Shown in pieces: positions 1 through 64,000 of a stretch of 64,000 bases of DNA. The first letter of the stretch is position 1, and each line of letters opens with the position of its first letter. The position numbers and the translations under genes are program-made. The notes below the pieces were generated by a model. It searched no databases, had not been told where the DNA came from, and worked only from the letters and a program-made list of their open reading frames with translations. This DNA comes from Desulfobulbaceae bacterium (lineage in GTDB: Bacteria; Desulfobacterota; Desulfobulbia; Desulfobulbales; SURF-16): positions 19,724-83,723 of the forward strand of contig PKTX01000020.1 of NCBI GenBank assembly GCA_002868945.1, written 5' to 3'.

Positions 1-116
1 GCGAAACGAAGTGGAGACTCCGATATCAAATATATGCCTGCGCTTATTTTTCTCGCAGTCCTTGATCTCGTACGAAATGACCTATTTCTGGACAGACACC
101 ATCTAAGGAGTGCGAA
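1..116 (-). repeat. Family A miniature inverted-repeat element, partial at window edge
   Basis: Reverse complement closely matches the left part of the copy at 32626-32842: the shared parts include GTGTCTGTCCAGAAATAG near the outer end, a CGAGATCAAGGA block, a CAGGCATATAT block and GATATCGGAGTCTCC. The element is cut by the window start. The rest of 117-446 holds a family C repeat and no gene. Confidence 0.75.
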
Positions 117-180
117 AAAAATCAGCACGGCCTGAAAGAAGTGGGCGTGTGATTCCGGCATCCATCCGATATTCCGACAT

Positions 181-262
181 TCGGAAACGAGAATTCAGGA
201 TTCTGAATTCTCGTTTCATGTCGAATAATTATCTCGATTCAAAAAGTTCGAGCTTTAATCAT
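181..262. repeat. Family C short repeat (copy 1)
   Basis: Contains CTGAATTCTCGTTTCATGTCGAA followed by TATCTCGATTC, shared in degenerate form with 1741-1826 (CTGAATTCTCCATTAATGTCGAA then TGTCTCAAGCC in the same order). An inverted GAATTC/GAATTC pair lies at its start. It sits in the leader of the CNNM-family gene. Confidence 0.45.
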
Positions 263-446
263 TTTTGAGATTTTATTAAACAATAGATTGTTTACCCTGT
301 AAACAATGAGGATAATTGCCCTTCCCTTGATCAGGCATTTTCCCGATCAAACCATTGCTGCCCCGGAGATCGGCCAGGCAAGCCGGCCTGCCGGACCGCC
401 AAAGGGTCTCTTCCGGACAGACACACACCAAACATGGAGCCCCACC

Positions 447-1526
447 GTGATAACCCTGCTTATTGTTGCTGTCTCGTGCGCCGTCCTTATTTCAGCACTC
501 TGTTCCATTATTGAGGCGGTTCTCTACTCCGTGCCGGTGAGCCATATTGAGATTCTTATCAAGGAGAACAAACGCTCCGGCCTTATCCTCAAAAAGCTGC
601 GCAGCAATATAAATCAACCGATTACCGCCATTCTCACCCTTAATACGGTGGCCCACACCATGGGGGCTGCCGTTGCCGGCGCCGCGGCCATCTCGGTTTT
701 CGGCGAGGATAAACTCACCCTCTTTTCAGTGGTATTCACCTTCATCATTCTGATCTTCTCGGAGATTCTGCCCAAGACCGCCGGGGTTACCTATGCCAAA
801 CCGCTGGCCTCGCTTATCGCCCTGCCCCTCTCCTGGACGGTCAAGCTCCTCAAGCCCATCACCTTTATCTGTCACGCCTTCACCCTGCTGATCCCCGGCG
901 CAAAAAACAGTGAACTGGTCTCCGCCGAGGAGATCCTCGCCATCACCGGCCTGAGCCGTAAATCAGGTGAGATCGACAGGGAGCAGGAGGGCGTTATAAA
1001 AAACATCATTGAGTTGGCCAAAAAGAATGTGCGCCATGTCATGACACCACGCACCGTTACCTTTACCCTGGACAAGGATCTGTCCATCAAGGCCGCCAGG
1101 GCGCTGCGCGACAAGTGGAATCAGCACAGCCGGGCCCCTGTTTATGACAAAAGTCCTGACAATATAATCGGCATTGTCTTGCGGAAGGATGTGCTTCTGC
1201 ACGCCGCCGAGCGACAGGAGCACAAAAAACTATCCACCATTGTCAACCCGGTCCATTTTGTGCCGGAGACCGCCCGCCTGAACACGGTACTCCTCGACTT
1301 CTTTGAAAAGCGTCAACACCTCTTCTGCGTGGTAGACGAGTATGGCGGCTTTACCGGCGTTATCTCCCTGGAAGATATCATCGAGGAGATCATGGGCATG
1401 GAAATCATGGATGAATCAGACCATGAACAGACCATGCGGCAGATGGCCCGCGATCAATCCCAGCGCCTGATGTCCGGCAAGATGCAGATGGGCGCCAACA
1501 AGGAGGAGGAGCCACCGCGCCCCTAA
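447..1526 (+). CDS. CNNM/CorC-family membrane protein with CBS pair
   Basis: Predicted inner-membrane protein of the DUF21 (CNNM) plus CBS family, 359 aa, linked in the family to divalent cation (Mg/Co) efflux or homeostasis. The N-terminal 165 residues hold about four hydrophobic segments including the typical EILPKTAG stretch. Two CBS motifs follow: one beginning VMTPR with RAPVY, the second with FCVVDEYGGFTGVISLEDIIEEI. It stops soon after the CBS pair, so the CorC/HlyC C-terminal domain usual in long members is absent. I start at the GTG at 447 because GGAG lies 7 bases upstream and the 47 codons before it look non-coding. Transport direction is not provable from sequence. Confidence 0.85.
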   Translation: MITLLIVAVSCAVLISALCSIIEAVLYSVPVSHIEILIKENKRSGLILKKLRSNINQPITAILTLNTVAHTMGAAVAGAAAISVFGEDKLTLFSVVFTFIILIFSEILPKTAGVTYAKPLASLIALPLSWTVKLLKPITFICHAFTLLIPGAKNSELVSAEEILAITGLSRKSGEIDREQEGVIKNIIELAKKNVRHVMTPRTVTFTLDKDLSIKAARALRDKWNQHSRAPVYDKSPDNIIGIVLRKDVLLHAAERQEHKKLSTIVNPVHFVPETARLNTVLLDFFEKRQHLFCVVDEYGGFTGVISLEDIIEEIMGMEIMDESDHEQTMRQMARDQSQRLMSGKMQMGANKEEEPPRP

Positions 1527-1860
1527 CCGCCCGCCTGAAAAAACTGCCGGGCACAAAGGTCCCTCTTTGATCGCTCTCTGCTGATGCGGCGTCACCAGGC
1601 GCCTTGAGTCAAGCGAGCCTGCGGCATCCCGCAATGTCCCTGCCCCCCAAGGCGACTTCAAAGTGGCGCAGGGCCCTTTTTCATCTCATTTTTATCCCTT
1701 GGGGGATGTACGCCTTGCCCTGAGCTGTCCGTGCGCCGTTGATTCTCAGGCTTTTCTGCTCTTTCCTGCCTCCTGAATTCTCCATTAATGTCGAACAGTT
1801 GTCTCAAGCCTGAAAGCTGAGACATTATTTTGGGGGAAGCAGACAGCGGCCAGAGGCGTC
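1527..1860. other. Convergent intergenic region with a family C repeat
   Basis: No gene is seen between the convergent CNNM and polyferredoxin genes. Bases 1736-1830 are a copy of repeat family C (GCTTTTCTGCT, CTCCTGAATTCTC, then ATGTCGAA). A GC-rich segment around 1640-1680 ends in CCCTTTTTC and may end transcription, but no strong hairpin is evident. Confidence 0.4.
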
Positions 1861-3219
1861 TCAGAAGATGAACCAGAGGTAGATAACAAGAAGGAGGCCG
1901 ATCAGCAGGTTGATGCCGATAAAGTTCTTGATGGTGATGTAATCTTCAAACTCGACAATGGCAAAGCGCCAGAGGATATAAACCCCGGCAATGGCACCAT
2001 TAAGCATGAAAAAAGCGGACAGGATGTGGACGGGAAAGACCGGCACCACAAAGGCCAGTTTTTCCAGAAACTCCATACCGAACTGCCTGCCGATGGTGGG
2101 CAGAAAGTCGCCGATGCCCCGGGCCGAAAAACTCATCCGGTAGACAAGCTCTCCCGTAAAGGCCAGGGGAATGAGAATAGGCACCATGGGCGACAGATGA
2201 CCGCAGATCGGGTCCTTTGCCACGCCGAAGAGATCCGCCCCCACCTTAATCACCCAGAGAACCGCCACGGAACAAATAATGAGCAGCAGACTGAACATCA
2301 AGGAATCCGGCAGATTGGACATTTCCTGCCAGTGGTGATAAGAGGGCTTTTCCCGCAGAAAACGGGCCAGCTGCGATCCCATCAAAAAGGGGACAATATG
2401 GGTGCAGGTAATATAGCGCCCCTGGTTTTTGATAAGTTCAAGATAGGGGTTGCGCAACAAGAGTTGCGGTGAATCGCGATCACAGAGGGGCAGACAGTGA
2501 CCGCAGACCAGGCAGTGCAGGTTATTGTTGACGGAAACCGCGCCCAGATAGACAGGGCAGCCCGCCTTCTCCTCCAGGCCCTTCTTGCAGGCCAAGGTCT
2601 TGCACCCCTTGCACCTCTTATGGTTGGCCCGGAATTCCGTTATGGACATGGTGGCGGCCGCGCCTGTGATGCGGCCGAGGGGACAGAGATGGCGGCACCA
2701 CGCCTGGCCCGGATAGAGCACGGCCAGCAGGGCGGAGCCGCCGACAATGGCCAGCACCAGGTAGGAGGTGCCGGCCGGCCACTTGTACAAGCCAGCGACA
2801 ATCTCCACCCAGATGATAAAGGCCAGCAGAAAAACAGAAAGATAGACGCCATACTTCTGGAGAAACTTAGGCACCGGCAGGTTGAGGGAGAGCCCCTTCT
2901 TCTGCAGGAAAACGCCCAGTCCCGGAAAGGGGCAAATACCGCACCACATCCGGCCCACAAAAAACCAGGACAGGACAATGGAGGGCCAGAGCAGCCCCCA
3001 GGTCAGAAAAACGGCAAAATTACGGCCGGCATCCTGGGGCCCCCAAATGCCGGAGATAACCACCAGGACAAAGAGAAAATCACTCAAGGTCCGCAGCTGG
3101 GCATAGTGATGTCGAGCGGCCAGAAAGCGGCGGATGCCGGGGAAGGCACGAAAAAGATCGAATTGGCCCCGATCATCAAAGGCCATCAGACTGTTTATGG
3201 CTTTCTTCCACCAGTTCAT
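1861..3219 (-). CDS. NapH/NosR-like membrane polyferredoxin
   Basis: A 452-aa integral membrane iron-sulfur protein with about eight hydrophobic segments. Cysteine motifs occur in order: CGICPFPGLG, CRHLCPLGR, a CKGCKTLACKKG cluster with a following CP, then CLVCGHCLPLC, the last resembling a [4Fe-4S] ferredoxin site. This arrangement is that of NapH/NosR/CcoG-type proteins, which pass electrons between the quinone pool and periplasmic or cytoplasmic redox partners. It starts 2 bases after the stop of the HtrA-like protease gene, so the two are probably cotranscribed. No substrate-specific partner lies nearby, and the physiological role is unknown. Confidence 0.8.
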   Translation of the reverse strand: MNWWKKAINSLMAFDDRGQFDLFRAFPGIRRFLAARHHYAQLRTLSDFLFVLVVISGIWGPQDAGRNFAVFLTWGLLWPSIVLSWFFVGRMWCGICPFPGLGVFLQKKGLSLNLPVPKFLQKYGVYLSVFLLAFIIWVEIVAGLYKWPAGTSYLVLAIVGGSALLAVLYPGQAWCRHLCPLGRITGAAATMSITEFRANHKRCKGCKTLACKKGLEEKAGCPVYLGAVSVNNNLHCLVCGHCLPLCDRDSPQLLLRNPYLELIKNQGRYITCTHIVPFLMGSQLARFLREKPSYHHWQEMSNLPDSLMFSLLLIICSVAVLWVIKVGADLFGVAKDPICGHLSPMVPILIPLAFTGELVYRMSFSARGIGDFLPTIGRQFGMEFLEKLAFVVPVFPVHILSAFFMLNGAIAGVYILWRFAIVEFEDYITIKNFIGINLLIGLLLVIYLWFIF

Positions 3220-3221
3220 GT

Positions 3222-4328
3222 TCAGCCAAGGGGCTCCAGGATGACATCTACCTGGAACTCTTCTTCATTTCTGATTATTTTCAGGGTGACCTGGTCGCCG
3301 ATACGGTGTTGGCTCAGGGCCCGGCTCAGATCGGTTGACGAGGTAATGGGGGTGCCGTTCATGCCGATGATGATATCGCCGAGGACAAGCTGGCCGCGCT
3401 CCTGTTTGGTGCCGCGCAGACCGGCCTTTGCCGCTGCTGAACCGGGCTCCACCTTGATCAACAGAACCCCCTTGATACCAAGGCGGGCCACAAGCTGATC
3501 ATTGGCAATGGTAACGCCGAGGCCCGGCTTTAACAGTCTGCCGTATTTAATCAGGTCCGGCACAACCATATTGACCGTATCCACCGGCACGGCAAAACCA
3601 ATACCGGAGTTGACGCCGGCCGGGCTGTAGATGGCGGTATTGACGCCAATGAGACGCCCGGCACTGTCGAGCAAGGGCCCTCCGGAATTACCGGGGTTGA
3701 TGGCGGCATCGGTCTGGATCATGTTGGGAATAGTCTTGTCGGTGACCGAGGTGATCTCCCGACCAAGGGCGCTGACAATGCCGGAGGTCAGGGTATGATC
3801 AAGGCCAAAGGGGTTGCCGATGGCATAGACCTTCTGGCCCACCAGGAGATCGCTCGATTCGCCAAGGGGGATGGGCCGCAGCTTTTCCGCCGGCGCCGAA
3901 ATCTGCAGCACCGCCAGATCCTGGTCCGGGGTTGCGCCGACCAGCACCGCCTTCCACGACGAGTTGTCCGCCAGGGTGACATGGACCCGGGAGGCATCCT
4001 CGATAACATGGAAATTGGTAACAATCCTGCCCTCGTTGTCCCAGATAATTCCGGAACCGGTACCCTTGGGGATCTCATAGGCATTGAGGGTGAAGAAGTC
4101 GCGGCGCAGGGCTACAGAGGTGATGTAAACCACTGAGGGCGACGTATTCTGAAAGACCTCGATGGCGTTTTGTTCATCTCCGGCAAGTTCCCCCCGGGCC
4201 AGAACAGGCCGGGGTTCGGCATCCCTCCTCTCCACCATCGGCAGCGGTTTTTCAAAAAAAAACCAGGCCACCGCCAGGGCAGCCATGAGCCACAACAGAG
4301 GTTTGAAAGAGGGAGAGTGCAGGGACAT
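3222..4328 (-). CDS. Membrane-anchored HtrA/DegS-like serine protease
   Basis: A 368-aa trypsin-like protease with one PDZ domain. Residues 10-25 form a single N-terminal hydrophobic anchor that would place the rest in the periplasm. The catalytic triad reads as His107 (TNFHVIED), Asp137 (DQDLAVL) and Ser215 (NPGNSGGPL). The PDZ domain covers roughly residues 265-365. One PDZ plus an anchor is the DegS-like layout, whereas DegP/DegQ have a signal peptide and two PDZs. It follows mgtE by 49 bases and precedes the polyferredoxin gene by 2 bases. Whether it cleaves an anti-sigma factor or misfolded proteins cannot be told from sequence. Confidence 0.9.
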   Translation of the reverse strand: MSLHSPSFKPLLWLMAALAVAWFFFEKPLPMVERRDAEPRPVLARGELAGDEQNAIEVFQNTSPSVVYITSVALRRDFFTLNAYEIPKGTGSGIIWDNEGRIVTNFHVIEDASRVHVTLADNSSWKAVLVGATPDQDLAVLQISAPAEKLRPIPLGESSDLLVGQKVYAIGNPFGLDHTLTSGIVSALGREITSVTDKTIPNMIQTDAAINPGNSGGPLLDSAGRLIGVNTAIYSPAGVNSGIGFAVPVDTVNMVVPDLIKYGRLLKPGLGVTIANDQLVARLGIKGVLLIKVEPGSAAAKAGLRGTKQERGQLVLGDIIIGMNGTPITSSTDLSRALSQHRIGDQVTLKIIRNEEEFQVDVILEPLG

Positions 4329-4377
4329 TTTTTTGTTATCTATCTGTTTTTAAGGCCCGATCAGACAGCCCGGGATA

Positions 4378-5763
4378 CTAGAGATTCAAGAAAAATTTGG
4401 CGATAAAAAAATAGGCGGAAACACCGATAATATCAATGGCCGTGGTCACAAAGGGACCGGTGGCAACCGCCGCATCAATATCAAGACGTTTCAGGGCCAA
4501 CGGCACAAAGGTACCCACTGTGGCGGCCAGGGTCATGGCAAAGAGAACAGAGAGGCCGACCACCAGCCCCAGCTTACCGCTGGCCCCAAAGCTGAGAAAG
4601 GCGACGCCGCCAAGCAGAAAGCCGTACAGGGAACCAAGCAACAGTCCGACCCGCATCTCCTTGAAGACCAACTGCGACAGGGCATTAAGGTTGATGCGGC
4701 CCGTGGCAATACCGCGCACGACAATGGTGCTTGACTGGGTGCCCAGGTTGCCTCCCATGCCCATGACAATGGGGATAAAACCGGCCAGGGCCAAGACCTG
4801 CTGCAGCTCGGCTTCAAAAAAATTGATGACAAAAACCGCCACAACACCACCTATCCAACTGGCAAAGAGCCACGGTGCCCGGGTAGTGGCATTATCCCAG
4901 GTGGACTTGAGGAGAATCTCCCGATCCTTACCGGCACCGGCCATCTGCAGAAAGTCCTCGGTTACCTCTTCACGGATAACATCGATAATGTCATCAACCG
5001 TAATAATACCAACGAGCTTATAGGCGGAATCGACAACCGGCACGGCCAGGAAATTATACTGTGAGACAATATGGGCCACCTCCTCCTGATCGGTATCGGT
5101 GGTGACAGCGATGACACTGCTGTTCATTATGTTTTTGAGCTGGCGGTAGGGCTTATGGGTAAGCAGCTCCCGCAGGGAAAGAACACCGGCCAACTGCCCC
5201 TCGTCGCCGTGGGTGATATAGAGATAAAAGGCCATCTCCATCTCTTCACTGTTCTCCTGCACCCATTTGATCGCCTCATCAACGCTGAGCTCATCATCCA
5301 GGGCCAGAAAGTCGGGCGACATCCGGCCACCTGCGGTCTCGGAGTCATACTGGAGGAGCTGCTCAACCTCTTCGCGATCCTCACGGCCCATGTGTTTACG
5401 GATCTGCGAGGCAAAATCGTCAGGAAGATGTTCAAGAAAGTCGGCCGCATCATCAGGAGGCATCTCTTCCACCACACCGGCCAGATAGAGCGGGGTGAGA
5501 TTGATGACCAGATCCAGCATAATGGTGCGGTCCAGCTCACTTAAAAACTCGCCGACCTGGGATGTCTGGCTGATGATACTGAAGATGTGGCTGCGCTCAT
5601 GGGGCGTCAGATGACGAAAGATCCAGGCGGTATCGGCCGGATGGGTCTTCTCAAGAAGCTTTAAGAGACGATCCTTGGCCTTGCGTCGGCTGAGACGTCG
5701 AACGGTGTCAAGAAGGACGATGCCCTCGTTGCCGATCATTTCTGTTTTTTTATTGCTCTTCAT
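4378..5763 (-). CDS. mgtE: Magnesium transporter MgtE
   Basis: A 461-aa MgtE-type Mg2+ channel: an N-terminal MgtE_N helical domain (to about residue 130, with MPPDDAADFLEHLP), a CBS pair (about 135-260) starting near TAGGRMSPDFLAL, and a C-terminal domain of five hydrophobic helices. In the family the cytoplasmic domain senses Mg2+ and gates the pore. The ATG at 5763 is preferred; an in-frame TTG three codons upstream also exists, and neither has a clear Shine-Dalgarno site. It is the first gene of a probable mgtE-protease-polyferredoxin transcription unit, preceded by about 300 bases of leader with strong inverted repeats. Confidence 0.92.
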   Translation of the reverse strand: MKSNKKTEMIGNEGIVLLDTVRRLSRRKAKDRLLKLLEKTHPADTAWIFRHLTPHERSHIFSIISQTSQVGEFLSELDRTIMLDLVINLTPLYLAGVVEEMPPDDAADFLEHLPDDFASQIRKHMGREDREEVEQLLQYDSETAGGRMSPDFLALDDELSVDEAIKWVQENSEEMEMAFYLYITHGDEGQLAGVLSLRELLTHKPYRQLKNIMNSSVIAVTTDTDQEEVAHIVSQYNFLAVPVVDSAYKLVGIITVDDIIDVIREEVTEDFLQMAGAGKDREILLKSTWDNATTRAPWLFASWIGGVVAVFVINFFEAELQQVLALAGFIPIVMGMGGNLGTQSSTIVVRGIATGRINLNALSQLVFKEMRVGLLLGSLYGFLLGGVAFLSFGASGKLGLVVGLSVLFAMTLAATVGTFVPLALKRLDIDAAVATGPFVTTAIDIIGVSAYFFIAKFFLNL

Positions 5764-6072
5764 TGTGGACAAATAGTAGGTAACCGGTCACTTGCAGAGC
5801 GACGGCAAGGATTTCTCATGAATGGTCGGCTCATCAGCAGATGAGCGTAGCCACGGAAGGCGGCTGTTCTGCGAAAGCACAGGGCATCAGGGGGTCCGTA
5901 AAATTAGCTCCGGCAACCCGCTGCCCTGCCAGAGTCTACCGCAGCCCCAAAGCTGACCGCAAAAAACAGCCGGCATAATGGGAAACTTGGCACTATAGCT
6001 GTTATCAACCTAACACGTCAACGAAATCCCCATTTTTTCAGGAAAATAACAGGCCGTGGTCCGACAGACCGC
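5764..6072. other. Gene-free leader with structured inverted repeats
   Basis: No gene is seen here. CGGCTGTT at 5861-5868 can pair with AACAGCCG at 5965-5972. Inside it CAGGGCA (5879-5885) can pair with TGCCCTG (5922-5928), and there are further small hairpins. A separate hairpin CTCATC/GATGAG lies at about 5830-5845. The segment could be an RNA on the plus strand or the mgtE leader on the minus strand. I recognise no known riboswitch class in it. Confidence 0.4.
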
Positions 6073-6423
6073 TTATTTTTCCGAATGGAGCCACTGCTTG
6101 ACAAGATCCTTGCCCTTATCGGGGTCGGAGGAGACAAGTTTTTCTATTTTCTTGTCATCGGTTATGATATCAGGGATATCTTTATCCGGATCAATGGTCA
6201 AATCATCGAGATCGACAATCTCATTAAACTGCAGGGCCGCGTCCGCCCTCCTCTTCTTTTCCTCCAGGCTTTTCTGGGCCGCAATACGATGCGGATCAAA
6301 GATGTAGGAAAAAAAGGGTCTGACGAAAAAAAGAAAAAAAAGGAGGAGCAACACCCCATACATAAGCGGCGCGGCCAGCCATTCAATAAGATCAACGATA
6401 AGGTTCAAACTATCTTCGGACAT
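6073..6423 (-). CDS. Small membrane protein resembling the C-terminal tail of FliF
   Basis: A 116-aa protein with one strong hydrophobic segment (residues 15-40), a charged middle, and an acidic C-terminal part ending in SDPDKGKDLVKQWLHSEK. The order of membrane helix, a short RRAD/EEKK cytoplasmic stretch and a terminal 'DP..A..vvk.WL' motif resembles the extreme C-terminus of the flagellar MS-ring protein FliF, where it binds FliG. The rest of FliF is missing and no flagellar gene lies nearby. A FliG-like partner elsewhere, or an unrelated membrane protein, are both possible. The resemblance is my reading and has not been tested by profile search. Confidence 0.5.
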   Translation of the reverse strand: MSEDSLNLIVDLIEWLAAPLMYGVLLLLFFLFFVRPFFSYIFDPHRIAAQKSLEEKKRRADAALQFNEIVDLDDLTIDPDKDIPDIITDDKKIEKLVSSDPDKGKDLVKQWLHSEK

Positions 6424-6703
6424 AGGTCAGATCACGTCTTTTCTTCAGGCGGTTTGTCAGGCTCGTCGTGCACAATCGCCCCCAGGGCCGTGGCACCGCC
6501 ATGGAGGTGACGTCGCTTCCGCCTCTTGTTGTTGCACTTCTCTGTAACATGATTTTTTTTGAGTATAACGCAGAGATTGGCAAAAAAAGTAATTTTTGAA
6601 GAGAGCCTCTCCTTTTTACTGTATAGAGTGAGGGAAAGAAAGGTTAGCGCAGGCTGACAGACAAAAGAACCAATCAATCAACCCAATGTAAGAGCAGACA
6701 AAA
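6424..6703. other. Divergent intergenic region
   Basis: Separates the leftward FliF-tail-like gene from the rightward MscS gene. An open frame on the minus strand ends at 6432 and encodes a basic-then-acidic tail (NKRRKRRHLHGG to DEPDKPPEEKT). It lacks a convincing start codon with ribosome-binding site and I do not call it a gene. The segment 6550-6640 is AT-rich and may hold the promoters. Confidence 0.35.
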
Positions 6704-7756
6704 ATGAACGCAAGCGCCATCTTCAATTATTACGCCCTGATCAGTCAACACCTCTGGGCCCAGGTCCTGGTAACCGTTGCCTTTTATATCCTCATCACCG
6801 TCCTCATCGAATTCGTGGTCAACAGGGTCATCAAGAGGGTGTGCGCCACGACCAATACCACCATTGACGACACCCTCATCGACTTTCTACACACCCCCAT
6901 CTACCAGACCGTTATCCTGGTGGGCATTATGCATATCGTCATGCTTGTTGATCTCACCCCTCTGGCCACGCAGATTACCGTTAAGTTGGCCAGAAGCGGA
7001 ATCTGCCTGGTCTGGTTGATCACTGCCCTGAAGATTATCAACTTTCTCTCCACGGCACTCACGGCGTGGCGGCAGAAACTCGGCCCCGACCTGTTCAGCC
7101 TGGTCCACAAAATCACCTTCCTCATCCTTGTTTTTGCGGCGGTTGCCACCCTGTTCTGGATCTGGAACATCAACCTCACCCCGGTTTTTGCCTCTGCCGG
7201 TGTTGCCGGTATTGCCATTGCCCTGGCCGCCAAGGACACCCTGGCCAACTTCTTCGGCGGCATCAGCCTCTTCCTCGACAAGGTTTATCGGGTGGGAGAC
7301 TATGTGATTATCGACAATAATGAACGGGGCGAGGTGGTTGAGATCGGCATCAGATCTACGCGCATAATCACCCGGGATGATGTCCTCATCAATATTCCCA
7401 ACTCGATAATGGCCACCTCCAAGATCGTCAACGAAAGCGCCCCCTACCCGCAATATCGCATCAAGGTTCCCGTGGGCGTGGCATACGGCACGGATCTGGA
7501 GCGCACCGAAGCCATTCTGCTTGACCTTGCCGGCCAGAGCGATACCATTGTCGCCAACCCCTTTCCGCGCGTCCGCGTCCGCACTCTGGCCGATTCATCG
7601 GTGAACCTGGAGCTGCTGGTCTGGGTAGAGGATCCGCGCGATCGCGGCATCCAAACCCACCTCCTGCTTAAACAGATCCACAAAAGGTTTGCCGAAGAGG
7701 GTATCCACATCCCCTTTCCACAGCTTGATGTCCATCTGGCCAAAGAAAAAGAGTAA
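6704..7756 (+). CDS. MscS-family mechanosensitive channel
   Basis: A 350-aa small-conductance mechanosensitive channel. Several hydrophobic helices fill residues 15-160. The pore helix TM3 is recognisable as the Ala/Gly-rich stretch FASAGVAGIAIALAAKDTLANFFGG, followed by the conserved beta-domain start (VYRVGDYVIID) and the cytoplasmic alpha/beta vestibule to residue 345. The family releases solutes during hypo-osmotic shock. AAGAG lies upstream of the ATG. It stands alone, running rightward, with repeat DNA directly downstream. Sequence does not show whether it is a housekeeping channel or a ligand-modulated relative. Confidence 0.9.
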   Translation: MNASAIFNYYALISQHLWAQVLVTVAFYILITVLIEFVVNRVIKRVCATTNTTIDDTLIDFLHTPIYQTVILVGIMHIVMLVDLTPLATQITVKLARSGICLVWLITALKIINFLSTALTAWRQKLGPDLFSLVHKITFLILVFAAVATLFWIWNINLTPVFASAGVAGIAIALAAKDTLANFFGGISLFLDKVYRVGDYVIIDNNERGEVVEIGIRSTRIITRDDVLINIPNSIMATSKIVNESAPYPQYRIKVPVGVAYGTDLERTEAILLDLAGQSDTIVANPFPRVRVRTLADSSVNLELLVWVEDPRDRGIQTHLLLKQIHKRFAEEGIHIPFPQLDVHLAKEKE

Positions 7757-7930
7757 AGGCCATCTTGAATAATTGGTATTTTGCCCGATTTTTTCGTCGC
7801 TACGAAAATAAAAATCCGCACATATGCCCGATATGCTCCTGTTTTTATTTTCTATGCTTCTCAAACTCGAACAGGTAAGCGAGCGAAGCGAGACTCCGAG
7901 AGGGCCATTTCTGGACAGACACTAGATAAT
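7757..7930 (-). repeat. Family A miniature inverted-repeat element
   Basis: Begins with CCATCTTGAATAATT and ends with CATTTCTGGACAGACACTAGAT. The inner part in reverse complement reads GTTCGAGTTTGAGAAGCATAGAAAAT, then GAGCATATCGGGCATATGTG and a TTTTCGTAGCGACGAAAA hairpin. The same blocks in the same order occur at 8737-9160, 22880-23023 and 24967-25128. It carries the module GGTAAGCGAGCGAAGCGAGACTCCGAG. No coding capacity is seen. Confidence 0.75.
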
Positions 7931-8165
7931 TTGTTCGAGTTTGACAGGGTCCGGCAACAGCTTTACCTCACCTTCAGCCACTCCCTGCGGAAACAGAGGA
8001 GATCCAGACAAAAACAAGCCGCCTGAAAAAAATAAGCTTGTCCCCTCCTGCCCTTCTGGCGCACAATGGAACCAGACCAGTCGCGGGGGCAGCAAAGGCA
8101 ATCTGGGAGCAGAATTTTTTTTGCACTCTAAGATGGCCTCAAGAGAACCTCAAAAAACGGCGGGA

Positions 8166-8582
8166 ATGGCCATGGCTGAGAGATCGATACGAGAAAAACA
8201 GCTTTTCATTGTCTTGCTGGCCACCTGCATCGCTCCTGAGCTGCTGTCTCCTTCTTCTGCCGCGGCAGAAGAAGAAGGTTTTCTCAGCAAAATCTCTCCC
8301 CATGTGGTTGTCAGCCGCCAATCAGCCGAGCAGGCCCTGCCCGTCTTTTCCCTCCGGCAGGCCCAGGGAGTCGAGGATAACCTCATGGCGAACAAAAATT
8401 CTTCCGACCCTGACTCCAAAAAACTGGCCGGACAGAACCTCTTTTCCCTGGCCCTGGGGGCTCGTTTTCAATTCAGCGACTGGCTTGGAGTGGGCGCGGC
8501 CTGCACCGTGCCCCTTGCCGAGCCGGAAACTGTGCAGAGTGACGACCTGGTCATCGAGGCCATGGTCACCATGCAATTTTGA
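8166..8582 (+). CDS. Small exported protein, possible outer-membrane beta-barrel
   Basis: About 138 aa. A basic start (SIREK) and hydrophobic stretch (LFIVLLATCIAPELL) ending near PSSAAAEEE look like a signal peptide cleaved after AAA. The mature part has alternating polar/hydrophobic strands, and the final residues end in Phe (VIEAMVTMQF), the classic C-terminal signature of BamA-inserted outer-membrane proteins. The region LALGARFQFSDWLGVGAACTVPL reads like an outer-membrane strand pair. Starts at 8133, 8166 and 8172 are all possible; GGGA lies 6 bases before 8172. I do not recognise a family. It is small for a barrel and may be a remnant. Confidence 0.5.
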   Translation: MAMAERSIREKQLFIVLLATCIAPELLSPSSAAAEEEGFLSKISPHVVVSRQSAEQALPVFSLRQAQGVEDNLMANKNSSDPDSKKLAGQNLFSLALGARFQFSDWLGVGAACTVPLAEPETVQSDDLVIEAMVTMQF

Positions 8583-8649
8583 TGGCGTCGCACGAACTCC
8601 TTTTCTCCTGCGACGAAAGGCTTTTCACAACTCCATCAATTTTAACCAC

Positions 8650-8736
8650 ACAACTGATTTTCATGCTTTTCTGCTGTTTTCTGACTCCTGAATTCTGAAT
8701 TCTCTTTGCATCACAGGTCTGAAACGGCTTTTAACA
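8650..8736. repeat. Family C short repeat (copy 3)
   Basis: Carries the blocks CATGCTTTTCTGCTG, CTGACTCCTGAATTCTGAATTCTC, ATCACAGGTCTGAAACGGCTTT. The same order is seen around 34985-35065 (GCTTTTCTTCTG, GGACTCCTGAACTCTC, AATCACAAGTGCGAAACGGCTTT) and, more diverged, at 1741-1826. Confidence 0.55.
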
Positions 8737-9160
8737 GGTGGACATCTTGGCAGAATGAGATATTTCGGAGTCTCGCAGGCTCGCTTTTTTTGTTCGACGT
8801 CAAGAAGCATAGAAGATAACAGCCCGTTGAAAAACGTAGCGAGCGTAGCTGAGACGCTGAGACTAGGAAAAATGAGGCGAAAAAAATGCGCGCCCACAGG
8901 AGGTAAGGGAGCCTGCGACACTCCGAGTACCCTTGGGGTGCAGTTTACATGGGTAAATGAGCATTTCGGAGTCTCGCAGGCTCGCTTACCTGAGCCGAAT
9001 TTTGACGACGCATCAGTAGATAGCGAACGAAGAGAGACCTTCGAGCGCAGTAGTTTTTCAACGGGCCGATAAACCCCTCAGCATATCGCTGGCATATGTG
9101 AGGATTTATTTTCGTGGCCACGAAAAAGTCGGCCGAAACAGCAATTATACAAGATGACCA
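8737..9160 (+). repeat. Family A element interrupted by a family B element
   Basis: Left end GGTGGACATCTTGG and right end ATACAAGATGACC are imperfect inverted repeats like those of other A copies. The A sequence up to AGCATAGAAGATAA (8819) resumes at ATAAACCCC (9069) and then matches the 22880-23023 copy (GCATATCG, ATATGTGAG, TTTCGT, CGAAAA). The 249-bp piece between is a family B element. The downstream yihY-like frame begins inside or just after this repeat. Confidence 0.75.
8820..9068. mobile_element. Family B miniature element nested in a family A copy, with 4-bp flanking duplication
   Basis: Terminal inverted repeats CAGCCCGTTGAAAAA and TTTTTCAACGGGCCG match at 14 of 15 positions. ATAA flanks both sides (8816-8819 and 9069-9072), consistent with a target-site duplication. 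Removing the element and one ATAA restores a sequence matching other family A copies. The inner right part (CGAAGAGAGACC..CGAGCGCAGTA) is shared with the shorter B copy at 10771-10835. It encodes no transposase. Confidence 0.7.
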
Positions 9161-9296
9161 TAAAACACCGGCGGCAGCAGACGACTGCCGCCACCACTGC
9201 CCAACGCATCCCTTACCGGCATGTTTCTTTCCTTGCCTTGAAAGATCACGTCATTCCCACCAGGCATGCAATACATCCTCCCTGTCCAACTGTTTT

Positions 9297-10580
9297 ATGA
9301 ATATTCAACAGAAGAAAAGCTCTCTCGTCCGCCAAATCACAAACGTCTTCTACTCCTGTCTCAAGGACCCCTTTTCTCCCCAGATCGTCACACACGCCGC
9401 CGCCCTCTCCTTTAAATCGGCCCTCTCCCTGGTGCCGGTGCTTGCCCTGATATTCTCGGTGGGCAAGGGATTTGGCGTCAAAAACATCATTGAACCCTTT
9501 ATCATGAAACATTTTGTCGGAGGTGAAATTGCCAACGACATTTTCCCACAGGTCCTGGCCTATGTGGAAAACACCAGTGTCAAGGCCCTGGGTACCATCG
9601 GTCTCATCTTTATTCTCTACACCGCCATCTCCATGATCAGTGATATAGAGCGCGCCTTTAACCGAATCTGGAGCGTTAAGCGGGCCCGCTCCTTTTACAG
9701 GAAATTCACCGACTACCTCTTCATTCTGATCGTCGGTCCCCTTTTCCTCAGTATCATGCTCAGTGTCTCGCCACTGTTGAGCAGTCACACCATTACCCAG
9801 AAACTCATGGAGTATGGCCTTTTTGCCGGGGCCTTCGGCCTCTTTATCAAGACCATGCCCTGGCTGGCCTCCATTATTGTCATCACCCTCCTCTACCTCT
9901 ATATTCCCAACATCAAGGTAAAGGTGCGCGCCGCCCTCTTTGCCGGTGTTCTGGCCGGCATGGCCTGGCAGTTGACCCAGCTCCTCTTCATCCAGTTTCA
10001 GATCGGTGTGTCGCGTTATAACGCCATCTATGGCACCTTTGCCACCGTGCCTATTTTCCTGCTCTGGCTGCAGGCGAGCTGGATCATCATCCTGGCCGGT
10101 GCAGTCCTGGCCAATGCCTGCCAGAATCGGAGCACCACGCACAATTTCAGTGTCGAAACCATTCCCTTTGGCGAGCGGGAAAAACTGCTCTTTGTCGTCC
10201 TGGTGCAGGTCTGCAAATACTATGATGCGGGAGAGGGGCAAAGCAGTGTCAATCAGCTCGCCTCGGAACTGCTGCTGCCTGAAGAGGTGATCAGGGAAGC
10301 CTGCGATATATTGATCGATATGAATTATCTGGTCAGCCTGGAGGATGAGGAGGGTAATTTGGCCTATATCCCGGAAAAGCCGCCCGCCTCCATGAATCTG
10401 GCCGATTTTTTTATTGACGCCAAAGAGCCGCACCGCCGCGACCTGCTGCACTTTAGTGAAAAGATATTGAACCGTGACATGCAGGAAGTCCTGGCGGCCC
10501 GCAATGAGGCCCTGACGGCCAGGTTTGCCGACACCCCTATCACGTCAACATACAAAAATGACGACAAATCGGCTAACTAG
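9297..10580 (+). CDS. yihY: YihY/BrkB-family inner-membrane protein
   Basis: A 427-aa YihY-family protein (often misnamed RNase BN). Six or so hydrophobic helices span residues 30-280, with family hallmarks such as HAAALSFKSALSLVPVLAL near the start and YNAIYGTFATVPIFLLWLQ before the last helix. The C-terminal 110 residues form a soluble, winged-helix-like domain (ASELLLPEEVIREACDIL, then MNYLV). The molecular function of the family is not settled. I start at ATG 9297; the frame stays open upstream to 9114, but that part overlaps repeat DNA. A 24-bp perfect hairpin 75 bases downstream probably ends the transcript. Confidence 0.85.
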   Translation: MNIQQKKSSLVRQITNVFYSCLKDPFSPQIVTHAAALSFKSALSLVPVLALIFSVGKGFGVKNIIEPFIMKHFVGGEIANDIFPQVLAYVENTSVKALGTIGLIFILYTAISMISDIERAFNRIWSVKRARSFYRKFTDYLFILIVGPLFLSIMLSVSPLLSSHTITQKLMEYGLFAGAFGLFIKTMPWLASIIVITLLYLYIPNIKVKVRAALFAGVLAGMAWQLTQLLFIQFQIGVSRYNAIYGTFATVPIFLLWLQASWIIILAGAVLANACQNRSTTHNFSVETIPFGEREKLLFVVLVQVCKYYDAGEGQSSVNQLASELLLPEEVIREACDILIDMNYLVSLEDEEGNLAYIPEKPPASMNLADFFIDAKEPHRRDLLHFSEKILNRDMQEVLAARNEALTARFADTPITSTYKNDDKSAN

Positions 10581-10655
10581 ATGATTAATCTAAAGAAAAA
10601 ATTCAGCGAGACAAGGCACTGACAGGCGCCTCGTTTAGTGGAGAAGACTCGAAAA

Positions 10656-10715
10656 AAAAGGCGCCAAGAGGCGCGCAGATTGCAAGCAACCTCTGCGCGC
10701 CTCTTGGCGCCTTTT
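10656..10715. terminator. Very long perfect hairpin between convergent genes (yihY and typA)
   Basis: Two 24-base arms (10656-10679 and 10692-10715) pair perfectly around a 12-base loop. The stem is GC-rich (GGCGCCAAGAGGCGCGCAGA core) with AAAA/TTTT at its base. Lying between the ends of two convergent genes, it is best read as a bidirectional terminator, though the stem is unusually long. Confidence 0.7.
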
Positions 10716-10770
10716 GGGGAACCATATGGGAGGGGGAGCGCGGCTTAACCGGCGCGCCAGCCGCGTCTAC

Positions 10771-10835
10771 CAGCCCGTTGAAAAAGGTCGCGAGCGAAGA
10801 GAGACCTCTGAGCGCAGTAATTTTTCAAAGGGCTG
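10771..10835. repeat. Family B miniature element, short copy
   Basis: Ends CAGCCCGTTGAAAAA and TTTTTCAAAGGGCTG are inverted repeats (14 of 15 match). The interior GCGAGCGAAGAGAGACC..GAGCGCAGTA matches the right part of the 249-bp copy at 8820-9068. It is 65 bp long and non-coding, next to the 3' end of typA. Confidence 0.7.
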
Positions 10836-10858
10836 CTGCGACCTTTTCACGACAATGC

Positions 10859-12649
10859 CTACGGTTTCCACTTACCACCGCCTCTTTTGCGCAGCCTGAT
10901 AGCGGACGGAGTTACCTCAACCAGCTCATCATCATTGATGTAGGCAATACAATCCTCCAGGCTCATCTCAATATGCGGGGTCAAAACCACGGCATCATCG
11001 GTGCCTGAGGCCCTGACATTGGTGAGCTTCTTGCCCTTGGCCGGATTGACCACCATATCGGCCGGCCTGGAATTCTCGCCAATGATCTGGCCGGCGTAGA
11101 CATCGACAGCCGGCCCGATAAAGAGTTTGCCGCGTTCCTGGAGATTGGCCAGGGCATAGGCCACGGTGGTGGCCTTTTCCTTGACAAGAAGGACACCATT
11201 GGTGCGGTTGACGATATCACCGGCATAGGGACCATATTCGGCAAAAACATAGTTCATAATGCCCATGCCCTTGGTGTCGGTCATGAACTGGGAACGAAAA
11301 CCGAGCAGGCCACGGGTGGGGATCTTGTAGACCAGTTTGACCATGTTGTTTTCGGTGGCCATCTCCAGCATCTGGCCCTTGAGGCGGCCCAGTTTTTCGA
11401 TCACCGCCCCCTGGTACTTTTCATCGACATTAATGGTCAGCTCTTCGTAGGGCTCCATCCTCTGGCCCTTCTCCTCCTTGAAAATAACCTGAGGCCTGGT
11501 GACCTGCAGCTCAAAACCCTCGCGCCGCATATTCTCGATGAGAATGGAGAGATGCAGCTCGCCGCGCCCGGAAACCTTATAGCCCACCCCCTCGGTGAGA
11601 GGTTCCACCACCAGGGCCACATCAGAGAGCATCTCGCGCCGCAGACGTTCCTCAATATGACGGGAGGTGACGAACTTGCCCTCCAGCCCGGCAAAGGGGG
11701 AATCATTGGGGATGAAATTCATGGAGATGGTGGGCGGATCGATCTCAACAAGGGGCAGAGGACGCGGATCCTTGGCATCCGTGAAGGTAACGCCCACTGT
11801 CACGTCTTCCATGCCGGCCACGGCAACCACCTCCCCGACTCCGGCCTTATCAACGCTGATCTTTTCATTGCACTGAAAGCGAAAAATCTTGGAGATACGG
11901 ATAGGCTTGATGGAGCCGTCCCGACGAGCCACGGCAATGTCCTTGTTGATCTCCAGGGTGCCGTTGACCACCTTGCCGATACCGAGGCGCCCCATATAGG
12001 GAGAGTAGTCAATGGTGTTGACCTGCATCTGCAGGGGGGCGTCGGCAGAGCCGGACGGCGGCGGGATATGCTTGACAATCATCTCGGAAATGGGCTGCAT
12101 GGTCATATTGTCATCATCCGCCTCATAGCGGGCATAGCCCGATTTGGCCGAGGCATAGACCACCGGAAAATCAAGGAGCTCATCCGGGGCCTGCAGCTTG
12201 ACAAAGAGGTCAAAGACCTGATCCACCACCCAGTCGCAGCGCGAGGCAGGTTTATCGATCTTATTGATACAGACAATCACCGGCAGGTTGTTGGCCAGGG
12301 CCTTTTTCAGGACAAAAAAGGTCTGGGGCATGGGGCCTTCCTGGGCATCCACCAGGAGAAGACAACCATCCGCCATGCGCAGAACGCGCTCCACCTGACC
12401 GCCGAAATCGGCATGGCCGGGGGTATCGATAATATTGATCCAGTAGTCCTGATACTGATAGGAACCGTTCTTGGAGGTGATGGTGATGCCGCGTTCCCGC
12501 TCAATGTCATTGGAGTCCATCAGGCGTTCTGCAACATCCTGATTGTCCCGGAACATGCCGGACTGTTTAAAAAGTTCATCAACCAGGGTTGTTTTGCCAT
12601 GATCAACATGCGCGATAATGGCAACATTCCGAATATGTTCAGTTTTCAT
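10859..12649 (-). CDS. typA: Ribosome-associated GTPase TypA/BipA
   Basis: A 596-aa translational GTPase related to EF-G. G motifs are clear: AHVDHGKTT (G1), the RERGITI switch, DTPGHADFGG (G3) and NKIDKPASR (G4). The elongation-factor-like domains II, III and V follow, then the BipA-specific C-terminal domain. It binds the ribosome and helps 50S assembly and stress adaptation. The start at 12649 (MKTEHIRNV) gives the usual family length; a TTG 11 codons upstream is possible, and neither has a good ribosome-binding site. It is a single gene, convergent with yihY. Confidence 0.95.
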   Translation of the reverse strand: MKTEHIRNVAIIAHVDHGKTTLVDELFKQSGMFRDNQDVAERLMDSNDIERERGITITSKNGSYQYQDYWINIIDTPGHADFGGQVERVLRMADGCLLLVDAQEGPMPQTFFVLKKALANNLPVIVCINKIDKPASRCDWVVDQVFDLFVKLQAPDELLDFPVVYASAKSGYARYEADDDNMTMQPISEMIVKHIPPPSGSADAPLQMQVNTIDYSPYMGRLGIGKVVNGTLEINKDIAVARRDGSIKPIRISKIFRFQCNEKISVDKAGVGEVVAVAGMEDVTVGVTFTDAKDPRPLPLVEIDPPTISMNFIPNDSPFAGLEGKFVTSRHIEERLRREMLSDVALVVEPLTEGVGYKVSGRGELHLSILIENMRREGFELQVTRPQVIFKEEKGQRMEPYEELTINVDEKYQGAVIEKLGRLKGQMLEMATENNMVKLVYKIPTRGLLGFRSQFMTDTKGMGIMNYVFAEYGPYAGDIVNRTNGVLLVKEKATTVAYALANLQERGKLFIGPAVDVYAGQIIGENSRPADMVVNPAKGKKLTNVRASGTDDAVVLTPHIEMSLEDCIAYINDDELVEVTPSAIRLRKRGGGKWKP

Positions 12650-12700
12650 ATGTAAAAAGAAGATGTGGCAGCCTTGAGACAAGGGCTGGCGGGATAATGG

Positions 12701-13282
12701 TTAGGAAGAAAAAGAAGGGAACGTACGGGAAGTTGTCAACGATGTCAACAATTCATTTACAGGCCGATCGCTGATCACCTCCACAAAGGAGTCAGGATCG
12801 ATCTCATGCGGGTATTGGAAAACTTCTTTCTGGCGCTGATAGATTGCCAGGGTCGCGTCTGAGACGGCCTCAGGATCCTGGGCGCGCACGGCAAGACGCC
12901 GACGGGTCTCTTTTTCCGAGGCCGAACAAAGGATAAAGAGATAGTCCAGATTATGTGACCTGCAAAATTTCACCACCCGGCGACGCTCCGCCTCCTTGTC
13001 GTAGGAGGCGTCAACTATCACCGAGCGCCCCTGGTGAAGCTCAGCGGCGGCCAGCTCCAATAATCGGTCATAGGTACGCCGACTGAAATTCGGGCTATAG
13101 ATGCCGCCGGCAAAATCGGCGCCTCCCCTTTCCGAACTCTGCATGCCGGCCAGCTCCTTACGCACCACATCGGAGTTATAGGCCGCAAGGCCGCTGCGCC
13201 GGGCAAAGGCCTGGGCCAGGGTCGATTTGCCGCTGGCAATAAGGCCCATGAAGACAAAGAGGAAAGGTTTAGTTGCCGGCAT
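12701..13282 (-). CDS. P-loop kinase (AAA_33), split partner of a phosphotransferase
   Basis: A 193-aa nucleoside-kinase-like ATPase with Walker A GLIASGKST near residues 12-20 and a Walker B-like VIVDASYDK. In many Proteobacteria this domain is the C-terminal half of a single two-domain protein (aminoglycoside-phosphotransferase-like plus ATP-binding domain). Here its ATG at 13282 overlaps the end of the phosphotransferase gene by 14 bases in another frame. It could be expressed by coupled reinitiation. The substrate is unknown. Confidence 0.8.
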   Translation of the reverse strand: MPATKPFLFVFMGLIASGKSTLAQAFARRSGLAAYNSDVVRKELAGMQSSERGGADFAGGIYSPNFSRRTYDRLLELAAAELHQGRSVIVDASYDKEAERRRVVKFCRSHNLDYLFILCSASEKETRRRLAVRAQDPEAVSDATLAIYQRQKEVFQYPHEIDPDSFVEVISDRPVNELLTSLTTSRTFPSFSS

Positions 13283-14282
13283 ACTTCTCCGCCAGGACAA
13301 AGTATTTGGCGGCCGCCTGCCGGGCGGCATCTGCTGTTTTGTCATCAACCTCAGGGGCATGGGCGGTAAAAAGGCCGATCTTGCCGCGCACATAGGCTCG
13401 ATAACATTTATAGAAATTGAGCATGGTCTGCAGCCCGTCATCGCCTGATTTTTCGATGAAACGCTTGATAAAGTAATCAGAAAGCTCGCCCAGGCCCTGG
13501 TAGTCAAGATCCATGGCCAAAAAGGCCACATCACTGGCCACATCACAGTAGCGGAAGCGTTCATTGAACTCTATGCAGTCAAAGATATAGACCTGGTCGG
13601 GCGCCAGGCAGATATTGGCGGAATAGAGATCACCGTGACAATCCTTGACCCGGCTGCGGGCCCTCTGGGCAAAAAGATCCTGCTGCTCCAAAAAGGTCTG
13701 GGCATAGGCCTTGACAGTGGCAAACTGTTCCTTGCTGAGGGCACCTTGATCAAGGAAACTCTCGGTCTGCTCGAAATTCTCCAGAACATTAACCGCCACA
13801 GCCTCGGCGCTGCCGAATTTGCGGATCTCCGGGCCGTCGGCCGCTTGCTCGTAGAACGGTACCAGGATATCAACAATACGATCAATGGTCTGTCGGTCAA
13901 CACCACCTCTCTTGATGACATCGGGCATCATACCATCCAGCGGCATCTTCTTCATTTTGACGGCATACTCCACCACCTCGCCATCACCATGCAAACTAAA
14001 GCCATTATCAGTACGGCTGATGGCGACACTGTCCAGGTAGATATCCGGGCAGAGGCGACGATTCAAGAGAACCTCCTGAGCGCAGAAATGGCGGCGCCTG
14101 GCCAGGCTGGCGAAATTGAGAAAACCGAAATCAACCGGTTTTTTGATTTTATAGACAAAATCGCCGGCAATGAGCACATAAGAGATATGGGTCTGGATCA
14201 GATCCACCTGCTCAACAGGATGGTCAAAGTGGTCAGGTTGCAGAAAATAGGCAATAAAATCAGGCAGATTACTCTCAGACAT
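13269..14282 (-). CDS. Aminoglycoside-phosphotransferase-like kinase domain protein
   Basis: A 337-aa protein of the APH/choline-kinase fold. VYKIKKPVDFGFLNF holds the ATP-binding Lys, CHGDLYSANIC is the catalytic Brenner-type loop (HGD..N), and FDCIEFNERFRYCD carries the metal-binding Asp. This is the N-terminal half of the family described as 'bifunctional aminoglycoside phosphotransferase/ATP-binding protein'; real aminoglycoside modification is unlikely. The combined length with the next gene (about 530 aa) equals that of the fused form. Its stop codon TAA at 13269 lies inside the start of the kinase gene. Confidence 0.8.
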   Translation of the reverse strand: MSESNLPDFIAYFLQPDHFDHPVEQVDLIQTHISYVLIAGDFVYKIKKPVDFGFLNFASLARRRHFCAQEVLLNRRLCPDIYLDSVAISRTDNGFSLHGDGEVVEYAVKMKKMPLDGMMPDVIKRGGVDRQTIDRIVDILVPFYEQAADGPEIRKFGSAEAVAVNVLENFEQTESFLDQGALSKEQFATVKAYAQTFLEQQDLFAQRARSRVKDCHGDLYSANICLAPDQVYIFDCIEFNERFRYCDVASDVAFLAMDLDYQGLGELSDYFIKRFIEKSGDDGLQTMLNFYKCYRAYVRGKIGLFTAHAPEVDDKTADAARQAAAKYFVLAEKYAGN

Positions 14283-14301
14283 GATTAGTCCCCTCAGACA
14301 T

Positions 14302-14341
14302 AAAAAAACAGGATGGCGTCCCAGACAAGGACGCCATCCTG
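14302..14341 (-). terminator. Intrinsic terminator of the metK-ahcY operon
   Basis: Read on the minus strand, a 13-bp stem (CAGGATGGCGTCC / GGACGCCATCCTG) with a 7-base loop is followed by GTTTTTTTA. It lies 28 bases past the ahcY stop. Confidence 0.9.
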
Positions 14342-14369
14342 AACATGGACAGACAACAACGACACTCTC

Positions 14370-15677
14370 TTAGTAACGATAATAATCGGGCTTATAGGGC
14401 CCTTCAACCGGAACACCGATATAATCGGCCTGCTCCTTGCTCAGGGTGGTGAGCTTGGCACCCACCTTCATGAGGTGGAGACGGGCCACCTTTTCATCAA
14501 GGTGCTTCGGCAGGAAGAAGACGTCGTTGGCCAGGTTGTCGCCGTTTTGCCAGAGCTCGATCTGCGCCATGACCTGATTGGTAAAGGAGTTACTCATCAC
14601 AAAACTGGGATGACCGGTGGCACAGCCCAGGTTAACCAGGCGCCCTTCAGCCAGAATAATGATACGCTTACCGTCCGGGAAGATGACATGATCCACCTGG
14701 GGCTTGATATTCTCCCAGGGCAGGTCACGGACGGAGGCGATGTCGATCTCGCTGTCAAAGTGACCGATATTGCAGACAATGGCCTGGTCAGGCATGACCT
14801 CCATATGGGCCCGGGTAATGATACCGACATTACCGGTGCAGGTAACAAAGATCTCGCCGATCTTGGCCGCCTCATCCATGGTCACCACCCGGTAGCCCTC
14901 CATGGTGGCCTGCAGGGCGCAGATGGGATCAATCTCCGTGATCAGGACAGTGGCACCCATGCCGCGCAGGGCCTGAGCACACCCCTTGCCCACATCGCCA
15001 TAACCGGCCACCACGCAGGTCTTGCCGGCGATCATCACATCCGTGGCACGCTTGATGACGTCGATCAATGATTCACGACAGCCATAGAGATTGTCGAATT
15101 TTGACTTGGTAACCGAGTCATTGACATTAAAGGCGGGGGCCAGAAGCTTGCCGTCCCGGCTCATCTCGTTGAGACGATGGACACCGGTGGTGGTCTCCTC
15201 GCTGATGCCCTTTACGTCCTGCATCTGTTCCGGATATTTTTCGTGCATGACCAGGGTCAGGTCACCGCCGTCATCCAGGATGAGATTGGGGCGCCAGCCG
15301 TCCGGACCAAAGATGGTCTGGTCAATGCACCACCAGAACTCCTCCTCACTCTCGCCCTTCCAGGCAAAGGTGGGGATACCGGCATCAACCATGGCGGCCG
15401 CGGCATGGTCCTGGGTGGAAAAGATGTTGCAGGACGACCAGCGCACCTCGGCACCAAGCGCCACCAGGGTCTCCATCAACACGGCGGTCTGGATGGTCAT
15501 ATGCAGACAGCCGGCAATACGGGCGCCGCTCAGGGGCTTGCTGGCGGCATACTCTTCCCGAACAGCCATGAGGCCGGGCATTTCCGTCTCGGCAATAGCC
15601 ACTTCTTTGCGGCCCCACTCAGCCAGGCCCATGTCTGCGACCTTGTAGTCGCCTGAATCTAATACTTTATTGGTCAT
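14370..15677 (-). CDS. ahcY: Adenosylhomocysteinase
   Basis: S-adenosylhomocysteine hydrolase, 435 aa, cytoplasmic, cleaving SAH to homocysteine and adenosine. The NAD-binding Rossmann motif is [10 protein letters not shown], the catalytic region reads [14 protein letters not shown], and the C-terminus KPDYYRY is the conserved tail that reaches into the neighbouring subunit. The ATG at 15677 follows GAGGAAAATC, a good ribosome-binding site. It lies 27 bases downstream of metK, so both steps of the SAM cycle are in one operon closed by a strong terminator. Confidence 0.97.
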
Positions 15678-15704
15678 GATTTTCCTCAATCAAAAAATTT
15701 AACT

Positions 15705-16871
15705 CTATTTTAGTCCGGCGGCATCACGCAGCTCAGCCGCCTTATCGGTCCGTTCCCAGGTAAAGTCATCATGCTGGCGGCCAAAGTGGCCGTAGGCTGC
15801 TGTTCTCCGGTAGATGGGACGCAGCAGGTCCAGGTGCTGGATGATGGCCTTGGGCCGCAGGTCAAAGTGGTTTTCCACCAGGGCCTTGATCTTGCCGTCA
15901 CTGATGTGACCGGTGCCAAAGGTGTTGATATTGATCGATACCGGCTTGGACACGCCAATGGCATAGGCGATCTGCACCTCCACCTCATGGGCCAGACCGG
16001 CGGCAATGATATTTTTGGCCACGTAGCGCCCCATGTAGGCGGAAGAACGATCCACCTTGGAAGGATCCTTGCCGGAGAAGGCGCCGCCACCGTGATGACC
16101 CATGCCGCCATAGGTGTCGACAATGATCTTGCGACCGGTGAGGCCGCAGTCACCCACAGGTCCGCCGATGACAAAACGACCGGTGGGATTGATGAAGTAT
16201 TTGGTGTTTGCGTCCAGCATGTCAGCCGGCAGGATCGGCTTTAAGATCTCCTCCATGACGCCCTCTTTCAGATCATCGTAGATGACATCAGGGGAGTGCT
16301 GGGTGGAGAGAACCACCGCCTCGATGCGAATGGGCTTGTTGTCCTCATACTGGATGGTCACCTGACTCTTGGCGTCGGGCCGCAGCCAGGGCAGACGGCC
16401 CGCCTTACGCACCTCGGACTGACGCTTGACCAGCTTATGGGCCAGCCTGATGGGCATGGGCATCAATACCTCGGTCTCATCACGGGCATAGCCGAACATC
16501 AACCCCTGGTCGCCGGCACCCTGATCCAGATCAACACCGGCGCCCTCGTCAACCCCCTGGGCAATGTCGGGTGACTGCTTGTCAATACTGGTTAAGACGG
16601 CGCAGGACTGGGAGTCAAAGCCCATATCTGATGAGTTGTAGCCGATCTCCTGGACCGTATCGCGGACGATCTGCGGCATATCAACCCAGGCCTCGGTGGT
16701 AATCTCCCCGGCAATAACAACCATGCCGGTATTCACCAGGGTCTCACAGGCCACACGGGCCTTGGTATCTTGGGCGATGATGCCGTCCAGGATGGCATCG
16801 GAGATTTGATCGGCAACCTTGTCAGGATGTCCTTCGGAAACGGATTCAGAGGTGAAAAGGAAATTAGACAT
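15705..16871 (-). CDS. metK: S-adenosylmethionine synthase
   Basis: Makes SAM from methionine and ATP; 388 aa, the usual length. Signature sequences are [16 protein letters not shown] at the start, the [12 protein letters not shown] hexapeptide region and the [19 protein letters not shown]-binding loop. AGAGAA precedes the ATG. It is the first gene of the metK-ahcY operon. I looked for a SAM or SAH riboswitch in the 157 bases upstream and do not see one. Confidence 0.97.
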
Positions 16872-17028
16872 AAGATTCTCTTGCTGTATGTATGGATTTT
16901 TAGGTGCTCGGCAATTTGAAACAAAAAATAAGGGTCAATTACTACAGAGCCTTGTCAAAAAAAGCAAGTTTTCAGTAGTAAAACAGGCAATTTTGTCGGG
17001 CCGGCAGGCGGCACTGCCGGCCGGGCGC

Positions 17029-17628
17029 TTATTTGAACCGCCTGTGGCACGATTTCTTCTGGGCATTCACCGCATCAACAAGCCGAGCAGCGGCCTGGAA
17101 GTCCCCCTGCCGGGCCTGCTCCACCAGGCGCTCCATGCCCTCCACTGATTCTTGCCAGAGGGGTTGCCATTGGTGGGCCGCCGCCTCCCCGTACTGTCGG
17201 CAGAGGCTGAGGAGTTCCGCCACCACTGCCGGGGCCGGTGCGGTGGCGGCAGTGATATCCCTGCTTATCTCCCGCCAGAGTCGGGCTATCTGCTTCTTTC
17301 GCTTTTTTTCTTCATAAGGACGGGGCTTCTTGTTTTTTGATGGCGGACGCCGCCTCTGTTCAGCCCCAGCTGCTGGTGACGACGACGATTTTTTGCTGCT
17401 TGCGGCAGGCGCGGCATGCTCGGCCAGACTGGCGGTCAGGCTCAGCTCTACCTTGACCCGACCGCCCACCAGCTTTTGCTTTACCTTCAGGGAAACCGCC
17501 TCACAAAGCGAGAGACCTACTCCTCCCACGGTGAGCCGACCTGATTCGATCTGCCCGGCCAGGCTGCGCAGCTCATTGGCCACGCCCTGAAGATTTTCAG
17601 TTGAACACGATTCCTTGCTGCTCGTCAT
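17029..17628 (-). CDS. Amphi-Trp/XXXCH-like small protein
   Basis: A 199-aa protein. Residues 10-70 (LRSLAGQIESGRL, then the beta-rich VGLSLCEAVSLKVKQKLVGG) resemble the amphi-Trp domain, and the C-terminus ending KKSCHRRFK resembles the XXXCH domain. Both domains are described mainly from Desulfobacterota in the GAK system neighbourhood. A low-complexity Lys/Ser/Pro linker (75-115) and a helical part separate them. No ATP-grasp or HPr-kinase-like GAK partner is in the window. The assignment rests on motif memory, so treat it as tentative; function unknown. Confidence 0.5.
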   Translation of the reverse strand: MTSSKESCSTENLQGVANELRSLAGQIESGRLTVGGVGLSLCEAVSLKVKQKLVGGRVKVELSLTASLAEHAAPAASSKKSSSSPAAGAEQRRRPPSKNKKPRPYEEKKRKKQIARLWREISRDITAATAPAPAVVAELLSLCRQYGEAAAHQWQPLWQESVEGMERLVEQARQGDFQAAARLVDAVNAQKKSCHRRFK

Positions 17629-17710
17629 TTGTTGCCTCCTCCCTCCTCAAAAAATGGCAACCTTTTATTCCAGCCGGTCGCAACCGCAACCACCGGCTCG
17701 CCGCAATACT

Positions 17711-19111
17711 CTACTTGAGCTCCTTAATGATTTTCAGCATTTCGTCAATCTCATGCTGAACAGCCGGATCATTGGCCAACATCTCGCTGGCCTTCTGTAA
17801 ATGATAGGTGGCTGGTTTGAACTGGCCCTTGAAGTAGAAGCTGCGGCCAAGGTTGAGATGAGCGAGCCGCTGATCGCCCTGGCGGGAATAGATACCGGCA
17901 ATCTGGAAATAGCCGCCGGCAAAATCAGGCATGGCCCCCACCAGCTGCTTATACAGTTGCAGGGCCCGTTTATCATCACCGCTGGTGGTGAGGCTCACCG
18001 CCAGATTATAGGAGGCGTACCAGTCGCCCGGATCAAGATTCCTGGCCCTGTCAAAAAGTTCCTGGGCCTTCTGCAGACGGCCGCTCTTAAAATAGACAAG
18101 CCCCAGATCGGTAAGCAGAATAGATTTGTCCGGAAAGGCGGCAATAACCTTTTTGAGCTCCTCTTCGGCCAGGGTGTATTGTCCCTGGTCATGATAGGCA
18201 AGGGCAAGGCCATAGGTTGCCATGTGGCGGTCAAATGGCTTGTCGGCGGTGTCTATCTTCTTCTGGTAAAAGGCCTTGAGCTCCTGTGGTTGCTTACTGT
18301 ACGACATTACCCGGCATTTAATGCGTTTAAAGTCGAACTGATCCGTTTCCGGAAAGTGGCCGGGCTCGTTCATGTGGATAAGATCTTCCACATACCCCAT
18401 GCGCAGCTCCGGCTTGGGATGGGTGAGCAGGTATTGCGGCACCTCGCCCATGTGGAGCTGGTTGACCTTGTACATCTTCTTGAGCATGGTGACCATATCC
18501 TTGGGGTCACGACCGGTCTTGATCATATAATTGTAGGCCTTGCGGTCCGCCTCTTCTTCATCCTGACGGGTATAGGCCATGCTCATGGCCGCGCCGGTGG
18601 CCAGACCGCCGGTGACAAGGGCCTGCGACAATGCCCCGCCTCCCAGGGCAATACCGGCCAGCACCAGGGCCAGGGTGGCGGCATTAATCTTGGCGGAATT
18701 GTCGATACGCCCGGCGATGTGACGGCTCACCACATGACCGATCTCATGGGCCAGAACGCTGTGCAGCTCCCCTTCATTATCCATGGTCTCCAGCAGACCG
18801 GAGTGCATGAAAATAAGACCGGACGGCGTGGCAAAGGCATTAAAATCCTTGTTGTTGATGACATAAAAACGATAATCAAAGTATTGATTACCGATGTTCG
18901 TGACAATCTCCTGACCGAGTTTGTTTATATATTGGTTGATATCGGGGTAATCCAACAGGTCAAACTCGCTGCGGATTACCGCCACCATTTTCTGACCATA
19001 CTCCCGCTCCTCCTTAATGGAAAAGGCATGGGCCGGCGCCACGGAGAGCAAATCCCAGCCCAGCAGCAGCAGGATGGAGAGAATTGACATCAGTGATCTG
19101 GCAAATAGCAT
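17711..19111 (-). CDS. M48 metalloprotease with TPR repeats (BepA-like)
   Basis: A 466-aa periplasmic protein. A signal peptide ends at about residue 29 (APAHA|FSIKE). The zinc protease site is AHEIGHVVSRH (HExxH), with the second helix's Glu in DEEEADRKAYNYM. At least three to four TPR units fill residues 290-460. This is the layout of BepA (YfgC), which degrades or assists stalled outer-membrane proteins such as LptD. A strongly hydrophobic Ala/Gly segment (about 150-185) lies after the active site, as in the family. It appears to be a single gene; no SurA/Bam genes are nearby. Confidence 0.9.
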   Translation of the reverse strand: MLFARSLMSILSILLLLGWDLLSVAPAHAFSIKEEREYGQKMVAVIRSEFDLLDYPDINQYINKLGQEIVTNIGNQYFDYRFYVINNKDFNAFATPSGLIFMHSGLLETMDNEGELHSVLAHEIGHVVSRHIAGRIDNSAKINAATLALVLAGIALGGGALSQALVTGGLATGAAMSMAYTRQDEEEADRKAYNYMIKTGRDPKDMVTMLKKMYKVNQLHMGEVPQYLLTHPKPELRMGYVEDLIHMNEPGHFPETDQFDFKRIKCRVMSYSKQPQELKAFYQKKIDTADKPFDRHMATYGLALAYHDQGQYTLAEEELKKVIAAFPDKSILLTDLGLVYFKSGRLQKAQELFDRARNLDPGDWYASYNLAVSLTTSGDDKRALQLYKQLVGAMPDFAGGYFQIAGIYSRQGDQRLAHLNLGRSFYFKGQFKPATYHLQKASEMLANDPAVQHEIDEMLKIIKELK

Positions 19112-19535
19112 AACAGGTAAATAATCTCCTTATTCTTACAAGGAAGCAGCAGGGAGGCGGGCATATGGGGCAGCAGCAGGACAAGAACTTGCCCGCCCCC
19201 AAATCTCAGCAGAGCCGCCCATCCCGCCACGGCCTGGTCTCTGTCCGCAGGTGACCATTGGGCCGACCCCGCATGGGTAAAAAAAATAATATCAAGAAAT
19301 ATCAGAGAGATACATGTTATTATATTTTCACCCTGCCCGACCTCGCCACCAAACAACCTCTTGCCGGACAGACACTACTTATACAGTATCATTTTTTCTT
19401 TACCAGGGAAAAAGGAGGGCGTCGCCTGGTGGACTTCTCCCTCTAAATCATGTATAGCTTGTCTGGTCCATGCCTGATCCGACCCGACCACATCCCGCCA
19501 AACGATAACCCGCCCCTCTGCCGAGCTTCTTTGCC
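19112..19535. promoter_or_regulatory. Divergent promoter region upstream of recN
   Basis: No gene is seen. A possible recN promoter reads TTGCCG at about 19364, a 17-base spacer, then CAGTAT, with the AT-rich palindrome-like ACTTATACAGTAT overlapping it. That could be an operator, but I cannot match it to a known LexA box. The stretch GGACAGACACTA resembles the outer end of family A repeats. Confidence 0.3.
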
Positions 19536-21185
19536 ATGCTACGAGAACTGCACATCGAAAATCTGGCGATCATCAAGGAACTCACCCTGGAGTTCAATCA
19601 GGGCTTCACCGTGCTCACCGGCGAGACCGGCGCCGGCAAATCGATCATTCTCCAGGCCATTGACCTGCTCTCCGGCGGCAAGGCCTCGGCCAAACTGGTG
19701 CGCAGCGGCACGAGCAAGGCCGTGGTTGAGGCCCTCTTTGACATCCGTCCCGACTCTCCATTGCTGGGCATCATTAAAGAACAGGGCATTGATTGTGACG
19801 ACACCCTGATTCTGAAAAGGGTCCTTGCCAATAATGGTCGCAGTAAATTTTATGTCAACGGCAGCATGTCCACCGCCAAGATACTGGCCTCGCTGAGCGA
19901 GTATCTTCTCAGCGTCGCCAGCCAGCACGATCACCAGCAGCTCCTTAAAAACCAGTCCCATCTTGATTTCATTGATGCGGCCGGCAACCTCTTTGGCCAG
20001 CGCCGGCAGGTGGCCGCCCTTTACGAGAGTTGGAGCGCCGCCCGCCAGAAGCTGCACGACCTGCAGCAGAACGAACAGGACAAGGAGCTGCGCAAGGATT
20101 TCCTGCAGTACCAGATCAATGAAATTGACGAGGCCGCCCCCATTGAAGGCGAAGACCAGAGTCTGGAGGAGGAAAAAAACCGCCTGCGCAGCTCAACCGA
20201 ACTGCGTAAACTGGCAGCCGATTCCTTTGACAGACTCTATCCCATCACCGACTCTCTGGCCGTGGTACGCCGCAATCTCGAACAGATAGCCGGCATGGAC
20301 CCCATGGCCGCGGCATTGAGCGAGGCGGTGGCCGAACAGAGCTACCTGCTGGAGGAACAGCGCACTGAAATCCGCAGCTATATGGACGCCATCTCCCACG
20401 ACCCGGCCCGCCTTGATCAGGTAACGGAGCGGCTTGACATCCTTGCCCACCTGAAAAGAAAATATGGCCCAAGCCTGACCGACATCCTCCATTTCCAGAC
20501 TGAGGCCAAGAAAGAGCTGGCATCACTGGAATCGCTGGACCAGGAAATAGCCGCCACAGAGAGCCAGCTGCAGGAGAGCCGCCAGGCCCTGGAAGAGGCC
20601 GGAGCCAGACTGAGCAAGGCCCGGAAACAGTCGGCAAAACAACTTGCCGGCCTGATCACCGACGAGCTGCACTCCCTCTGCCTGGAAAACAGCTGCTTTG
20701 AAATCAGCATCACCCCCCAGGAGCCGAGCCGTAGCGGCATGGACCACGTGGCATTTCTTTTTTCCGCCAATATCGGCGAGACGGTCAAACCCTTATCACA
20801 GGTGGCGTCAGGCGGTGAGCTTTCCCGGCTGCTGCTTGGTCTTAAATGCGTGCTGGCCAAAAACGATCAGGTGGAAACCGTTATTTTCGACGAGGTTGAC
20901 AGCGGTATCAGCGGCCAGGCCGCTGAATCGGTGGGCGCCAAGATCCGCGAACTGGCCGGCCATCACCAGGTGCTCTGCATCACCCATCTCGCCCAGATAG
21001 CAGCCCTGGCCGACGACCACTTTCGGGTGAGCAAGACCATTGAAGGCGAGCGAACCGTCACGTCAATATCCGCCCTGGAAGGCCCTGCCATCCATGATGC
21101 CCTGGCTGCCATGCTCGACGGCACCTCGGTTACAGACAACACCTTGGCCTATGTCCAGCAACTCTTGGAACGCAAATATCAATGA
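19536..21185 (+). CDS. recN: DNA repair protein RecN
   Basis: SMC-like ATPase for double-strand break repair, 549 aa. Walker A is GETGAGKSI (residues 28-36). Coiled-coil arms occupy roughly 150-370. The ABC-type signature QVASGGELSRLLLGLK and Walker B VIFDEVDSGISG lie in the C-terminal head, followed by LCITHLAQIAALAD. The ATG at 19536 begins the typical MLRELHIENLAII. It overlaps the next gene by 4 bases (ATGA), so the two are translationally coupled. Confidence 0.96.
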   Translation: MLRELHIENLAIIKELTLEFNQGFTVLTGETGAGKSIILQAIDLLSGGKASAKLVRSGTSKAVVEALFDIRPDSPLLGIIKEQGIDCDDTLILKRVLANNGRSKFYVNGSMSTAKILASLSEYLLSVASQHDHQQLLKNQSHLDFIDAAGNLFGQRRQVAALYESWSAARQKLHDLQQNEQDKELRKDFLQYQINEIDEAAPIEGEDQSLEEEKNRLRSSTELRKLAADSFDRLYPITDSLAVVRRNLEQIAGMDPMAAALSEAVAEQSYLLEEQRTEIRSYMDAISHDPARLDQVTERLDILAHLKRKYGPSLTDILHFQTEAKKELASLESLDQEIAATESQLQESRQALEEAGARLSKARKQSAKQLAGLITDELHSLCLENSCFEISITPQEPSRSGMDHVAFLFSANIGETVKPLSQVASGGELSRLLLGLKCVLAKNDQVETVIFDEVDSGISGQAAESVGAKIRELAGHHQVLCITHLAQIAALADDHFRVSKTIEGERTVTSISALEGPAIHDALAAMLDGTSVTDNTLAYVQQLLERKYQ

Positions 21186-22186
21186 CCACAGCTCTTGCCC
21201 TCTTTTCCGGCGGCCTTGATTCCCTCCTGGCCTGCCGCGTTATCCAGGCCCAGGATATTACGGTAAAGGCCCTTAAATTTGTCAGCCCTTTTTTTGATTA
21301 CGATCTCCTTGATCGGCGTCAACACTATTGTGCCGACATCAAGGCCAGGTATGACATAGATGTCGAATTGATAGACATCAGTGCAGAGTACCTGGAGATG
21401 CTGGCTGCTCCGGCCCATGGCTACGGCAAGAATTTCAATCCCTGTGTTGACTGCAAAATTCTGCTGGTCGGCAAGGCCAAAGAGCTGATGGCTGCCTATG
21501 GCGCCGACTTTTTGATCACCGGTGAGGTCATCGGCCAGCGCCCCATGTCACAGCGCTCCGATACCCTGCGCATCATTGAACGAGACAGCGGCACGGATGA
21601 GATCCTGCTGCGCCCCCTCTGCAGCCGCTCCCTCAAACCCACCCTGGCGGAAAAAAAAGGACTCATCGACCCGGCCCGCCTGCCCCACTTCAGCGGCCGT
21701 AATCGCACACCGCAGATCGAACTGGCCACAAGCATGGGTATCACCGATTTCCCGTCACCGGCCGGCGGCTGTATCCTCACCGAACCCCTGCGCGCCGCCC
21801 GCATTCGTGCCCTCTACCAGATGGACAGACCGGAACTGCGTACCCCCGACAATATCCGTTTTCTCCTCCAGGGTCGGCAGTTTCAACTCCCATCCGGGGC
21901 CTGGCTGGCCGTTGGCCGCAAAGAGTCGGAAAACAGCAAGCTTGAACGCCTGCAGAAGGAGCAGGACCTGATCATCAAATCCGCCAACCGGCCGGGGCCC
22001 AGCGGCCTGCTGCGCTTCAGCACAGGCCGGGATGATCAGCGTCTGGCAGCGGCCATTGTGGCTGCCTATCTGAAAAAAAACAGCGCGCCCCTGCAGCAGA
22101 TGTGCCTCCTCGACCACCTGGGCCGCCAGGAGACCATAGCCGTCGCTGCCCTTGGCAAGGAGGAGAGCCAGACATTAAGCTGGTAG
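21182..22186 (+). CDS. PP-loop tRNA-thiolation-type enzyme (ThiI/MnmA-like with extra C-terminal domain)
   Basis: A 334-aa protein with an N-terminal PP-loop ATP pyrophosphatase motif (FSGGLDSLLA, residues 8-17), as in ThiI, MnmA and TtcA. Conserved-looking cysteines lie at NPCVDCK (about 84-90) and GGCILTEP (about 197), suiting persulfide or metal chemistry. The C-terminal part (210-330) resembles the domain found in proteins often named 'tRNA(5-methylaminomethyl-2-thiouridylate) methyltransferase-like'. It probably activates a tRNA uridine or another substrate for sulfur insertion. It overlaps recN by 4 bases; the link with DNA repair is unexplained. Confidence 0.7.
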   Translation: MTTALALFSGGLDSLLACRVIQAQDITVKALKFVSPFFDYDLLDRRQHYCADIKARYDIDVELIDISAEYLEMLAAPAHGYGKNFNPCVDCKILLVGKAKELMAAYGADFLITGEVIGQRPMSQRSDTLRIIERDSGTDEILLRPLCSRSLKPTLAEKKGLIDPARLPHFSGRNRTPQIELATSMGITDFPSPAGGCILTEPLRAARIRALYQMDRPELRTPDNIRFLLQGRQFQLPSGAWLAVGRKESENSKLERLQKEQDLIIKSANRPGPSGLLRFSTGRDDQRLAAAIVAAYLKKNSAPLQQMCLLDHLGRQETIAVAALGKEESQTLSW

Positions 22187-22225
22187 CAAAATGCTCTTTT
22201 CTTTGCCTGCCATGCACAGGAAATC

Positions 22226-22255
22226 TTGACAGAGGTGGACAAGATATTCTATTAT
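22226..22255 (+). promoter_or_regulatory. Sigma-70-type promoter of the tRNA-Thr gene
   Basis: TTGACA (22226-22231), an 18-base spacer and TATTAT (22250-22255), about 65 bases upstream of the tRNA. Confidence 0.7.
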
Positions 22256-22319
22256 CGTGCACCCTGCCCCCTCCGCCACAGGCAGACAAGGTGGCTGACA
22301 TATCCAGGCATACCAAAAA

Positions 22320-22395
22320 GCCGATGTAACTCAGTTGGTAGAGTAGCTGATTCGTAATCAGCAAGTCAGCGGTTCGACTCCGCTCATCGGCTCCA
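22320..22395 (+). tRNA. tRNA-Thr (anticodon CGT)
   Basis: A complete cloverleaf: acceptor stem GCCGATG/CATCGGC, D-arm with AGTTGGTAGAG, anticodon stem GCTGA/TCAGC around loop TTCGTAA giving anticodon CGT (reads ACG), T-arm AGCGG-TTCGACT-CCGCT. T is the discriminator base and CCA is encoded. Confidence 0.97.
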
Positions 22396-22462
22396 CCATC
22401 CCCCTGCCATTGTCGCTCCCCGGCCGGCGGCCCCAAAAAGGTGGCGATTCAGCGACTTTTTT

Positions 22463-22491
22463 TTGACAATAGCTTGCTGAAAAAGTAAAGT
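22463..22491 (+). promoter_or_regulatory. Promoter of the GEMM-I riboswitch transcript
   Basis: TTGACA (22463-22468), a 17-base spacer and TAAAGT (22486-22491). The predicted start of RNA is around 22498, exactly where the riboswitch P1 strand begins. Confidence 0.6.
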
Positions 22492-22496
22492 AACAT

Positions 22497-22719
22497 GTAC
22501 TTAAAGCCAAACCTGTTGTGAGGCAGGGACGGAAAGCCACGGGTCTTATGAAGATAAGGTGCTGTCCTTAAACAAGCTTTTTTGTACACGATCACAAGGT
22601 TAAAAAATCAAGGAGCAGCCGGGGTATCAGCCTGCCGCTTTTTTTGAGCATAGCATTCCTTGAGGATCGGTCAAAAAATTCGTTATGGCCAGCCATCAGA
22701 TAGCCGAGTTACCAAGTAC
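22497..22719 (+). ncRNA. GEMM-I (c-di-GMP-I/cGAMP) riboswitch with a long P3 insertion
   Basis: Core GEMM-I pieces are visible: AAAGCCAAACC, a hairpin CCTGTT-GTGA-GGCAGG with a GNRA tetraloop, then GGGACGGAAAGCCACGGGTCT, and much later AGATAGCCGAGTTACC, which fits the conserved 3' part. P1 can form perfectly between GTACTT (22497-22502) and AAGTAC (22714-22719). The P3 region between is about 150 bases longer than usual and contains its own stems, such as GCTGTCCTT with AAGGAGCAGC. The 3' part overlaps the left arm of the terminator, so ligand binding would block termination (an ON switch, inferred). Whether it prefers c-di-GMP or cGAMP is not resolved. Confidence 0.7.
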
Positions 22720-22744
22720 GAGCACTGGTAACCCGGTTTTTTTT
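22704..22744 (+). terminator. Riboswitch-controlled intrinsic terminator
   Basis: Arms CCGAGTTACCA (22704-22714) and TGGTAACCCGG (22726-22736) pair with one mismatch and are followed by eight T. The left arm is shared with the aptamer 3' strand, as expected of a riboswitch expression platform. The next convincing gene starts only at 23053; a 36-codon frame at 22745 has no ribosome-binding site. Confidence 0.8.
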
Positions 22745-22879
22745 ATGAAAAAGGAAGTTTCCTCTCGTCTTTGTTCTGAAAGAAAAAACGTAGCCCGTCA
22801 GCGATGGTGGCCATCCTGCCGCCCTCAAATCGCCGAGGCTGTCGTTCTCATATGAAGCATTTCCGAACAGGCACTATTA

Positions 22880-23023
22880 AAGGGTATCTTGCATAAACAG
22901 GTATTGTGTCCGAAATTGACAGGCATGGAAGATAAAAAGTGGAGCATATCGAGTATATGTGAGCATTTTTATCTTCGTTACGCCGAAAATATCGACCAAA
23001 AGAACACTTAAGCAAGATAGCCT
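22880..23023 (+). repeat. Family A miniature inverted-repeat element
   Basis: Ends AGGGTATCTTGCATAA and ACTTAAGCAAGATAGCCT form terminal inverted repeats. The interior carries GGAAGATAAAAAGTGGAGCATATCGAGTATATGTGAGC and TTTTTATCTTCGTTACGCCGAAAA-type blocks seen in other copies (each block short and diverged). It lies between the riboswitch terminator and the helicase gene, immediately upstream of the helicase ribosome-binding site. Confidence 0.75.
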
Positions 23024-23052
23024 AAATTGTTTTACAGTCCCTTCAAAGGTTT

Positions 23053-24540
23053 ATGAGAAAAAACGCAGCATACACTCGCTCTGTCACGGATCCGCATCTC
23101 GAGATTGCATCCCAGCCCGGTCAGGTCTTTGGCTTGACCATTCACAAGATAAGCCGAACCGCCACCCCCGCACCTGCCAAAAAGAGTGCGTCGAAATCGG
23201 TCAGAAAGAAAACGCCCGCCCCGCCGCCGACCCCAAAGAAAAAAAGACAACCTCTGGAGAACGGCGATTGGGATCTTTCCCAGTTCCAAGTCCCTGAAGA
23301 AAAGGGCCGCAAACGCTTTCACGACTTTGACCTGCCCCTTGAGGTCATGCACGCCATCAGCGATCTCTCCTTCCACTACTGCACGCCCATCCAGGCTGAA
23401 ATACTTGCCCACACCCTACAAGGCAGGGATGCCACGGGCAAGGCCCAGACCGGCACCGGCAAATCAGCCGCCTTTCTCATCAATATCCTGACCACCCTGC
23501 TCACCAAGAGTCCGCCCAAGGGTGCCAAAAACGCAACGCCGCGCAGCCTGATCATCGCCCCCACCCGGGAGCTTGTCATGCAGATCGCCGAAGATGCCGA
23601 GAAACTGGCAGCCTACAGTGATATCCACATTGTGCCGATCTATGGCGGCATGGACTACCAGAAACAACTCGACGATATCCAGGGACAACAGGTGGATATT
23701 GTTGCCGCCACCCCCGGCCGTCTCCTTGATTTTCAGCGCAAGAGACAGATTAATCTCAGCGACGTGGAAATTTTTGTCATTGATGAGGCGGACCGCATGC
23801 TGGACATGGGTTTTATCCCGGATGTCCGCCAAATCGTTCACAGCCTGCCGGACAGGGGACAGCGCCAAACCCTCTTTTTCAGCGCCACCTTGACTCCTGA
23901 GGTAAACCACCTGGCCGACCAGTGGACCAAGGATCCGGCCGTGGTGGAGATAGAAACCGAACACGCCACGGTGGACAGCATTGATCAGCTCGTCTATCTG
24001 GTCACCACTGACGAGAAATTCCCCCTCCTCTACAACCTTATTGTCTCCCAGGATCTTCACAAGGTCATTGTCTTCTGCAATCGCAAGTCAGAGACCAGAG
24101 AACTTACCGACCTCTTCAAGCGCCACAAGATCTCCTGCGGCGTGCTCTCCGGTGATGTTGACCAGAAAAAACGCGTTACCACCCTGAATGATTTCAAGGA
24201 AGGCAAGATCAGAATCCTGGTGGCCACCGATGTTGCCGGTCGCGGCATTCATATTGAAGGCATCAGCCATGTGGTGAATTACAATCTGCCATACGACCCG
24301 GAAGATTATGTGCATCGCATCGGTCGTACCGGCCGCGCCGGCGCCACCGGCACGTCGGTAAGCTTTGCCTGTGAAGAGGATTCCTTTTACTTGCCTGATA
24401 TCGAAGAGTTCATCGGCCGAAAACTTACCTGTATCCATCCCGCTTACGAGCTGTTGGCTGAAGTTCCCAAGTTGCCGCCCCAGAAAAGGCGCCCCCGGCC
24501 CAGCAGTTACAAGGGAAGAAGGAGCCCGCGAAAAAAATAA
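23053..24540 (+). CDS. DEAD-box RNA helicase (RhlE/RhlB-like)
   Basis: A 495-aa ATP-dependent RNA helicase. Residues 1-90 are a Lys/Pro/Ala-rich extension. The core has the Q motif (CTPIQ), [32 protein letters not shown] and, in the second RecA domain, [13 protein letters not shown] and [10 protein letters not shown]. The basic C-terminus ([17 protein letters not shown]) suits RNA binding. AAAGG precedes the ATG. It is followed by a cold-shock gene, a common pairing for RNA unfolding at low temperature. It might be the remote target of the upstream GEMM riboswitch, but a repeat element intervenes. Confidence 0.92.
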
Positions 24541-24622
24541 TCCGTTATGCTCATCTGAGCTTATGGGAAATGTTATCCCTGATAACCTTTTATTTTTATC
24601 CATCATTCTTAAGGAGGATCTC

Positions 24623-24832
24623 ATGGCGAATCGGCAAATCGGCACTGTGAAGTGGTTCAACGACAGAAAGGGCTTTGGTTTTATTATCCCTGAAAACGGC
24701 GATGATGTCTTTGTCCACTATCGGGCAATCCGCGGTGAGGGGCACCGCACCCTTCTTGAGGGCCAGTCAGTGGAGTTCAATGTCATTGAAAGCCCCAAAG
24801 GCTTGCAGGCAGAGGATGTGGCCATTGTCTAA
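24623..24832 (+). CDS. CspA-family cold-shock protein
   Basis: A 69-aa single OB-fold RNA chaperone. RNP1 reads KGFGFI and RNP2 DVFVHY. AAGGAGGATCTC before the ATG is a near-perfect ribosome-binding site. The 82-base gap after the helicase gene suggests either cotranscription or its own leader. Such proteins melt mRNA secondary structure. Confidence 0.96.
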
Positions 24833-24853
24833 GTTTTTTGTGGGAGACAAAAA

Positions 24854-24982
24854 ATGATCGACGTAGAGTGGTGCCACAGCACCCTGCCCGGCCAGATGAA
24901 TCTGCTTGATCTAACCATGGCCAAGTCCAGTCAAGTCACCGGCCCCGGCCATGGGACTGACACCACAGGGTATCTTGATTGA
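24854..24982 (+). CDS. Possible 42-codon ORF ending inside a family A repeat
   Basis: ATG preceded by GGGAGACAAAAA. It encodes MIDVEWCHSTLPG.. and stops in the TATCTTGATTGA end of the repeat at 24967, so it may be the start of a gene truncated by repeat insertion. No family is recognised. Confidence 0.2.
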   Translation: MIDVEWCHSTLPGQMNLLDLTMAKSSQVTGPGHGTDTTGYLD

Positions 24983-25128
24983 ATGAGATTTGTTCGAGTG
25001 TGAGAAACAGAGGAGTAAAGCGCAGCATATCTGCCATATGTAAGCCTTGCTATTTCCGTAACACCGAAAAAATCCTACAGGTAAGCGAGCCTGCAAGACT
25101 CCGAAACCACAATTATTCAAGATAACCT
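24967..25128 (+). repeat. Family A miniature inverted-repeat element
   Basis: Ends AGGGTATCTTGATTGAAT and ATTATTCAAGATAACCT are clear terminal inverted repeats. The interior has TTGTTCGAGTGTGAGAAAC, CAGCATATCTGCCATATGT, a CCGTAACACCGAAAAAATC block and the module GGTAAGCGAGCCTGCAAGACTCCGA. Confidence 0.8.
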
Positions 25129-25137
25129 ACAAAAGAG

Positions 25138-25176
25138 GGCCCGTACTTGCTGAAGCAGCGTACCGGGCCTTTTTTT
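25138..25176 (+). terminator. Intrinsic terminator
   Basis: GGCCCGTAC pairs with GTACCGGGCC (one bulged base), with an inner TGCT/AGCA stem, followed by seven T. It is the first strong terminator after the helicase-csp genes. Confidence 0.8.
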
Positions 25177-25178
25177 GT

Positions 25179-25472
25179 TCTGATCATCAGCTGCTTCAGA
25201 AGACGCTGCGCCCAAAAAACTACCCGGCTGTCGACGATGTCAGAAAATTTGTTGGCCGGCCTGTTACGAAGCATTCTCCTTGTTATTGCGTCATACTCAA
25301 CTTTTTGTGGGTGGCAAGCCGGTAATGTCCTTTAAAAGAGTATCTTGCTATCTTTTCACAAATCCGTTTTATTCCATATTGATAGATTAACTTTATGACT
25401 TGCGGCTATCTTGAAAGATAGGGCAACTGGCAATAGACCTGTCCACTGGTTGGCTGTAACGGAGCAAAATTC
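25179..25472. other. Gene-free leader of the cytochrome operon
   Basis: No gene is seen. It contains a partial family A-like motif (GTATCTTGCTATC, about 25340) and a small hairpin CTATCTT/AAGATAG near 25408. The segment 25340-25400 is AT-rich and may hold the promoter. Confidence 0.3.
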
Positions 25473-26921
25473 TTGTTTAAACAAGGCGGCGTCATCCTGA
25501 CGCTACTCGGCATAATCTTTCGCAGGCCGGCTGCCCTGGTGGGGGCGATCATGTTCGCCCTGCTCTTCCCGATCCTGCTTCTCTCGGTTTTCATCGACCT
25601 GCAAGGCGGCATTGAAAACCCCTACTTCAGTCTCTTTATTTATCTGATATTGGGGCCGCTCTCCATCCTTGCCCTTGTCCTGTTGGCGGTCGGCCTTATT
25701 CGTGTCAACAGGCAAGGCCTCGGCGAACACTACACCTATGAATTCTTTAAAGAGCAGCTCACCAACCCGGAGCAGAGCCGCCGTATTCGCAGACTGGTTT
25801 ACAATGCCACCTTTTTTATCTCCTTATTTCTCCTCTTCCTCGGCGTGGTGGCCTATTCCGGCCACAGCTTTACCGACTCCAGCCGCTTTTGCGGCACCTT
25901 CTGCCACACGGTCATGGAACCGGAGTATGTCACCTTTAAAAACTCGCCCCACTCCCAGGTAAGCTGCGTGGCCTGCCACATTGAACAAAATGCCCAGGGC
26001 GTAACCAAGGCCAAATTCACCGGCATGAAGCAACTCTATGCCACCTTTTTCAACACCTATGAGCGGCCCCTGCAAACCCCCTTACAGAGTCTGCGCCCCA
26101 CCCGCCAGATCTGTGAGCAGTGCCACCGGCCTGAAAAGTTTCATGGCCATAAGCTTACCTTCATCGACACATTTCTGCCCGACGAAGACAACAGCCACAT
26201 GCAGACCACCATGCTCCTCAAAATAGGCTCGGGCGGCTACCAGGGCCATGCCCCCCATGGTATCCATTGGCACATCTCCGAACAGCACCAACTCTACTAC
26301 CAGGCAACTGACGCCAAACAGCAGAAGATCATCAGGGTGGAGCTCAAAGAAGCGGACGGCACCAGCACGATCTATCACAAGCAGGGGGTTACGGCAGCAG
26401 AGAGAGCCACAGAGTACATGATGGACTGTCTCGATTGCCACAACAGACCCACCCATATCTTCCTGGCCCCTGATGCCGCCCTTGACAAAAAAATTCATGC
26501 CGGTCGCATCCCGGCGGAACTGCCCTATATAAAGCAACAGGCCCTGGCGGCAATTAGCCGCCCCTATGCTGACGCGGAAAGCGCCCGCCTGCAGATCGCC
26601 CGGCAACTGCGGCAGTGGTACGACAGCCACTATCCGGAACTGAGCGCCGCGCAAGGCCCTCTGCTGGAAAAGGCCATTAGCGGGGCGCAGCAGGCCTACA
26701 GTGAAAATGTCTTCCCGGAAATGAACATCCACTGGCAGAGCAGCTACCAGAGCTATATCGGCCACCAGAATGATACCGGTTGTTTCCGCTGTCATAACGG
26801 CACCCTGGTGAGCGACGACGGCAAGGTCATTTCCCGTGACTGCGACCTGTGTCATGTTATACTCGCGGAAAACGTCCCGGCAAAAAGTATCACTGAGATG
26901 ATGCAGAGCATCCCCAGGTAA
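25473..26921 (+). CDS. Membrane NapC/NirT-like multihaem c-type cytochrome
   Basis: A 482-aa protein with three N-terminal hydrophobic helices (about 20-42, 50-78, 112-130) and then a periplasmic haem domain. Haem-binding motifs in order are CGTFCH (a CX3CH form), CVACH, CEQCH, CLDCH, CFRCH and CDLCH, six in all. The first, followed by TVMEPEY, looks like the NapC/NrfH-type site near the quinol. The architecture recalls inner-membrane quinone:cytochrome oxidoreductases such as Geobacter ImcH, but I count one haem fewer. The TTG start is chosen because GGAGC lies 7 bases upstream. A histidine kinase and regulator follow at once. Confidence 0.8.
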   Translation: MFKQGGVILTLLGIIFRRPAALVGAIMFALLFPILLLSVFIDLQGGIENPYFSLFIYLILGPLSILALVLLAVGLIRVNRQGLGEHYTYEFFKEQLTNPEQSRRIRRLVYNATFFISLFLLFLGVVAYSGHSFTDSSRFCGTFCHTVMEPEYVTFKNSPHSQVSCVACHIEQNAQGVTKAKFTGMKQLYATFFNTYERPLQTPLQSLRPTRQICEQCHRPEKFHGHKLTFIDTFLPDEDNSHMQTTMLLKIGSGGYQGHAPHGIHWHISEQHQLYYQATDAKQQKIIRVELKEADGTSTIYHKQGVTAAERATEYMMDCLDCHNRPTHIFLAPDAALDKKIHAGRIPAELPYIKQQALAAISRPYADAESARLQIARQLRQWYDSHYPELSAAQGPLLEKAISGAQQAYSENVFPEMNIHWQSSYQSYIGHQNDTGCFRCHNGTLVSDDGKVISRDCDLCHVILAENVPAKSITEMMQSIPR

Positions 26922-26931
26922 GGAGACGAGC

Positions 26932-27747
26932 ATGAAAACAAGCATCTTCACCGTTCTCATATTCGGCGTCTTCATCATCATGTTCGCCACTGCCTTTCTT
27001 TTTTTTTTCGAGATCATCTTTCGCCTTGGCAGACAGCTCATGGCCAAGAGCAATGCCCTGGAGGATGAGATTGTCCAGCGCCAGGAGGCCCAGAGTCAGA
27101 CGGAAACCTCTCTCTGGGAAAAAGAACTGCTTCTCAAGGAGATCCATCATCGGGTAAAGAACAACATGCAGATCGTCTCAAGCCTCCTGCGCCTGCAGGC
27201 GCGCCGATTGGGCGATGCCAGGATTATCGAGATCATCAATGACAGCCGCAGCCGCATCGGCGCCATTGCCCTGGTCCACAAGGCCCTCTACAGCCCTGAC
27301 AGCCTGGCCAGCGTTTCCCTGCATGACTACATCAAGGAGTTAACCAACCAGCTCTTTGATTTTTACGCGGTGGAGCAGGAACGCATCAAACTGATCACGG
27401 ATGTGGAGTCGATCTCGCTTAACATTGAAACCGCCACCCCCTGCGGCCTGATTATCAACGAACTGGTTACCAATAGCTTTAAATACGCCTTTCCGGATGA
27501 ACGGCAGGGTGAGATCTCCGTCATTCTCAAACAAAACAGCCAGGCAGACGGCTACCTGCTGCAGGTAGCGGACAATGGCGTTGGCCTGCCGGAAGACTTA
27601 GACATCCGCAACAGTGACTCCCTTGGCCTGCAACTGGTGGTCAACCTGGCGGAACATCAACTGCAGGGCGAGCTGGAAATAACAAGCAACAACGGCACAA
27701 CCTTTTCCATTACCTTTCAGGAAACAGGATATGTACAGCGCATCTGA
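26932..27747 (+). CDS. HisKA_2-type sensor histidine kinase with single membrane helix
   Basis: A 271-aa kinase. One hydrophobic helix at residues 4-28, a short coiled stretch, then the HisKA_2 dimerisation/phosphoacceptor motif KEIHHRVKNNMQ (His72/His73), and a HATPase domain with N-box LVTNSFKYAF and G-box DNGVGLPEDL. There is no recognisable sensor domain, so the input may come from a partner, possibly the cytochrome encoded 10 bases upstream. The cognate regulator gene begins 35 bases downstream. Confidence 0.88.
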   Translation: MKTSIFTVLIFGVFIIMFATAFLFFFEIIFRLGRQLMAKSNALEDEIVQRQEAQSQTETSLWEKELLLKEIHHRVKNNMQIVSSLLRLQARRLGDARIIEIINDSRSRIGAIALVHKALYSPDSLASVSLHDYIKELTNQLFDFYAVEQERIKLITDVESISLNIETATPCGLIINELVTNSFKYAFPDERQGEISVILKQNSQADGYLLQVADNGVGLPEDLDIRNSDSLGLQLVVNLAEHQLQGELEITSNNGTTFSITFQETGYVQRI

Positions 27748-27782
27748 AGGAAGAGATGCATGAAAAAAAGAGGATAGACAAA

Positions 27783-28166
27783 ATGAAAGAAAAAATTCTG
27801 GTGGTAGAGGATGAGTGGATCATTGCCAATGATATCAAGGATAGCCTCGCGGACATGGGCTACCGCGTCACAGCCATCGCCTCCTCAGGTGAAGACGCCT
27901 TGGCAAAGGTGGAAGAAGAGCCCCCCGACTTGGTGCTGATGGACATTGTCCTGAAGGGGGAAATGACCGGCATTGCCACGGCCCAGGCCATTCGCGCCCG
28001 TCGCGATATTCCGGTCATCTTTTTAACCGCCTATGACAATCAATATATGGTTGACCAGGCCAAAAAGATCGACAGCTCCGGCTACCTCCTCAAGCCCTTC
28101 AAGGATCGGGAGCTGCACATTGCCATTGATATGGCCCTGCACAAAAAGCAACAGAGCGGCTCCTAG
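27783..28166 (+). CDS. Single-domain response regulator
   Basis: A 127-aa CheY-like receiver without an output domain. The acid pocket is VVEDE, the phosphoacceptor Asp54 lies in LVLMDIVLKGE, T is in FLTAYD and K in LLKPFKDRE. This sub-type (MDIvLkGemtGi) usually pairs with HisKA_2/HWE kinases, as here. Starts at 27756 and 27783 both have purine-rich sites; I choose 27783 because the receiver fold begins there. How the signal is passed on is unknown. Confidence 0.88.
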   Translation: MKEKILVVEDEWIIANDIKDSLADMGYRVTAIASSGEDALAKVEEEPPDLVLMDIVLKGEMTGIATAQAIRARRDIPVIFLTAYDNQYMVDQAKKIDSSGYLLKPFKDRELHIAIDMALHKKQQSGS

Positions 28167-28296
28167 GAGCGGCAAAAACGCGCCCCGGCCGTACAGATAA
28201 CAGAAGTTGCCGGTCGAGCCGAACCGTGATCAGCAAAAGCAGCAACCGCCAGAGAAGATGGCGGCTAAGCTGCCTTGGCCGGATCGCGCATCTCTT

Positions 28297-28800
28297 TCAG
28301 TGGCCAAGAAAACGTTCCACCGGCAGGGTGAAACGGGTTTCAGAGGAAAGTTCCTCTGCCTCGGCAAAGCCGACCTGGCGGAAGACTTTGCGTGAGCGCC
28401 GGTTGTCATGATGGATTGTCGCCACCACCTTTTCCTTGCGCCATTCAAAAAAGGCGTACCGCACCCCCTTACGAATGGCCTGGTAACCGTAGCCGTTGCC
28501 CCAGTGGCGGCGCTCGCCGATGACCACAACGATCTCGGCCTTATGACGCTTGGGAACCAGGCGCACAAAACCGATGGGCCCCTCGTGGGGCAGGGTTACC
28601 AGAAAAAAAGAACCGTCACGATTAAAGTGGGGAGAAAAGAGGGGCAGATGGGACTGGGCCAACAGATCCTGGAGTTTGCGGTCGATATTCTGCTCCTCAT
28701 TAAGGTGCTCAACCACCACCTCATCGGACATCCAGCCCGCCAGACGCTCGACATCCTCCCGATATACCTCGCGTTGTAACTTCACGTCCTCCTGCTTCAC
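28297..28800 (-). CDS. GNAT-family acetyltransferase (RimL-like)
   Basis: A 167-aa protein of the GCN5-related N-acetyltransferase fold. The acetyl-CoA loop reads GERRHWGNGYGYQAI, followed by VVATIHHDNRRSRKVFRQVGF, the typical motif B of RimJ/RimL-type enzymes. The acceptor could be a protein N-terminus, an antibiotic or a small amine. It stands alone on the minus strand. Confidence 0.85.
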   Translation of the reverse strand: MKQEDVKLQREVYREDVERLAGWMSDEVVVEHLNEEQNIDRKLQDLLAQSHLPLFSPHFNRDGSFFLVTLPHEGPIGFVRLVPKRHKAEIVVVIGERRHWGNGYGYQAIRKGVRYAFFEWRKEKVVATIHHDNRRSRKVFRQVGFAEAEELSSETRFTLPVERFLGH

Positions 28801-29110
28801 AACGAAAAAGACCTCCTTACTCTTACATATTTACTCAGCCTCTAACAGCAGCAGGCAGCCTAAAAGGTCATGGGGGGGCTTGTCAAGTCGTGTCATCTTT
28901 GTTTTTCAGGGGGGCAGCAAGAGGCTGCGCCGTGCCGCCCTATTTCCGAGACGTTCATCTTTTTCCGGTTTTTTTGTCGTTTTATAATGTCGCCACAACT
29001 CTCTTTGACTACTGCCCTGCTTCTTTATGGTGACGGGCTGAGGAGAAGCGGCTACGGGCGCCTCTATCTGGTGCATGAGGCCAAGGAGGAGCTGGGCTGA
29101 AATCACCATA
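28801..29110. other. Gene-poor region
   Basis: No firm gene. A 37-codon frame at 28987-29100 (MSPQLSLTTALLLYGDG..) ends 10 bases before a terminator but has no ribosome-binding site. Confidence 0.3.
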
Positions 29111-29148
29111 AAAAAAGCCTTGAACCATCAACGGTTCAAGGCTTTTTT
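29111..29148. terminator. Bidirectional intrinsic terminator downstream of ppaC
   Basis: Perfect 16-base arms (AAAAAAGCCTTGAACC and its complement) around a 6-base loop, with A and T tracts on both sides. It lies 33 bases beyond the ppaC stop. Confidence 0.9.
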
Positions 29149-29180
29149 ACAACAGAAGCTGTTGAAAAGCTTTTGGCGTT

Positions 29181-30110
29181 TTAGCAGCCAAAGGCCTTCT
29201 GCAGATTGGGAACAGTCTGCTTTTTGCGGCTCATCATACCATCAACCCAGAAGGAGTTGCCGTCGATTTTGCCGCCAAAGGCGCCTTCAATAATGGCAGG
29301 CTCGTCAGAGACAACCATCAGGTCGGTGCCTTCCTTAACAACATCGGTGAGCATCAGCAGCACGGAGTGGCGACCGTCTGCCTTGGTGTTCTCCATGGCC
29401 TTGAGCAGGTCGGCACGGATATCGGCAACCTGATCCAGGGTGGCAAGCTCGAGCTGGCCGACACCAACCTTTTTGCCTTTCATATCAAAGTCTTTGTAGT
29501 CACGGAAGAGGAGGTCCTGTGCCGGAACACCCTCAACTGAGGACTTGGCCTTGAGCATATCCATGAAAAGCTCGTCCGTGTCGGTGATCCCGGCCACAGC
29601 TGCCAGGTCGGCAACAGCGGCCTTATCTTTGTCGGTGCAGGTCGGAGACTTGAAGTTAACGGTGTCGCTCAGGATAGCAGCGGTCATGGCACCGGCAACA
29701 TCCTTGGGAATGGCAACGTTGTTCATCTTGAACATCTCGTTGAGAACCGTACAGGTGCAACCCACCGGCTGGGTATTTACCAGGATGGGGTTATTGGTGG
29801 TGATATCACCCACCTTATGATGATCGATAATGGCAACAACCTCCGCATCATTGATATTGGCGGGGGCCTGGCCGATATCACTATGGTCTACCAGGGCAAT
29901 CTGCTTGCCGGCCGCGTCGGAGATCTGCTCGGGAGCGGCAAGGCCGAAGCGCTCCAGGACAACCTTGGACTCCGGATTCAGGGCATCGGCGCTTGTCTGC
30001 ATAACAGCCACGGCATCTTCACCAAGGGCCTTTGCCAGGGTGGCATAACCGATGGCGGCTGCAACAGAGTCGGTATCGGGGTTACTGTGTCCGCATACGT
30101 GAATAGTCAT
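29181..30110 (-). CDS. ppaC: Manganese-dependent inorganic pyrophosphatase
   Basis: Family II (DHH) pyrophosphatase, 309 aa, cytoplasmic, hydrolysing PPi to phosphate. Metal ligands are in GHSNPDTDS (residues 7-15), DHSDIGQ and IIDHHKVGD. The C-terminal DHHA2 domain ends with the SRKKQ substrate-binding motif. There is no CBS insert, so it is the constitutive form. CTGGAGGAG lies before the ATG. In sulfate reducers PPi removal drives sulfate activation, which fits the inferred lifestyle; no sat or apr genes are nearby. Confidence 0.96.
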   Translation of the reverse strand: MTIHVCGHSNPDTDSVAAAIGYATLAKALGEDAVAVMQTSADALNPESKVVLERFGLAAPEQISDAAGKQIALVDHSDIGQAPANINDAEVVAIIDHHKVGDITTNNPILVNTQPVGCTCTVLNEMFKMNNVAIPKDVAGAMTAAILSDTVNFKSPTCTDKDKAAVADLAAVAGITDTDELFMDMLKAKSSVEGVPAQDLLFRDYKDFDMKGKKVGVGQLELATLDQVADIRADLLKAMENTKADGRHSVLLMLTDVVKEGTDLMVVSDEPAIIEGAFGGKIDGNSFWVDGMMSRKKQTVPNLQKAFGC

Positions 30111-30406
30111 TGAATTACTCCTCCAGTTTTTGAAATAAAAATCTACACAACACCAAAGACCTCAGTTAAACTAAAAAACAGCTCTTTTCGGCACAGGCCC
30201 AAGAGAACTGATTAAGAATGAGGAAAGAACGTGCGCTCCTAAGATTACGCCTCACAAACAAGGGAAAACCTTAGGTAAATCGGCTGAAGAATAGTGCCAT
30301 TAACATGCCCCGTCAAGCACAAAAAGTTTTTTAAACAAACCTTCATAAAGCTTTTTTCGCCAACCTGGATTATCCTCTATTCTCATCCTTGGAAAGAGAA
30401 ACTATC
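30111..30406. other. Divergent promoter region of ppaC and a response regulator gene
   Basis: AT-rich and gene-free. The ppaC ribosome-binding site is at 30117-30125. I see no clear palindrome or riboswitch. Confidence 0.3.
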
Positions 30407-30904
30407 ATGCCAGAAGCTCCCCATACTGCCGAGCCCTTTAAGGCCATCAAGGTACTTGTGGCCGAGGACAATCCCGTGGTGCGCAAAGGTCTCACCAACT
30501 TCCTGAAAAAATGGGGTTATGAGGCGATTGAGGCGGATAACGGCGACGACGCCTGGACGCATATCGAATCAGATCCGGATATCCGGCTGGCCATTATCGA
30601 CTGGAACCTGCCCGGCATAAGCGGCATGCAGGTCTGTCAACGGCTGCGGATCCGTAAAGATGCCCCCTATGTCTATACCATCATGTTCAGCAGCCGGAAA
30701 TCAAAAGAGGAACAGATTCTGGCCCTGGATGGTGGTGCGGACGACTACCTGGTCAAGCCGTGCAAGCCCTCGGAGTTACGGGCCAGACTGGGGGTTGGTC
30801 GGCGCATCATGGAAAACGCCTTCCAGGAAACGGCAGCCGGCCGCTCGACAATAAGCCGCCCTGCCGCTGGCAAAGGCGCAAATAAAAGCGTCCCCCAAAA
30901 GTAG
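30407..30904 (+). CDS. CheY-like response regulator with short C-terminal tail
   Basis: A 165-aa receiver-domain protein. VLVAEDNPVVRKGL holds the acid pair, Asp65 in AIIDWNLPG is the phosphoacceptor, MFSSR supplies the Ser/Thr position and YLVKPCKPSELRARL the Lys. The last 35 residues are low-complexity and basic. The ATG at 30407 follows AAAGAGAAAC; a TTG six codons upstream is less likely. No kinase is next to it, so it is an orphan regulator. Confidence 0.88.
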   Translation: MPEAPHTAEPFKAIKVLVAEDNPVVRKGLTNFLKKWGYEAIEADNGDDAWTHIESDPDIRLAIIDWNLPGISGMQVCQRLRIRKDAPYVYTIMFSSRKSKEEQILALDGGADDYLVKPCKPSELRARLGVGRRIMENAFQETAAGRSTISRPAAGKGANKSVPQK

Positions 30905-30905
30905 C

Positions 30906-31751
30906 CTACCCTTCTTTGCCGGGAATATCCTCCGGTCGTCCGCCCCAATTGAGTTTATTGCGAAGAATGTCAAAATAGCCCTCCCAAGGTGAGCAGATCA
31001 ACTGCAAGCGCCGCTCACCGGCAACAATCTCCAGATTATCCTTCTCCTTCATATCCCAGGCCGGCTGGCCATCAACAATAACCTTGACATCGCGGGCGTG
31101 GCCGGTCAAACGGGCAGTGAGCAGGGTGTCGCCCGGCAACAGCACGGGCCGGCTCTCCAGCATAAAGGGGCAGATGGGCGTGACCAGAATCGAGGTCATG
31201 GCAGGATGAACAATGGGACCACCGGCGGACAGGTTATAGGCGGTTGAGCCGGTGGGAGTGGAAAAGATGAGACCATCCGCCTTGTAAGAGGCGATATAAT
31301 GGTGATTGGCCCAGGTGCAGAGATGGACGAGACGGTCAATGGTTCCCTTGCTGATCACCACATCGTTCAAGGCATGGCGCCAGGCGCTGGTGCCGCCCGG
31401 TCCGACCAGGCGGGTCTTGAACATCATGCGTTCCTCAAGGGTCACCTCGCCGGCCAGTACCTTTTCCAGGGCGGCGAAGCGCTCCTCCTCAGCCACCTCG
31501 GTAAGGAATCCGAGGCTGCCCATATTGACCCCCATGACCGGAATACCATACTTACTGGCCTGGGCGGCAATATGCAGCAGAGTACCATCGCCACCCAGAA
31601 CCACCAGCATGTCAAGCTCCGGCACAATGGCGTCCATCGCCACCTGCACGGCACGTTCGGCCAACCAATCCTGCAGTTCGCGGGCAATGGTTGCCGCCTT
31701 GGCGGAGTCCTTCTTAACGATTATGCCGACCCGATGAATGGTACGCATCAT
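30906..31751 (-). CDS. nadK: NAD kinase
   Basis: ATP- or polyphosphate-dependent NAD kinase, 281 aa. The GGDGTLL motif and the NMGSLGFLTE loop are diagnostic, followed by the beta-rich C-terminal domain with SPTGSTAYNLSAGGP. It makes NADP. It starts 4 bases after the proC stop (ATGATG at 31751/31748), so it is cotranscribed with proC, itself an NAD(P)H-dependent enzyme. Confidence 0.95.
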   Translation of the reverse strand: MMRTIHRVGIIVKKDSAKAATIARELQDWLAERAVQVAMDAIVPELDMLVVLGGDGTLLHIAAQASKYGIPVMGVNMGSLGFLTEVAEEERFAALEKVLAGEVTLEERMMFKTRLVGPGGTSAWRHALNDVVISKGTIDRLVHLCTWANHHYIASYKADGLIFSTPTGSTAYNLSAGGPIVHPAMTSILVTPICPFMLESRPVLLPGDTLLTARLTGHARDVKVIVDGQPAWDMKEKDNLEIVAGERRLQLICSPWEGYFDILRNKLNWGGRPEDIPGKEG

Positions 31752-31755
31752 CGTT

Positions 31756-32571
31756 CTAAAACAACCTGCCCAGCTCACGGGAACGTTCGGTGGCCGTCTC
31801 AACCGCGGTCATGATCGCGGCCTTAAAGCCTGCCTTCTCCAGCTCATGCAGGGCCGCAATGGTGGTACCTCCCGGGGAGGTGACCATGGCCTTGAGCTGG
31901 GCCGGATGTTCACCGGTTTCCATGGCAAGCTGCACAGAGCCGAGAATGGTCTGCTGGGCCAGTTTTTCGGCATCGTTGCGGGCCAGGCCGACCTTGAGAC
32001 CCGCCTCAATGAGTGAATCCAGAAAGGTAAAGACATAGGCCGGGCCGCTGCCGCTTAAGCCGGTAACCGCATCAAGCTGCGATTCAGGCATGACCACGCT
32101 GATGCCCACTGCATCGAAAATGGCCCGGGCCACACCGAGATCAGCATCACCCACTGCCTTGCCGGGGCTCAGGGCCGAGGCACCGGCCAGTACAAGGGCC
32201 GGGGTATTGGGCATCACCCGGATGACTCGGCAGCCGTCGACAAGCCGCTCTTCAATAAAATGCAGGGGAATACCGGCGGCAATGGAAATAAGCAGGTGAT
32301 CCGGCCGGATATCATCACGGCACAGCTCCAGGAGGGAGCCCATAACCTGCGGCTTGACGGCCAGGATGATGATATCGCAGGCCCAGATCGGCGCATAGTC
32401 GGTGGAGGCGGACACCTTGTAGGTCTCTGACATCAGGGAGCAGCGCTCCTGATCAGGATCAACAACATGAATCTGCGCCGCGTCCAGCAGATTACCCTGC
32501 AATATACCTCTCACCAGGGCCTCGGCCATACGACCGCCCCCTAAAAATCCGATGCTTCCTATATCTGTCAT
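31756..32571 (-). CDS. proC: Pyrroline-5-carboxylate reductase
   Basis: Last step of proline synthesis, 271 aa. The N-terminal Rossmann motif is IGFLGGGRMAEALV, and the C-terminal signature VTGLSGSGPAYVFTFLDSLIEAG is conserved in ProC. It is the first gene of a proC-nadK pair. Confidence 0.96.
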   Translation of the reverse strand: MTDIGSIGFLGGGRMAEALVRGILQGNLLDAAQIHVVDPDQERCSLMSETYKVSASTDYAPIWACDIIILAVKPQVMGSLLELCRDDIRPDHLLISIAAGIPLHFIEERLVDGCRVIRVMPNTPALVLAGASALSPGKAVGDADLGVARAIFDAVGISVVMPESQLDAVTGLSGSGPAYVFTFLDSLIEAGLKVGLARNDAEKLAQQTILGSVQLAMETGEHPAQLKAMVTSPGGTTIAALHELEKAGFKAAIMTAVETATERSRELGRLF

Positions 32572-32625
32572 GCGTTCTTACCACCAGTTACCGATCGGCG
32601 AGACAGAACCGACCGTTCTTTCTTG

Positions 32626-32842
32626 AGGGTATCTTAAGTTAGTGTCTGTCCAGAAATAGCTGATTTCGTTCGAGATCAAGGATTGCGAAAAAAATAAGCA
32701 CAGGCATATATGCGATATCGGAGTCTCCACTTCGTTTCGCTTACCTCCGAGCATTATTTTTTGAGCATGACGCCGAGATCGGGCCAGTAAGCGAGTTGAC
32801 GAGACTCCGAGAGGGCCATTTCTGGACAGGCACAAGTTAACC
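32626..32842 (+). repeat. Family A miniature inverted-repeat element, long form
   Basis: Outer ends GTATCTTAAGTTAGTGTCTGTCCAGAAAT and ATTTCTGGACAGGCACAAGTTAAC are inverted repeats over more than 20 positions (given here in shorter matching parts: CTGTCCAGAAAT versus ATTTCTGGACAG). The interior has CGAGATCAAGGA, ATATGCGATATCGGAGTCTCC and CCGAGAGGGCC. It is nearly identical to 1-116 in reverse. Confidence 0.8.
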
Positions 32843-33017
32843 GACAACGTCACAAAAGGCCACTATAACACTCGCACATGCTACGTCCACCCCTCAAAAG
32901 CCCTGCCGCCCAAAAAAAAAGGCGCCGCCCCAGGAGGTCTTCTGTCCAGCCGGCCCGGCTCCTCTTTGCCCAGTATGGCCGGCAGGGCATGAGCGGCTGC
33001 GCCGACCGCCGCCCAAC

Positions 33018-33047
33018 AAAAAACCGACTCGATTGAGTCGGTTTTTT
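33018..33047. terminator. Bidirectional intrinsic terminator
   Basis: A 13-base stem (AAAAAACCGACTC and complement) with loop GATT. It is 66 bases downstream of the AP2-domain gene. Confidence 0.9.
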
Positions 33048-33112
33048 GAAGAAATACTCTGATTCTCAGGCCGCGGAAGGCATGGCAAAGGGCCTGCTTC
33101 GTGCTACGACAA

Positions 33113-33556
33113 TCAGCTGTTTAAGCGTTGTGCCTCTTTCTGATGACGGATCTCACAGGCCCGCTTAAAGGCCGCCTCTTTGCCATGCTTACGGATTGAT
33201 ACCGAGGTTTTGCCCTGTTTCCCTTCCTTGTTGACCCAGCTCACCTCGTAACGGCCCAGCTTATCGTTGAGACGAACGCCGACCACGCCGGTGGTGGTAT
33301 TGCTCACCGTTACCACATGCTTGTCGGTACGGACCTTGCCGAGTTTCTTCTCGGTCTGATCACGCCAGGCAACAGCAGCGAGCAGACTGGAGTACCGACC
33401 ACCACATTTGCCGTCTGAAAAAAACTTGGAGTATGTCTTGCCGTAATAACGCACCCGCACATACCAGCCATGGGTGCGTTTTATCTCCTGATCGATACGG
33501 GCAATGTCTTTATGTTTCTCAAGCAGGATTTTTTGCTCCTTCTTTTCTTTTGCCAT
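33113..33556 (-). CDS. AP2/ERF-like DNA-binding protein
   Basis: A 147-aa basic protein with two AP2-like units. Residues 28-75 read WYVRVRYYGKTYSKFFSD then AVAWRDQTEKKLG; residues 90-140 read GVVGVRLNDKLGRYEVSW then AFKRACEIRHQ. The three-strand plus helix pattern with YR/RD positions is that of AP2 domains, known in bacteria mainly from phage and homing-endonuclease-linked proteins. The ATG at 33556 follows AGAGGTG. It is flanked by repeats and terminators with no recombinase next to it. It may be a free-standing regulator or a remnant of a mobile gene. Confidence 0.7.
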   Translation of the reverse strand: MAKEKKEQKILLEKHKDIARIDQEIKRTHGWYVRVRYYGKTYSKFFSDGKCGGRYSSLLAAVAWRDQTEKKLGKVRTDKHVVTVSNTTTGVVGVRLNDKLGRYEVSWVNKEGKQGKTSVSIRKHGKEAAFKRACEIRHQKEAQRLNS

Positions 33557-34139
33557 ACTGTTCACCTCTTAAAATAAGAAATTTGCCGGGTAGCCTCCTG
33601 GCCCCCGTAATGGTTCGTGTTGTAATACGTTGTTCAACAGCCAAAAACCCTGCGCCAGAGCGAAAAAATCGGGCCGATAATCAAAGACAAGAATCGTCAA
33701 ATACGTTATCTACTATATGTTCGGAAATGGCCCTCTCGGAGTCTCGCAAACTCGCTTACCAGGCCGATCTCTCGGGATTGGCTCAAGAGCTAATGCTTTC
33801 ATATATCAAACAGATGCCTACGTTTTTTCCGCACATTATCATTGGGCTGGCAACGACCTCGGGCCCGGCCTGAGCCCACATACAATGAAGAATGATGATA
33901 AAAATATAAGACGTGCATCCAGTTGATCAGGAAGATCCTTCTAAGCCTTTGTTTACGACAAACTAAACACATTTACTAGATAACATAGCTCTATTTGTTT
34001 GACAACAGTATCTGCATTTTGTGCTGCTTTTTTTTGATATATATAAAAATATCGGACAGTTGAAAGGGTATTATTTTTTTGACGCCCTCGGCCTGTCCTC
34101 TTCTTTTTTGTTCCCCATCAGACAAGGCAAATTCCTCCC
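33557..34139. other. Repeat-bearing intergenic region upstream of mazG
   Basis: No gene. Bases 33714-33900 are a degenerate family A element (TTCGGAAATGGCCCTCTCGGAGTCTCGCAAACTCGCTTACC, given as contiguous short blocks in the sequence, then a CATATATCAAACAGATGCC block). 33930-34080 is strongly AT-rich; TTGACA occurs at about 33999 and TATATATAAAA at about 34039, so a mazG promoter is likely but not defined. Confidence 0.35.
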
Positions 34140-34937
34140 ATGAAAACACCAGCTGCTCTTTTCACAGAACTTATTGAAATTATAGAAAAACTAAGAGGGC
34201 CTGAGGGCTGTCCCTGGGACAAGAAACAGAGCCCGCAGAGCCTGAAGCCCTATCTCCTGGAAGAAACTCATGAACTGGCAGAGGCCATTGATGCGGCAGA
34301 CGGGGATCACATCAAGGAAGAGTTGGGCGACCTCTTTTTCCAGATCAGCTTTCTTGCCCTGCTCCACCAGGAAAAGAAGCAGTTCACCATTGCCGACAGC
34401 CTGCAGGGCATCATCGACAAGATGGTACGCCGCCATCCCCATGTCTTTACCGATGAGGTATTTGCGTCGGACGAGGCTATTCGCCAGAACTGGCAAAAGA
34501 TAAAGGCCCAAGAGAAAAAGGAGAAAAAAAAGCAGGACAAAGGTGAGTTGATCGACGTGCCCAAATCGTTGCCGGCCCTCAACCGGGCCCAACGCGTATC
34601 AAGCCGGGCAGCCTCCCACGGTTTTGAATGGCCGGACACCGCCTCCCTGCTCAACAAGTTCAGGGAAGAGGCGCAGGAGCTTGTTGAGGCCGTCGAGCAG
34701 GGCAACAGGCAGGAGATCAGCGAGGAGATCGGCGATCTCTTTTTCATGCTGATCAACATCTGCCGCTGGCACGACCTCTACGGCGAGGATATCATGCATC
34801 TGGCCACTGACAAGTTTATCCGGCGCTACACCATGATGGAGGAGCTTATCCGCCGCCACGGCAGCAAGATGACCGAGATGGCCAGTGAGCAGCACCTGCA
34901 CTTCTGGCGCCAGGCCAAAGAAAAGGAGAGGGACTAG
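34140..34937 (+). CDS. mazG: Nucleoside triphosphate pyrophosphohydrolase MazG
   Basis: A 265-aa housekeeping NTP pyrophosphohydrolase. Two MazG domains are present: the first begins LRGPEGCPWDKKQSPQSLKPYLLEE with an EELGDLFFQ metal site; the second holds FREEAQELVEAV and EEIGDLFFML. The family removes non-canonical NTPs and lowers (p)ppGpp. It starts a lone rightward gene. Confidence 0.95.
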   Translation: MKTPAALFTELIEIIEKLRGPEGCPWDKKQSPQSLKPYLLEETHELAEAIDAADGDHIKEELGDLFFQISFLALLHQEKKQFTIADSLQGIIDKMVRRHPHVFTDEVFASDEAIRQNWQKIKAQEKKEKKKQDKGELIDVPKSLPALNRAQRVSSRAASHGFEWPDTASLLNKFREEAQELVEAVEQGNRQEISEEIGDLFFMLINICRWHDLYGEDIMHLATDKFIRRYTMMEELIRRHGSKMTEMASEQHLHFWRQAKEKERD

Positions 34938-34977
34938 CACCTTCGACCAGCCCCCTCCCCTATTGGGAATGCAGAAG

Positions 34978-35065
34978 TCAGAACAACTGCTTTGTAAGCT
35001 TTTCTTCTGTTTCCGGACTCCTGAACTCTCTTGGAATCACAAGTGCGAAACGGCTTTCAATTCGA
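34978..35065. repeat. Family C short repeat (copy 4)
   Basis: GCTTTTCTTCTGTTTCCGG, ACTCCTGAACTCTC, AATCACAAGTGCGAAACGGCTTT match 8660-8733 in order. Confidence 0.5.
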
Positions 35066-35187
35066 TTATTATCGAGTAGTTATCCCAACTCAGAAAGTTG
35101 CAGTAATCGTTTTGCGAAACAGCGCCCTTTGTTGAGTCAGGGTCGTTGTGCACAGGCATCGCATCGCGCAATCACCCTTGCCCCTTG

Positions 35188-35243
35188 CCTCTTACCTCTT
35201 ACCTCTTACCTCTTACCTCTTACCTCTTACCTCTTACCTCTTA
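35188..35243. repeat. Heptanucleotide tandem repeat (CCTCTTA)x8
   Basis: Eight uninterrupted copies of CCTCTTA fill 35188-35243, preceded by imperfect copies (CCCTTGCC). It is intergenic, between mazG and the aminotransferase 3' end. Being a perfect 7-mer array it is likely to vary in copy number, but it is not in a promoter or frame that I can see. Confidence 0.95.
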
Positions 35244-35329
35244 AGGCTCAGCCACTCGCCCGTTGAAACAAACGAGAAATACTGCAAAAAAACGTAATTT
35301 CGAGGCATTGACCAGACCAGAGAGCTGCG

Positions 35330-36517
35330 CTACTGAGCGGGCAGGGCTGCCATGGCATCCTTAAAGGCCTGGCCGGACCTGGCAATCACACCATCCTCAA
35401 CGCAGAAGGCCAGACGGAAATAGCCGGGCATGCCGAAACCGCGGCCCGGCACAGCCAGAATCTTAAACTTCTGCAGATGGGCGACAAACTCGGCATCATC
35501 GGCCAATGGCGACTTGGGAAAGATATAAAAGGCACCCTTGGGTGGGATAAACTCCAGACCGGCGTCGCTCACGATTTTACAGAAGACCTCACGCCGCCTG
35601 GTGTAGATATCAGTATCCACGGTCATGCCCTGCAGGGTGGCCACCACCCGCTGCATGAGGGCCGGCGCATTGACAAAACCGAGAATGCGGTTGGCCAGGG
35701 TCATGGCCGCCAGCAGATCGCCCTTTTCGGCAATATCGGGATGAATGGCAATATAGCCTATGCGTTCGCCCGGCAGGGAAAGATCCTTGGAGTAGGATGA
35801 GACGATGATGCTGTTCTCATAGGCCTTAAAGATGGACGGCACCTTGTACCCATCAAAGATAATCTTGCGGTACGGCTCATCGGAGAGCAGAAAGATGGTG
35901 GAGTCAAATTTCTGCTGACAACGGCGCAGGAGCTCGCCCAAGGCGGCAAGGTCGGCGGCCGGATAGATCTGACCGGTGGGATTGTTGGGCGAATTGATAA
36001 TCAGGGCCTTGGTTCGGGGGCCAATGGCCTTCTCAATGGCAGGCAGATCAAGGTTGAAATCCTCGCTGGTATTGACGATTTTACCCACACCGCCCTGGTT
36101 ATCGATATAGAAATTATACTCCACAAAAAAAGGCGCCAGAATAATGACTTCCTCGCCCGGATTGAGGATCGATTTCAAAACCACATTCAGGCCGCCGGCC
36201 GCACCGCAGGTCATGAGGATCTCATCGCTCTGCACCGTCATCTCCTGTTCCGTGGAGATCTGACCGGCCACGGCCTCACGCACAAAGGGGTAGCCGCCGT
36301 TGGGCATGTAGGCATGAACACCGTTGCCCGTTTCCGCCGCCAGACGACGCAGATTTTCATCAAAGGCGGGCGGTGGTGGCAGGTCCGGATTGCCCAGGCT
36401 GAAATCAAAGACATTATCGGTGCCAAACTCCGCCTTGAGCTTGGCACCCTCTTCAAACATCTTGCGAATCCAGGACGATCGGCTGGCAAAGTCAACCATT
36501 TTTGTGGAAATAGCCAT
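35330..36517 (-). CDS. PLP-dependent class I aminotransferase
   Basis: A 395-aa fold-type I aminotransferase. The PLP lysine lies in SSYSKDLSLPGERIGY, the cofactor-binding Asn in INSPNNPTG, and the YR in DEPYRKI; GRGFGMPGYFRLAFC carries the carboxylate-binding Arg. The substrate is not clear; the sequence resembles the aspartate/alanine-type aminotransferases of anaerobes. It is separated by about 100 bases from djlA and may or may not share its transcript. Confidence 0.88.
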   Translation of the reverse strand: MAISTKMVDFASRSSWIRKMFEEGAKLKAEFGTDNVFDFSLGNPDLPPPPAFDENLRRLAAETGNGVHAYMPNGGYPFVREAVAGQISTEQEMTVQSDEILMTCGAAGGLNVVLKSILNPGEEVIILAPFFVEYNFYIDNQGGVGKIVNTSEDFNLDLPAIEKAIGPRTKALIINSPNNPTGQIYPAADLAALGELLRRCQQKFDSTIFLLSDEPYRKIIFDGYKVPSIFKAYENSIIVSSYSKDLSLPGERIGYIAIHPDIAEKGDLLAAMTLANRILGFVNAPALMQRVVATLQGMTVDTDIYTRRREVFCKIVSDAGLEFIPPKGAFYIFPKSPLADDAEFVAHLQKFKILAVPGRGFGMPGYFRLAFCVEDGVIARSGQAFKDAMAALPAQ

Positions 36518-36619
36518 TATAAACTCCTTAGGGTTTCTAAAGCGGCCCCTGTTCGGCAGCCGCCCTTATACGATTATCGGTTATCCTTTCTCCGGGCCGG
36601 TTCTGGAGCACCGCCGGAC

Positions 36620-37453
36620 TCAACCTTTCTTGAGATGCTGATAGGCGATATTGATCTCCTTCATCTTCTCTTCAGCCACCTGCCGGAACTCCTCGCCCAG
36701 ATGGCCCACCAAATCAGGATGATACTCCTTGCTCAGCTTGCGATAGGCTTCCTTGATCTCCTCCTGGGAGGCGCCGGGCTGCAGGCCGAGAATCTCGTAG
36801 TAGCGATCCTTGTCTGCCGCCTGCTGCCTGCTGCGGGCCTGATAATGGGCCTGATATCGGCCCCGGATGGCAACATACTCGAAGTTGCTGATTTCCAGAT
36901 AGGCGGCAATGCGTTCGGTAAGCTCCAACTCCTGGCTGGAGACGTGATCATTTGAGTAGAGCACCTGAAAGACCAACTCAACCAGGATGAGGCGGGGCTG
37001 ATAGCCGAAACGACCACGAAATTCAGCCAGCAGGTCATCCAGGGTGGCGGAGCTGCCGGTGGCATCCTTGATCAACTCCTTGATCCAGAACATCTGCTCA
37101 GAGTTGTAGTGCAGATTGACCCTGAAAAAATTCTGGATGGTGGCGGTTTCAGCCCGGGTGATGTGGCCGTCCAGCTCGGCGATCTTGACCAGAATATAGA
37201 TGAGCAGCGAGACAAAGAGATTGCGTTCCTCGGATTGCTGCGCCTCATACTGACTGACCTTATGGCGGATAAAGAGCGAAAACCCCCAGAGCCCCACCAT
37301 CACCACCATAAAGAAGATAAAGATGGACATCAGCACCACCCCCACCACATTAAAGAGCAGGGGCGCGCCGCCGGTGAGCAGCAGCAGCATGATAAGAACA
37401 ATCAACAGGCCGCCGCAGCCCGGAGATTGATGGCGTCGATAGTAGTATGGCAT
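36620..37453 (-). CDS. djlA: DjlA-like membrane co-chaperone (TerB plus J domain)
   Basis: A 277-aa protein. One or two hydrophobic helices lie at residues 18-60, a TerB-like metal-binding helical domain at about 75-195, and a C-terminal J domain at 212-275 with the HPD motif (YHPDLVGH). This is the E. coli DjlA layout, in which the J domain recruits DnaK to the inner membrane. It follows ftsY by 17 bases, so it belongs to the ispH-ftsY-djlA run. Confidence 0.88.
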
Positions 37454-37470
37454 AATTCCCTAGTCTCCCT

Positions 37471-38538
37471 TTACGAGTCGCTCTCTTCGGCAAAAAGGGC
37501 CTCGACGAACTCTTCCGGCTCAAAATCACGCAGATCCTCGACCTGCTCACCAACCCCGATAAAGCGAATGGGAATATCAAACTCCCGACAGATATTGACG
37601 ACAATGCCGCCCTTGGCCGTACCGTCAAGTTTAGTCAGGGTGAGACCGGTGATATCAACGGCCTTGCCGAACTCCCGGGCCTGGGATATGCCGTTCTGAC
37701 CGGTGGTGGCATCAATAACCAGCATGATCTCATGGGGGGCGTCACTGAGCTTTTTGCCGATGACCCGCTTAATCTTTTTAAGCTCCTCCATGAGGTTGAC
37801 CTTGGTGTGCAGACGCCCGGCCGTATCAATGATAACCACGTCATAACGGCGCTTAAGGGCATACTCCATGCCGTCAAAGACCACGGAGGAAGGATCGGCA
37901 CCGGTGGCCTGGGCAATCACCGGCGCATTAACGCGCTCGCCCCATATCTTGAGCTGCTCCACGGCCGCGGCCCGGAAGGTGTCGCCGGCCACGAGCAGCA
38001 CCCTTTGCCCGGCATTGGCGAATTTGTGGGCTATCTTGCCGATGGTGGTGGTTTTGCCGACTCCATTGACGCCCACCACCATGATGACAAAAGGGCCTTC
38101 CGTGGGCATGACCAACTCAGCGGGCCTGTCAGAGCTGAGCAGAAAATCTGTTATCCTCTCCTTGAGTATCGCCTTCAGGGCCTGGGGATCGGCCAGCTCA
38201 TTGCGTGACACCCGGTCGCGGGCATCATCCACCAGATCCATGGTGGTCTCAACGCCGAGATCGGCAGTGATCAGTATCTCCTCAAGGTCATCAAGGAGCT
38301 CGGGATCAATAACCTTCTTACCCAGAAAAAGCTCGTCGACCCGCTTGATAAAACCTCCCCTGGTCTTGGCAAGGCCCTTGGTGAGTCGTTTGAACAGGAC
38401 GCCGACATCCTCATGGAGGATCGACTTGGCCTCCTCCGGCCCCGGCTCGCCGACAACGGCCTCTTCCTGTTGATCCGGCGGGGAAACCTCCTCATCAGAG
38501 GCGGGACGGGCTATCTTTTTCTTAAACCAACCTAGCAT
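37471..38538 (-). CDS. ftsY: Signal recognition particle receptor FtsY
   Basis: SRP receptor GTPase, 355 aa. The short acidic A domain (1-60) is followed by the N domain and G domain with GVNGVGKTTTIGKIA (G1), DTAGR (G3) and TKLDGTAKGG (G4/G5). It docks ribosome-SRP complexes to SecYEG. It begins 8 bases after ispH-ubiA and is followed closely by djlA. Confidence 0.96.
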   Translation of the reverse strand: MLGWFKKKIARPASDEEVSPPDQQEEAVVGEPGPEEAKSILHEDVGVLFKRLTKGLAKTRGGFIKRVDELFLGKKVIDPELLDDLEEILITADLGVETTMDLVDDARDRVSRNELADPQALKAILKERITDFLLSSDRPAELVMPTEGPFVIMVVGVNGVGKTTTIGKIAHKFANAGQRVLLVAGDTFRAAAVEQLKIWGERVNAPVIAQATGADPSSVVFDGMEYALKRRYDVVIIDTAGRLHTKVNLMEELKKIKRVIGKKLSDAPHEIMLVIDATTGQNGISQAREFGKAVDITGLTLTKLDGTAKGGIVVNICREFDIPIRFIGVGEQVEDLRDFEPEEFVEALFAEESDS

Positions 38539-38546
38539 AGGACACC

Positions 38547-40280
38547 TTATGTAAACAGAGAGCTGCCCAGCAAAAGCGCCGCAGCAACGAGATAGAGGGA
38601 TGTTTCAAGCAGAAATTCCAGGCGTGGCGATGGCGACAGGAGACCACGCTGGTAAGCCTTGGTGATATATAGGAGATAAATCACGCCGCTCAGAAAAAAA
38701 ACCATGGCCGGCGGCGCCAGCACCGTCCAGGGCAGCACAATACCAGCCACAAGAAGGGCATACAATAAATAGCTTAGAAAAATGAGGGTCTTGCCCTCGC
38801 CGATACAGACCGGCAGAGTCTCCTTTCCGACAATGCGGTCACCCTGCACATCAAAGACGTCAAAGAGGGCATTGCGCACATAGACAAGGACCAGGACCAG
38901 ACCGAGCAGGGTGAGGAGGACAGGGGCAGGAACACCCATCCCCCAGTTGGGCAGCAGCACCGTCACCATGGCCCAGGCCAGGGCCACCAGAAAGGTCTTT
39001 GAACCGGGAATCTCCTTGAGACGCTTGATCTTGAAGATACGCACCAAGGTGGTCGGGAAAATAGGGACCCGATAAAAAATGCCCAGCAAAGCCATCGCGA
39101 TAAAAAGGGCAAAGGGCACGGTGCCGCGCGGCCAGAGCAGCAGCCCGACAGCCACCAGCAAGAGGTAGGAGATGCTCAGCAGCAGAGAGCCGTACCTGTG
39201 GGCGAACTTCTCCAGCAGGGGGTTGTTGAACCTCCTGCTCGGCTCACTGCTGAAGCGATTGATATTGTGCATGGCAAAGAGGTAGCCAAAGGCAATAGCA
39301 AAGGCCGACCAGGAAAAGTGGCCGGTAATGATGCGGGCCAGGGCCAGGGCCAGGGCTCCGCCGCCGGCAGCGACATAGGTATTTGAGGCAAGCAGGGACC
39401 AGATCAACCGGCGCCCGAAACGACAGACACCGCCCTCGCCCCTGGCCGGAATAGCCTCCAGGGTGCGCATGACCCGGTTGATCATCCAGGTGGGGGTGGA
39501 GGCGCCGGCCGTTACTCCCACCGTTTCAAAACAGCTGAGCTGCGCCGCATCAATCTCCGCCTCGGTCTCCACCAGAAAAACGGGCCGTCCCTTGTTCTCG
39601 GCAATCTCGGCCAGCCTTTTGGTGTTGGCGCTGCTCTTACCCCCCACCACCACCACGGCCTCCACCTGATCACAGAGGCTGCGCACCTCGTCCTGCCGCC
39701 TATGGGTAGAATCGCAAATAGTATTAAAGACCTTGCCGCCGGAAAAACGGTCGGTGATCAGGCTGCTCAACTCATGGAAGGAGTCGTTGTCCTGGGTGGT
39801 CTGGCTGACAATGATATAGGGACCGCTTATGGCAAGATTGTCAATATCGGCACGGGTGGAGACAATGGCCACATCTGGTTCGGCGTAGCCCATCAGACCA
39901 ATAACCTCGGCATGGTTCTTATCGCCGATAATCACGGTAAAACACTTGTTCTTTTTATGCTTTTTGATAATGGCCTGCACCTTCATGACCCGGGGGCAGG
40001 TGGCATCCTTGACCTGGGCCCCGGCAGCCTGCAGGCTTGCCTTTTGCTCCGGCGGCACGCCGTGGGCCCGGACAATGACCACGCCGGAGAGCTGTTCCGG
40101 AATCTCGCTCAGCACATCAACCCCCCGCTCCTTGAGCAGGTCGAGAACCTGGGGATTATGGATTAAGGGGCCAAAGGTGGCGATCTTTTCATCGCTCTGC
40201 TGGACGGTCTCCAGGGTGGTTTCCACGGCGCGGCGCACACCCATACAAAAACCGGCTTTCTTGGCAAGAATAACTTTCAT
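38547..40280 (-). CDS. ispH: IspH fused to a UbiA-like membrane domain
   Basis: A 577-aa fusion. Residues 1-280 are IspH, the [4Fe-4S] enzyme of the last MEP-pathway step (HMBPP to IPP and DMAPP): the cluster cysteines are in AGFCMGVRRA, DATCPRV and TICDSTHRRQ. Residues 295-577 hold about eight hydrophobic helices resembling a UbiA prenyltransferase. The second Asp motif is present (DVFDVQGDRIVGKETLPV), but the first NDxxD motif is replaced by HNINRFSSEPSRRFNN. I start at ATG 40280, where IspH homology begins; the frame is open 55 codons further. It leads the ftsY-djlA run. Confidence 0.85.
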   Translation of the reverse strand: MKVILAKKAGFCMGVRRAVETTLETVQQSDEKIATFGPLIHNPQVLDLLKERGVDVLSEIPEQLSGVVIVRAHGVPPEQKASLQAAGAQVKDATCPRVMKVQAIIKKHKKNKCFTVIIGDKNHAEVIGLMGYAEPDVAIVSTRADIDNLAISGPYIIVSQTTQDNDSFHELSSLITDRFSGGKVFNTICDSTHRRQDEVRSLCDQVEAVVVVGGKSSANTKRLAEIAENKGRPVFLVETEAEIDAAQLSCFETVGVTAGASTPTWMINRVMRTLEAIPARGEGGVCRFGRRLIWSLLASNTYVAAGGGALALALARIITGHFSWSAFAIAFGYLFAMHNINRFSSEPSRRFNNPLLEKFAHRYGSLLLSISYLLLVAVGLLLWPRGTVPFALFIAMALLGIFYRVPIFPTTLVRIFKIKRLKEIPGSKTFLVALAWAMVTVLLPNWGMGVPAPVLLTLLGLVLVLVYVRNALFDVFDVQGDRIVGKETLPVCIGEGKTLIFLSYLLYALLVAGIVLPWTVLAPPAMVFFLSGVIYLLYITKAYQRGLLSPSPRLEFLLETSLYLVAAALLLGSSLFT

Positions 40281-40308
40281 AGAAGAGATCGTGAAAAATG
40301 GAGAAGAT

Positions 40309-40370
40309 TGACCGTACCTATCCGGCTTCAGTGCCGGAAATGGCTCAAACCGCCAAACCGTAACTTTGCA
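40309..40370 (+). repeat. Family D repeat (copy 1)
   Basis: CCGTACCTATCCGGCTTC, GCCGGAAATGGC, CAAACCG; the same blocks in order occur at 50628-50690. A CCGGC/GCCGG hairpin forms the core. Confidence 0.6.
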
Positions 40371-40488
40371 GCAGTGCCGCAAGAGGGGCTGCTGCCGGAT
40401 GGTTACAATGGACGGAAAGCAGAGCCTTGCAAGGATATTTTGCATAAAGGCTTGAGGATACTAAACGTAAACCGCCATTTTTGCAAGA

Positions 40489-41214
40489 TCAGGGCTGCTG
40501 CCAGGCGTTGTTGACCAGTAATTGGTGAGGCCGGAACTGCGCCTTGTAGTTCATGGAGGAGAGCGGTTCAATGAGGTATCCGAGATAGAGATAATCGATA
40601 TCGTGCCGCCGACAGAGGTCTATCATATTAAGGATATTAAAAATCCCCAGATGGCGATGGGACCTGCGACTGTCAAAGAAAAAATAAACGGCATTGAGCC
40701 AGGAGTTGCCGATATCCACCACTGCCACGCCGACCAATTCCTTGCCGAGACGATATTCAACCTCAAAGGTCTCGGTGATAGTGTTGGCAAAAAAGGTGCC
40801 GTAATAGCTTTCCGCCGTGTTGTCACGACCGCTGAAACGGTGGGCGAAGAAGGTATTTAACAGATTGATTTTCTCATAGGTGACGGCAAAGGGAGTGGTG
40901 CTGATGGTGATATCCTGATTCTTCTTGATAATGCGGCGCTGGGATCGGTTGGCCTTGAATTCCTTAACAGGCAGACGAATGGGGCGGCACTCCCCGCAGG
41001 CGGGACAGGCCATGGTATAGATGGAGTTGCCATTGCGCCGAAAGCCGGCCTCAATAAAGGCGGTCATCAACAGCTCGTCGACAAAGCCGAACTGGGCCTG
41101 GCGATAAACGGCCATATCACCGACAGCGTAAGGGCAGACAGTGGGGATATCATAAAAGTACTTGAGATAACCGTTGATCAGGCCGCTGTCATTGCTTTTT
41201 ATAGTGGTCATCAT
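40489..41214 (-). CDS. bpt: Aspartate/glutamate leucyltransferase (R/L-transferase)
   Basis: A 241-aa aminoacyl-tRNA-protein transferase of the Ate1/Bpt family, which adds Leu to N-terminal Asp/Glu to make N-degrons. The zinc/iron-sulfur-type cysteines are in CPYAVGD and CPACGECRPIRLPV, then the hallmark RSQRRIIKKNQDI. The C-terminal GNAT-like half includes AVYFFFDSRRSHRHLGIFNI and LGYLIEP. The start codon (GTG 41217 or ATG 41214) overlaps or abuts the stop of the DUF1343 gene, implying translational coupling. Confidence 0.9.
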   Translation of the reverse strand: MMTTIKSNDSGLINGYLKYFYDIPTVCPYAVGDMAVYRQAQFGFVDELLMTAFIEAGFRRNGNSIYTMACPACGECRPIRLPVKEFKANRSQRRIIKKNQDITISTTPFAVTYEKINLLNTFFAHRFSGRDNTAESYYGTFFANTITETFEVEYRLGKELVGVAVVDIGNSWLNAVYFFFDSRRSHRHLGIFNILNMIDLCRRHDIDYLYLGYLIEPLSSMNYKAQFRPHQLLVNNAWQQP

Positions 41215-41216
41215 CA

Positions 41217-42386
41217 CTACTCATAGAGGAAATAGGCGCGCCGCATCTCGTTGAATTCCATAAGTTCCTGCTGCCAACTCGCCTCCAGGGCCATGATCTC
41301 CTCGCCCTCCTCCAGGGCCTGGCGCAGGCGGCGGCTGCCGAGGATCAGATCCACCGGCAATATATCATACTCATACTCATAGGGCGGTTGGGCATAGGCG
41401 AAGGAATCAGGATAGAGGGAAAACACGGCCTGCAGCAGGGCCAGGGTCGTCCGGTAGGGCCGGTACGAGAGGGGATCGGTGACATGCAGCTGGAAGCCGC
41501 GGCACACCTGATTCTGCCACTTATGAAAGGTGGGTTCAAACTCAAGGGGCCGCAGAAAGACACCGGGCAGCGGCGTGTCGGCCAGTCGCTTGAGGATATC
41601 CTGCTGATCAAGGAAAGGCGCCCCAAAGAGCTCAAAGGGCAGCGCCGTACCGCGCCCCTCCGAGATATTGGTACCTTCCCATATCACCTGTCCCGGGTAG
41701 ACCAGGGCCGTGCCATAGGTGGGCATATTGGGCGACGGGAAGAGCCACGGTAACTTGCAGTCAGGGAAAAACATGGCGCGCCGCCAGCCGTTCATCTTGA
41801 CGACATGGAGCTCGGCGCCGATCTGAAAGTGAGAGTTAAAGAGCAGGGCCAGTTCGGCCAAGGTCAGACCGTGACGCATGGGTAAGGGGTAGCGGCCGAC
41901 AAAGGAGCGAAACCCCTCTTCCAGGATATTGCCCTCTATCATCTCGCCGCCGATGGGATTGGGCCGGTCGAGCACCACCACGGCCTTGCCTGCGGCAGCG
42001 GCTGCCTCCAGCATATAGGCCATGGTGTACATGAAGGTATAGACCCGGGTGCCGACATCGACCATGTCCACCAGCACCACGTCAATCTGATCCATCATTG
42101 CCGCGGTGGGCTGCCGCGTCTCACCATAGAGGCTGAAAACCGGCAAATCGCTGAGGGGGTCACGGCCATGGTCCGATTCAACCATGTTATCCTGCTTTTC
42201 CGCAAAAAAACCATGCTGGGGTGAAAAGAGACAGGTAAGCTGACCGGGGAAGGCGGCCATGAGCAGATCACGACTGTGCCGAAAGGAGCAATCCGTGGCC
42301 GCCTGGTTACAGAGAAGACCAAGTCTTTTATCTTTTAATAACGGCAGAGGTGCTGCCAGGAGCTGTTCAATACCGAGAGTGACCAT
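41217..42386 (-). CDS. DUF1343 (NamZ-like) protein
   Basis: A 389-aa DUF1343 protein. Family features include KDKRLGLLCNQAATD near the start, LFSPQHGFFAEKQDNM, DVGTRVYTFMYTM, VVLDRPNPIGG and MPTYGTALVYPGQVIWEGTNISEGRGT. A characterised relative (NamZ) is an exo-beta-N-acetylmuramidase in peptidoglycan recycling. I see no signal peptide with the chosen start (ATG 42386), so location is unsure. The stop codon touches the bpt start. Confidence 0.88.
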   Translation of the reverse strand: MVTLGIEQLLAAPLPLLKDKRLGLLCNQAATDCSFRHSRDLLMAAFPGQLTCLFSPQHGFFAEKQDNMVESDHGRDPLSDLPVFSLYGETRQPTAAMMDQIDVVLVDMVDVGTRVYTFMYTMAYMLEAAAAAGKAVVVLDRPNPIGGEMIEGNILEEGFRSFVGRYPLPMRHGLTLAELALLFNSHFQIGAELHVVKMNGWRRAMFFPDCKLPWLFPSPNMPTYGTALVYPGQVIWEGTNISEGRGTALPFELFGAPFLDQQDILKRLADTPLPGVFLRPLEFEPTFHKWQNQVCRGFQLHVTDPLSYRPYRTTLALLQAVFSLYPDSFAYAQPPYEYEYDILPVDLILGSRRLRQALEEGEEIMALEASWQQELMEFNEMRRAYFLYE

Positions 42387-42447
42387 GGATGAATTCCCAG
42401 GTGAGGATCGTAAGTTGTTGCACAACAGGGTTCATAGCCTTTATATA

Positions 42448-42731
42448 AAGGGTGTTTTGCCTCGTGTCTGGCCAGAAACAGGTCATCTCGGAGTCTCGCA
42501 GACTCGCTTACCTGTTCGATTTCAAGGCCTGTCAGGTAATTGAGCGCAGCCATCGGGCAGATTCCGGTACGGATGGGCGGCCTATCTGCGGCACGGATGG
42601 TAAAGTCCGCAAAAGCAACTGACCAAGAGCGTCTCAAGGTATTAACTTTAATCTATTTTGCCGGTAATTACAGTTAATTTGCCGCAAAATATGACAGAAA
42701 ATCGTCAAAGAGCACTTATTCAAGATGGCCT
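42448..42731 (+). repeat. Family A element, diverged or composite
   Basis: Left end AAGGGTGTTTTGCCTC followed by GTGTCTGGCCAGAAACAGG and the module TCGGAGTCTCGCAGACTCGCTTACC; right end GCACTTATTCAAGATGGCC. The interior (42550-42660) differs from other copies and has a direct repeat (ACGGATGG twice). The region between the DUF1343 gene and cooC holds no gene. Confidence 0.6.
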
Positions 42732-42761
42732 CAAGATGGTCGCAAATCTAAGGATTCAAGC

Positions 42762-43529
42762 ATGAAAATAGCAATTGCCGGCAAAGGCGGGGTGGGCAAA
42801 ACAACCATCATGGCCCTTATTGCCAAAGAATTACAACGGTCAGGCAAAGAGGTGCTGATCATCGACGCCGACCCCAGCCCCCACATGGCCCAGACCCTCG
42901 GTTTTGCCAATGTCGAGCAGATCACACCCATCGCCGAGATGACCACCCTGCTGGCCGAACGGGCCGGCAAGGTGGAAGGGTCGCCCTTCTACAACATCAA
43001 TCCCCAGGTCGATGATCTACTGGCCGACTTTATGGTTGAAAAGGATGGTCTCAAGTTGATGGTACTGGGCGCCATCCAGACGGCCGAAGGCGGCTGTGCC
43101 TGTCCGGAAAACACGGTGCTGAAGAGATTGCTCACCAAGCTGCTGCTCAGCCCCTCCCAGGCCATTCTGCTGGACATGGAGGCCGGTGTCGAACACCTGG
43201 GCCGCGGCACCATTGCCGGTGTCGACCAGCTCCTTATCGTGGTTATTCCCTCCCAGTCAAGCATCAGAACGGCCGACAAGGTCTATGCCCTGGCCAGGGA
43301 GGCCGGCATCAAAAAGATCTCCTTTGTCGCCAACCTGGTGGAGGATGATGACGACAAGGCCTTTCTCCTGGCAGGACTGGACAAGGCACCGGTAGCCTTT
43401 TTCCCAAACTCCAAGGCGATTCGCACCTCGGAGCGCCGAGGCCGGGCCCTGGAAGCTGATCCGCATAGTGACGCCGGCCGGGCCGCCCGCGATCTCATCG
43501 CCCACCTGCTCCCCCCCGGCAAGCAGTAG
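42762..43529 (+). CDS. cooC: CooC-type nickel-insertion ATPase (CODH maturation)
   Basis: A 255-aa MinD/ParA-like ATPase with deviant Walker A GKGGVGKTT (residues 7-15), an IDADPSPHMAQTLG switch and LDMEAGVEHLGRG, the last typical of CooC/AcsF proteins that mature the Ni-Fe-S cluster of CO dehydrogenase or acetyl-CoA synthase. Cysteines at GGCACPE could bind metal at the dimer interface. It lies 8 kb from the acs cluster and on the other strand. A different Ni- or Fe-S-maturation client is possible. Confidence 0.85.
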   Translation: MKIAIAGKGGVGKTTIMALIAKELQRSGKEVLIIDADPSPHMAQTLGFANVEQITPIAEMTTLLAERAGKVEGSPFYNINPQVDDLLADFMVEKDGLKLMVLGAIQTAEGGCACPENTVLKRLLTKLLLSPSQAILLDMEAGVEHLGRGTIAGVDQLLIVVIPSQSSIRTADKVYALAREAGIKKISFVANLVEDDDDKAFLLAGLDKAPVAFFPNSKAIRTSERRGRALEADPHSDAGRAARDLIAHLLPPGKQ

Positions 43530-43770
43530 CAACGAGAAAGCTCGGGCCAGGGTGTTTCCTCCCCTGCCCTGTCCCCTGATGCGACATGGGTTGAGGAGCA
43601 TTTGAGCCGAATAAGGAGGCAGGATCGGCAGATTGCCAATAACGAGGGACCTTTGACCGCCGTCGTGATTTCTAGGCGGCCGATGAACACCGGCCGCCGC
43701 CGCTGTTGCCCTCCTGCATCACTGTGCCTTTGCGCTGGTAGCCCGCGGCCGACGCGGCCGGGCGCTCGAC
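43530..43770. other. GC-rich gene-free spacer
   Basis: Between convergent genes. Two GC-rich hairpins (GGCCG..CGGCC near 43677 and GCCC..GGGC near 43740) without T-tracts could slow transcription. No gene is seen. Confidence 0.3.
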
Positions 43771-44295
43771 TCAGGCAAAACAGAGACCACAGTCCGGGCA
43801 GGTGGTGGTGGAGGTCTCAAACTCAAAACCACAGGCCGGGCAGCTGGCCACACCGGCATCCTGATCAAAAACGCCATGGCAGTGGCTCGTGTCATGATCA
43901 GCCAGACAGGTGATCTGCTGGAAATCCTGCTGGATCAGCTCATAGGCGGCCTGGGCGTCTTCCCGGCGCACCTGGAGGGACAAGGAGGAGCCGCAGCACC
44001 CCTTGTTGCAGCCCCCCGCATCACTGACAATGGCCATGCCGATATTCTCGGCCGCAAAAAGCTCTGCCAATCGCTGCAAATCGGCCAGCGCCCCCTTATG
44101 TATGGTGACAATATCGTCATCCGCTGTCAGGTCGCCGCGCCGCTTGGCCCGGGCCGCCTGGATCTGGCCGACAAAATCGGCCATCTCCCTGCCGGTCAGC
44201 AGGGTAATCTTGCAGGTGGCACAGCTCTCCACCTCAGCCCGATACTCGTCCCGACAGGTGGGGCAATACTTCAGCTCAGCGTCGTATCTCATCAT
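43771..44295 (-). CDS. Double zinc-ribbon protein of unknown function
   Basis: A 174-aa protein. N-terminal CPTCRDEYRAEVESCATC and C-terminal CPACGFEFETSTTTCPDCG are two rubredoxin-knuckle zinc ribbons bracketing an alpha/beta middle with extra cysteines (GGCNKGCCGSS) and a DUF2007-like VRREDAQAAYELI helix. The ATGATG start follows GGGAGAAGAG. It may sense metal or sit in a complex; nothing in the sequence gives a substrate. It lies just upstream of hslVU's end on the same strand, but 61 bases downstream of hslU. Confidence 0.7.
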   Translation of the reverse strand: MMRYDAELKYCPTCRDEYRAEVESCATCKITLLTGREMADFVGQIQAARAKRRGDLTADDDIVTIHKGALADLQRLAELFAAENIGMAIVSDAGGCNKGCCGSSLSLQVRREDAQAAYELIQQDFQQITCLADHDTSHCHGVFDQDAGVASCPACGFEFETSTTTCPDCGLCFA

Positions 44296-44356
44296 CTCTT
44301 CTCCCGGGGAACCGGCCAACTCAGGCAGCCCAAAATGGCCTGAACCGGATCGCCTC

Positions 44357-45715
44357 TTACAGAATGTAGCGGCTCAGGTCCTGATCCTCGGAAATATCAT
44401 GCAGCTGACTTTCCACATAATCGGCCGTCACCTCAAAGGTATCACCCCCCATGTTAGGGGCATCGTAGGAGAGGTCCTCCAGAAGACGCTCAAGAATGGT
44501 ATGCAGGCGCCTGGCCCCGATATTCTCGGTCTTTTCATTGACGTCCGCAGCCATGCGGGCCATGGCGCGGATGGCCTCTTCGGTAAACACAAGATCGACA
44601 CCCTCGGTGGCCAGCAGGGCGACATACTGCTTGATCAGGGCATTTTCCGGTTCAGTGAGGATCCTGTAGAAATCCTCCTGATCCAGGGCATCGAGTTCAA
44701 CCCGCACCGGGAAACGGCCCTGCAGCTCCGGCACCAGGTCCGATGGCTTGCTGACATGAAAGGCACCACTGGCAATAAAGAGAATATGGTCGGTCTTCAC
44801 CATGCCGTACTTGGTGGTCACGGTGGAGCCTTCGACAATGGGCAGCAAATCGCGCTGCACCCCCTCGCGCGACACCTCGCCGGCCGATGATGAACCACCG
44901 CTGCGCGAGGCGATCTTGTCGATCTCATCCAGAAAAATGATACCGGCCTGCTCAACGCGCTGCAGGGCCAGCCTGGTGACCCTGTCCATGTCAATGAGCT
45001 TTTCCGCCTCCTGCTTTTCGAGAAGGATCAGGGCCTCCTTAACCGGCATTTTGCGGCGTTCACTCTTTTTGGGAAAAAGCTTGGAAAACATATCCTTCAT
45101 GGAAGAGCCCATATCGTCCATGGGGCCGGAAGAAAAGACCTCCACCATGGGCATGGCCGGCGGCGCCTGCTCCACGTCCATCTCCACCTGGCGCTCATCA
45201 AGCTTGCCGTCGTCTAGCATCTGCCGGAACTTATCCCGAGTGGGGGAGACGGCCGGATCAGCAGCATCAACACCGGGGGCCTTGGGCGCCGGCGGCACCA
45301 ACAGGTCGAGGATACGTTCCCTGGCCATGGCAGCGGCCTTCTCCTTGACCGCCTCGGCCTCTTCCTCCTTGACCAGGGTGATGGCAAGCTCGGTGAGGTC
45401 GCGGATCATTGATTCCACATCACGGCCCACATAGCCCACCTCGGTGAACTTGGTGGCCTCCACCTTGAGAAAGGGGGAACGATCAAGCTGAGCCAGGCGG
45501 CGCGCAATCTCGGTCTTGCCGACGCCGGTGGGGCCGATCATGATGATATTCTTGGGGGCAATCTCGTCGCGCAGGGGCAGCGGCACCTGCTGGCGTCGCC
45601 ACCTGTTACGCAGGGCAACGGCCACAAAGCGTTTGGCATTATCCTGGCCGACAATATATTTGTCGAGACTGCTGACTATTTCCTTGGGGGTCAGGGACTT
45701 TATTGGATCGTTCAT
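44357..45715 (-). CDS. hslU: ATP-dependent protease ATPase subunit HslU
   Basis: AAA+ unfoldase of the HslUV protease, 452 aa. Walker A is [15 protein letters not shown], Walker [10 protein letters not shown]; the intermediate domain (about 115-230) is acidic and Pro-rich, and the C-terminus ends SRYIL, the tail that inserts into HslV. It overlaps hslV by 4 bases. Confidence 0.97.
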
Positions 45716-46251
45716 ACTTTTTCCACAACGATATTGGTATTGGTAAAGACGCAGATGGAAGCGGCGATCTCCATGGCGGCCCGACAGATCTGCTCGGCAT
45801 CAAGATCACTATGGGCGATGAGGGCCTTGGCCGCGGACTGGGCATAGGCACCGCCGGAGCCGATGGCCAGAATACCGTCATCAGACTCAATAACATCGCC
45901 GGTGCCGGTGAGCAGCAGGGAGTAATCCTTGTCCGCCGCAATAAGCATGGCCTCAAGACGGCGCAGCATCTTGTCGGTACGCCACTCCTTGGCCAACTCC
46001 ACCGAGGCGCGCATGAGGTTGCCGTTAAACTGCTCCAGCTTCTGTTCAAGTTTGTCAAAAAGGGTAAAGGCATCGGCAGTGGCGCCGGCAAAACCGGTGA
46101 CCACCTTGTTATGAAAGAGACGCCGCACCTTGCGGGCCTCATGCTTCATCACCGTATTACCCAGGGAGACCTGACCATCACCGGCCATAACCACCTCGTC
46201 CCTATGACGCACACAGATAATAGTCGTCGATCGAATTATCGGTTTTTCCAT
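45712..46251 (-). CDS. hslV: ATP-dependent protease peptidase subunit HslV
   Basis: Threonine peptidase of HslUV, 179 aa. The active N-terminal Thr is expected in [10 protein letters not shown] after removal of an eight- or nine-residue propeptide (MEKPIIRS), longer than the usual single Met but similar to the propeptide of CodW-type enzymes. GDGQVSLG is conserved. It is first in the hslVU operon. Confidence 0.96.
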
Positions 46252-46397
46252 TTTTATTCATCTACTCAATAAGTTTTAAAAATTCTTAACAGCATGCAAG
46301 ACAAGAGCGAGCCAGGGAAGGCAGGAACAAAGAAAACAGCGCCTTGCCTCACTTTGCCAGTCTCTTTTGCCAGACATTGGCGTTTTTTTTCAGCCTG

Positions 46398-47306
46398 TCA
46401 AGCTTTCGGGTGGGCCTTGTCGTACACCGCCATTAAATGATCCACGGTCAAATGGGTGTACTTCTGAGTGGTGGAGAGACTGGCGTGGCCCAGCAATTCC
46501 TGGACAACACGCAGATCCGCTCCCATCTCCAGGAGATGGGTGGCAAAAGAGTGGCGCAGGGCATGCGGGGTTACCGGGGCGCTCATACCGGCCCGTTGGG
46601 CATAGGCCTGCACCATCCTTTCAATGGAACGGGTGGTGAGCCGGCCGCCCCGGTTGTTGAGAAACAGGGCCTGTTCAGCAACATTTTTACCCTGCTGGCG
46701 ACGCTTGGCCAGCAGGCTGGCCCGCCTGTCAAGATAGTGATGCACCGCATCAAGGGCCTGGGAGCCCACCGGAATAAGTCTCTCTTTATTTCCTTTGCCG
46801 ACTACCCTAACCATTCCACCAACAAAATCAACCTGCTCAAGATCAAGATTGACGATTTCCGCCACCCGCATGCCGGTGGAGTAGAGAAGCTCAAGGATGG
46901 CCCGATCCCGATGTTGGAATTGATCTTTGGCGCCGGGCTCTTCCAGCAGGGTAAAAACCTCGTCCACACTCAAGAAAAGGGGAATGTGACTGCCCAGCTT
47001 GGGCATGGAGACAGCGGCAACCGGATCGACGTCTAGCACCTTCCGACGCAGGAGATAGCGGAAAAAGGTGCGCAGGGCCGAGATTTTGCGGGCCACGGAA
47101 TTGGCCTTATTCCTGCCGTTGAGATGAAAAACCCAGGCCCTGACATCCTTGGCATCAAGCTCCGTCAAGGGCCTGTCACCCTGAAAGGCCAGAAATTCTT
47201 TTATATCGCGCTGATAACCGGCCACGGTATGGGGAGAATAGCCTTTTTCGACGCTGAGCCAGGTGAGAAAACGACTGAGATGTGGACTCTTTGATTTCCT
47301 GGTCAC
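46398..47306 (-). CDS. XerC/XerD-family tyrosine recombinase
   Basis: A 302-aa site-specific recombinase. The N-terminal SAM-like core-binding domain has RFLTWLSVEKGYSPHTVAGY, and the catalytic residues lie in STGMRVAEIV (Arg), the KGNKERLIPV Lys, HALRHSFATHLLE (His-x-x-Arg), LLGHASLSTTQKYTHL (His and Tyr). Close match to chromosomal XerC/XerD that resolves dimers at dif. Its place next to hslVU is the common xerC-hslVU arrangement, which favours XerC. Confidence 0.92.
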   Translation of the reverse strand: MTRKSKSPHLSRFLTWLSVEKGYSPHTVAGYQRDIKEFLAFQGDRPLTELDAKDVRAWVFHLNGRNKANSVARKISALRTFFRYLLRRKVLDVDPVAAVSMPKLGSHIPLFLSVDEVFTLLEEPGAKDQFQHRDRAILELLYSTGMRVAEIVNLDLEQVDFVGGMVRVVGKGNKERLIPVGSQALDAVHHYLDRRASLLAKRRQQGKNVAEQALFLNNRGGRLTTRSIERMVQAYAQRAGMSAPVTPHALRHSFATHLLEMGADLRVVQELLGHASLSTTQKYTHLTVDHLMAVYDKAHPKA

Positions 47307-47477
47307 TGGGCTTCCTTACAGGCTTGATAAATGTGGCACGCTCCCGCTTACAGCTGACAATTACCACAGGCAAGTTTTTTTTTAAACCGTTGCCAGGCAC
47401 AGGTTATTCATTTATCATGTCACTTTTTGCGTGGCGCCTGTTGCCGGAGCGCATCCCCAGCCAAAGGAAAAATTATC

Positions 47478-47711
47478 ATGGCCAGAAAAACCTTTGAAGA
47501 CGCCCTTGCAAAGCTTGAGGAAATCACCAGGGAACTTGAAAGCGGTGATCTCAGCCTTGAGGCCAGCCTCAAAAAATTTGAGGAAGGCATCACCCTGGCC
47601 CGATTCTGCAACACCAAGCTTGAGGAGTGCCAGCACAAGGTCTCCCTTCTCCAGGAAAAAAACGGCTCTGTCACCGAGACCCCTTTCAACGTCAATGACA
47701 ATGGATCTTAA
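47478..47711 (+). CDS. xseB: Exodeoxyribonuclease VII small subunit
   Basis: A 77-aa Xse[33 protein letters not shown] is diagnostic. It partners XseA (not in the window) to degrade single-stranded DNA. AAAGGA precedes the ATG. Its last codons overlap the ispA start, giving the frequent xseB-ispA-dxs operon. Confidence 0.96.
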
Positions 47712-48591
47712 GGCCTACCTCCACGAAAAACGCCTTATTGTTGAACAGACCCTGCAGGATCTCATGCTGACGCCGCAGGGCCTGCTTGCCGAACATATTG
47801 AGGCCATGTCCTACTCCCTCTTTGCCGGCGGCAAACGGGTGCGCCCCATCCTCTGTATTGCCGCGGCAGAATCGCTGGGCACCGATCTGAACGGTCTGCT
47901 GCCTGTTGCCGCCAGCCTGGAGTTTATCCACACCTACTCCCTGATCCACGACGACCTGCCGGCCATGGATAACGATGAACTGCGGCGTTGCAAACCGACC
48001 AATCACATCGTCCACGGCGAGGCAGCGGCCATCCTGGCCGGTGACGGCCTGTTGACCATGGCCTTCGAGATCCTCAGTGCCCCGCAACTAAGGCCCACAA
48101 TCAGCGCCGAGAAACAGGTACGCCTCATCCATATCCTGGCCACGGCCGCCGGACCTCAGGGCATGGTGGGTGGCCAGGCCATTGATATCGCCTCTGAGGG
48201 CAAAGAGATACCCTTTACAACCCTGCGCTATCTGCACAGCTGCAAAACCGGCGCCCTGATCACTGCCGCTGTCCAGATGGGCGCCGTGCTGGGCGATGCC
48301 GATGCCGAACAGTATCAGGCCTTCACCGATTATGGCCGCAACATCGGCCTTGCCTTTCAAATCGTCGATGATTTATTGAATGTCGAGAGCACCACGGAAC
48401 AACTCGGCAAGGCGGCCGGCTCCGATGCGGAGCTGGACAAGGCCACCTACCCTGCCTTTTTCGGGGTTGAGGAAACCAAGAAAAAGGCCCTCAATGCCGT
48501 TGCCGAGGCCATCCGTGCCCTGGACGGTTTTGACGGCAAAGCCGATCCCCTGCGCGAAATCGCCAACTATATATATTATCGGAAACGATAG
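47701..48591 (+). CDS. ispA: Farnesyl/geranylgeranyl diphosphate synthase
   Basis: Trans-prenyl diphosphate synthase, 296 aa. The first Asp-rich motif is DDLPAMDND; the second reads DDLLN, with Asn in place of the usual last Asp, a variant I associate with proteobacterial members. Chain-length specificity is not certain. The ATG at 47701 overlaps the xseB stop by 11 bases; an ATG two codons earlier exists. Confidence 0.94.
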
Positions 48592-48616
48592 CTCTGCGAG
48601 GCCTAGAAATCAGATC

Positions 48617-50506
48617 ATGTCTTACCCTCTGTTGGAAAAAATCGACTCTCCCTTTGACCTGCGCCGCCTGCCGCCTGCCGACCTTCCCCGGCTTGCCGAA
48701 GAGATCCGTGCCAAGATCATTGAAACGGTCTGTGTCACCGGTGGCCATCTGGCCCCCTGCCTCGGCGTGGTTGAACTGACCCTGGCCCTCCATTACATTT
48801 TTAACACGCCGGATGACAAGCTCATCTGGGATGTGGGGCATCAGGCCTATGCCCACAAGCTGATCACCGGACGCCGCGACCAGTTTCACACTCTGCGTCA
48901 ATACAAGGGGATCAGCGGCTTTCCCAAGCGTGATGAAAGCACCTATGACACCTTTGACACGGGGCACAGCTCCACCTCCATCTCTGCCAGTCTGGGTATC
49001 AGCCTGGCCAAGTGTCTCAAGGGCGACACAGCCAAGACCCTGGCGGTTATCGGCGACGGCTCCATGACCGGCGGCATGGCCTTTGAGGCCCTCAACCAGG
49101 CCGGTCACCTGGGTAAGGATCTGGTGGTTATTCTCAATGATAACGAGATGTCCATCTCTGCCAATGTCGGTGCCCTGTCCAGCTTTCTAAGTCGTAAGCT
49201 CACCGGCAAGACCATTGTCCGCTTCAAAAAGGAGATGGAACATTTCCTCAAGGGTTTTCATGGTGTCGGCGACAACATCCTCCAGGTTCTGAAAAAGAGT
49301 GAAGAGAGCTTCAAGGGCTTTTTTACACCGGGCATGCTCTTTGAGGCCCTCAAATTTGAGTATATCGGCCCGATAAACGGTCACGATATGGCCGCCCTGC
49401 TGGAGACCCTGGAGAATGTCCGCGATCTACACGACGGCCCGGTTCTGGTGCATGTGCTGACCACCAAGGGTAAGGGCTATGCCCCGGCTGAGAAGAATCC
49501 CGGCTCCTACCATGGCGTCGGCCCCTTTGACAAGACATCAGGCAAGGCCCTGCCCACCAACCCCACTCCCATCTCCTACACCCAGACCTTCGGCGACACC
49601 CTGGTGGAGATAGCGGAAAAGGACCCACGCGTAGCGGCAATCAGTGCCGCCATGCCGGCCGGCACCGGCCTCACCAGGTTTGCCAATCTCTATCCGGAAC
49701 GTTTTTTTGATGTGGGGATTGCCGAGCAGCATGCCGTAACCTTTGCCGCCGGCCTGGCCACCGAGGGCATCCTGCCGGTGGTGGCCATCTATTCCACCTT
49801 TTTCCAGCGTGCCCTGGACCAGATCATCCACGACGTCTGCCTGCCCAACCTGCCGGTGACCTTTGCCATTGATCGGGCCGGCGTGGTGGGCGATGACGGC
49901 CCCACTCATCATGGTGTCTTTGACCTCAGTTTTTTCCGCTTTATCCCCAACATGGTGGTTATGGCGCCCAAGGATGAGGCGGAGCTGCAAAACATGCTCT
50001 ACACCTCCATCCTGCTGCCCGGCCCCTCAGCGGTGCGTTACTGCCGTGGGAACGGTGTTGGTGTCAGCCTGCATCAAGAACTGAGCAAAATCCCTTACGG
50101 CCAGGGCGAACTGCTGCGCCAGGGCACCGATATCCTGCTTCTGCCCATCGGTAATCGGGTCTACCCTGCCCTTGAGGCCGCCGAGGGCTTGGAAAAACTG
50201 GGCATCAGCGCCGCGGTGATCAACCCACGCTTTGTCACTCCCATTGACGGCGACCTCATCTGTGAATGGGCTGCGGCCACCGGCAAGGTCATCACCATTG
50301 AGGACAACGTCAAGAAAGGCGGCTTTGGCAGCGCGGTACTGGAACTCTTTGCCCGCCGCAAACTTCATCACATCAATACCACTCTCCTCGGTTTCCCTGA
50401 TAAATTCATGGAACATGGTCCGCAAGAGACCCTCTGGCACCTCGGCAAGGTTGACACGCCGGCCATTATCAGCAGCGCCCTGGCAATGGTGGAGCCAACC
50501 AGTTAG
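48617..50506 (+). CDS. dxs: 1-deoxy-D-xylulose-5-phosphate synthase
   Basis: First enzyme of the MEP isoprenoid pathway, thiamine-diphosphate dependent, 629 aa. [13 protein letters not shown], the TPP/Mg motif [16 protein letters not shown] and the transketolase part with [15 protein letters not shown] are present. It is last in the xseB-ispA-dxs operon, 25 bases after ispA; the long hairpin at 50565 ends the transcript. Confidence 0.96.
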
Positions 50507-50564
50507 TACCTGCGCAAAAATACGGACTGTGCATTCACCCCTCTTTGCAGAGAGAAAAAGAGAT

Positions 50565-50618
50565 CGACCACAAAAAAAGAGGCTGTCCCAAAAGGGGCAG
50601 CCTCTTTTTTTGTGGTCG
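50565..50618. terminator. Long bidirectional terminator between dxs and mvhD
   Basis: Two 25-base arms around loop AAAA, with a single G-T pair. The stem contains GAGGCTG/CAGCCTC flanked by A7/T7 tracts and an outer CGACCAC/GTGGTCG. Confidence 0.9.
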
Positions 50619-50627
50619 AAACTGAAC

Positions 50628-50690
50628 AATCCGTACCGATCCGGCTTCGGGCCGGAAAATGGCGCAACCTCACCAACCGGATAGTTACAA
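50628..50690 (+). repeat. Family D repeat (copy 2)
   Basis: CCGTACCGATCCGGCTTC, GGCCGGAAAATGGC and CCAACCGG match 40309-40370 in order. It lies directly before the mvhD 3' end. Confidence 0.6.
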
Positions 50691-50694
50691 AAAT

Positions 50695-51291
50695 CTATTC
50701 CAGGGCAGAGGCCAGGCTCTTTTCCACCTTGGCCTCAACCGTCTCGGCAATGACCTTGCCGTCCAGGACATTGTCCTTGCGCAGGGAACGGGTCGCTGTA
50801 CCGAAACTGGTGCGTACCTTGCGGCTGGAGAGGGCCTCAAGGGCCTTTTCCAGGCGGGCCTTGAGCTCAGCCGGCTCAACCCCCTCGGCATGGCCCAGGG
50901 GACCAAGCTCCCGCACCTGGGCGGTGAACTCGGTGATGAGCTTTACAAAACGCGGCGCCTCGGCAGCAGAGGCCCACTGCAGATTATAGCGGCGTTCATC
51001 CACACCTATATCACGGAGAACCTTGTGGACAAGGGCATGGACACCAATTGCATCGTAATTACCAAACTGGTAATGGCATTCGCCCAGTTGTCAGCCGCCG
51101 GTGAAGATGCCGGCGGCACCTTCAGCAAATCCGCGTAAAATAAAGGCGGGATCAACACGTCCCGTGCACATCACCCTGATGGTGCGAAGGTTGGGCGGGT
51201 ACTGGTAACGGGCCACACCAGCCGCATCAGCGGCGGCGTAACAGCACCAGTTACAGAGAAACCCTAATATCTTGGGATTATAGTCACTCAT
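50695..51291 (-). CDS. mvhD: MvhD-like hydrogenase/HDR iron-sulfur subunit, selenoprotein
   Basis: A 198-residue protein if the in-frame TGA at 51091-51093 is read as Sec67. MvhD carries electrons (usually on a [2Fe-2S] cluster) into HdrA. Upstream of the TGA are FLCNWCCYAAAD and RTIRVMCTGRVDP; after it QLGECHYQFGN continues the family motif GG(C/U)xxGxCHY. The Sec sits at the family Cys position, as in the archaeal selenoprotein VhuD. Twenty bases past the TGA, ATTACC-AGTTT-GGTAAT can fold as a SECIS-type hairpin. The start overlaps the hdrA stop by 4 bases. Confidence 0.9.
51062..51093 (-). promoter_or_regulatory. Candidate SECIS element of mvhD
   Basis: TGA at 51091-51093; 20 bases later CCAGTTTGG (51062-51070) forms the tip of stem ATTACC/GGTAAT with loop AGTTT. 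The same nine bases occur after the fdhA TGA. Confidence 0.5.
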
Positions 51292-54200
51292 TTTGTATCC
51301 TCTTCAATGGCGCCAAAGGCGGCAATCTGGGCAGAAATCTGATCCTGGGTGAAACCACCCATGTCAATGGCAAAGGTGGGGCAGCGCGAGGCACAGATGC
51401 CACAAGCCTTACAGGAGGCGGCAATGGTCTCGGCCTTACGTTTCTTGTCGACCTTGATCATCTTAATAGCTCCGTAGGGACAGATGGCCTCACAAATACC
51501 GCAGCCGATACAGGTCTCCTTGTCGATCACCGAGACAATGGGCGGTACGGTGACAGAGCCCCGAACCATGGGGATTGCCGCCTTGCCGGCAGCAGCCTGG
51601 GCCTGGACAATGGTCTCCTCAATAGGCTTGGGTGAGTGGGCCAGACCGCAGACATAGACACCTTCTACGGAAAGTTCCACCGGCCGCAGCTTAACATGGG
51701 CCTCCAGGTAAAATTCATCGGCAGTCACCGGCGCCTTGAGGAGCCTGGAAAGCTGTTCAGTACCTTCGGGAACAACACCGACACTCAGGGCGATCAGCTC
51801 CGGATTCATGGTGACCTGCTCCTGCAGAATGGGATCAAAGAAAGAAACTACCACACCATTACCCTTCTTCTGAACCTTGGGCTTGTTGTCCACCTCATAG
51901 GGGATAAAGATAACCCCCTTCTGACGAGCCTCCTGATAGGCATCCTCGGCATAACCATAGGTGCGCATGTCGCGATAGAGAACAATAACCTGAGATTCAG
52001 GGTTTATCTCCTTGATCTTGAGGGCGTTTTTAACCGCCTGATTACAGCAGACCTTGGAGCAGTAGTTAAGGTCGTCACCACGGCTGCCGGCGCATTGAAT
52101 CATCACCACGGAGCCGGGAGCGCGGTTCTTGGCCTTGCCGGCCAGCCTCGCCTCCAGGTCCAACTGCGTGACAACCTTCTTCGCCTTGCCAAGCATGAAA
52201 TTCTTGGTGCGATGCTCCTTGCCGCCGGTGGCCAGGACGATAACGCCATGATCAATGGTCTTCTCGGTGCTCTTTTTGCCCGACTTCACAGCCAGGACAG
52301 AGGAGAAGTTACCGATAAAACCGGCGGTGGTGGCAAGCTCCGTATTGGTATAGACGGAGATGTTTTTATTCTTCTTAACGCGCTCGGTGAGTTCCTTGAG
52401 CAGTGTGGCCGGATCTTCGCCCCAGATTGTCGACTTGATATTGGCCAGATTTCCGCCGAGCGCGGCTTGGCGTTCCACCAGATGGCAGTGAAAGCCCTGA
52501 TCAGCCAGGGTCTCGGCAGCGGTCATGCCAGCGACGCCGCCACCGATAATAAGGGCGCCGGTGGTCACCGGAACGGTCTGTTCGGCCAGGGGCCTGCTGT
52601 GTCTGGCCTTGGCCACGCCCATGCGTACCAGATCCTTGGACTTGGCAGTGGCCTCCTCCGGCTCCTGGGCATGCACCCAGGAACAGTGGTCGCGGATGTT
52701 GACCATTTCAAAGAGAGAACGGTTGAGACCGGCATCCTTCAGGGTTTCCTGGAAGAGCGGTTCATGGGTCCGCGGTGAACAGGCGGACATCACCAACCGG
52801 TTGAGCCTGTGCTCCTTGATCTTCTCCTTGATAACCTCCTGGGCATCCTGGGAACAGGCATAGAGGGTCTCGCTGAAGTAAGCGACGTTCTCCAGGCCGC
52901 CGGCATATTCGGCCACCTGCTTGACATCAACCGTGCTGCTGATGTTGATACCGCAGTGGCAGACAAAGACGCCGACCCGGACCTCTTCGTCATCGGTAAC
53001 CGCCTGTTCCTGCGGATACTCCTTGACAATAATGGCGGCGTTACGTTGCTCCTTCATGATGGCGGAGGCCAGACCGGCAGCCGCAGAGGACTGGGTGGCG
53101 GACTCAGGGATATCCTTGGGGCCCTGGAAGGCACCGGCCACCAGCACACCGTCATGGCTGGTCTGCAGGGGGCTGAAGGTGGCGCTGTCGGCAAAATCAT
53201 ACTTGTTCAGGGAAAAGCCGCCGATCTTCGCCAACTTCTTGGCATCGCCGGGTGATTCCAGGCCGACTGAAAGCACCACCATGTCAAAGGACTCAAAACG
53301 ATGCCGGCCGTCCATGGTGGCATAGGTGAGTTTGAGATCCTTGCCCCACGGCATGACATCAGCAACCTTGGCGCGCACGAACTTGACGCCGTACTGCTCT
53401 TCGGCCCGTATCCGGGCCTGATCAAAGTCCTTACCCTGGGTGCGGATATCCATGTAAAAGATGGTAATCTCACACTCCGGATCATGCTCCTTGGCCACCA
53501 TGGCCTCCTTGATGGCATACATACAGCATACCGAGGAGCAGTAGCCGTTATCGCAACCCAGATCGCGGGAGCCGACACACTGGATAAAGGCCAGCCGTTT
53601 GGGATGGGACTTGTCGGCACATTTCACCTCGCCCTCAAAGGGACCGGAGGCGTTGGTCATTCTCTCGAACTCAAGGGAGGTGACCACATCAGGATGCTTG
53701 CCGTAGCCGTATTGGGCCAAGGTCTCTTCCGAGATCTTGCCGAAGCCGGGCGACATGATCACCGCACCAACGGCATATTCCTTGTCCTTTTCCTTCTGGC
53801 TGAAGTCAATGGCCTTGGACTGACAGACCGGCACACAGATCTGGCAGGTGTCATGCTTGAGATGCAGACAGGCGTCCGGGTCAATATAATAGGTGGCCGG
53901 CACAGCCTGAGGATAATCGATATGGATAGGTCTGGTGATCGACAGTCCCTCATTATACTCGTCGGTCAAGTGACGGGGACAATACTGGGTACAGAGACCA
54001 CAGGCCGTACACTTATCCGCATCAATGTAACGGGGGCGCAGACGCACCTTTGCCTTGAAATTCCCCGGCTCTCCCTTCAGAGAGAGGAGATCCGCATTAC
54101 TGACTATTTCGATATTTGGAGACCGACCGGCCTCTACCAGCTTAGGCGCCAGGATTCAAAGCGAACAGTCATTGGTCGGAAACGTTTTATCGAGCTGGGC

Positions 54201-54344
54201 CATGGCACCGCCGACAGCCGGGCCCTTTTCCACGAGATAGACATAATAGCCAAGTTCGGTAAGATCAAGAGCAGCCTGGACGCCGGCGATACCGCCACCG
54301 ACCACCATCACTGCTCCGGATCCTTTCCCTTTTCCTTGTCCCAT
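51288..54344 (-). CDS. hdrA: HdrA-like flavoprotein (tandem QmoA/HdrA fusion), selenoprotein
   Basis: A 1018-residue protein if TGA at 54156-54158 is read as Sec63. First part (1-345): FAD Rossmann [13 protein letters not shown], then FPTNDCSLU where relatives have DCSxC, then ferredoxin cysteines ([19 protein letters not shown]) and [15 protein letters not shown], the QmoA-like layout. Second part: [23 protein letters not shown], a second FAD motif [15 protein letters not shown] and two C-terminal [4Fe-4S] motifs ([26 protein letters not shown]). In known systems HdrA is the flavin electron-bifurcating core. It lies between fdhA and mvhD with no HdrB/HdrC nearby. Confidence 0.9.
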
Positions 54345-54377
54345 AATCACACCAAATGAGTAAAATATTCTATTGCC

Positions 54378-57300
54378 CTAACTGGGCAATTCATTACCGA
54401 GTACTTCTACTTTAATCGCACAGAGCTTATATTCCGGCGTCCTGGAGAGACGATCCAGGGCATCCAGGGTCAGGAAGTTAACCAGAGCCTCGATATGGTT
54501 ATAGGTTGTAAAGATTGTTCCTTCCTGAGAACGATCCGTTATGGTGGCCCGCATCTCAACAGAGCCGCGTCGTGAGGTCATGCGAATCCAGTCGCCCTCC
54601 TGGATCCCGTATTTTTCGGCATCAACAGGATTGACCTCGGCCAGGGCCTCGGGACTGATGATATCGATCTCGGCGGTCTTGCCGGTCATGCTGCTGAAGT
54701 TATAGCGGGCGATATCACGGCCCGTGGTAAACTTCAAGGGATACTCATCATCAGGCAGCTCCACCGGCGCAATGTATTCCTCAGGGATGAAGAGTCCCTT
54801 GCCGCGGGTGAAGGATTCGGTATGGAGGACCGTGGTGCCGGGATGATCCTCGCTGGGCACCGGCCACTGCAGGCCCACCTCTTCGAGACGCTCATAGGTA
54901 ATGCCCTTATACTGCGGCAGCAGGCTGCGAATCTCCTCAAAAATATCTTCAGCCGAGTTGTAGTGCATCTCATAACCCATTTTCTGGGAGAGTTCGGTGA
55001 AGATCTGCCAGTCCGGCTTGGCCTCGCCGGGAGGATTAACCGCCTTGCGGACCCGCTGCACCCGGCGCTCCGTACAGGTCATGGTGCCGTCCTTCTCGGC
55101 ATAACAGGCGGCGGGTAAGACCACATCCGCGGCCTTGGCCGTATCAGTGAGGAAGAGATCCTGGACCACCAGGAAATCCACCTTTTCCAGGGCCTCCTGG
55201 ACATGGGCTATGTTGGCGTCAGCCACGGCCGGGTCCTCGCCAAAGACATAGAGGGCGCGGATATCACCCTTGAAGATATTATCCCATATCTCGGTGGCAG
55301 GCTTACCGGGCCGACGTGGAACCTTGACCTTCCAGATCTTCTCGAACTTGGCAAAAAGTTCGTCATTGTCCAGACTGCCATAGCCGGGCAGCGTGTTGAA
55401 CAAGGCCCCCATGTCGCAGGCGCCCTGGACGTTGTTCTGGCCGCGCAGCGGATTGCAGCCGCCGCCCTCGACCCCCACCTTGCCGCAGAGCATGGCCAAA
55501 TTGGCGATACTCTTAACCCGGTCCGTGCCGGTAACATAGTGGGTGATGCCCATACCGTGGAAAATGGCATGGCGGCCTTCAGCGGCATACATGCGGGCCA
55601 CGGCATAGAGCTGCTCTGCCGGGATGCCGGTGATTTCGGCAACATAATCAGGGGTATATTTCTTGACGAGCTTGACCAGTTCATCAAAGTCCTCGGTCCG
55701 CTCCTCAACGAATTTCCTGTTCCAGAGCTCCTCCTCAATGATGATGTGCATCAGGCCGTTCAAGAAGGCCACATCCGTACCGGGCTGAATTCGCAGCCAA
55801 TGGTCGGCTCGATCGGCCAGTCTGGTCCGGCGCGGATCAACGACGATAAGCTTGGCGCCGCGATCCACGGCCTGATGAACGCGCAGGCCAATGGTGGGAT
55901 GACTGGTATCAGGGTTGGAACCGATCATCAAAAAGAGATCGGTCTTCTTGGTATCTGCAATGGAGTTGGTCATTGCGCCGCTGCCAAAGGTGAGGGCCAA
56001 ACTGGCCACCGTGGGAGCGTGTCAGAGTCGGGCACAGTGATCGATATTATTCGTGCCGATCGCTGTGCGCATGAACTTCTGCATCAGGAAATTTTCTTCA
56101 TTGGTGGCCCGGGCGCAGCTGAAGCCGGCAATGGCATCAGCGCCATACATGGACTTGATGTCAAAGAAATTCTTGGCAATGACGTTGTAGGCATCCTCCC
56201 AGGTTGTCTCCACCAACTGTCCGTGCCGCCGAACCAGAGGTCTGGTCAGTCGATCCTTTGACTGGACAAAGTTGTGGGCAAAACGGCCCTTGACACAGAG
56301 GGCACCGTAGTTGGGCGCCAGATCCGGGTCGGAGGAGACCTCCATCAGAGTGTCGCCCTTCACCTTTAAAATGAGCTGACAACCGGCCCCGCAATAGGGA
56401 CAGGTGGTGCGAACCTCTTTCATGGCCTCATAGTTGAGCGGCACAATGGAGGTGCGCTTATTCAGGGCGCCTGTGGAGCAATTATCGACACAGTTACCAC
56501 AATTTACACAGTTGTCTCTAAAGTTGAGGGTAATGTTGGCCGGATTATTGTGTTCATCAAAACCATCATGACTCAACTCCAGGGCGTCATACTCGCAGCT
56601 GTGCAGACAGCGTTGACAGTAGACACACTTGTTGAGATCAACAGTGATAACAGGGTGGGACTGATCCTTCGTGTAAAGGGGCTTACTGCCCATGCCCGTC
56701 TTGTTGATGTTGACCTTGTGGTCGATATCAAGCTTCTTGAGATCACAGCGATCAAAGGCGGTACAGCCGCAGGAGAGACAGCGATTGGCCTCATTGATGG
56801 CCATTTCCTCGGAAAAGCCGAGCTTCACCTCGCTGAAATCCTGGATCGCGGTCTCCGGCGGCCGAGTGGGCATCTTTTCACGCAGCTTGATACCGATGCC
56901 CTCAAAGTTGGACATATCCACCTGATCAAAGGACTTGCCGCGGGTGAAGTTGAACCTGTTGTCCGCCTCTTCCTTGGGATCTCCAGTAATAAAGGAGTGG
57001 ATGTGATTGGCGGCCTTACGGGCCGAAACCACGGTCTGGATCACGGTCCTGGTGCCGGAGACACAGTCACCGGCCGCAAAGACACCGGGAACCGAGGTCA
57101 AAAAATCACGGGGCGAGGCATTGATGGTGTTCTTTGCCGATACGGCCAGGGCCGCCTCCAGCTCGCCACCCTGGAATGTGCCGTCACAGGCCATTTGGCC
57201 CAGGGACGAAACCACGGTATCCACGGTGATGGAGTTGTTGGAGTTGGGGATGGCCTCCGGCTGCCTGACTCCCCGCTCATTGGGCTCACCCAGGCGCATG

Positions 57301-58502
57301 CGCACCAGCTCCAGGCGCATCTTACCACCCTGGTCACTGACCTGCACCGGCGAGGCCATGAGGAGAAACTGCACCCCTTCACCAATGGCCTGACGGATGA
57401 CGCGCTGATTAGCAGGCATCTCCTCTTGGGCCCGATGAAAGATCACCGTTACCTGCTCAACCCCCTGACGCAAGAGGGTGCGGGCACACTCCATGGCAAT
57501 ATTGTTGCCGCCGATAACCGCTGCCGTCTTGCCGTAATCGGCCTTCTTGCCGGTGGCCACGGCCTTGAGAAATTGAGCGGCATGATGGACCATGGGCAAC
57601 TGACAGCCGGGCACATCAAGGCGAACATCCACCCCGGCGCCGGTGGCAATAAAGGTGGCGTCAAAGCCCTGGTCCTGGAGATCCTGCAGGGTAAAATCAC
57701 TCCCCCACTTCTGGCTGAGGCGTACGGAGATCCCCATCTTCATGATCATGTTGGTCTCATAATCAAGAACCTTGCGGGGAATCTTATACTCCGGAATACC
57801 ATAGCGCAGCATGCCGCCCAGCTTGGGATTGGCCTCTAGAACGGTGACATCATGGCCCTTTTGAGCCAGGAAAAAGGCGGCGGTCAGACCGGCCGGGCCG
57901 CCGCCGATGATGGCCACCCTCTTGCCGGTTGCCTTGGCACGGGGCAGACGCAGATCAATATTATTGGTCATGCACCAGTCTGCCACAAAACGCTTCAGAT
58001 GGTTGATGGAAACAGGCTCATCAACCAGCAAGCGCCGACACCTGGTCTCACAGAAACGGGGGCAGACCCGTCCCACGGAAAAGGGAAAGGGGTTGCGGTC
58101 CATGACCAGGCGCAGGGCCTCTTCATACTCTCCCTTGGCCACATGGGCGATATAGCCCTGAACATTGAGCTGACCTGGACAGGTGAGGTTACAGGGAGCC
58201 TTGCAGTCGCCGAAATGACTGGCGGAAACAGTGGCCAGGCGTTCCTGGCGATGCTTGGTAAGCTCTTTGGAGTCGGTGCTGATCCGCATGCCGTCCGTGG
58301 CAACAGTGGCGCAGGAGCGCACAAAATGATCCGTGCCCTCCACCTCCACGACACAGAGCTGACAGGGGATCTCACTCTGTTTGCCATTGACATGACAGAG
58401 GGTGGGAATATGAATCCCTGAACGGTTGGCTATCTCAAGGATAGTCAGGCCTTGTTCAGCAATGACTTCAGAGCCATCTATCTCTAAGCTTATCGTCGAC
58501 AT
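54378..58502 (-). CDS. fdhA: Formate dehydrogenase alpha subunit fused to a GltD-like flavoprotein, selenoprotein
   Basis: A 1374-residue protein if TGA at 56022-56024 is read as Sec827 (DHCARL-U-HAPTV, the active-site position that binds Mo or W in FdhA). Domains in order: NuoG-like [2Fe-2S] (Cys36, 47, 50, 64); GltD-type iron-sulfur helices (DCKAPCNLTCP, CPRFCETRC); FAD/NAD(P) flavoprotein 195-520 with IIGGGPAGLTAA; two [4Fe-4S] motifs (CVYCQRCLHSC, CVNCGNCVDNC); then the molybdopterin catalytic unit starting CPYCGAGC. It interconverts CO2 and formate. The fused flavoprotein suggests direct NAD(P)H exchange; hdrA and mvhD follow. Confidence 0.92.
55997..56024 (-). promoter_or_regulatory. 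Candidate SECIS element of fdhA
   Basis: TGA at 56022-56024; 16 bases later CCAGTTTGG (55997-56005) lies at the tip of a GGTGGCC../GGCC..CACC stem with loop AGTTT, at a spacing like that of bacterial SECIS hairpins. Confidence 0.5.
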
Positions 58503-58619
58503 TTTTCTTTAAATCAGAATACATGGTTCAGAAAAAAAGCCCGGGCAGGAGAAAACATGAAATAACTGGCAGTTATTTGTAGTGTGCCCCGCCTTATTCG
58601 GACCTTTTTCTGTTGTGCA

Positions 58620-59975
58620 TTATGCAGCCGGCTTCCACTCTTTCAAAAAGGCGGGCAGATGACCTGCCTCACGCGGCCCGATGGTAATGGTCCATCCGGG
58701 CAGCTCCTCTTCAAGCTCACCCTTCATGGAGGCCAGATAACCAGGGATTATAAGCTCACGATGCTTGACCTTCTCCTCAACACCCGCCTTTTTCATAAAT
58801 TGGGCGATAAGGTCGGCGCCGAACTTGCCGGCAGCCCAGGCCGTCAGCACTGAAAGCCCCTCGGTATCCTTGATGAGCAGCCATGAAGGCACGTTGGAGC
58901 CCTCAATCTCACCGGAAACAATAAAGTAGGTGAGAGAGAAGTTGCAGGTTACCAGTACCGGAGAGTTCTCATCCGGACCGTTGATGCTGTAGACATCCTC
59001 CTGAACCACCATGGGCCGCTGCGGATCCGTAAAGATGTTAAGCTGCTCAAGCAGAAGCGGAAAGAGGAGATCACCCTGCAGATCGGACAGGACAATAATA
59101 CCGGTATATTTGGCCATGACAACAGAGGCGATCATCGCCTCCATCATGGGATCGTCGGTCATCTCACAGGGGAAGGTGATGGTGGGGAAACCAAGGGGCT
59201 TATACTTGGTCTTGATGGAGGCGCGACGAGCGACAATATTATCCTCAAAGGCATCACGCAGAGTGCGGGCCCCGGTATCAATGATTACATCCTTGAGACC
59301 CTCTTCCACCGCCTTTTCGGAGACCTCGATGAGATTATCAATATTGCTGCCCTTGCACCCCAAGGGACAACCGCTATCCTTGGCAACACCGATCATGTCG
59401 GCAACATTGGCGTCAGTGGCGCCAAAGAGCAGGGGGTTGCGGTCACTGCAGAGCTTGGCAGCCTCGCTCATGGTGGCGGCATCCTCGGTCATCAAAATGA
59501 TATTGGCATCAGGGGCGCCCTCAAGCACCTTCTGCACCAGGGCAACGAACTTTGCCTTGTCGCCATCACTGTCCTTGATCGCAATGAGATCAGCCTTCAT
59601 CATCACGCCAACACGCTCATAGCGCAGGCTTTTGAAGCGCTCGACACGACCGTCCACATCAGCGTCCGCCATGGCGGTGGTGACCAGTACAGCGATACCA
59701 GTGGGATTTTCAAAACGTTTTTCATGACGGTAGAGACAGGTCTCGCCACCAATCTTGAAAGCGTTATCACCACTACCAATGGTAACGGTCCGAATGGGAG
59801 GAGCAGAGGCCTCGCCAATAGAGGCCTTCACCTCATCACTTACGTAAGGACACTCACCGATTTCAGCCTGACCGGAGGCCACTTTCATGGCAAAGGCAAG
59901 GCAGGTGGGGATTTGACACTCGCCACAATTCTTCTTGGGGAGCATTTTGAGGATCTGGATACCAGTTAAAGCCAT
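58620..59975 (-). CDS. acsC: Corrinoid/iron-sulfur protein large subunit
   Basis: A 451-aa gamma subunit of the corrinoid iron-sulfur protein, which carries the methyl group from methyl-H4folate to acetyl-CoA synthase. The N-terminal [4Fe-4S] site reads KKNCGECQIPTCLAFAM with a fourth Cys in GECPYV. A TIM-barrel-like middle and a C-terminal cobalamin-binding domain follow. It sits 270 bases downstream of acsB and 117 bases upstream of fdhA. Confidence 0.94.
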   Translation of the reverse strand: MALTGIQILKMLPKKNCGECQIPTCLAFAMKVASGQAEIGECPYVSDEVKASIGEASAPPIRTVTIGSGDNAFKIGGETCLYRHEKRFENPTGIAVLVTTAMADADVDGRVERFKSLRYERVGVMMKADLIAIKDSDGDKAKFVALVQKVLEGAPDANIILMTEDAATMSEAAKLCSDRNPLLFGATDANVADMIGVAKDSGCPLGCKGSNIDNLIEVSEKAVEEGLKDVIIDTGARTLRDAFEDNIVARRASIKTKYKPLGFPTITFPCEMTDDPMMEAMIASVVMAKYTGIIVLSDLQGDLLFPLLLEQLNIFTDPQRPMVVQEDVYSINGPDENSPVLVTCNFSLTYFIVSGEIEGSNVPSWLLIKDTEGLSVLTAWAAGKFGADLIAQFMKKAGVEEKVKHRELIIPGYLASMKGELEEELPGWTITIGPREAGHLPAFLKEWKPAA

Positions 59976-60245
59976 TTTCTAGCCCTCTCTCTTTTTATAT
60001 ATAAACATTCAAGTTGATCTTACGGATAAAATGGTGGCCCGTTCAACAGACCGCTGCAGACAAGGGGCCCAAGGGCGGCTTGGCAGCGCACCCTGCTGAG
60101 GCATCGTCACGGATCGGCTGAAGGTTAGCAAGCCTCAGAGATGCTCCGCAGCCCATGTCATAGGCAGGCCAAGACCATTTCCGGGTGCCCTGTCTTCCTC
60201 GTTTTCTTGCCTCGAGCGACACGTGTTCCCTTTTTCAACAGCCTG
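59976..60245. other. Gene-free gap between acsB and acsC, possible family B relic
   Basis: No gene is seen. The acsB-proximal end (60228-60247 in reverse: CAGGCTGTTGAAAAAGG) matches the family B end CAGCCCGTTGAAAAAGG at 14 of 17 positions, and GGCCCGTT occurs near 60033, so a decayed B element is possible. A gap this large is unusual inside an acs operon. Confidence 0.3.
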
Positions 60246-62453
60246 TTAGACGGCAGACTCCATTTCCAAGGCCGGGTGACCTTTTTCCTTCAGGAAGGCG
60301 AGGATCTCCTCTTCAGTGGTACCCTGCTCTTCCGTGGCAATCATATCGTACAGTTCAGGCATGCCGATCTCTTCGCAACGCGCCTTCAGTTTCTCGGAAA
60401 TCTCATCCTTGAGAATCTTGGGCAACCAGACCACCCGCTTCAGACCACCCTCAGCCATAAAAAGCTTGCGACTGGTGAGATAATGTTTGGAAACACCCAT
60501 GAATCCGGGGGTTTGGGCACCACCACCGGCCATACCGGCCAGGGAAGTGAACTTCATACCCGAGGGGGTCATGCCCATGTAGTCACGGTTAACCACCATG
60601 ATACCGTTACACTGGGGCAGCATGGCGGCAATGGCCTCAAAGCAGCCACAGGCGGTCATGGGATTATTCATCAGCGAGTAGCAGCTCACCTCAGGAACAG
60701 CGCCGCGTGAGGCCTGATTGACAAACTCATTGATGCCGATAAAGTCACCAAGCTCTGCATCGGTACACTCGCCCTTTTCAATGGGCTGGTTGGGGCCGGT
60801 GGGGTTGATCTGATAAGAGGCCTTACCGTCCAGCCAGTTATAGGCGCCGCACATGCCGACACGCTCCGGTGTAATGACGCAGACGTGGGAAGGGGCAAAT
60901 GATTGACAGAGGGTACAGGAGTAGAAAACCTCTTCAGTCTCATCCGTCATATTACCAAGGCGCAGATCACGCTCCGCATAGGTTTCCTTGGCCATGGCCA
61001 TTACCTGCTCCACGGTCTCCTGCACGGTGGAGATCTTCACCTGCACCTTGTCAAGAATAGCACCGAACTCCTGATGAAGCTTTCCGTGAAGAACTTTACC
61101 TAAGTGCTTGAAAGAGAATCCCTTTTCAACAGCACCATGGCCAATCCTGATCCACATGATATCACGCTGACCAATATGCATGATGCCCTGAATGTAGTTC
61201 ATCAGGTGATGGAACTGCCGCTCAAGAATCGGCTCAAAGTCAGACTGCATCTCGCGACCGGCAACCTCTACGAGGATGCTGATGGGCAGATTCTCGCCCT
61301 GTTTGATATCAGAGATATCCTTACCCTCCAGGGTGACCAGGCCATCCTCAACCTCATCCATTTCCTTGGAGATCAACACCTCGACACCGGTGGTACGGCC
61401 ACCACCACACTCCATGAACAGGTCATCCTTACGGATACGCTCACCCTCGAAGGCGGGGCCAAAGGACATGGGGATATCGATCTTGGTGACATTGACCTTG
61501 AGACCGCGCACCTCAATGGCCTTCTGGACAAACTCCTCATGGGGCACGTTGGAAACCACATGCTCGTAGGTACAGATACCGGTAGGCAGCACCTCGGGGA
61601 TATCGTAATCGGAGATGGTGGGGAAACCCCAGTTAAAGGCACCTGCGGCATTGGCGTACCACTCGTCAGAGACCTTGCCAAAGGCCATGACAAAGGCAAA
61701 GGTACGATCCTTATTGTAGATCAGGTTGCCGCGGAAATCGCCAGGCTTGATACCGCCGAAGGCCATGGCCACACGGCAGGCAAAACCGATGGAGAAGACA
61801 ACCGAGGTATAGTTGTCGGCAAAGGGTACCAGACGGGTGTTCCAGCCCACCTGAACGCCGTTATCCACCAGCTGCTGCGACATGTTCTTGCCGTTGACGC
61901 TGTGGTCGTGCATGAAGATGTAAAGATTTTTCTCCTGCAGCTCAAGGGCGATGCGCGAGGCAACCTCCTTATCATCCGGGGCACCGACAATGGCGGCAAA
62001 ACCAGGGGCCGAACCATCGACAAATTCAACACCACGCTTCCGGAAGATGACGTCATCGGCGGCACCGAGCCAGAGATTGCTATCAGTGGGCTCTTCGGTC
62101 TTGGTGTAGAAATCCGGGGTTTCGATATAGCGAATTGCCTCATACATCTCTTCGGCAAAATAGGTGGCCATACCGGCATCCAGGGCCGGCGCCAGATAGG
62201 GCAACCAGTTATGCTCGGAGACCAGATCCGGCAGAAGCGTACGACACTCCTGGAAAATATCCTTCATATCGCCGATCTTTTCCACCTTGGCACCAAGCAT
62301 GGAATAGATAATGGGCAGGAAATAAGCGGTATTGGGTAAGCTGACTTCCTGATCTGCCCCATACTTCTTCAGGGCCTCTTCATATTTTTCCTCAGCCATA
62401 TCCACAATCTTGTGGGCACCACGGATAGCTGCTGAGCAGATTATCTTAGACAT
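60246..62453 (-). CDS. acsB: Acetyl-CoA synthase (CO-methylating), bacterial full-length type
   Basis: A 735-aa acetyl-CoA synthase, which joins CO, a methyl group and CoA at the Ni-Ni-[4Fe-4S] A-cluster. Cluster ligands are seen in CTLCQSFAPSHVCVITPERVGMCG (given as its parts CTLCQSF, HVC and MCG), and the distal-Ni Cys-Gly-Cys in TACGCFEAI. Its length equals Moorella AcsB, so it keeps the N-terminal CODH-docking domain that archaeal CdhC lacks. GAGGA precedes the ATG. It follows acsD by 43 bases. Confidence 0.96.
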   Translation of the reverse strand: MSKIICSAAIRGAHKIVDMAEEKYEEALKKYGADQEVSLPNTAYFLPIIYSMLGAKVEKIGDMKDIFQECRTLLPDLVSEHNWLPYLAPALDAGMATYFAEEMYEAIRYIETPDFYTKTEEPTDSNLWLGAADDVIFRKRGVEFVDGSAPGFAAIVGAPDDKEVASRIALELQEKNLYIFMHDHSVNGKNMSQQLVDNGVQVGWNTRLVPFADNYTSVVFSIGFACRVAMAFGGIKPGDFRGNLIYNKDRTFAFVMAFGKVSDEWYANAAGAFNWGFPTISDYDIPEVLPTGICTYEHVVSNVPHEEFVQKAIEVRGLKVNVTKIDIPMSFGPAFEGERIRKDDLFMECGGGRTTGVEVLISKEMDEVEDGLVTLEGKDISDIKQGENLPISILVEVAGREMQSDFEPILERQFHHLMNYIQGIMHIGQRDIMWIRIGHGAVEKGFSFKHLGKVLHGKLHQEFGAILDKVQVKISTVQETVEQVMAMAKETYAERDLRLGNMTDETEEVFYSCTLCQSFAPSHVCVITPERVGMCGAYNWLDGKASYQINPTGPNQPIEKGECTDAELGDFIGINEFVNQASRGAVPEVSCYSLMNNPMTACGCFEAIAAMLPQCNGIMVVNRDYMGMTPSGMKFTSLAGMAGGGAQTPGFMGVSKHYLTSRKLFMAEGGLKRVVWLPKILKDEISEKLKARCEEIGMPELYDMIATEEQGTTEEEILAFLKEKGHPALEMESAV

Positions 62454-62496
62454 TGATTAATTCCTCTACTAAAAGATCGGGTTAAAATCCTTACCT

Positions 62497-64000
62497 TTAT
62501 GCCATGAGGCCTTCAATTAAAGCCCTGGTCAGATTGACAGCCTTGGGATGACGCATGATCATCAGTTCACCGCCGGCCATGAGCATACAGCTGGCAGTGA
62601 TGGCTTCCATCATGACGCTGCGTGTTTCCTGATCACCAAGGAACTCATCCGTGGGCAGGCGACACTCCTTGGCCTTCCAGACCTCGCGGCCCAGGTTACA
62701 GATCATGGGCACCTGCAGCTTGTCATCCTGCTGGGTCAGGGCGGCCTGGCGAATACGTTCCATAACGGAGTAGGTGTATTCGATACCGTAGCCCAAGGCG
62801 CCGATGGAGGGATCGATCAGGACATTATCAAGAGTGACACCGAGATTCTGCAGGAGGATATTAAGCTGCTTGGCCAGGTTGACATCAATGGGGCTGGCCG
62901 CGACAATGGGGTGCTGGAAGGCCATGGCCGTGGCACCCAGGGTACGATAGTTGGCATCTTCCAGGGGGGCCAGACAAACCTTTTTGTCGCCGATGAGCGA
63001 GGTGATCTCCCGCAGGGTGTCCGTATCCTTCTCGGCATTGCCGCAACCCCAGACAATGGTGGGCACATCGATATTATTGATAACATCGGCAGCGGTCTGA
63101 GCCGCTTCTGCCGCAGCCCTGTTCATGCCGTTGGGATCAGTTGAAACCAGGGAAATACAGATGGCGTCGGCACTGTATTCCTTCACGCATTTACGGGCCC
63201 ACTCAACAGGATTGCCGATAACGTCTTCAAAGTGCTTCCGCAGCCCTTCAGGCCAGTCGGAAGGATCGACATCAAGGATGTCCATGGCAATGCGCGGCTT
63301 GTTATCCATGCTGCCTTCAAAGAGCTGAAAGGCCATGGTGGACTCACCACCCACGGTAATGGTGTTGTCACCATTGCCGAGCACGGTTTCACGAATGGCG
63401 CCGGAGTATTGCTGGGTGTAGGCATCGGCAGGCACCTTGGTGCAGCGCTCGGCCAGGGGTACCTCCTGGGCGGCCAGGGCCGCCACATCACCGGTGGCTA
63501 CCGGCGCAGCCGGAGCAGCCTTCTTCTTGGCCGGTGCTTTTTTCTCAGCCGCAGGCTCTTTGGCCTTTTCTTCTTTTTTCTGCTTTTCAGCAGTCGCCTC
63601 TTCCGCCTTTTTTTCGACCTTGGCACTATCTTGCGCGGCTATATCTGCCGCCTCGCCGGTCAGACCGGAGGGCACGGTGCCACCGGCCCGCTTCATCAAC
63701 TCTTCATAACGAGCCACAACAGCAGAGGGTAGATCAGCTGCGGTTTGCGGGGTCAAAGGGGCCTTTTCAGCAGGTGTAGCAGGCGCTGCGGCAGATTCAG
63801 CCGCAGGTGCGGCAGGAGCCGGGGATTCCGGGGCCGGGGTTTCTGGAGCCGGAGCGGCCGGAGTGGCCGGAGCACTGGGAGCAGCTGCTGCCGGTGTCAC
63901 ATTTGGATCCTTCTCAAGGACGCTCTTGGCGCCTGCGAAATTAGCAAGGGCCTCAAACTGATCATCAGTCAGGTTAAAGGCCTGCTTCAACGCCTTTAAG
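62497..64000 (-). CDS. acsD: Corrinoid/iron-sulfur protein small subunit, 5' end beyond window
   Basis: Delta subunit of the corrinoid iron-sulfur protein; at least 500 residues are encoded and the frame is still open at the window edge, so the true start lies outside (a TTG at 63990 is an unlikely start). The conserved domain (about the last 330 residues) includes NPVEWARKCVKEYSADAICISL, VPTIVWGCGN and DPSIGALGYGIEYTYSVMERIR. Before it is a Pro/Ala-rich then Lys/Glu/Ala-rich linker of about 140 residues, unusual for AcsD. It heads the visible acs-fdh-hdr cluster. Confidence 0.92.
   Translation of the reverse strand, partial: LKALKQAFNLTDDQFEALANFAGAKSVLEKDPNVTPAAAAPSAPATPAAPAPETPAPESPAPAAPAAESAAAPATPAEKAPLTPQTAADLPSAVVARYEELMKRAGGTVPSGLTGEAADIAAQDSAKVEKKAEEATAEKQKKEEKAKEPAAEKKAPAKKKAAPAAPVATGDVAALAAQEVPLAERCTKVPADAYTQQYSGAIRETVLGNGDNTITVGGESTMAFQLFEGSMDNKPRIAMDILDVDPSDWPEGLRKHFEDVIGNPVEWARKCVKEYSADAICISLVSTDPNGMNRAAAEAAQTAADVINNIDVPTIVWGCGNAEKDTDTLREITSLIGDKKVCLAPLEDANYRTLGATAMAFQHPIVAASPIDVNLAKQLNILLQNLGVTLDNVLIDPSIGALGYGIEYTYSVMERIRQAALTQQDDKLQVPMICNLGREVWKAKECRLPTDEFLGDQETRSVMMEAITASCMLMAGGELMIMRHPKAVNLTRALIEGLMA

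Follow-up and report, generated by a model that had tools for sequence, protein, structure and literature searches.

A c-di-GMP-I riboswitch with a large P3-loop insertion and its probable assignment to an RhlB-like RNA helicase gene in a Desulfobulbaceae bacterium

Introduction

The window analysed here is a 64,000-nucleotide stretch of DNA from a Desulfobulbaceae bacterium, and it contains a riboswitch-like region in which a long additional segment interrupts the aptamer and the first good gene lies at a considerable distance. The questions raised by this locus are which gene, if any, the element controls, and whether it can still act as a switch. We conclude that the riboswitch is real and probably functional for a downstream helicase gene, and we infer its ligand, its ON direction, and its ability to work despite the insertion. 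Its most likely identity, which we hold with good though not full confidence, is that of a c-di-GMP-I riboswitch of the GEMM-Ia type that switches transcription ON from the leader of a gene for an RhlB-like helicase, probably with a cold-shock-domain gene behind it. All features mapped in the window below are on the forward (+) strand.

Results and discussion

Detection and architecture of the aptamer

An Rfam scan of the whole window detected a single riboswitch, c-di-GMP-I (GEMM-I; RF01051), at 22496–22631, with a score of 42.3 bits against a gathering score of 35. The gathering-mode alignment places the 3' half at 22606–22631, i.e. within the inserted segment, where it has no P1 partner. 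In a sensitive scan of the small region, the sister model RF03167 aligned to 22497–22717 with 45.8 bits (E = 6.9e-10), skipping approximately 148 nt in the P3 loop; this is the best full alignment of the aptamer, although its score is below the model's own gathering score of 59. The structure that it describes is the same as the one drawn in the first-pass annotation, which had asked for a covariance scan allowing large P3 inserts. Among the approximately 150 c-di-GMP-I matches listed in relatives, the span is 73–103 nt, compared with 221 nt in the window, and the long gap is probably largely responsible for the lower Rfam score of the window copy relative to compact relatives.

The two alignments differ in the 3' strand that they select. 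A score of 42.3 bits and the resemblance of 22606–22631 to a GEMM 3' half would speak for taking the gathering-mode alignment as the true aptamer and the downstream terminator as a separate element, but the segment lacks a P1 partner, whereas the strand at 22698–22719 is almost the same as the congeners' 3' half, supplies the partner for P1, and shares sequence with the terminator. The orthologues contradict the shorter alignment, and we give it practically no credence. The aptamer spanning 22497–22719 is thus used in what follows.

In this aptamer, which is complete, the 5' strand of P1 (GTACTT, 22497–22502) forms a perfect 6-bp helix with the 3' strand (AAGTAC, 22714–22719), which was placed by congener and model alignment. 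The corresponding 5' strand is GTGCTT in congeners G001 and G003, where pairing is retained via G-U. P2 is a hairpin (CCTGTT-GTGA-GGCAGG, 22512–22527) closed by a GNRA tetraloop, GUGA at 22518–22521, as seen in the alignments to the Rfam models. The 5' strand of P3 with its native loop side (GCCACGGGTCTTATGA, 22536–22551) is conserved in congeners, and the 3' strand of P3 (AGATAGCCGAGTTACC, 22698–22713) was placed by the same congener and model alignment. The covariance score, the P1, P2-GNRA, and P3 helices, and the conserved core are all those of the c-di-GMP-I class (RF01051). An expression platform that overlaps the aptamer and a downstream helicase gene in conserved synteny are also present, from which regulation is predicted.

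Ligand specificity

The ligand contacts, in the Vc2 numbering, are G20, A47, and C92. Alignment to the Rfam models assigns these to G at 22506, A at 22533, and C at 22712, the last within the 3' strand of P3. Since all three equivalents are kept, c-di-GMP is the expected ligand of the window aptamer, as judged from sequence. Two other specificities were considered and rejected. The GGC variant (RF03167) has G as its consensus at the position occupied by A22533, and its model gives 45.8 bits against the 59 required. An A at position 20 marks the cGAMP type (GEMM-Ib), and the base at 22506 is G, not A.

Promoter and terminator

A sigma-70-type promoter (TTGACA-17-TAAAGT, 22463–22491) was called by the promoter scan with a match of 10/12, and the predicted transcription start approximately coincides with the first base of P1. 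The same arrangement, TTGACA-17-TAATGT, is found in G001 and G003. An intrinsic terminator occupies 22704–22744: its arms, CCGAGTTACC and GGTAACCCGG, form a 9-bp stem at 22704–22736 that is followed by a T8 run, and it is conserved in all three congeners (G001, G002, and G003). The second half of the P3 3' strand doubles as the 5' arm of this terminator, which is mutually exclusive with P3 and P1. The C92 equivalent falls within this arm together with P3 3'-strand sequence, so that the ligand-bound aptamer and the terminator cannot form at the same time, and an ON switch is predicted. No other promoter was called on the + strand between the terminator and the helicase gene. The promoter, GNRA-containing core, perfect P1 pairing, and overlapping terminator listed in the first-pass annotation were all confirmed.

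Assignment to the helicase gene

The first-pass annotation saw apparently no adjacent gene, and this proved to be wrong. The gene at 23053–24540 encodes a 495-aa RhlB-like DEAD-box RNA helicase (PF00270 and PF00271) that is closest to RhlB models, at 533.7 bits just below the cut-off of 564. A compact homologous riboswitch lies upstream of the orthologous helicase gene in each of the three available congeners, whose helicases are 76–80% identical to that of the window, and a member of another genus in the same family (G010) also carries a helicase riboswitch. In 3/3 congeners, the riboswitch 3' strand starts 92 nt before the ATG, and the terminator T-run is located 57–58 nt before it. These homologous elements in front of the same helicase indicate that the window riboswitch belongs to the helicase gene, and they favour, among the options previously raised, control of the helicase transcript by the terminator. 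Comparison with relatives, which had been proposed as a check, showed conservation of both the P1 pairing (G001 and G003) and the terminator. A cold-shock-domain protein gene (24623–24832, PF00313) follows the helicase gene in the window, G001, G003, and G010, and it is probably co-transcribed with the helicase gene.

A wide association of GEMM riboswitches with this helicase was rejected, as no riboswitch above the cut-off was found in approximately 30 further helicase loci. Several copies at orthologous loci are altered. The G010 copy (L078, 1289–1365) has a changed C92 position (GTTATG versus GTTACC) and is without a clear T-run terminator. That of G002 (L096, 2850–2923) is degenerate (29.6 bits), has lost the GNRA tetraloop, and shows at position 20 the A that marks the cGAMP type; it is either decaying or altered in specificity. 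In G006, another family member, a remnant (L079, approximately 1201–1310) keeps a promoter-like start and the 3' strand GATAGCCGAGTGACC but has lost the greater part of its 5' half. Some relatives (G002 and G006) no longer have riboswitch control, and decay could also be under way in the window genome.

The P3 insertion and the enlarged leader

Comparison with congeners confirmed the roughly 150 extra bases reported within P3: the apical loop contains an insertion at 22552–22697, 146 bp when one copy of a flanking AGATA is counted, that is absent from all orthologues. The 5-bp direct repeat AGATA is present at 22552–22556 and 22698–22702, and to the left and right of the insertion every paired strand and both native sides of the P3 loop are preserved. 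The insertion is located in a tolerant loop and is seen only in the window genome. Its fold is one long, imperfect hairpin contained within the insertion itself (z = -1.9, equalled in 9 of 200 shuffles).

The origin of this segment was sought in several directions. No second copy was found in its own genome, and searches of 257 further genomes from the same order and a sample of 394 others from the phylum gave matches of chance size only, so that a copy of a dispersed element was rejected. A search of a phage collection gave no match. A mobile-element origin is plausible but unproven. Tandem duplication of the riboswitch was rejected as a source: a 16-nt stretch is all that the insertion shares with the riboswitch region around it (equalled in 10 of 500 shuffles), and comparison with the orthologous riboswitches gave nothing clear (39–59 of 500 shuffles as good). 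The GEMM-3'-half-like stretch at 22606–22631 lies within 22606–22654, a region whose GEMM-like resemblance (the same 10 of 500 shuffles) is possibly due to chance. The insertion also contains an imperfect hairpin followed by T7 (approximately 22616–22645), which might act as an early terminator, and then TTTTTTTGAGCATAGC, which resembles the -35 region at 22458.

The leader is enlarged downstream of the terminator as well. As the first-pass annotation had noted, the first good gene is more than 300 bases away behind a repeat: 316 nt separate the T-run from the helicase ATG at 23053, compared with 57–58 nt in congeners, i.e. approximately 258 nt extra. Of this, 143 nt is a MITE-like dispersed repeat (22881–23023) with 16-nt terminal inverted repeats, for which the copy search yielded 41 other matches across the 3.7-Mb genome, approximately 71–83% identical and on both strands. 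The suggestion that the controlled gene had been lost or displaced by this repeat holds in part: the gene is displaced, the repeat accounting for some of the distance, and it is not lost, as the helicase gene is present. The remaining stretch (22745–22880, 136 nt) is absent from congeners and has no further copy in the genome. Within it, 14 nt (AGAAAAAACGTAGC) closely resemble the helicase start (3 of 500 shuffles as good); a copied helicase start is a possible source of the stretch, although the match is limited to these 14 nt.

A terminator with a 9-bp stem and T8, and a gene as far as 316 nt away, could also suit a small RNA that is itself the product, as had been proposed. However, the homologous leaders end 57–58 nt before the helicase gene in congeners, and the insertion would make up most of the RNA, yet it is conserved nowhere searched; we regard a small-RNA product as highly improbable. 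Control of the helicase gene by the riboswitch remains our reading.

Proposed mechanism and effect of the insertion

The promoter would start the RNA at P1. P2 would fold first, and the P3 insertion would form its self-contained arm. With c-di-GMP bound, the 3' strand at 22698–22719 would close P3 and P1 around the ligand, and RNA polymerase would read through into the helicase gene. Without ligand, 22704–22713 would pair with 22727–22736, the C92 equivalent would be sequestered, and transcription would stop at the T8 run. The ancestral leader was probably compact, with the P3 insertion and the extra leader DNA inserted into it later.

The cost of forcing the aptamer to form before completion of the terminator was calculated with a secondary-structure free-energy model, which ignores ligand and tertiary contacts, and was 3.3 kcal/mol for the window and 0.7 kcal/mol for the empty site. 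The corresponding values were 4.1 and 6.4 kcal/mol in G001 and G003, respectively, and shuffled inserts gave a mean of 7.1 (sd 3.0). The window value falls within the range of the compact orthologues, so that by this measure the insertion is no worse than natural compact copies, and the model suggests that it is compatible with aptamer folding. In addition, the insertion lies upstream of both competing strands, so that the decision window between aptamer and terminator would be unchanged.

These considerations bear on whether the insertion has broken the riboswitch, through poor aptamer closure, a constitutive terminator, or early termination within the insertion, with helicase transcripts then arising by read-through or from an overlooked promoter within the added leader sequence. 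The restriction of the approximately 146-nt insertion to the window genome, the spacer longer by approximately 258 nt, the internal hairpin with T7, and the decay of the same riboswitch in G002 and G006 are consistent with such a loss. The aptamer strands, ligand contacts, and terminator are nevertheless all intact, P1 still pairs perfectly over 6 bp, and the model places aptamer closure within the range of costs for the compact orthologues; a broken switch is thus unlikely, although it is the alternative that we take most seriously. Far less probable is an elaborated form of the preferred ON switch, in which c-di-GMP would gate a helicase and Csp operon and the P3 arm would be put to use, e.g. 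by binding the helicase or Csp as a second, protein-controlled input.

Significance and comparison with known systems

The riboswitch class and its mechanism are known, and the interest lies in the pair of genes targeted and in the naturally occurring insertion. In uncultured bacteria resembling Desulfobulbaceae, the locus would connect c-di-GMP with genes for RNA remodelling; the titles and openings of the papers found, an incomplete coverage of the literature, hold nothing relevant on c-di-GMP riboswitches with RNA helicases, and no such target was met there. In addition, the empty-site relatives offer a natural before-and-after comparison with which to ask if a large P3-loop insertion can be tolerated by a riboswitch.

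Other c-di-GMP-I riboswitches were observed in the course of the analysis. The window genome has two more, one (L002; G000:C76:61294-61369) immediately before a CXXCH multihaem cytochrome gene and one before an unclassified ORF. Matches clustered on one contig, i.e. three within 500 bases in G012 (G012:C78:5817-6298) and those in G010 (G010:C73:10237-12979), suggest tandem riboswitches.

Compared with known c-di-GMP-I riboswitches (RF01051), the window copy has the same core, P2 with a GNRA loop, P3, equivalents of G20, A47, and C92, and an overlapping terminator, and it differs in the insertion of approximately 146 nt in the P3 apical loop. It scores slightly higher with the c-di-GMP-I-GGC model (RF03167), but below the gathering score of that model and with A instead of G at the A47 position. 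The pilM riboswitch of Geobacter metallireducens, a GEMM-Ib element responding to cGAMP, has been described experimentally as an ON switch in which the terminator sequesters the ligand-pairing C (PMC9262584). In the window, the 3' strand of the aptamer, together with its ligand-pairing C, is likewise taken up by the terminator, and an ON switch is predicted. The two differ in that pilM senses cGAMP, whereas G20 in the window predicts c-di-GMP and the controlled gene encodes an RNA helicase.
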